Shown here piece after piece: positions 1-23,555 of a stretch of DNA of 23,555 nt. The translations under genes were made by a program, and so were the position numbers. The notes below the pieces were generated by a model, which saw only the letters and a list, made by a program, of their open reading frames with translations, did not search any database and was not told the DNA's origin. Every line of letters begins with the position of its first letter. The first letter of the stretch is position 1. The stretch covers positions 1 to 23,555 of IMG/VR virus record IMGVR_UViG_3300025168_000689; one strand, given 5' to 3'. This DNA is from a virus.

Positions 1-29
1 TACAGATTTACAAATAAAAGGAGAAACAA

Positions 30-1016
30 ATGACCGATGAAAAATACCCAGAACATCGCAGTTCTGCGATTGGAAAGCTAACCCCAGATTTTGAAGTATC
101 ATGCAGTGTTGTGTGTGATGTTTTTAATGTCAATCCATACACTAACCCCAATGAACGACTAAAATTATGTCACGATGCTATGAATGGCAAAGACATTAGT
201 TTTGAAACTAATAACGCTATGGATATGGGCAACAGGTTAGAAAAAGCTATAGCTTTAGCTGCCTTTGATCGCATTGGTTTATTAGACATTGAATTAGAAG
301 TAACTGAACCTGTTAGACACCCCAGTTTAATTTTAAATGGTTCAGTGGATTGTTATGGCGTTGCTGATAATTTATTCATTCAAAGAGATGTTGATAAGGG
401 TTTTTATCTGCCAGAAAAAGCAGACGATGAAGGCATTAAAATAAATGGCAAAGGTATTATTGAAATAAAAGCTACTAATGCACCTCATCAAGAAGCACCA
501 CCTCTTTATCGTGGGGTACTACAAGTAAAATCATTAATGGCTTGTACTGGCTTAGAATGGGCAGTAATCGCAATTTTAAATGGTACAGACCTTAGATGTT
601 ATTTCTACGAAAGGGATTTGGAGTGGGAAAAAAAAGACCTTGAGCCAAAGATTAAAGATTTTAACAAACGCATACCTCACTGTGATTATTATTCACCTTT
701 TGATACTCAAGATGCAGCTAGAATTAATCCTGTAGACAATGGTGAAACGACTGAACTAACTAAGACAGCACAGAAACACATAGATAATATACAAACTTGG
801 GAAATTCAGGCAAAAGAACTAAATGATCTAATCCAAAATTCCAAAACTAAGTTAATGGAAGAAATGGGAGAATCTCAACAAGGCTTCTCTAAAACTCACA
901 AGGTCATTTGGAAAACTGTTAATTACAAAGCCCAACCAGAAAAGACGAAGGTAACACCAGCAAAAGATGCTTATACACAAAGAAGATTTAGTATAAAAAA
1001 ATTAGATAAAGATTAA
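30..1016 (+). CDS. YqaJ/lambda-exonuclease-type recombination nuclease
   Basis: Predicted 5'-3' DNA exonuclease of the YqaJ/lambda Exo (PD-(D/E)XK) fold, used by phages to resect double-stranded ends for single-strand annealing recombination. The 328-aa protein shows the expected order of catalytic residues: a conserved Glu in GNRLE (E71), an Asp in GSVDCYG (D107), the E-x-K pair in IIEIKAT (E145, K147) and a Gln in RGVLQVK (Q165). The C-terminal third is charged and helical, as in other phage members. The ATG at 30 is preceded by AGGAG with a 6-base spacer, a very good ribosome site. It is the only long plus-strand gene here and overlaps the lysozyme stop by 4 bases in convergent orientation, so it probably ends the early arm. 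A single-strand annealing partner would be expected upstream, outside the window. The family call is from motifs; the exact subfamily is less certain. Confidence 0.88.
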   Translation: MTDEKYPEHRSSAIGKLTPDFEVSCSVVCDVFNVNPYTNPNERLKLCHDAMNGKDISFETNNAMDMGNRLEKAIALAAFDRIGLLDIELEVTEPVRHPSLILNGSVDCYGVADNLFIQRDVDKGFYLPEKADDEGIKINGKGIIEIKATNAPHQEAPPLYRGVLQVKSLMACTGLEWAVIAILNGTDLRCYFYERDLEWEKKDLEPKIKDFNKRIPHCDYYSPFDTQDAARINPVDNGETTELTKTAQKHIDNIQTWEIQAKELNDLIQNSKTKLMEEMGESQQGFSKTHKVIWKTVNYKAQPEKTKVTPAKDAYTQRRFSIKKLDKD

Positions 1017-1564
1017 GCTTCGTCTAAAACAAGTTGTGCGTTTCTTTTGGCACGATTAGGAACTTGCGTAGCATATTTTGAATCTAACAGTTCTTCAGCA
1101 GCAGTTTCATAATCAACATCTTCAATAGCTTCTAAAAATAATTTAAAACCTAATAAACCTTTAATACCCATGTTAAAACACATATCGCATAAAACCATTC
1201 GTACATTAAAAGGTTCATATTTCCAATGTGGTAATTCACGATCTAATTCAACAAATACATCGTCAATATCGTTGCTAAACATATACTCTATTTCAGCAAG
1301 TTTAAGACCTTTTGTTTCCAAGTTCCTACCCACGCCCACACTGGCATATCCTGATTCACAAGTATAAACTTTATATTCTAAACCTTCTTCAGCTTTGATC
1401 TTGCTTTTTAATTTTTCAATAAGTTCTGTCGTTACACCAACATCATCTTTCATTTTTTCTTCCACCTTAAAGACATCAGTAAAATCGGAATATTGCATAT
1501 AAGCATCCAATTCATCGTCAGTTCTAGTGTTAGCATTTTTCTTCTTTTTAAATAAACCAAACAT
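1013..1564 (-). CDS. GH24 (T4/R-type) lysozyme, endolysin
   Basis: Muramidase that cleaves the peptidoglycan glycan backbone at lysis. Residues 50-182 align with T4-type lysozymes: E-E-G-L at 59-62 holds the catalytic Glu (E60), the VGVG-R turn follows at 76-80, and the C-terminal Q-x-P-N-R-A-K-R motif lies at 167-174. The usual Glu-8-Asp-5-Thr triad reads Glu60-8-Cys69-5-Ser75, so both secondary positions are substituted. Cys at the Asp position is known in functional family members; Ser for Thr is conservative. The first 37 residues are a charged extension starting with a basic KKKK patch, with no signal or anchor helix, so export should depend on the holin. A second ATG at residue 38 has a GGAAG-like site five bases upstream and would give 146 aa, closer to the usual family length. 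It starts three bases after the holin stop. Confidence 0.9.
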   Translation of the reverse strand: MFGLFKKKKNANTRTDDELDAYMQYSDFTDVFKVEEKMKDDVGVTTELIEKLKSKIKAEEGLEYKVYTCESGYASVGVGRNLETKGLKLAEIEYMFSNDIDDVFVELDRELPHWKYEPFNVRMVLCDMCFNMGIKGLLGFKLFLEAIEDVDYETAAEELLDSKYATQVPNRAKRNAQLVLDEA

Positions 1565-1567
1565 AAA

Positions 1568-1951
1568 TTATTTGGCGTGAACATTTTTAGTTTTTTCAAA
1601 GCTGCGTAAGCCCGACATGCCAAGCATAGCCATTAAAATAGTGCTGAGTTGTGCAAAGTCAAAATCTGGTAGCTCTACTTGGTTTCCTGTTGCAGTTAAA
1701 ATAGTTAAAAGTAATGGTTGAATAATAAAGTGATACGCCATTGCTACACCACATGTCCAACCAACAAAAGGTCGCCACGAATTTTGAAACCAATTGCTTG
1801 ATTTAGCATCTTCTTTTAATAATTCTATTTGAGCTAAATTAGCTTCGTGAAATAAAGTATTGAGTTCGTGATCTAACTTAGCTTGTAAATCTTTATCCTT
1901 AACAAACTTATTAACGATCTTTGATACTGGTGCTATTAATTGTTCTATCAT
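1568..1951 (-). CDS. Holin, 3TM/GTA-holin-like family
   Basis: Inner-membrane protein that times lysis by permeabilising the membrane for the endolysin encoded immediately downstream. The 127-aa protein has an amphipathic charged N-terminal half (residues 1-55), then the signature W-x(5)-WRPFVGW at 54-65, a hydrophobic segment at about 62-87, and a second hydrophobic segment at about 100-115 ending in LGMSGLRSFEK (110-120). This pattern is typical of the phage/GTA holin family usually named Holin_3TMs. Its ATG overlaps the stop of the preceding 47-aa gene as ATGA, indicating translational coupling, and its stop lies three bases before the lysozyme start. The family call rests on the WRP-GW and GLRS-FEK signatures together with position. 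Confidence 0.87.
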   Translation of the reverse strand: MIEQLIAPVSKIVNKFVKDKDLQAKLDHELNTLFHEANLAQIELLKEDAKSSNWFQNSWRPFVGWTCGVAMAYHFIIQPLLLTILTATGNQVELPDFDFAQLSTILMAMLGMSGLRSFEKTKNVHAK

Positions 1952-2091
1952 TCAAACCACTCTCTTTCCATGTTGCGTTCAAACAATGGTCTGTATTTTT
2001 CTAAAGTGACCATTGGCATCCCTGCCTGACTTCTCGATTTATTGTATTCTTGATAAGACTTTTGTAATTGTTTTTCTGTATAAAGAATCAT
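1948..2091 (-). CDS. Small lysis-region protein, 47 aa, unknown function
   Basis: This short ORF fills the gap between two longer genes. Its ATG (2091-2089) overlaps the TGA of the upstream gene as ATGA, and its own TGA (1950-1948) overlaps the holin ATG the same way, which is strong evidence that it is translated. The product begins MILYTEKQLQ and ends MEREWFE. It is charged, contains several Tyr/Arg/Glu residues and a central G-M-P-x-V-T-L-E-K-Y-R segment, and has no membrane helix. Small proteins with a similar Y-T-E-K-Q-L opening are, from memory, common in marine phages, but no function can be assigned. Its place directly before the holin would suit a role in lysis or merely in coupling translation. 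Confidence 0.75.
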   Translation of the reverse strand: MILYTEKQLQKSYQEYNKSRSQAGMPMVTLEKYRPLFERNMEREWFE

Positions 2092-2306
2092 ATAAAACTT
2101 TTTACAACCAAAGATAACAAAAGAGTAATAGCAATACTAGCGAACCACCATAGCCGAGAACTATTAGCAATAACCATTGCTTCAATGCGATCAATCTTTT
2201 CAAAGTTATGTTTCCACCTTTCTGAACATAATTGTTCGTGAAGGTCTAAATCGTGGGAAACTTGATTAACTGTTGTCCTCTGAACTGGTTTCTTCTTCGT
2301 TACCAT
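2088..2306 (-). CDS. Tail-anchored membrane protein, XhlA/holin-like
   Basis: A 72-aa protein with a basic start (MVTKKKP), a polar helical middle rich in His, Glu and Arg (residues 17-45, consistent with a short coiled coil, ending KIDRIEAMV) and one C-terminal membrane helix at about 52-69, followed by K-S-F-I. This plan resembles XhlA-type phage membrane proteins that act with holins. The resemblance is architectural, not a proven match. The ATG at 2306 is chosen over an upstream in-frame TTG at 2333, which would lengthen the overlap with the preceding gene from 41 to 68 bases. A GGAAG-like site lies before the ATG. The stop overlaps the next gene as ATGA. Function in lysis is inferred from the neighbours. 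Confidence 0.7.
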   Translation of the reverse strand: MVTKKKPVQRTTVNQVSHDLDLHEQLCSERWKHNFEKIDRIEAMVIANSSRLWWFASIAITLLLSLVVKSFI

Positions 2307-2535
2307 CTTCGACTTCCATTGTGGTAGATTCAAAAGCTTTAATCATAATGTTTTTGTAATCGTTAGTAATTACATAATCATCATAAACTTCTTGTAATCT
2401 AGCTAGTTTTTTACCAGATGCGTTTAACTTCATAGCGATATCTTTTTGAGCATCGGATAAATCTTCTGCTCGATATTCAACTTCGTTAAAAGTTATTATT
2501 ACTGGTTCTTCGTTTTTCATTTCTTTGTCTGTCAT
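2266..2535 (-). CDS. Small acidic protein, unknown function
   Basis: An 89-aa acidic protein. The core is V-I-I-T-F-N-E-V-E-Y (residues 12-21), then E-D-L-S-D-A-Q-K and a helical stretch with K-K-L-A-R-L-Q-E-V-Y, followed by a very acidic tail rich in Glu, Asp and Ser. The arrangement of a short beta hairpin followed by D-L-S and a long helix recalls the small DUF6447-like phage proteins, but I cannot confirm that. The ATG is supported by an AAGGAAAAGG site immediately upstream. It begins 34 bases after the stop of the 39-aa gene, and its 3' end overlaps the following gene by 41 bases. It lies in the lysis cassette but has no membrane segment. Confidence 0.75.
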   Translation of the reverse strand: MTDKEMKNEEPVIITFNEVEYRAEDLSDAQKDIAMKLNASGKKLARLQEVYDDYVITNDYKNIMIKAFESTTMEVEDGNEEETSSEDNS

Positions 2536-2569
2536 ATTTACCTTTTCCTTGATTAAAAATTAATTATAA

Positions 2570-2689
2570 CTATTCTTTTAACCAATTCAAAAGATTTTCT
2601 TTTAAATCTTGATACCTAAGTGGGTCTGATACTTTTAAATAAATTCCTAAAAAAAATATAACAAAACCCAATACCAAAAGATAATCCAT
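2570..2689 (-). CDS. 39-aa single-pass membrane protein
   Basis: A short ORF in the gap after the 103-aa gene. Its ATG (2689-2687) shares one base with the upstream TAA, forming TAATG, and a GGTGGG tract just before could act as a ribosome site. The product begins MDYLLVLGFV, with an N-terminal hydrophobic helix at about residues 3-19, and then has a charged 20-residue tail with S-D-P-L-R-Y-Q-D-L-K. The size and layout would fit a small membrane partner in lysis (pinholin, holin regulator or similar), but nothing diagnostic is present. Coupling of the start and a clean TAG stop are the evidence that it is real. Confidence 0.65.
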   Translation of the reverse strand: MDYLLVLGFVIFFLGIYLKVSDPLRYQDLKENLLNWLKE

Positions 2690-3000
2690 TACCCACCAAT
2701 TGTTTTAGTTTCAGTAGTAGGGTTTTTTTGACTTTCTATCTGAGCATCTAAGTTAGCTGCTAATGCTGTTACTGCTTCTTCGCCCATCGCACTTACAACC
2801 CATGCTTGTACTTCTTCAGTAGTCACACTGTCAAAGTCTATAAAGCTACCAAGCTCGTCAGTATTTAAAGTTTGTGTACCATAACTAGAAGCTGAAAAAT
2901 CTTCTTCTGTTTTAGCTACACGCCAGTGTACATTGTAGATCACATTGCTGTGATCTTCTTTTGTAGGGTACACATCTACAGTTTTTACATCCCATTCCAT
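2689..3000 (-). CDS. DUF7936-like small phage protein
   Basis: A 103-aa protein opening M-E-W-D-V-K-T-V-D-V-Y-P with Y-N-V-H-W-R-V, then S-x-Y-G-T-Q and a helical V-x-x-W-V-V-S-A-M-G segment, ending in a low-complexity N-P-T-T-E-T-K tail. I recognise this pattern from small proteins that often sit next to tail-fibre genes in marine and T4-like phages (a DUF7936-type family); the molecular role is unknown. The ATG has a GAGGT ribosome site at the usual spacing. It begins one base after the fibre gene stop and is therefore probably co-translated with it. It may be a structural or fibre-associated protein, which is inference from position. Confidence 0.75.
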   Translation of the reverse strand: MEWDVKTVDVYPTKEDHSNVIYNVHWRVAKTEEDFSASSYGTQTLNTDELGSFIDFDSVTTEEVQAWVVSAMGEEAVTALAANLDAQIESQKNPTTETKTIGG

Positions 3001-3001
3001 T

Positions 3002-6000
3002 CTATTTACCTCTTAATTTATTTATTTGTGTTTGTAAATCTTCTATTAATTCTTGTTGTTCTTGGATTGCCTTAGTTAATACTGCTGTTAATTGACCATA
3101 CGCCACACCTTTAGAACCATCCTCACCATTAACAATTTCAGGAATGTTTAATTCTAATTCTTGTGCAACAAAACCAATTTGTTGCTCATCATCAGGTTTC
3201 ATTTTGTAAGTTCTAGGTTTTAATTTTTTAACAGTGTCTAAACCATAATTAATATCAACAATATCTTTTTTATAAGCTACATCAGAAGCATCTACCCATG
3301 CACCTGCTGCTGATAATTGTGCTTGATTAGAGCCACTTGTAAAATATAAAATCATACTAGCAGAATCATTACCATACATTAGTCTATATTCGCCACTACT
3401 CGTACCTCTAGCTATTGCAATGCCCTCTCTTGATACAGCTACTTTTTCACCTGCATTTGGTTTAGAAGTTCTATCAACTAACAGCGTTCCAGAAGAATCA
3501 ATTCGCATTTTCTCTGCGCCATCTTGATAAAATTTTGTATTAGCACTGTCTTGGTTGATTATATTTAAGTCACCGCCATCACCTTTCTTTTCAAAATAAG
3601 CGTATGCACCATCAGAACCAGAACTAAAGTTGCCATTGTCTGCATCCAAAAACATCATAGCCCTTCTGCTTCCTGCTGTTGATGAACTTGTTAAAGAAAA
3701 CCCACCACCAGCATTATGATTAGAAGTAGATTCTGAAGTTCTTGTGTGAAAAATTGACTGTGGCGATGCAGTGCCAATTCCTACCTTGCCAGTAGAATCA
3801 ATTCTCAGTGCTTCTGATAATGTATTACCATTAGCTACACTAAAAACCATACCACTAGGAGAAGGGAAAGTTCCACCAGACAATGCTTCTGTGACCTTAC
3901 TTGTAATCTGTCCTCTTATTGGTTGACTTGTTGAGCTGTCATCAGTTCTAAAATTAATAGTACCAATTGTGTCGTTTGTGTCCCAACCACCACCATCTTC
4001 TTTATTGGTAATACTTAAAATTGCACCATTAGTTTGATCAGACTTAGCTATTTCTAAAGTAGATACTGGCGATGAAGTTCCAATTCCAGTTTTTCCGTCA
4101 CCTTTTACTGTTAGATAAGTGGCAGAATTATCAAATTTACGAACACTTAAAGATTCATCTGAACTATTTGAGCCACCTTGTATATGAACTCCATAATTTC
4201 TTCCTGCTGTAGCTTCACTATTAACAAACTTAGCAATATTTCTTTCATCAGCAACACCATCGGCAGCACTAACATTTAAAACAGCTACATCATCTGTAGT
4301 GTTTCCGATGGATACGAAACCACTGTCGTGGATGCGCATTTTTTCTGAATCAGAAGTTGCGAATTTTAAATTCCCACTATCAACATTATAGAAAGTCATA
4401 TCATTACCACTTTTTTCTATAAAGGCAGAAAGAGTATCTGCTGAATGAAATCCTATATATTTTGAACCTGTTCCAGATGCTGATAAATGAACATTTCCTC
4501 TAACTTCTAAAGCACCTAATGGGTCAGTGACTCCAATTCCAACCTTATTATTAAATAGTGCTGTACCAGCATCAGACATATCAAGGGTAAGAGCAGTTAT
4601 TGTGCTTCCGCCATCGTTACCTTTAAATAAAATATCTTTGTTAGATGTGTCAGTGTAAATATTTAGATCACCATTATCTGATTGGAATCTACCAAATTCT
4701 GTGCCATTGTCTTTAAAGAAAACATCCCCACCATCAACATCAACAATAAAATCTGAAGCAATATCTAAAGTAAGACTGCCTGAACTAACATCTATTTCTT
4801 GACCATCAATTGTTATGTTATCTACAGAAATACCAGCATCAACTGTTAAAGTTGAAGGTGCTACTAATGCACCACTCAATTTAGCAGAAGTAACTGTTGA
4901 ATCAGCTAAAGTAGTTGATAAAGCAACATTACCAGTGCCATCAAAAGAAACTGCACCAGCAGTAACATTGCCAGTTAAACTAAAGTTTCTAGCAGTAGCT
5001 AAAGCTGTTGATGTGGCTGCTAATCCTACTGCTATATTTGCAGTACCATCAAAGCTAGTACCACCAATTGTTCTAGCAGTTTCTAAAGCTGTAGCGGTTG
5101 CAGCATTTCCAGTTGTATCTTGGTTTAAAGTACCAACGACAAAATCTAGCGTACCATCGCCATCTTGATAAGTAACAGTAATACCAGTTTCAGTATTACC
5201 AGTGACCATGCCACCAACTATGTCTTGTACTCTTTCAGCATTAACTGTGACATCACCAGAACTAACTGTGAAATCTGTACCATCAAAAGATGCAATACCT
5301 TTGTTTGTTTCTGTCGCATCTTCTGCTGAAACTGTGATAGTGGCATTTTCTGAACCACCACCACTAACATTAATACCTTCACCAGCAGTTAGATCAGCTA
5401 CAAAGTTACCTGTAGTATCAGTAGCTAATGCAACTGAATTAGGTTGTATAGCTGTAGAAATAGATATACCAGCAGAACCATCAAAATTAGCAGTTCCAAC
5501 TACATCACCACTCAAAGCAATTGCTCTTGCTGTTGATAAAGTATTAGCACTACCAGTTACATTACCAGTTACATTACCTTCTAAATTAGAAACTAAAGTG
5601 CCAACAGCATAACCAGTGCCAGATGTATTAACTGTCGTGGTTGGTTCTGCTTGTAAATCTTTAAATAATTTAAACTTACCTGAATCGTTAGCATCTCTAA
5701 ATAAACCTGCATATAAATCTTGTGAACCTGAAGTATCGTATAAACCATAAAAACCTATATCAACAGAATCAGCACCAGAATTACTATTGGCTAATTTTAT
5801 TAAAGGATCTTCAACAGATAGTGTCGCAGTGTTGACAGTTGTTGTAGTGCCATTGACAGTTAAATTACCAGCTATCGTGACATCATCAGGTAAACCGACA
5901 GTCACACCTGCTGTTTCACTGCCAGAACCAGATACTTCTATTTCGTTCGTTGTTCCTGCAATTGTTGCTACATAATTTCCACTTGATTGTGTGCCTAAAA

Positions 6001-7531
6001 CAACTGCATTGTTTGCTAGTTGATCAGTAGTAATTGCATCATCAGCAATATCTAAAGTTATCGCTGCACTTTCTGCACCACTATTAGCAACTGTTATTTT
6101 TGAATTACCAGCATCAGCTATAGTTGCTACATAATTACCAGTTGTGTCTGTGCCTAAAGCTATACTGTTAGCTTGTATCGTTGTAGATATGGTAATTCCA
6201 GCAGTGCCATCAAAGTTTGCTGTACCGACTACATCGCCTGATAAAGCAATAGCTCTAGCAGTAGCTAATTTAGTTGCAGTTGCAGCATTACCAACTAATG
6301 CAGATGTAACTTGATTAAACTGCACATTGTCACCAGTGCCGACTGCTTGACCAATAGCAAAAGTAACGCCATTCCCTGATGCAGTAGAACTAACACCAGT
6401 ACCACCTAATAATGATAAGGTTTCTGAATCTAAGTCTATGGCTATGGTATTTGAACCATCTGTAATGTCTAAATCTTGAACAGTAACTTGAGCATCAACA
6501 TAAGTCTTAATAGCTTTTGCTGAAGCAAGAGTATCATCTGAACCTGATACGCTTGATAGATCGGTATCTAAGACACCTGATTTAAAATTGTCTACTTCAA
6601 AATTAGTTAGAGTATTGTTATCAAGATCAATACTTTTATTGGTTAAAGTTTGTGAACCAACTAATGTTGCAACTGTAGAATCTATTGCAAAAGTAAAACC
6701 ATTACCAGAAGCTGTTGAAGTAAGACCTGTGCCACCTAATAAAGATAATGTTTCTGAATCAAGATCAATGCTAATGCTTGTTGTGCCATCGGTAGCATCT
6801 AAATCTTGTGCAGTTACTTGTGCATCAACATAAGTTTTAATAGCTTTAGCAGATGCTAATGTATTGTCACTGCCAGATACTGAACTTAAATCAGTATCTA
6901 AAACACCTGATTTTAAATTATCAACTTCAACATTACTAAGTGTGTTGTTGTCTATATCTAAAGTTTTGTTTGTTAAAGTTTGACTGCCGACTAAAGTAGC
7001 TACAGTAGCATCAATTGCAAAAGTAACATTGTTACCTGATGCACTAGATGTTAAACCTGTGCCACCCAACAATCCTAAAGATTCTGAATCTAAATCAATA
7101 GATATTGAACTACTGCCATCTGAAATGTCTAGGTCTTGTGCAGTCACTTGCGAATCTACATAAGCTTTGATGGATTGTTGAGTAGCTAATGCTGTTGCAG
7201 AATCAGAATTAAGATTGTCCTCATCTAAAATTGTTGTAACTGTTGAACCTGAACTAAAACTAAAAGAAGAAATGCCATTAACAGTACCACCATTGATATC
7301 AACTGTATTATCTGCTGTGACAGATATAGGTAAAGTAATCCATGCGTTATCAGCACTATTTCTAATTTTTAAAAGATTGTTTGTGGTGTCTACCCACCAT
7401 TCGTAAGCAAAAGTGGTAGCTGGTTGTGAATTACCACTGTTGTTTGTTGCAATTGCACCTAAAGCATTATTTAAGTCTGCTCTAAAATCTGCACCTGTTT
7501 GATTGGCTAAATTATAATCGTGTTGGCTCAT
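3002..7531 (-). CDS. Long tail fibre with C-terminal S74 chaperone domain
   Basis: The 1509-aa receptor-binding fibre. The N-terminus (H-D-Y-N-L-A-N-Q-T-G, then F-A-Y-E-W-W-V-D-T-T at about 41-50) is typical of virion-attaching ends of marine phage fibres. Residues 121-393 are two full and one partial copies of an exact 110-residue repeat. Residues 424-469 and 667-712 are a second repeat pair. From about 1000 onward there are G-x-V-G-I-G-T-x-x-P units, common in trimeric beta-structured fibres. The C-terminus is a Peptidase S74 intramolecular chaperone: the Ser-Lys dyad is S1416 and K1421 in S-D-V-A-Y-K, followed by I-G-F-V-A-Q-E-L and a Y-G-Q-L-T-A-V-L helix. This domain normally assists trimerisation and is then cut off before the Ser. 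A TAGGAA ribosome site lies seven bases before the ATG. Long plus-strand reading frames opposite it are by-products of its biased composition. Confidence 0.93.
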   Translation of the reverse strand: MSQHDYNLANQTGADFRADLNNALGAIATNNSGNSQPATTFAYEWWVDTTNNLLKIRNSADNAWITLPISVTADNTVDINGGTVNGISSFSFSSGSTVTTILDEDNLNSDSATALATQQSIKAYVDSQVTAQDLDISDGSSSISIDLDSESLGLLGGTGLTSSASGNNVTFAIDATVATLVGSQTLTNKTLDIDNNTLSNVEVDNLKSGVLDTDLSSVSGSDNTLASAKAIKTYVDAQVTAQDLDATDGTTSISIDLDSETLSLLGGTGLTSTASGNGFTFAIDSTVATLVGSQTLTNKSIDLDNNTLTNFEVDNFKSGVLDTDLSSVSGSDDTLASAKAIKTYVDAQVTVQDLDITDGSNTIAIDLDSETLSLLGGTGVSSTASGNGVTFAIGQAVGTGDNVQFNQVTSALVGNAATATKLATARAIALSGDVVGTANFDGTAGITISTTIQANSIALGTDTTGNYVATIADAGNSKITVANSGAESAAITLDIADDAITTDQLANNAVVLGTQSSGNYVATIAGTTNEIEVSGSGSETAGVTVGLPDDVTIAGNLTVNGTTTTVNTATLSVEDPLIKLANSNSGADSVDIGFYGLYDTSGSQDLYAGLFRDANDSGKFKLFKDLQAEPTTTVNTSGTGYAVGTLVSNLEGNVTGNVTGSANTLSTARAIALSGDVVGTANFDGSAGISISTAIQPNSVALATDTTGNFVADLTAGEGINVSGGGSENATITVSAEDATETNKGIASFDGTDFTVSSGDVTVNAERVQDIVGGMVTGNTETGITVTYQDGDGTLDFVVGTLNQDTTGNAATATALETARTIGGTSFDGTANIAVGLAATSTALATARNFSLTGNVTAGAVSFDGTGNVALSTTLADSTVTSAKLSGALVAPSTLTVDAGISVDNITIDGQEIDVSSGSLTLDIASDFIVDVDGGDVFFKDNGTEFGRFQSDNGDLNIYTDTSNKDILFKGNDGGSTITALTLDMSDAGTALFNNKVGIGVTDPLGALEVRGNVHLSASGTGSKYIGFHSADTLSAFIEKSGNDMTFYNVDSGNLKFATSDSEKMRIHDSGFVSIGNTTDDVAVLNVSAADGVADERNIAKFVNSEATAGRNYGVHIQGGSNSSDESLSVRKFDNSATYLTVKGDGKTGIGTSSPVSTLEIAKSDQTNGAILSITNKEDGGGWDTNDTIGTINFRTDDSSTSQPIRGQITSKVTEALSGGTFPSPSGMVFSVANGNTLSEALRIDSTGKVGIGTASPQSIFHTRTSESTSNHNAGGGFSLTSSSTAGSRRAMMFLDADNGNFSSGSDGAYAYFEKKGDGGDLNIINQDSANTKFYQDGAEKMRIDSSGTLLVDRTSKPNAGEKVAVSREGIAIARGTSSGEYRLMYGNDSASMILYFTSGSNQAQLSAAGAWVDASDVAYKKDIVDINYGLDTVKKLKPRTYKMKPDDEQQIGFVAQELELNIPEIVNGEDGSKGVAYGQLTAVLTKAIQEQQELIEDLQTQINKLRGK
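5396..5533 (-). repeat. Fibre repeat B, copy 2
   Basis: Residues 667-712 of the fibre, nearly identical to copy 1 at 6125-6262 (Thr/Ser, Ala/Pro, Ile/Val and Tyr/Phe type changes). Silent third-position differences again outnumber coding ones by eye. Confidence 0.8.
6125..6262 (-). repeat. Fibre repeat B, copy 1
   Basis: Residues 424-469 of the fibre, containing A-R-A-I-A-L-S-G-D-V-V-G-T-A-N-F-D-G and ending T-D-T-T-G-N-Y-V-A. The same 46 residues recur 243 residues later (copy 2) with few changes. Weaker relatives with T-A-R and F-D-G-T lie further on, near residues 815-870. Confidence 0.8.
6353..7171 (-). repeat. Exact 110-residue (330-bp) tandem repeats in the fibre gene
   Basis: Unit 1 covers residues 121-230 (7171-6842), unit 2 residues 231-340 (6841-6512), and a partial unit 3 residues 341 to about 393 (6511-6353). 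Anchors I-K-x-Y-V-D-x-Q-V-T, L-L-G-G-T-G, A-T-L-V-G-S-Q-T-L-T-N-K and L-D-T-D-L-S-S-V-S-G-S-D fall in the same register with no insertions or deletions. Codons differ at many silent sites while residues stay the same, so the duplication is old and the protein sequence is constrained. Confidence 0.9.
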
Positions 7532-7574
7532 AATAAATTCCTATTATATAATTTTTATCGTTTTATCTCATTAA

Positions 7575-7973
7575 CTATTCTGGTTTGGTTGGAAAAATAA
7601 CTTCTTCTATAGATTCAATATCTGTGTATGCAGTTGGTAAATCTCTTAATGTTTGTCGGTAAGTTTGCCATTCTATTTTCTTTGCATCTGTCAAAGGGTT
7701 ATCAATTACTTGTGTCCAGTCTGAACCTTGCAATAAATAATTTCTTTGTGCAGTTAAATCTATTTGTGCTTGTTTTTTATTTTGTTCACTAATAACAGCA
7801 GCTTCTTTTGCTACTGGCTCACCATCAACAATAATATAATTATCTGTTGAATAACTACCTTCAACATAACCTTCACCAGCTTTAACATTTTTATAAATAT
7901 CATCGCCCATTTCAGAAACATTTCTAAGAATGATGCCAGTTTTTGAGTTATATATTGTTATTGTTTTAAACAT
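7575..7973 (-). CDS. Phage tail assembly chaperone (Phage_tail_APC-like)
   Basis: A 132-aa protein whose C-terminal half carries the hallmark R-N-Y-L-L-x-x-S-D-W-T-Q, N-P-L-T-D-A-K-K-x-E-W-x-x-Y-R-Q-x-L-R-D-L-P of the tail-fibre assembly chaperone/XkdW-like group (about residues 77-113). Such proteins are usually encoded next to the tip or fibre gene and help its folding or attachment. The N-terminal half is a small beta-rich region with the G-E-G-Y-V-E-G-x-Y motif often found with it. It starts two bases after the tip-protein stop and ends 43 bases before the fibre ATG, consistent with a role in fibre assembly. Confidence 0.8.
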   Translation of the reverse strand: MFKTITIYNSKTGIILRNVSEMGDDIYKNVKAGEGYVEGSYSTDNYIIVDGEPVAKEAAVISEQNKKQAQIDLTAQRNYLLQGSDWTQVIDNPLTDAKKIEWQTYRQTLRDLPTAYTDIESIEEVIFPTKPE

Positions 7974-7975
7974 AA

Positions 7976-10576
7976 TTATCTCTGAAATTGTTCTACCGAC
8001 ATAAAGAGTTGATAATAACCGACATCTAAAGATTGATTTTTAACTTGCACATTATAAGTAGTGTTACCAGTTCCTGTGTCAGTATCTTGTAAAACAATAG
8101 TATCTGATTTTCTTAAATTTAATGGTATTCCTATGTGCCATTCTTGGTTAGAAAAGTCAGTTGTTCCTCTTAATATTCTTACTAAATAAACCCCACTACC
8201 ACTAGTAATAGAATCAAATTGCCCTGTAAAAGTAATTAAAGTTGTTAAGCCTTTTCTTGGTATTGTTGCACTAATTATGGTGCTATAACTACTGCTAAAA
8301 GTATTTCTACTTGATGAACCACCTGTAACATACACTGGCACTGTGACTGCTTGACCTGCTATTTGTAAAGTATCTACTTGAGCATTACCGATCTTAGCTG
8401 TCGTAATATTTGCATCAGCAATTTTAACTGTGGTAATTGCTGAATCTTGAACATCAACAGTTTTAGTAGGTGGATTAGCAACGGAAAAAGTAAGACTGGT
8501 TGTTGGTGACTCAACATCTAAAGCATTTAAAGCTGAAACTGTAGCTACATAATTAGAAGCTACAGGTAAAAAACTTAAATCAACATTATTAACTGCAACT
8601 GTTTTATTCACAACTTGCACACCAGAACTATTTACAACATTTACTTTGTATTGATCGTCAGGGTAGTCTGTTGGTTGTGTCCAAGCTATAAAAGGTCTGC
8701 CAGTTGCAGATGAATTAGTATCAGTGAAAGCTAAATTAGCTGGTGATTTTATTGCATAAGCAGTAGGTAGATCAACTACTGGTGCTACAGTTTCTGCACT
8801 TGGCACTTCCCATGTATAAAAATTAACATATTCAATCATGTTGACCTGTAACAACCCACTTGATTGCAATACTAATGATTCAACAACAAATACTTTAGAA
8901 CTAAATCCTAAAGCTGTATAAGTTAGATCAACAATATCACCAACATTTAATTTATACATTTCTGGCGTACCTAAGAAAGATACTTGAGTTTGATTTCTAC
9001 TCCTAACTAATATAGCGTGACCCATGTTATAAGCAACATAAGGGTCAGTTACAAAAGGAAATTCTACTTTTAATTCTAGTATTTCATCACCATCATTAGA
9101 AAAATAATTTGGACTAGCATCAAGTAAAACTATTGCTGTATCTTGTTCAAATTTCTTTTGACCATTAAAAAATTCAACAATAACTTTATTTGCTTTTGTA
9201 TCTTTAGAACCATAATCAACAGATATTCCTGCATCACTAATTATATGATCTTCAGTAATACTAAAGGTTGATGAACCTGTATCTTCAATTTTTAATTCAT
9301 ACTTGCCATCGATATAAGTAAAAATACCACGCATATTAGCTAATAAATCTTGAGCATTTTCCATAACCTTTTTATTACAATCAATAACACCATTGCATTG
9401 AAACTTCCTAGATGTAGCTATAGCATTAGGAATATCACCATCAACATCATATACTTGATTTAAAGGAAACTCACCTTCAAAATCAATAGTATATAAAGGA
9501 GTGCCATCGTAAATATTAACTGTTCTCATATCAGTGATGATTCTGTTATTAACAATTACATTGCCACTATCGTCTTTTAATTCTATTCTTTGTCCAACTT
9601 TGAATTTACTCCAGTTAGTAAAATCAGTTGTAGTCATAAAATTAAAACTACCGACACCTTGCCACGCCATTGATACAGCACCACCACTAAAATCAGGTGC
9701 AGTTTCATTTGTATCAGCTAAATTAGCTGCTGTGCTAAAAGTAGACATATTTATTTGCGAACTGGTCAAACCCTTACCATATTCATTATTAGTGATGTAA
9801 TCTAAGAAACACAAAGCAGGATTGTTTGACCATTTATAAGTTGAGATCGTGCCAAAAGTTTGATTGCTATCTCTTGGGTCAAAAACTTTTTTACCTTGCA
9901 CACTGACTGTAAGTTGTGGCACACCTGACCACATACCACCTTCGTCATAATGATAATGAGCTGCTATATAAGCAATACCATTTAATTTATGTGCCGAACT
10001 CCATTTGCTAGAAGCTAAAGATGCAAGAAACATTGGGTCTGCTGCTTGAGTGGTTGCACCATGATGTAAATTAAAAGTATAACGATAAGATAAAGCAGGG
10101 TTTGTGCCAAAAGTACCAGCAGTAACAGTATTAATTGCAGCAGTTTGATCTGCTGTGTTTAAAGAAAAAATTTGCCCAGAAGTAATTTTATCTGAACCAA
10201 TATAACCACCATCTTTAAATCTTTTATTATCGTTTAAAGGGTTACCATCTAATTCAATTGATCTTCCATCTATAAATTCTACTTCACCCACAGAAAGGGC
10301 ATAAATAACAAATAAATCTTTTGATTCATTTTCTGCTGTGTCCATAAATACTATCTGCGCACCAACTCGCCTTGAACCATAAACTACTGGTATCTTCCCA
10401 CCAGCAGAAGTTTTATTAGCTAGTATTTCCGAGCCTTGACTTTGTAAACTGTTGGCTAAGTCTTTAGCCATTTTGTATGCCTTAACACCAGTAACTACAG
10501 TGTATGTGGCAACAACTACTGTAATTACACCAGCAGCCAATTTACTTAGACCTAAAGAAACCAAAGCTTGAAACAT
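7976..10576 (-). CDS. Tail tip/central fibre protein, lambda J-like
   Basis: The 866-aa tail hub/tip protein that links the tail tube to the fibres and takes part in host contact. An N-terminal hydrophobic helix (about 15-32) is followed by a hub region with G-G-K-I-P-V-V-Y-G-S-R-R and V-G-E-V-E-F-I-D-G. The lambda J/GTA-megatron signature N-N-P-A-L-C-F-L-D-Y-I-T-N-N-E-Y-G-K-G-L lies near residues 250-270. A Phage-tail_3-like domain with I-S-V-D-Y-G-S-K-D-T-K-A-N-K-V-I-V-E-F is near the middle. A fibronectin-III-like segment and a short A-I-T-T-x-K-I-A-D-A-N-I-T-T repeat follow. The ATG overlaps the preceding stop as TAATG. It is shorter than lambda J, and no separate cell-wall peptidase gene precedes it. 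Confidence 0.85.
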   Translation of the reverse strand: MFQALVSLGLSKLAAGVITVVVATYTVVTGVKAYKMAKDLANSLQSQGSEILANKTSAGGKIPVVYGSRRVGAQIVFMDTAENESKDLFVIYALSVGEVEFIDGRSIELDGNPLNDNKRFKDGGYIGSDKITSGQIFSLNTADQTAAINTVTAGTFGTNPALSYRYTFNLHHGATTQAADPMFLASLASSKWSSAHKLNGIAYIAAHYHYDEGGMWSGVPQLTVSVQGKKVFDPRDSNQTFGTISTYKWSNNPALCFLDYITNNEYGKGLTSSQINMSTFSTAANLADTNETAPDFSGGAVSMAWQGVGSFNFMTTTDFTNWSKFKVGQRIELKDDSGNVIVNNRIITDMRTVNIYDGTPLYTIDFEGEFPLNQVYDVDGDIPNAIATSRKFQCNGVIDCNKKVMENAQDLLANMRGIFTYIDGKYELKIEDTGSSTFSITEDHIISDAGISVDYGSKDTKANKVIVEFFNGQKKFEQDTAIVLLDASPNYFSNDGDEILELKVEFPFVTDPYVAYNMGHAILVRSRNQTQVSFLGTPEMYKLNVGDIVDLTYTALGFSSKVFVVESLVLQSSGLLQVNMIEYVNFYTWEVPSAETVAPVVDLPTAYAIKSPANLAFTDTNSSATGRPFIAWTQPTDYPDDQYKVNVVNSSGVQVVNKTVAVNNVDLSFLPVASNYVATVSALNALDVESPTTSLTFSVANPPTKTVDVQDSAITTVKIADANITTAKIGNAQVDTLQIAGQAVTVPVYVTGGSSSRNTFSSSYSTIISATIPRKGLTTLITFTGQFDSITSGSGVYLVRILRGTTDFSNQEWHIGIPLNLRKSDTIVLQDTDTGTGNTTYNVQVKNQSLDVGYYQLFMSVEQFQR

Positions 10577-11127
10577 TACTTACTACCCCATCTAACATCA
10601 TCTTTAACTTGAGTAGAATATTCCAAACCCTTGTCACCTGAACTAAAATCTTGTTGTGAGCTATCAGAAAAATGTCTGCCTTTTGTTAAGTTCCAATTCG
10701 CCCAGTGACTAGCAACAGTAATACTAATATTACTTGAATCTACAGTTTCATTACTAGCTACACCTCTTATTTGTCCACTAAAGTAGGTTATAGCTCCAAC
10801 TAAATCTTCATCTGCATTAAAATACGCAATATAAATGTTTGCTATTTTATCGGTAAAAGCACCTGATTCCACTAATGCTCTTAATTCATCAGTTATATTA
10901 GAAAAACCTACATTTATTTCATCAACCTGTAATTTGCCTGATTCGGTAGTAGCATCAACTTGCACAAAAGAACCACCTGCTTGATAGGTATTTGAATCAA
11001 AAACAACATTACGACCATAATTAGTAACTCTAACAACAGTAGATAATTGCAATTCAACTAAGAAAGCGATCTTAGTTGCATCTGCTGATACTTGCGTTTG
11101 TAGTGCTGAAGATAAGGTTCTTGGCAT
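10576..11127 (-). CDS. DUF2163-like tail tip/hub protein
   Basis: A 183-aa minor tail protein. It opens with a short helix, then V-R-V-T-N-Y-G-R-N-V-V-F-D-S-N-T-Y-Q-A-G (about 32-51), and ends with a K-G-R-H-F-S-D-S-S-Q-Q-D-F and G-D-K-G-L-E-Y region before W-G. These are the features of the DUF2163/hub family of tail tips in GTAs and many siphoviruses. Position supports this: it lies between the distal tail protein and the J-like protein. Both ends are TAATG junctions, so it is co-translated with its neighbours. No C-terminal peptidase or FeS cysteine cluster is present. Confidence 0.75.
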   Translation of the reverse strand: MPRTLSSALQTQVSADATKIAFLVELQLSTVVRVTNYGRNVVFDSNTYQAGGSFVQVDATTESGKLQVDEINVGFSNITDELRALVESGAFTDKIANIYIAYFNADEDLVGAITYFSGQIRGVASNETVDSSNISITVASHWANWNLTKGRHFSDSSQQDFSSGDKGLEYSTQVKDDVRWGSK

Positions 11128-11732
11128 TAGGTGATAACCTCTCTAACATCAAATGAAATACTAAATAAACCACTGATATCGGTACTATAGATAACTTCAT
11201 TGCTTTCAAGATACACAGTAAAACTTGGTTTATTGACAGTAACAGCTTCATTATCAGCTAGAGTAGCTACCAAATTTGGTGATATAGATACAGTTGTTTG
11301 CCCACTGCCATTTGAATTTACATCTGCTTGTACCATATAAACCTTAGTATGATTAGCAAACTTAATAAGATCACCAGCTTTTAAAACGCCATTAGTTGAA
11401 TTTGCAAAGCCATCTATAACAATGGTTGCATCAGATAAGGCGTGTGTGCCAACAACCTGTATATCTGTTTCTGCTTTACCTACACCAAGATTATCTAATG
11501 GATGCGTGATAGTAAAGTTTTCAAAACTACCTTTCTGTTTTTGTAAAAAAGCAAAGATTGCTTGTGAATCTTCTTGTTGTAATGGTGGCATTGATACACC
11601 AAAAGAAAAATATTGCCCACCAATTTGTCTGACTTGTTTTTTACCAGATATAGTTTGATTTAATAAAGTGGGTCTATTGTCTTTAAAATTTAAAGTTCTA
11701 AAATTTGGACTTGTTGGAAATGCACCACTCAT
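11127..11732 (-). CDS. Distal/minor tail protein (DUF2460-position)
   Basis: A 201-aa beta-rich protein. Its N-terminus has F-P-T-S-P-N-F-R-T-L-N-F and G-K-x-Q-V-R-Q-I-G-G-Q-Y-F-S-F, then M-P-P-L-Q-x-E-D-S-Q-A-I-F-A-F-L-Q-K-Q-K-G and F-x-I-T-H-P, a pattern seen in distal tail proteins that close the tail tube at the tip end. It is the first gene after the tape measure, the place held by the distal tail protein in GTAs and related phages. The C-terminus (S-F-T-V-Y-L-E-S and F-S-I-S-F-D-V-R-E) looks like a final beta sheet. It starts and ends on TAATG junctions. The exact family is uncertain. Confidence 0.7.
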   Translation of the reverse strand: MSGAFPTSPNFRTLNFKDNRPTLLNQTISGKKQVRQIGGQYFSFGVSMPPLQQEDSQAIFAFLQKQKGSFENFTITHPLDNLGVGKAETDIQVVGTHALSDATIVIDGFANSTNGVLKAGDLIKFANHTKVYMVQADVNSNGSGQTTVSISPNLVATLADNEAVTVNKPSFTVYLESNEVIYSTDISGLFSISFDVREVIT

Positions 11733-13213
11733 TAGACTACACCCATCTTGCCTTGATTATTCATAGCATTATTTATTATTTGTGTAATTGTACCTTTTCT
11801 TGAAACTAATAATTGATCAAAACCACTAGCATCAACTGTATTAATATTAAAGTTTACTGTTGTGCCACCAGCACCTTGTCCTTTAGTGTGATCTATAATA
11901 GTTTCGTTAGGATGTACCATAGCCATAAAGCCACCCTTACCATCTAAGCCACCTGTTCTTGAACCAGAACCTGTAAAACCACCACCTTCATAATTTTCAC
12001 CAGCTTTAGTAAATATTTGACCCATAACAGTATTTTTGCCAACTGCACCAGCAGCGAATCCCATTAACTCTTTGATAATAAATACTTTAATCATTTCATT
12101 AATAACAGAAGCTAAAATTCTTTTTGTCATTTTTTCAAAATCTAAAAATCCCTTTTTTGTAAAATCAAAAAATTCTTCAAAGCTACCATTTAAAGTTCGT
12201 GAAACATTACCCATTGCTTTTAAATGTGTTTCAGTCAATTCAAAACCATCATTTAATTCTTTATTTTTTTTAATTTCTAATTCTTTTGCTAATATTTGTT
12301 CTTTTATTAAAGCTATAGATTCTTTTAAAAATTCAACATTATCTTTATAAATATTTGTGTCAAATAATTGTCCAGAAATAAGTCCACCAATAAAAGAATC
12401 TTGTTTTTTTGTAGCTGTTTCTAATCTTTTTTCTAACTCTTGCAAATCTTCATTTAACACACTTAATGCGTTTTTTTCTACAACACCTTCAACCCCTAGA
12501 AGTTCCATTAAATTTAAAACATCTGCACCAATTTGTATAAATAGACTTTGAATAGGTGTTAATATTTGTCTTTTAAGAATATTCATAGTGTCATTAAATC
12601 TTTCAGCATCAGCTATGCTTTCTGCTGAAAATATACCAGTAGCAGCTTCTGCTAATTCTTGCATTGATGCAGTGCCATCTTTAATAAGATTAGCCATATC
12701 AATACCAACTTTTGCACCAAAAGTTCCTGCCAATAAAGCTGATTTTCTTGACTCACTACCTACTTTTTCTAAAGCAGTAAAAAATTCTATAAATATTTTT
12801 TCTGTTTTTTTGGTATTACCACCAGCATCAAAAATTGATATGCCCAAGTCATCAAATGCTTCTTTGGCTAAACCTTTGTTTTGTGTTGCTTCACCAATAC
12901 CTTTAGAAAAGAATTTTAAGGCTTTGTTAAACTTTTCTGTTTCTATTCCAGCTTGTTGGGCAGCAAATTGATATTTTTGTAAAAATTCAACACCAACGCC
13001 AACAGCTACAGCAGTTTTACCTAGACTATCGGCAATTTGCATTGCTTCATTACCAAACTGCACTAATTGACGAACAGCAAACGCACCAGCAAATGCACCA
13101 GCTAATTTTTTCATAGCTGATTGGGTAGAATTAATGTTTTTATTTACTTTACCAAACGCTTTGCCAGTTTGATCTTGTCCTTTAATTCTTAATTTATAAT
13201 CAGTTCCTGCCAT
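11732..13213 (-). CDS. Tail tape measure protein
   Basis: A 493-aa tape measure that sets tail length and is ejected with DNA. An Ala/Gly-rich hydrophobic stretch lies at about 37-50, a predicted coiled coil with heptad-like Leu/Glu/Lys at about 250-322, and another hydrophobic stretch at about 368-392. The C-terminus has the common G-G-G-F-T-G-S-G-S-R-T-G and G-G-F-M-A-M-V-H-P-N-E-T-I-I-D motif (410-441). It follows the G/GT chaperone genes, as in lambda. It is short for a tape measure, which would imply a short tail (inference from the roughly linear length relation known for siphoviruses). Its ATG lies 14 bases inside the end of the frameshifted GT frame. Confidence 0.88.
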   Translation of the reverse strand: MAGTDYKLRIKGQDQTGKAFGKVNKNINSTQSAMKKLAGAFAGAFAVRQLVQFGNEAMQIADSLGKTAVAVGVGVEFLQKYQFAAQQAGIETEKFNKALKFFSKGIGEATQNKGLAKEAFDDLGISIFDAGGNTKKTEKIFIEFFTALEKVGSESRKSALLAGTFGAKVGIDMANLIKDGTASMQELAEAATGIFSAESIADAERFNDTMNILKRQILTPIQSLFIQIGADVLNLMELLGVEGVVEKNALSVLNEDLQELEKRLETATKKQDSFIGGLISGQLFDTNIYKDNVEFLKESIALIKEQILAKELEIKKNKELNDGFELTETHLKAMGNVSRTLNGSFEEFFDFTKKGFLDFEKMTKRILASVINEMIKVFIIKELMGFAAGAVGKNTVMGQIFTKAGENYEGGGFTGSGSRTGGLDGKGGFMAMVHPNETIIDHTKGQGAGGTTVNFNINTVDASGFDQLLVSRKGTITQIINNAMNNQGKMGVV

Positions 13214-13690
13214 TATCCATCTGCCTATTTTTTTCTCTTAGATACGCAATCCATCCAGTAAATTCAGATAAAGACATTTTTTCTTCTAACTCTGCAACTG
13301 TTACTCCTAACAATTCTGCTAAATAGTATCTTGCAAATAAGTCTTTATCTTGTATTACTTTTTTAGTTGTTCCTCTACTGTAGGTGCTGACATGATTTCA
13401 GTAGCCACTCTGGCTAACACATCTTTGTCTACACCATTCATTAAAGTATGCTTATCACTTATATCAAATACTTTATCACCTTCAGCATCTAGTGCTTTGT
13501 GAATTAAGCAATAAGCCATTAACGCCACATCATCGTCTTTTGCATATTTTTGCAACTTAGACATTTCTGCCAATGTTAATGGTTTACTGTAAATTTTAAG
13601 TATTTCACCATCTACACTCCATTCTGGTATTTCAATTTCTTTTATTTCTAAAGCATTGAAATGTGCTTTTGCCTTCTCTATTAACTTCAT
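13200..13690 (-). CDS. Tail assembly chaperone GT, made by -1 frameshift
   Basis: The G frame ends at 13355, but shifting back one base at A AAA AAG (13364-13358) opens a frame that runs to TGA at 13202-13200. It adds 52 residues (V-I-Q-D-K-D-L-F-A-R, then L-A-E-L-L-G-V-T-V-A-E-L-E-E-K, then F-T-G-W-I-A-Y-L-R), giving 163 aa. The extension looks like lambda-type T domains (aromatic/Leu-rich helices ending W-x-A-Y). It has no start codon of its own with a ribosome site, and it fills a gap that would otherwise be empty. The only ATG in this frame is within the extension. It overlaps the tape measure start by 14 bases. In lambda the GT:G ratio controls tail assembly. Confidence 0.85.
13355..13690 (-). 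CDS. Tail assembly chaperone, G-type
   Basis: A 111-aa protein placed between the tail tube and tape measure, equivalent to lambda gpG. It opens M-K-L-I-E-K-A-K-A-H-F-N, has a small beta segment with E-W-S-V-D-G-E-I-L-K-I-Y-S-K-P-L-T-L-A-E-M, then helices with A-Y-C-L-I-H-K-A-L-D-A-E-G, and ends in Q-L-K-K. This resembles short tail chaperones that bind the tape measure. The last codons CTA AAA AAG before TAA form a canonical -1 slippery heptamer, so a fraction of ribosomes should make the longer GT product. It begins two bases after the tail tube stop. Confidence 0.85.
   Translation of the reverse strand: MKLIEKAKAHFNALEIKEIEIPEWSVDGEILKIYSKPLTLAEMSKLQKYAKDDDVALMAYCLIHKALDAEGDKVFDISDKHTLMNGVDKDVLARVATEIMSAPTVEEQLKK
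13358..13364 (-). promoter_or_regulatory. -1 ribosomal frameshift slippery site A AAA AAG
   Basis: In the G reading frame the codons are CTA AAA AAG TAA. The heptamer A-AAA-AAG is in the correct X-XXY-YYZ phase and is the same heptamer used by E. coli dnaX. The zero-frame stop follows immediately, which would favour pausing. I did not identify a convincing downstream stem-loop by eye. Confidence 0.85.
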
Positions 13691-13692
13691 AA

Positions 13693-14079
13693 TTAAGCTG
13701 TTGAAGTAGTTAAGCCACCTGAACCTTGTAAAGTTACACTCGCTTCTACTAAACCATCAAATGATGCACTTCTAGTAAAACCTGTAACAATTGCAGAACC
13801 ATTATAATAAATGTCACCTGTTGAAGCACCTTCAGGATAAACCTCAAGTGTTACAGTAGAACCTATTGATAATGCAGTTTGTGCAGTGTCAGTTTCATCA
13901 AAAAATACATCTAAAGATGCTGTAAATTGCGTTACCGTTGATAAATAACTCCTTGAAGAATCGCCCATTGCAGTTTTTTCAACTACATCAGCACTTTCTT
14001 CCAAAGAATACGATCTAACTTCAGCAACAGTAGCAGAGCCAACTTTAATTAACCCCTCGCTTCCTTTATGTACTGCCAT
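13693..14079 (-). CDS. Major tail tube protein
   Basis: A 128-aa tail tube subunit of the TP901-1/lambda V-like group. It starts M-A-V-H-K-G-S-E-G-L-I-K-V-G, followed by V-A-E-V-R-S-Y-S-L-E-E-S-A-D-V-V-E-K-T-A-M-G-D, and then F-T-A-S-L-D-V-F-F-D-E-T-D. The C-terminus has I-V-T-G-F-T-R-S-A-S-F-D-G-L-V-E-A-S-V-T-L-Q-G-S-G, the alternating-strand tail tube pattern. It precedes the G/GT chaperones. The ATG has a GAGGTG site nine bases upstream, located inside the overlapping end of the 49-aa gene. Confidence 0.88.
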   Translation of the reverse strand: MAVHKGSEGLIKVGSATVAEVRSYSLEESADVVEKTAMGDSSRSYLSTVTQFTASLDVFFDETDTAQTALSIGSTVTLEVYPEGASTGDIYYNGSAIVTGFTRSASFDGLVEASVTLQGSGGLTTSTA

Positions 14080-14215
14080 TTTCTTTCACCTCTTTTTTTG
14101 AAGAAGATTTAATATCTTTGGTTGCTTCTTCTTTCCAACCTTTATTCAATAGACTTTCAACCCTTGAAGGGTGAGCATCTATAGAAACCTTGCCATTAGG
14201 ACTAAATAATTTCAT
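14066..14215 (-). CDS. 49-aa basic connector-region protein
   Basis: A short ORF between the tail terminator and tail tube genes. The ATG (14215) lies behind GCGAGGTAAAAAA, a strong ribosome site that overlaps the end of the preceding gene, and the TAA lies 14 bases inside the tail tube gene. The product begins MKLFSPNGKV and contains A-H-P-S-R-V-E-S-L-L-N-K-G-W-K-E, then a Lys/Ser-rich tail. Small proteins with an H-P-S-x-V-E-x-L-L-x-x-G-W motif are often found among phage head-tail genes, function unknown. The ribosome site and tight packing argue that it is real. Confidence 0.72.
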   Translation of the reverse strand: MKLFSPNGKVSIDAHPSRVESLLNKGWKEEATKDIKSSSKKEVKENGST

Positions 14216-14219
14216 TTTT

Positions 14220-14666
14220 TTACCTCGCTACATCAGGTGCTTGTTCCTGATTAAAATAATTAACATTAAATGTTAAGGTGGCATAGCCAACTGGCTTTTC
14301 ACCTTCTGCATTATATTCTATTTCTGTACTTTCTAAAAAAGTATCTTTAGCTAAATTGTTTAAAGTTGGGTCAGCAGCTATAGCTGTTTCTACTTCTTTG
14401 CATATTGTATCAACTGAATCATCGAAATTACTTGTTGCTTTTACATAACATTCTATAGCTACTGATAAATTTCTTTCTAATAATCTGTTAGTGCCAATCA
14501 CAATAGGTTCTGCTGTTTCTGATTTTGTGTAGATCAACAATGAAGGCAAATTAGCTGTTTCTAGGGGATAAACTCTTGATTCAAATACATTTGAACCAGT
14601 TGTAGTTAAACCAGTCAGAACAGTGCCTAATCTTTCTCTAATTTGCTGTCTAAGATGATTAGCCAT
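14220..14666 (-). CDS. Tail terminator/completion protein, gpU-like
   Basis: A 148-aa protein with an N-terminal helix (L-R-Q-Q-I-R-E-R-L-G-T-V-L), then V-F-E-S-R-V-Y-P-L and L-P-S-L-L-I-Y-T-K-S-E, a central E-R-N-L-S-V-A-I-E-C-Y-V-K-A, a helix with D-x-I-C-K-E-V-E-T-A-I-A-A-D-P and a last strand A-T-L-T-F-N-V-N-Y with a short tail. This matches the alpha/beta fold pattern of lambda gpU-type tail terminators, which cap the growing tail tube. It sits between the FII-like joining proteins and the tail tube. The start is a TAATG junction. The assignment is by pattern and position. Confidence 0.72.
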   Translation of the reverse strand: MANHLRQQIRERLGTVLTGLTTTGSNVFESRVYPLETANLPSLLIYTKSETAEPIVIGTNRLLERNLSVAIECYVKATSNFDDSVDTICKEVETAIAADPTLNNLAKDTFLESTEIEYNAEGEKPVGYATLTFNVNYFNQEQAPDVAR

Positions 14667-15019
14667 TATATTTCCTCTAACATGAGAGTAGTAAAACCAG
14701 TGCGATCTTTTTGCACATTAACTATAGTAAAAGATTTAGCTGCAACCAAAGTATTACCATCCACATCTTTATATGCTGACACAGCTAAAGTATTACCATG
14801 CACAACTGAAGGTACATCGACAGATCGACAGTAAGCTATTGGTTTTGTACCTTCAACACCAATGCCAAATTCTTCTTCAAAATATTCGTTGTTTAAAATG
14901 ATGTTAATAGTTGATTGAGCGCTACTGCTATTAGTAAAAACTGCACTTCTACCATGTCCAAAATCAGAATCAAGATAAGCACTCACATCTTCTTCTGTTT
15001 CCATTCTGTATTGCGACAT
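14666..15019 (-). CDS. FII-like head-tail joining protein, copy 2
   Basis: A 117-aa protein of the lambda FII/head-tail stopper type. Motifs: Y-L-D-S-D-F-G-H-G (16-24), I-N-I-I-L-N-N-E-Y-F, V-E-G-T-K-P-I-A-Y-C-R-S-V-D-V, and N-V-Q-K-D-R-T-G-F-T-T-L-M-L-E-E at the C-terminus. In lambda FII the corresponding V-E-G-S-S-P and D-E-V segments are present, supporting a place at the bottom of the head connector. It is clearly homologous to the adjacent upstream gene, so the pair is a tandem duplication. It starts directly after the upstream TAA and ends in a TAATG junction. Confidence 0.78.
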   Translation of the reverse strand: MSQYRMETEEDVSAYLDSDFGHGRSAVFTNSSSAQSTINIILNNEYFEEEFGIGVEGTKPIAYCRSVDVPSVVHGNTLAVSAYKDVDGNTLVAAKSFTIVNVQKDRTGFTTLMLEEI

Positions 15020-15424
15020 TTATTGTTCCTCTAAAGTCAGTTCAATCATGCCTGTGTTATCAGGTTGCACATTTTTTATCACAAAAGTTGTTTCTGCTTT
15101 TAAAACAGAACCTTTGTTAGTGGTGATTGCATTAACTATCAAACGATCTTCTTGCGATATGTAAGTGACATCAGAAGATTTTACCAATGCTTTAGGTTGA
15201 AAACCTTCGACTGCAACGCTGTTGCCTTCAATATTAAAATATTCTTGATCAATAATGATGTTTATATTTTCTCTATTACCAGAATCAATATCAAACCAAG
15301 TGTCTATCAAACCATTTCTTTGATCAAATAAACTGTTTTGTACTTCAAAAAATGTAGCAGTTACCCCATGTCCAGTAGTTGAATCAAGGTAAGAATTAAA
15401 ATCTGCTGCACTTTCTAAAGCCAT
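15020..15424 (-). CDS. FII-like head-tail joining protein, copy 1
   Basis: A 134-aa paralogue of the next gene. Shared motifs in the same order: Y-L-D-S-T-T-G-H-G, I-N-I-I-I-D-Q-E-Y-F, V-E-G-F-Q-P-K-A-L-V-K-S-S-D-V, then F-V-I-K-N-V-Q-P-D-N-T-G and L-T-L-E-E. The C-terminal half fits lambda FII well. It differs from the shorter copy by an insertion of roughly 17 residues near 30-50 (F-D-Q-R-N-G-L-I-D-T-W-F-D). The start is TAATG with the preceding small gene. One copy may be the joining protein and the other an adaptor or a virion protein; which is which cannot be told. Confidence 0.78.
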   Translation of the reverse strand: MALESAADFNSYLDSTTGHGVTATFFEVQNSLFDQRNGLIDTWFDIDSGNRENINIIIDQEYFNIEGNSVAVEGFQPKALVKSSDVTYISQEDRLIVNAITTNKGSVLKAETTFVIKNVQPDNTGMIELTLEEQ

Positions 15425-15639
15425 TATTTTTTAGTTCTTTTTTTCGGAGTAGGTGCTTCAGATGTTTCTAAACCTACACTACGATTGCTTTCTTTTTTGC
15501 TTTCTTTAGCAGTTGATATTTCAGCTTTACCATAATTTACTAAAGCTCTACCTTCGTCAATATCTAGTTCAACAATATCACCAGCTTTGACATTTTTTTT
15601 ATCTGCAACAGTGTCAGATAAGATTAAATATTTATTCAT
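15424..15639 (-). CDS. Small head-region protein, unknown function
   Basis: A 71-aa basic-tailed protein. The ATG at 15639 is preferred because AAGGA lies at the right distance. A longer in-frame reading from 15705 would begin inside a GC-rich hairpin and adds residues of no evident structure. The protein begins M-N-K-Y-L-I-L-S-D-T-V, followed by V-K-A-G-D-I-V-E-L-D-I-D-E-G-R-A-L-V-N-Y-G-K-A, a small beta barrel-like segment often seen in short proteins next to phage capsid genes. The tail is rich in Lys, Ser and Glu and ends K-K-R-T-K-K. It follows the capsid gene and precedes the FII-like pair, a position that could suit a head accessory protein. Confidence 0.72.
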   Translation of the reverse strand: MNKYLILSDTVADKKNVKAGDIVELDIDEGRALVNYGKAEISTAKESKKESNRSVGLETSEAPTPKKRTKK

Positions 15640-15663
15640 AACTTTTTCCTTTTTATTAGGAAA

Positions 15664-15682
15664 GGTGGGCGTTAAGCCCACC
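15664..15682 (-). other. GC-rich hairpin after the capsid gene
   Basis: Perfect 7-bp inverted repeat (GGTGGGC/GCCCACC) around a 5-base loop, much more GC-rich than its surroundings. It lies 27 bases past the capsid stop on the late transcript. On the minus strand only TTTCC follows, so it is at best a weak or attenuating terminator, or an mRNA 3'-end protecting structure. A second small inverted repeat, ATCTAC/GTAGAT, spans 15704-15718 at the stop codon. Confidence 0.6.
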
Positions 15683-15708
15683 ATCCCATCAGTTTTCATT
15701 ACCATCTA

Positions 15709-18273
15709 CTAGGTAGATTTACAGAATGACACAGCGTGTCTTACAGCAATATCACAAGATTGTAATGCTACTATTCTCACAGTTCCTGATTTCGAGTGCG
15801 TGAAAGGATCTACAACGATATCTAAACCGCCAAAAAATCCAATTAACAAGTCACTGAAATTACCAAATAACATAACGCCATTAGTAATTTGATTGCTTAC
15901 AACTGCATTGTAACCATTGATTTCACTATCAACTGCAATAAATTGTGCAGTATTAGTGGCTTTTTCAGTGGTTTTCAATGTGCCGTATGTTGAAGGGTTA
16001 ACTATGTAAGCTAAGTTGCCTAATAAAGCATTATCAGAACTTACAGCAGTTTCCATACCAACAACTTCAGCAAAAGTTGGTGCAGTATCTGTAGCAAATG
16101 CTTGAGTGTTAATACCAGATTGGTTGATGATTCCAGTAGGGTTACCATTTGAACCAGAACCACTGATTGCAACATTATCAATGTGTGTAGCCATTGCAGC
16201 AGCTAGATCGTTTCTTATTAAGTTCTCAACATCTAAAGATGATTGAAGCAATAATTGACGAGTAGCTTCTGTGTGCGCACCTAAAGTTTTAGGTGTCATT
16301 GAAACATTACCAACTGTCATTTCAGATTCAGCAGAATTTCCACCTTCTGAACTAATAAATTCAGCAGTAGAGCCAGCAGTTTTCTTTGGTATTTTAACAT
16401 CACCAGTTAAACCTTGAAGCATAGTAGCTAAAGGCATTACTGCTGAATTGTTTCTTAATACATCGATAAAATCCCCACCTCTGTAATCTTCAGCTATTAA
16501 GCTGGAATCATCAGAAGAATTAAGATCGCGTTGTCCCCAAGTTCTTAGAACTTCTGGTGGAAGTAGCACACCTTGTGCAGTCTTACCATAAAGTTCACCA
16601 GCAGCTCTTGAACATTCAAATTCAAATGCAGCATCTTCTTGTGCTTTGCGATCAGTAGGATTAGCCATTGCATTAACAGCTCTTAAAATACTAAATCTTT
16701 TAGTTTCTTTTTCGGTTAAACCGATTTCAGAAGGAGTTTCTAAAGGTTGCGTATTAGAAATATTGTCTAATAATACACCTCTAAATTCTTCAACTGATAA
16801 ACCATTAGAAATAGCTTCATCAGCTAAATCTCTTTTGTTGTGTTGACTAGCTAAATCAAGAATCTCTTTAGAGTTTCTTTTAAATTCAGACCTAGCTTCA
16901 ACAACAGCTTTAGATTTAACTTCATCAAGATTAATTTCTTGTTTTTCGTTTTCCATTTTTTTTACCTCTTTGTGTAAAATGTGTTGTTTATTTTCAGAAC
17001 GCCCAACGCCAACGAGTCTTGACTGATCGGCAGGAACACTAACAGAAGAAACTTCCATAGGTGTCCAACTTGCACGATAATAATCTTCATCCTTGTCATC
17101 CATGCGTTCCAACTTATCTACTCTGTAACCGACTGATATATTCATGCGAATACCATCTTTTACATCTTCAAATATTTCGCGAGCTAAAGCAGATTTACCA
17201 AATCTTACCAGTGCAATTGTCCTCTTAGCACTCTCATCTAATTTGAATTCTTCTATCACCCCAATTTGTTTAGTCATATCATGATCTAACAAAAGTGGTG
17301 CGCGACCAGATGAAATAAATTCCATATTTATATCACCTTCAGAATGTCCTAGCACTTCCATGCCAAAACTTCTTTCAACTGGTTCTTCTGACGAAACGCC
17401 AATACGAACCATTCTTTTTTCCTCGTCAATGAAAGAAGCTCTTGATAAATCAATGGTTCTATACTTGATAGCACCATCAATATGTCTTTCTTCTTCATCA
17501 ACAATGGCTTCTTCTTCAGATTCTTCAATATCTTCTATTTCTGCCATTTCTTCCTCAACCTTTTTGAATGTGACAACAACTGTGTCATCTGTTTCAGAAA
17601 CATTGAGAATATGTCTATCTTCTTTTTCAATATCCATACTTTTTACCTCATCGTTTATTGTTAAAGGTTTAACATTTGAATCTAATGATTCAAAATTTCT
17701 TATTGGGTCAATTTTTCTTAGCGTACTAAATTTATGACCAACTTCTGTGTCAGTGGGTTCACCACTTCTATAAACTTGTATTAGAGCAGCAGGGTCATCT
17801 GCTGTGCCTGTTATGGTTAGATCGGAATTAGGAATGTTTATCTTGCCATCCCTTTCTATTTTAATAATCTTTCCTCTAGCTCTGCCACCAGCGCTATTCC
17901 AACTTACAAAGTCACCTGTTTTAAGTGCATCAGGTTCTGCTCTATCTAATTTTCTTTCATCTTCTTTTTTCATTTTTTCCACCAATCTTTTTGACCAACT
18001 AAAACCAGCATCACCACCCCATAATGCCCATGCTATTCTACCATTAGAAGGGTAACCATCTTCACCAGAACTAAATCCTTCTGCTTGTTTATCAACCTCA
18101 TGTCTACTAAAAAAACTATACATTCTTTTAATCGTATCATCTGATAAATTTTCACCTGCAACTATTTGTCTAGCTCTAACAGCACCAACTCTAGTACCAC
18201 CACGACCAAATTCTTCACGCCAGTCTAAACCCTTCTTTGCTTCAGCTTTCATGCCAGCATTAGGGTTAGCCAT
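15709..18273 (-). CDS. Fused TUDOR-domain, prohead protease and major capsid protein
   Basis: One 854-aa ORF from the chosen ATG at 18273, which has GGTGG eight bases upstream; a longer frame to 18321 lies within the portal gene. Residues 1-105 are an R-x-x-I-V-A-G and F-S-R-H-E-V-D region also seen in other phage proteins. Residues 118-188 match the hypervirulence-associated TUDOR domain (G-D-F-V-S-W-N-S-A-G-G-R-A-R-G-K). An acidic linker follows. The U35-type prohead protease occupies about 262-425, with the likely catalytic His in L-L-D-H-D (H331) and Ser in N-I-S-V-G-Y (S380). From 440 on is an HK97-fold capsid protein with a helical delta region and then a shell domain with G-N-P-T-G-I-I-N. 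The gene ends in tandem TAG TAG stops. Strong ribosome sites lie before in-frame ATGs at 17637 and 16956, so separate products may be made. The fold calls are confident; the fusion is directly readable. Confidence 0.9.
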   Translation of the reverse strand: MANPNAGMKAEAKKGLDWREEFGRGGTRVGAVRARQIVAGENLSDDTIKRMYSFFSRHEVDKQAEGFSSGEDGYPSNGRIAWALWGGDAGFSWSKRLVEKMKKEDERKLDRAEPDALKTGDFVSWNSAGGRARGKIIKIERDGKINIPNSDLTITGTADDPAALIQVYRSGEPTDTEVGHKFSTLRKIDPIRNFESLDSNVKPLTINDEVKSMDIEKEDRHILNVSETDDTVVVTFKKVEEEMAEIEDIEESEEEAIVDEEERHIDGAIKYRTIDLSRASFIDEEKRMVRIGVSSEEPVERSFGMEVLGHSEGDINMEFISSGRAPLLLDHDMTKQIGVIEEFKLDESAKRTIALVRFGKSALAREIFEDVKDGIRMNISVGYRVDKLERMDDKDEDYYRASWTPMEVSSVSVPADQSRLVGVGRSENKQHILHKEVKKMENEKQEINLDEVKSKAVVEARSEFKRNSKEILDLASQHNKRDLADEAISNGLSVEEFRGVLLDNISNTQPLETPSEIGLTEKETKRFSILRAVNAMANPTDRKAQEDAAFEFECSRAAGELYGKTAQGVLLPPEVLRTWGQRDLNSSDDSSLIAEDYRGGDFIDVLRNNSAVMPLATMLQGLTGDVKIPKKTAGSTAEFISSEGGNSAESEMTVGNVSMTPKTLGAHTEATRQLLLQSSLDVENLIRNDLAAAMATHIDNVAISGSGSNGNPTGIINQSGINTQAFATDTAPTFAEVVGMETAVSSDNALLGNLAYIVNPSTYGTLKTTEKATNTAQFIAVDSEINGYNAVVSNQITNGVMLFGNFSDLLIGFFGGLDIVVDPFTHSKSGTVRIVALQSCDIAVRHAVSFCKST
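16954..16970 (-). promoter_or_regulatory. Internal ribosome site and start for capsid protein alone
   Basis: AAGAGG, then T and seven A, then ATG (16956-16954), in frame with the fusion. GAGG lies eight bases before the ATG, the same GAGGT spacing seen at accepted starts such as 14215 and 3000. Initiation here would give a 415-residue protein beginning MENEKQ, about the normal size of an HK97-type capsid precursor with its delta domain. Confidence 0.65.
17635..17649 (-). promoter_or_regulatory. Internal ribosome site and start for protease segment
   Basis: GAGG eight bases before an in-frame ATG (17637-17635), product starting MDIEKE, just after the TUDOR domain. A second candidate is the ATG at 17547 (starting MAEIED) with GAGG five bases upstream. 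Either would give a protease-capsid protein lacking the TUDOR region. Confidence 0.5.
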
Positions 18274-19750
18274 CGTCATCACCACCTTGAATATTCGCTT
18301 CAACAGGCATTTTTTGCCCAAATGGTTGATATGCTAATTCAATATTATATTGTTTAGCTAATTCTATTTCTTTTTGATGTTGCTCAAACAATTCTTCAGT
18401 ATCACGACCATAAGCAGCAGAAATATCTGAATAAGTCATTGTGCCATTTTGTAAACCTAGAATACTTGATTGCATTTCTTTTAAAGGGTCAATCCATTGG
18501 AAACTTCTAGGTATGTAATTAACAGAACTAGCAAATTTATCTAGTTTGCCCATTGGCAAATTAATATAACCAGTTGAAACTGCCATTTCTAACCATGCTT
18601 TAAATACAGGGTCAATAAAGTGTTCAATGACAAACTGTTGATATATCTGAAACATAGAACGATCTTCTAAAGCACCTTGACGAATAGAAGAATAATTAAC
18701 CGATGTTAAATCATTACTTAATGAGTGATAAGAAATATTTAAACCAGATGCAATTGATCTCAACACTGAAGTAGTAAAAGATTCAAAAGCAGAAGTAGGA
18801 TGACTAGGGTCAAAAGCCTTAAAATCCATTCCAGCAGGTAATTGTTCAAATGTTCCAGCGTTTGCTGAAGCCACTGGATTAAAAGTATCTTCCATTTCTG
18901 AATCGCCAACATAACCATCACCATCAGGAGATGTAAAGAAACCCATTTTAGAAGCACCCACTCTAGCTGCAACAATTTCTGCTTCAAGATAACCATTAAG
19001 CATTTTAACATTGCTCATTGATGTTGCGATAAGTGATACACCTCTAGTTTGTTCTGCTCTATTCGGTAAGTAAGCGTGAATAATTTCGTCTGCTGGTACT
19101 CTTATGTGTTCATTTTTGTTTATATAAGTGTTGTCGTAAGGATGATTTTTATACAAATGATAGGCAACTGGCTTATCAAAACCATCTACTTCAACACCCA
19201 TTTTAATTCTGTTACCATTTTTAGGGTTTACATCATTTTTCTTTTCGTCTAAATGATCAGCTTCTAAAAATTGAATCTGAAAACCAAATGGACTTTTTTT
19301 ATTTTTTATTTTTCTAATCAAAACCTCGCCATCTCTTGCTAAAGATTCAATAAATATTTTTTGACAGTCTAAAAATGATAATCTGCCATTTGCTGTGCAA
19401 TTACCCAATTTATTCCATTCTTTCCATGCTCTTTCAATTGATATATTTGCAGGTATGTCTAAAGATTCATCATCATTTCTAGCTTTAGAGCTAATGCGAA
19501 CACCATGCTTACCAATGACATTAGAAACCATTAAGTTTAGATATCTTGAAATATAAGAATCGTTTCTGGCTAATTCTCTTGCACGATCTCTTAATACTCT
19601 GATGTTATCTTTTATTTCTGCATCAGCAGATGTAGATGAAGTTAAAAAATCTGCAAATAATCTGCCAGTGTTTGCACCTTGATAGCTTCTTTTGAAAGTT
19701 TGCTTTCTTTTTGGTTTGTTATTACCAAATATATTGTTATACCATGCCAT
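18266..19750 (-). CDS. Portal protein, lambda gpB family
   Basis: A 494-aa portal of the Phage_portal_2 type, forming the dodecameric channel at the capsid vertex. Features: A-R-E-L-A-R-N-D-S-Y-I-S-R-Y-L near the N-terminus; D-G-E-V-L-I-R and the Q-x-L-E-A-D-H-L-D motif; P-A-D-E-I-I-H-A-Y; R-G-V-S-L-I-A; and the hallmark Y-H-S-L-S-N-D-L-T-S-V-N-Y-S-S-I-R-Q-G-A-L-E. The ATG at 19750 follows the upstream TAA by one base. It has no clear ribosome site, so reinitiation is likely. An in-frame TTG at 19789 would extend it 13 residues into the upstream gene and is less likely. Its 3' end overlaps the capsid fusion start by 8 bases. Confidence 0.9.
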   Translation of the reverse strand: MAWYNNIFGNNKPKRKQTFKRSYQGANTGRLFADFLTSSTSADAEIKDNIRVLRDRARELARNDSYISRYLNLMVSNVIGKHGVRISSKARNDDESLDIPANISIERAWKEWNKLGNCTANGRLSFLDCQKIFIESLARDGEVLIRKIKNKKSPFGFQIQFLEADHLDEKKNDVNPKNGNRIKMGVEVDGFDKPVAYHLYKNHPYDNTYINKNEHIRVPADEIIHAYLPNRAEQTRGVSLIATSMSNVKMLNGYLEAEIVAARVGASKMGFFTSPDGDGYVGDSEMEDTFNPVASANAGTFEQLPAGMDFKAFDPSHPTSAFESFTTSVLRSIASGLNISYHSLSNDLTSVNYSSIRQGALEDRSMFQIYQQFVIEHFIDPVFKAWLEMAVSTGYINLPMGKLDKFASSVNYIPRSFQWIDPLKEMQSSILGLQNGTMTYSDISAAYGRDTEELFEQHQKEIELAKQYNIELAYQPFGQKMPVEANIQGGDDDG

Positions 19751-19751
19751 G

Positions 19752-20366
19752 TTAATATTCTGTTGGGTTAAATGAATTGCTATTGCCAAATTTTACTTTG
19801 ATTGTATTACCAGAACCTTTGCCATTCTTAATTCTTGCTATTTTTACTTCTTTTAAGTATTCAGTTTTATATCTATCTCTAAAAGTCATCAATTCGTCAA
19901 TAGACATTCTTGATAATGACCTACCAGCAATAGACATAGAGCTTTGATCCATAGTTGCTCTATTTTCAATCACAGCTTCAACAGCATCTAAAACAATTTT
20001 TGCGTGACTACGCACTGAAGCTGTCGTAGTTGCATAATTTTCTTGGATTTCAGTAAAACCTTCACCAATTTTGATTCTAGCTGTACCAGCAGTTTTAGTA
20101 ATATAAGCAATCCAGTTATATGTGCCTTTTGTATAAGAAGTTGTGCTTGATGTTGAAATTATATATTCATCATTTGCTTCGGAAGCATTTAAAGTAAAAT
20201 TACTAGCAGTTGCACCTTCGTTTAAATTGAATTCATAAGACAAAGAATAAGCATCGGTTGGATAATCAGTAGACAAATCCACTCTTTTCCACGCCCAAAA
20301 GTCACCAAGTTGTAATTCAATTGGTTCGGTAGTAGGAAAGTTTATAGAATCAAATAAGTTGCTCAA
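19752..20366 (-). CDS. Head completion/connector protein with gpW-like C-terminus
   Basis: A 204-aa protein. Residues 1-110 form a beta-rich domain with P-I-E-L-Q-L-G-D-F-W-A-W-K-R and G-T-Y-N-W-I-A-Y-I. The C-terminal part has D-A-V-E-A-V-I-E-N-R-A and S-R-M-S-I-D-E-L-M-T-F-R-D-R-Y, a helical layout resembling gpW-like head completion proteins, with a basic end (K-I-A-R-I-K-N-G-K-G-S-G-N). It is encoded just before the portal, as lambda gpW is. The start is TTG at 20366: GAGG lies six bases before it, and no in-frame ATG occurs before residue 138. The bulk of the protein would be lost with any later start. Confidence 0.7.
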   Translation of the reverse strand: MSNLFDSINFPTTEPIELQLGDFWAWKRVDLSTDYPTDAYSLSYEFNLNEGATASNFTLNASEANDEYIISTSSTTSYTKGTYNWIAYITKTAGTARIKIGEGFTEIQENYATTTASVRSHAKIVLDAVEAVIENRATMDQSSMSIAGRSLSRMSIDELMTFRDRYKTEYLKEVKIARIKNGKGSGNTIKVKFGNSNSFNPTEY

Positions 20367-20402
20367 GCAAAACCTCGTTAATTTAAGATATAACTAAAGT
20401 CA

Positions 20403-20431
20403 ATTATACCTTATATGCGTATATTTTAAGA
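20403..20431 (-). promoter_or_regulatory. Candidate late promoter upstream of connector gene
   Basis: A perfect TATAAT on the minus strand (20408-20403), preceded by GG, lies 37 bases before the TTG start at 20366. The -35 region (TTCTTA or TCTTAA at 16-18 bases) is a poor match. It lies just downstream of the inverted gene and its terminator, where late transcription would need to restart. A phage-specific or activator-dependent promoter is possible. Confidence 0.35.
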
Positions 20432-20534
20432 AATAAAATTTATTTTTAAAATAATTGCAAATAGTTGTTGTAATTTTAGTTATATAGATACTTTTTTTTA
20501 TAAAAACTTAATCTAATGAATATTAAAATAATAG

Positions 20535-20568
20535 TTGTAAATTTTTATGTAGTTGCTATATTTATAAT
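20535..20568 (+). promoter_or_regulatory. Candidate promoter of the inverted small gene
   Basis: TTGTAA (20535-20540) is followed after 16 bases by TATATT (20557-20562), with an overlapping perfect TATAAT at 20563-20568. A start around 20570-20575 would leave a short leader before AGGAG. The surroundings are very AT-rich, which weakens the case, but the isolated gene requires a promoter here. Confidence 0.45.
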
Positions 20569-20595
20569 ATAATTTTAATTAAACAGGAGAAAATT

Positions 20596-20790
20596 ATGAA
20601 CGAATACAAATACAATATAGAACTATCACACAAAGAGTACATTAAAATACTTAGAAGTTTGAGATTAAAACAAAAACATTTAGAAAACATCAATACTGAA
20701 GATTATGCGTTTCCAAAAAAACATGACAATAGAGTAAAAGAACACAAAAAACTATTGTCAAAAATATATAACCTTCAACCTACAAGATGA
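20596..20790 (+). CDS. Moron-like 64-aa protein, unknown function
   Basis: The only plus-strand gene within the late block. The ATG has a textbook AGGAG six bases upstream. The 64-residue product begins MNEYKYNIEL and then S-H-K-E-Y-I-K-I-L-R-S-L-R-L-K-Q-K-H, predicted as a basic helix pair, and ends with K-L-L-S-K-I-Y-N-L. No membrane segment, no cysteines, pI clearly basic. It resembles the many small helical proteins of marine phages but I recognise no family. Having its own promoter-like region and a terminator and being inverted against its neighbours is how phage morons are arranged; such genes often affect the host or superinfection. Function unknown. Confidence 0.78.
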   Translation: MNEYKYNIELSHKEYIKILRSLRLKQKHLENINTEDYAFPKKHDNRVKEHKKLLSKIYNLQPTR

Positions 20791-20811
20791 GTAGATTTTA
20801 AACTAAAAATC

Positions 20812-20839
20812 AAAGCCACCTTAATTGGTGGCTTTTTTT
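20812..20839. terminator. Bidirectional rho-independent terminator
   Basis: GCCACC, loop TTAATT, GGTGGC, with a run of seven T on the plus strand (20833-20839) and a TTTG-A-TTTTT tract on the minus strand. It ends the inverted small gene and can end terminase transcripts coming the other way. The plus-strand T run also encodes, on the opposite strand, part of the terminase large subunit stop (TAA at 20840-20838). Confidence 0.88.
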
Positions 20840-22664
20840 ATTTCCAACTGTTAGCAAAGTTTCCTCTGCCACGATCTATAGGCAATCTTTGTTTTGTTCT
20901 ATTTGGGTCAGGTGGTCTAGTATCACCAGTTAATATTTTTTCTTCTATGACATCAAAGTTAGGGTTCAAAATATATATAGCTGCAAAACAATAAACCAAA
21001 GTGTCTAAGGCTTCGTTACGATCTCTTATTTGTTTCCATACCATTGTCGGTTTACCACGCACATACTTAGTAACTCTTTTTTCTGCTGTCAGTTGTTTAA
21101 AATATTCTTCATCAACATCACTGCAAAAATGAATCGTGGTATTCTCAGGGTCAGTAGACAATCTAGCAAAGATTGCTTCTTTTGCTGTATCAGTTCCGAC
21201 AGGATATAACACTGCTTTATTTCTACCCACATAAGTTGGTTTGTTTGCTATGGGTTTACCAGCTTGACTAGCACCTTTAATAGCAAAGACTCGTCTAGCT
21301 TGTCTTGGCTTCGTAAAATAATAAACTTGTTGCGTATGATGTCCACCTGAATCCACACAAGCACAAGAGATTGGCATAACTCGACCAGATTCTGTTTTAA
21401 ATCTTCTTTTTAAATAAGTATCTAGTTCTGACCAAACATTAGCAGCATTTGGGTCACCCCAAAATATCTTGTAATCAATGACCCAACATTCGTAGTTTTT
21501 ACCAAATCCTACCAGTTGTAATTCTAATCTATCTTTTTGTGTATCTATTCCTGCAACTAAGATTAAGACTTCTTCAGGTATTGTTGTGTGATCGTAATTC
21601 AATCTGCGTTCTAATAATGTTTCGTACTCTACTGCATCACCTTGTTCTTCCCAAGACTCACCAAGAGAACAATTTATCCAAGTCTTTAACATTTCTGGTT
21701 GTTTTTTAGCTTCTAAAAATGCCATTGCCATATCTGCCCATGTTGACCAAACAGAATAAAGTTCTGAAATATGAAAACCAGCAGTATTGACTGAAGGTTG
21801 ACTAGCTATCCATTCACCATTTTTAATCATCCATTGTTTTTTAGATTCATCAATAATAGAACCACATTCGGAACAAGCATATTTAGCTGTTTCTGGTTTA
21901 TCATCTTCCCAAACCACATTCTTCCATTTCAATACTTGTTTGTGATTGCACTCTGGACAAGGCACATGATAATAACGCTGATCAGATTCTAAAAATGCTT
22001 GTTCAATTCTTGATAGACCTTTGATAGTTGGCGTTGAACATAAATATATCTTACGATTCCAAAAAGTTTTTGTTCTTGCTATAGCTAAATCTACTGGACT
22101 ACCTTCTGTACCTGCTGATGCTTCATATCTATCTACCTCATCCATTAACAATATTCTAATGGGTCTTGATGCTAAACCAGATGCAGAATTAGAACCAACA
22201 ATAGTCAAATGACCACCAGCAAATTTTTTATGTAAGACAGTGTTACCTGAATCTCTTGATCTTGCTTCTTTAAAACAATCATTGATCTTTTCAGTATCAC
22301 GAATCATTGCAGACAAACGATCTTTACTAAATGCTTGTCCCATTTGTAGTGTTGGTTGCACAATCATCATTGGTGATGGGTCTTGATCTACATAGTAACC
22401 AATTGTATTAAGAATAATTTCTGTTTTACCTACCTGTGATGATGTCATTACGACAATTCTTTGAATATCAGGGTCATTAAAGACATCCATGATTTCTTTT
22501 TGATAGGAAGCACGATCAGTACGCCATTGACCAGCTTCTGCTGAAGATTCTGGTGATAACTTTCGGTAATTATCTGCCCAATCAGATATCTTTAGATTCG
22601 GTGGTGGTTTCCAAATCTGATTGATTGCTGACATTACGCTGTCTATATTTTGTTGGTATTCCAT
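20838..22664 (-). CDS. Terminase large subunit, GpA family
   Basis: The 608-aa packaging motor and nuclease. Walker A is S-S-Q-V-G-K-T-E (75-82) and Walker B I-L-L-M-D-E (171-176), with the coupling motif in Y-L-C-S-T-P-T (207-213). A zinc-binding insert has C236/C239 and C264/C267, typical of the GpA group. The nuclease domain carries Asp in A-G-I-D-T-Q (D374), Asp in C-V-D-S-G-G (D438) and Asp in N-E-A-L-D-T (D554). The start chosen overlaps the small subunit gene by 83 bases; an ATG at 22634 would shorten this and remove 10 residues. Neither has a clear ribosome site, so translation is probably coupled. GpA-type enzymes usually cut at cos sites, so cohesive ends are a fair inference. Confidence 0.94.
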   Translation of the reverse strand: MEYQQNIDSVMSAINQIWKPPPNLKISDWADNYRKLSPESSAEAGQWRTDRASYQKEIMDVFNDPDIQRIVVMTSSQVGKTEIILNTIGYYVDQDPSPMMIVQPTLQMGQAFSKDRLSAMIRDTEKINDCFKEARSRDSGNTVLHKKFAGGHLTIVGSNSASGLASRPIRILLMDEVDRYEASAGTEGSPVDLAIARTKTFWNRKIYLCSTPTIKGLSRIEQAFLESDQRYYHVPCPECNHKQVLKWKNVVWEDDKPETAKYACSECGSIIDESKKQWMIKNGEWIASQPSVNTAGFHISELYSVWSTWADMAMAFLEAKKQPEMLKTWINCSLGESWEEQGDAVEYETLLERRLNYDHTTIPEEVLILVAGIDTQKDRLELQLVGFGKNYECWVIDYKIFWGDPNAANVWSELDTYLKRRFKTESGRVMPISCACVDSGGHHTQQVYYFTKPRQARRVFAIKGASQAGKPIANKPTYVGRNKAVLYPVGTDTAKEAIFARLSTDPENTTIHFCSDVDEEYFKQLTAEKRVTKYVRGKPTMVWKQIRDRNEALDTLVYCFAAIYILNPNFDVIEEKILTGDTRPPDPNRTKQRLPIDRGRGNFANSWK

Positions 22665-23109
22665 TTTCTGCTAATTCTTCTAAAGATTCATATACTTGTT
22701 CTTTAATTATTAATTCAGCTTCGGCATATTTATCTACTGTGATGACTAAATGTGCAACTCTTGATGGCAAAGCTAATAATTTTGCTCTGACATTGGCAAT
22801 ATAATCTGTCCAAGTTGATTGCACAAGTGTAGCTGGAATCAATTCAGCTTCTAATTCTGATACTTCTAGTTCAGCTTTGTCTGCTTGAGCTTTAGTCAAT
22901 CTTGTTTTTTCTTCAGCTATATCACCTGAACCAGTTCTTTTGTTGTAACCACCCAACTGTCTTAAATAATTAATGTAGTTTTTACGACACACTTCCAAAT
23001 CCATTGGGTTTCTGCCTTGCTTGACATCTAACACGCCTTTTTCTACTAATTTACTAATAGAAACAACACTTAAGTCTAAATGTTCAGCAACTTCTTTTCT
23101 GGTAGCCAT
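22582..23109 (-). CDS. Terminase small subunit, Nu1-like
   Basis: A 175-aa DNA-recognition subunit of terminase. The N-terminus is a winged helix-turn-helix with T-R-K-E-V-A-E-H-L-D-L-S-V-V-S-I-S-K-L-V-E-K-G-V-L (3-27), as in lambda Nu1. The middle has a long helical region with E-E-K-T-R-L-T-K-A-Q-A-D-K-A-E-L-E (66-82), characteristic of this family, and P-S-R-V-A-H-L lies at about 115-121. It recognises the packaging site and recruits the large subunit, encoded next with an 83-base overlap. The start forms a TAATG junction with the preceding gene. Confidence 0.88.
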   Translation of the reverse strand: MATRKEVAEHLDLSVVSISKLVEKGVLDVKQGRNPMDLEVCRKNYINYLRQLGGYNKRTGSGDIAEEKTRLTKAQADKAELEVSELEAELIPATLVQSTWTDYIANVRAKLLALPSRVAHLVITVDKYAEAELIIKEQVYESLEELAENGIPTKYRQRNVSNQSDLETTTESKDI

Positions 23110-23339
23110 TATTCAATTATTTCAATATCAGATTCTGTTTCAATAACAACTCTTGCACCACAAGAAAGAATTGGTTTTCCTTCTTTGCCATAACGCACAA
23201 TAGAATCCCCTTTAATTTTTACTGAATGACAATAAGTATTACTTTTGCCTTCCTTAATAGTAATGACTGCTTCGTTTTTATTGTGTTTTAAATTAGATTT
23301 AATCTTGTGTTGATTAACATGAATGTATTTTTTAGCCAT
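23109..23339 (-). CDS. 76-aa protein before terminase, unknown function
   Basis: A small basic beta-rich protein: M-A-K-K-Y-I-H-V-N-Q-H-K-I-K, then E-A-V-I-T-I-K-E-G, Y-C-H-S-V-K-I-K-G, and a final V-V-I-E-T-E-S-D-I-E strand. A similar short gene, as far as I recall, is common immediately before terminase in marine siphovirus genomes, but no function is known to me. It is adjacent (6 bases) to the 47-aa gene upstream and coupled by TAATG to TerS, so it belongs to the packaging operon. Confidence 0.75.
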   Translation of the reverse strand: MAKKYIHVNQHKIKSNLKHNKNEAVITIKEGKSNTYCHSVKIKGDSIVRYGKEGKPILSCGARVVIETESDIEIIE

Positions 23340-23345
23340 ATTTGT

Positions 23346-23489
23346 TTATTTTTTAACCAATGTTTTACCCAAACGCCTTCTTTTGTGTTTATTCATAGTA
23401 GAAGTCTTGATTTTACGCTTACCTTGACTGGTTTTTTTGTATTTATGCCTTACTGAATCATAAGTGCTTTCTTGTTTTAGTTTTGCCAT
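23346..23489 (-). CDS. 47-aa highly basic protein
   Basis: A short ORF before the 76-aa gene, starting MAKLKQESTY and continuing D-S-V-R-H-K-Y-K-K-T-S-Q-G-K-R-K-I-K-T-S, then N-K-H-K-R-R-R-L-G-K. Nearly half of the residues are Lys, Arg or His, which suggests nucleic acid binding. No Shine-Dalgarno site is evident before the ATG, and an in-frame TAA lies a few codons upstream. Proteins of this look are common next to terminase in marine phages (recollection, unchecked). The stop is six bases before the next ATG, consistent with a shared operon. Confidence 0.7.
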   Translation of the reverse strand: MAKLKQESTYDSVRHKYKKTSQGKRKIKTSTMNKHKRRRLGKTLVKK

Positions 23490-23555
23490 GTTGTACGAAA
23501 ATTAACCAGTTGTAAAATGTCCCACTCTAAAAAAATAACGAGCGACACATAAACC

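Follow-up and report, generated by a model that had tools for sequence, protein, structure and literature searches.

The stretch of DNA analysed here, called the window below, is a 23,555-base virus record from IMG/VR with a GC content of about 34% (33-35%). Nearly all of its genes lie on the minus strand, running from 23.5 kb down to 1.0 kb, and the late block on this strand encodes the small terminase subunit, a GpA-type large terminase subunit (TerL), a head-tail-joining protein, a lambda-family portal, a large protease/capsid protein, tail proteins and a lysozyme. The terL gene (20838-22664, minus strand) matches PF05876 (1.7e-93), PF20454 (2.4e-93) and phrog_15 (1.2e-260), and the head-tail-joining gene (19752-20366, minus strand) matches phrog_5774 (8.2e-33). 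These two genes form the upstream and downstream flanks, respectively, of a slot that holds a gene of the opposite strand. At the low end of the window, the lysozyme gene (1013-1564, minus strand) is convergent with, and abuts, a plus-strand gene with a weak YqaJ-like match (30-1016).

A 76-aa gene of phrog_8676 (23109-23339, minus strand) separates the first small late gene from that of the small terminase subunit. It is absent from the relative L150, whose alignment omits 23123-23332 between flanks that are 96-99% identical, and this is a further presence/absence difference. The 870-aa product of a single ORF at 15709-18321 (minus strand) comprises a head-protease-type region, capsid domain PF05065 (residues 617-868) and a TUDOR-like domain, PF11160 (residues 136-187); we read it as a protease fused to the major capsid protein, the N-terminal part being unusual. 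The ORF at 3002-7531 (minus strand) encodes a 1509-aa tail or fibre-like protein. Its relatives range from a few hundred to 1722 aa at 26-94% identity, which suggests rapid domain exchange.

The sequence-only reading of this DNA had described a single plus-strand ORF with an AGGAG amid minus-strand genes, and such an ORF is indeed found between terL and the head-tail-joining gene. It extends from the ATG at 20596 to 20790, with a strong AGGAG at 20585-20589, six bases ahead of the start codon, and encodes a 64-aa protein which is basic, as had been stated (pI 9.8). The GC content of the ORF is 25.6% compared to 33-35% for the genome, so its composition differs from that of its surroundings. 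The probability of an open frame this long is 0.003 in dinucleotide shuffles of the ORF body, and that of any 64-aa ORF in the 471-bp gap is 0.038. Judged by ORF statistics alone, a chance origin is moderately improbable: the ORF is real, but the case is not overwhelming.

The earlier statement that the product belongs to no recognisable family also held. No relative of the 64-aa protein was found by Pfam, by tblastn against phage records or by a peptide-pattern scan of IMG/VR; phmmer against the 3,496 ORFs of the fetched loci gave zero relatives, and the best PHROGs hit was a 0.21 match to a family of unknown function. A structure search had been proposed as well. A single-sequence AlphaFold2 model of low confidence (pLDDT 73, pTM 0.36) contains two helices, residues 12-35 and 44-58, whereas a Foldseek comparison of this model with viral models gave no usable match. 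The protein is an orphan and probably forms a helical hairpin.

The ORF is preceded by a leader at 20526-20595 (plus strand), which comprises a -35 element TTGTAA (20535-20540), a 16-nt spacer, an extended -10 element TGcTATATT (TATATT at 20557-20562) and the ribosome-binding AGGAG. The promoter-like hexamers that had drawn attention to this region are, taken alone, no more frequent than chance: a scan found 7 of them where 8.8 are expected. The promoter reading is supported instead by the conservation of the leader in front of unrelated genes: the segment 20526-20600 recurs in L150 with 87% identity (E = 9e-19). In IMG/VR, just a single contig fitted a strict leader pattern, and a looser one gave 15 stretches, every one of them from a relative. 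With a profile, copies were located in the window clade at the terL slot, at the head of the early operon and in a slot at the tail of the early operon next to the lysozyme gene, all of them on the early strand. One contig of 17,276 bases (L155/L156) carries the leader at all three places, and the number of copies per record is two to three. The aligned copies consist of TTGTAA, a spacer of 16-17 bases and, in most cases, TATATT or TATCTT, followed by AGGAGAAAATTATG. The leader in the slot thus appears to duplicate the early promoter of the phage itself, and we infer that it is active as such, although its conservation could in part be due to a translation leader rather than to a promoter.

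Downstream of the ORF lies a predicted bidirectional intrinsic terminator (20812-20835, both strands) whose stem is followed by a T-run on the plus strand and, on the minus strand, where it would end terL, by another T-rich tail. The strong terminator of the earlier reading is thus present, with a hairpin energy of -15 kcal/mol and a z-score of -5.0, and the span given there, from the -35 hexamer to the end of the T-run, fits the cassette well. Rfam matches over the end of the gene were dismissed because they were below the gathering scores and merely tracked the terminator. In L150, the next early promoter starts about ten bases past a terminator.

Between the head-tail-joining gene and the leader, two more elements can be distinguished. 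The first, at 20367-20438 (minus strand), is the recipient side, which precedes the head-tail-joining gene and includes a TATAAT-type element; judged by eye, it appears conserved and retained in empty sites (WIN, L002-L006, L065 and L079-L088 in the alignment, WIN being the window). The second is a 38-nt truncated early-promoter stub (20439-20476, plus strand), just outside the span of the earlier reading. The stub lies within a 177/178-identical match of 20300-20476 to L150 and is 92% identical to the second L150 promoter. In L150 the equivalent element runs on into a full leader and a cargo gene, and the stub is likely to be a relic of an earlier cassette. The arrangement of a separate, complete leader behind an L150-type stub may reflect the placement of one cassette into another, or its decay from it.

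The comparison with L150, the nearest relative (on the same contig as L002), defines the borders of the exchanged segment. The two genomes are 98.6% identical over 14227-20476 (6.2 kb), and the match restarts exactly at 20812, the first base of the terminator, to continue at 95.8% identity to 23122. Between 20476 and 20812, the window has the 64-aa ORF and L150 has a 1.76-kb insert with three ORFs; the cargo is unrelated, and the leader is the sole part that is shared. The exchanged piece therefore begins within a promoter element and extends up to base 20812, where the terminator starts. As the breakpoints fall inside promoter and terminator repeats, the exchange is best read as homologous recombination.

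Searches for TerL and the head-tail-joining protein yielded 131 loci with both flanks, 127 of which remained after the removal of same-contig duplicates. The slot is empty in 80 of these 127 distinct loci, with a junction of 63-131 bp, and filled in the other 47 (271-3342 bp). The extra gene is thus absent from this place in most relatives, as expected of the moron-like gene that had been proposed, and the presence/absence comparison suggested at the time leaves no room for the alternative that the gene is conserved at the same place in all relatives. At least 13 changes among empty, inverted and co-oriented slots are required on the TerL tree, and two loci with identical TerL (L112 and L118) differ in the state of the slot. 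The cargo falls into 38 protein clusters over all loci, most of it as obscure as the 64-aa protein. Locus L149, on a contig binned with a Flavobacteriaceae MAG, was dropped as evidence for the host, since no cargo is present in its slot and a bin assignment is weak when it concerns one viral contig alone.

In the 57% TerL clade (L117, L109, L110, L103 and relatives), the slot contains PRA-PH, thymidylate synthase, dCMP deaminase or methyltransferase genes after an early-type leader. The first three are functions used early in infection and, for this reason, the cargo of this clade counts in favour of an early cassette. A metalloprotease-like cargo with the motif HEYAH occupies this slot in two clades, with the two copies pointing in opposite directions (L154:990-1724 and L008:2753-3523). 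The two proteins are 35% identical over 158 aa (E 3e-26), and a SprT-like match of the L154 protein is sub-threshold (E 0.012).

The direction of the cargo is not arbitrary. In the clade of the window (A), both the early operon and the slot cargo run against the late genes. Clade B (L129) has all genes on one strand and co-oriented cargo, and its slot leader recurs at the head of the early operon (E 6e-8 and 2e-5). In the 52% clade (C), the early operon is again opposite, as is the cargo of L064, the slot leader of which is 90.6% identical over 32 nt (E 1e-7) to the early-operon head on the contig of L063. Finally, in the 57% clade (D; L117), both the early operon and the cargo are co-oriented, with the leader recurring at the early head (E 3e-9). 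In the co-oriented clade, the leader pattern was too strict beyond the slot, and the early-operon copies came from profiles. In four clades, then, the slot leader matches the early-operon leader of that clade, and the cargo follows the direction of the early operon. These may represent fewer than four independent cases, because a single inversion of the early operon in a common ancestor may account for clades A and C, and the co-oriented layout is common to clades B and D.

The slot beside the lysozyme gene provides a second example. It is empty in the window (1010-1016, both strands), where the end of the YqaJ-like gene meets the convergent lysozyme gene. Relative to the window, L151 shows 97% identity on either side of this point and has 410 bp extra, which consist of a leader, a 94-aa ORF and a terminator inserted exactly at the four-base overlap of the two genes. 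Hairpins of the same class close the cassettes in both slots, and the second-slot terminator of L151 has 31 bases identical to the terL-slot terminators of L002 and L003. The terL-slot cargo of L152 includes a protein with 88% identity to a 65-aa protein encoded at the head of the early operon in L151. The shared leader, the 31-base terminator and the 65-aa protein together show that cargo, promoter and terminator occur in several places. The second slot is likewise empty in L180, a 4309-base contig whose YqaJ-like and lysozyme proteins are 100% identical to those of the window and which adds 1.7 kb upstream in the early operon, i.e. a 355-aa protein, DNA methyltransferase-like by eye, and two small genes.

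The most convincing explanation, which we consider highly probable, is that the unit is a self-contained, moron-like cassette for early expression whose exchange takes place between promoter and terminator repeats, in a manner similar to the PeSL (promoter-early stem-loop) elements of T4. Its parts would be a copied early-promoter/RBS leader, a single small gene as cargo and a terminator active in both directions. The anatomy agrees with the earlier proposal of a unit transcribed independently of the late programme, as far as sequence can tell. Located at an operon boundary within the late block, past terL and ahead of the recipient side of the head-tail-joining gene, the cassette would leave late transcription undisturbed, and we infer that the site is tolerated for this reason. 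Host RNA polymerase would transcribe the cassette from the opposite strand right after infection, alongside the early operon; this predicted timing follows from the leader sequence common to both. The hairpin would keep the plus-strand transcript from continuing as antisense RNA into terL, and on the other strand it would end the terL transcript. Recombination between the promoter and terminator repeats of the cassettes, the early operon and the second slot could then swap, stack or delete cargo while the flanks stay nearly identical.

Could the RNA, and not the protein, be what matters? A short early transcript, or transcription itself, might insulate or regulate the terL/head-gene junction, and the well conserved terminator structure would suit this, as would the empty sites of the 81% clade, which retain the hairpin with its T-run facing terL. 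However, the open frames of filled sites begin at a common AGGAG-ATG, the cargo proteins are unrelated to one another and include some clear enzymes, and the Rfam matches are those sub-threshold ones that follow the terminator, which makes an RNA function very unlikely. Just as improbable, in our estimate, is the placement of the cassette by a transposon, a homing endonuclease or an integron-type recombinase. Site-specific systems do also produce a fixed slot with changing cargo, but the slot proteins that were scanned revealed no integrase, transposase or homing nuclease, one cargo protein giving only 0.035 HNH-family and 0.018 excisionase-family matches, and the breakpoints lie inside the promoter and terminator repeats. 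A classic lysogenic-conversion moron, expressed from a prophage to modify the host or block superinfection, shares the promoter-ORF-terminator anatomy, the inverted orientation and the low GC of the ORF, but is the least probable of all, given that no tyrosine integrase (PF00589) was found in the window, itself a fragment, and 14 related records (the control genomes all matched), that the nearby CRP-822-type family is described in PMC12629253 as almost wholly devoid of integrase and probably strictly lytic, and that the promoter appears to be the early promoter and not a separate one. The expression in a lysogen envisaged for this gene is thus not borne out.

With the exchanged early cassette as the preferred reading, the 64-aa protein is most likely an early accessory protein that acts on the host cell or on host defences; TifA (PMC9391042) and other small early proteins of T4 serve as the analogy. 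An early-infection role in host takeover or counter-defence would suit the predicted expression better than the superinfection blocking suggested previously. More tentatively, a lytic marine phage family as a whole may run such an exchange, with interchangeable accessory genes framed by copies of the early promoter and terminator. There would be two or more fixed slots for these genes, of which one lies within the late block and invariably follows the direction of the early operon, and a counter-defence gene could be replaced in one recombination step. The findings translate into a search rule for early accessory genes of uncultured phages: examine the terL/head-tail-joining and YqaJ/lysozyme junctions and read along the early operon. 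The 38 cargo families of the terL slot, nearly all without known function, become candidates for host takeover and counter-defence in marine bacteria whose phages grow poorly in the laboratory; SAR86 is the host predicted in PMC12629253 for the low-GC subgroup V of the CRP-822 type.

The nearest isolates are the roseophages CRP-821, CRP-811 and CRP-406 of the CRP-822-type family, whose TerL is about 51% identical. The hallmarks of this family are TerL, capsid and DNA helicase; the window, a fragment, does not include the helicase. These isolates resemble the window in the gene order TerS-TerL-small protein-portal-capsid. However, their slot is closed, and terL and the next gene abut or nearly do so.

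A moron, as defined in PMC1524935, is an extra gene with its own promoter and terminator that lies between conserved genes, is absent from relatives and has a deviating GC content. Like the lambdoid morons, the gene described here is located between conserved genes, has its own terminator and a lower GC content, and is absent from relatives. Unlike them, it has a promoter that appears to be a copy of the early promoter common to unrelated cargo, and it resides in a phage that appears lytic; furthermore, some relatives have stacked cargo, and a second slot uses the same cassette parts.

The likeness to the PeSL elements of T4-type phages (Arbiol 2010 and Comeau 2014, as cited in PMC4503421) is closer in that, going by that account, repeated units of an early promoter and a stem-loop terminator surround shuffled accessory genes there too. 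In contrast to the T4-type myoviruses with their high density of copies, the window phage has a GpA-type terminase, a lambda-family portal and two to three copies of the leader per record. The phages here are marine, have small genomes of about 30-35 kb and fall close to the siphovirus-type CRP-822 group; they carry few copies per genome, and their cassette is embedded among late genes, with terL on one side and the head-tail-joining gene on the other. The shuffling of promoter-terminator cassettes, known above all from large T4-type phages, would thereby extend to marine phages of 30-35 kb, with the orientation of the cassette tied to that of the early operon.
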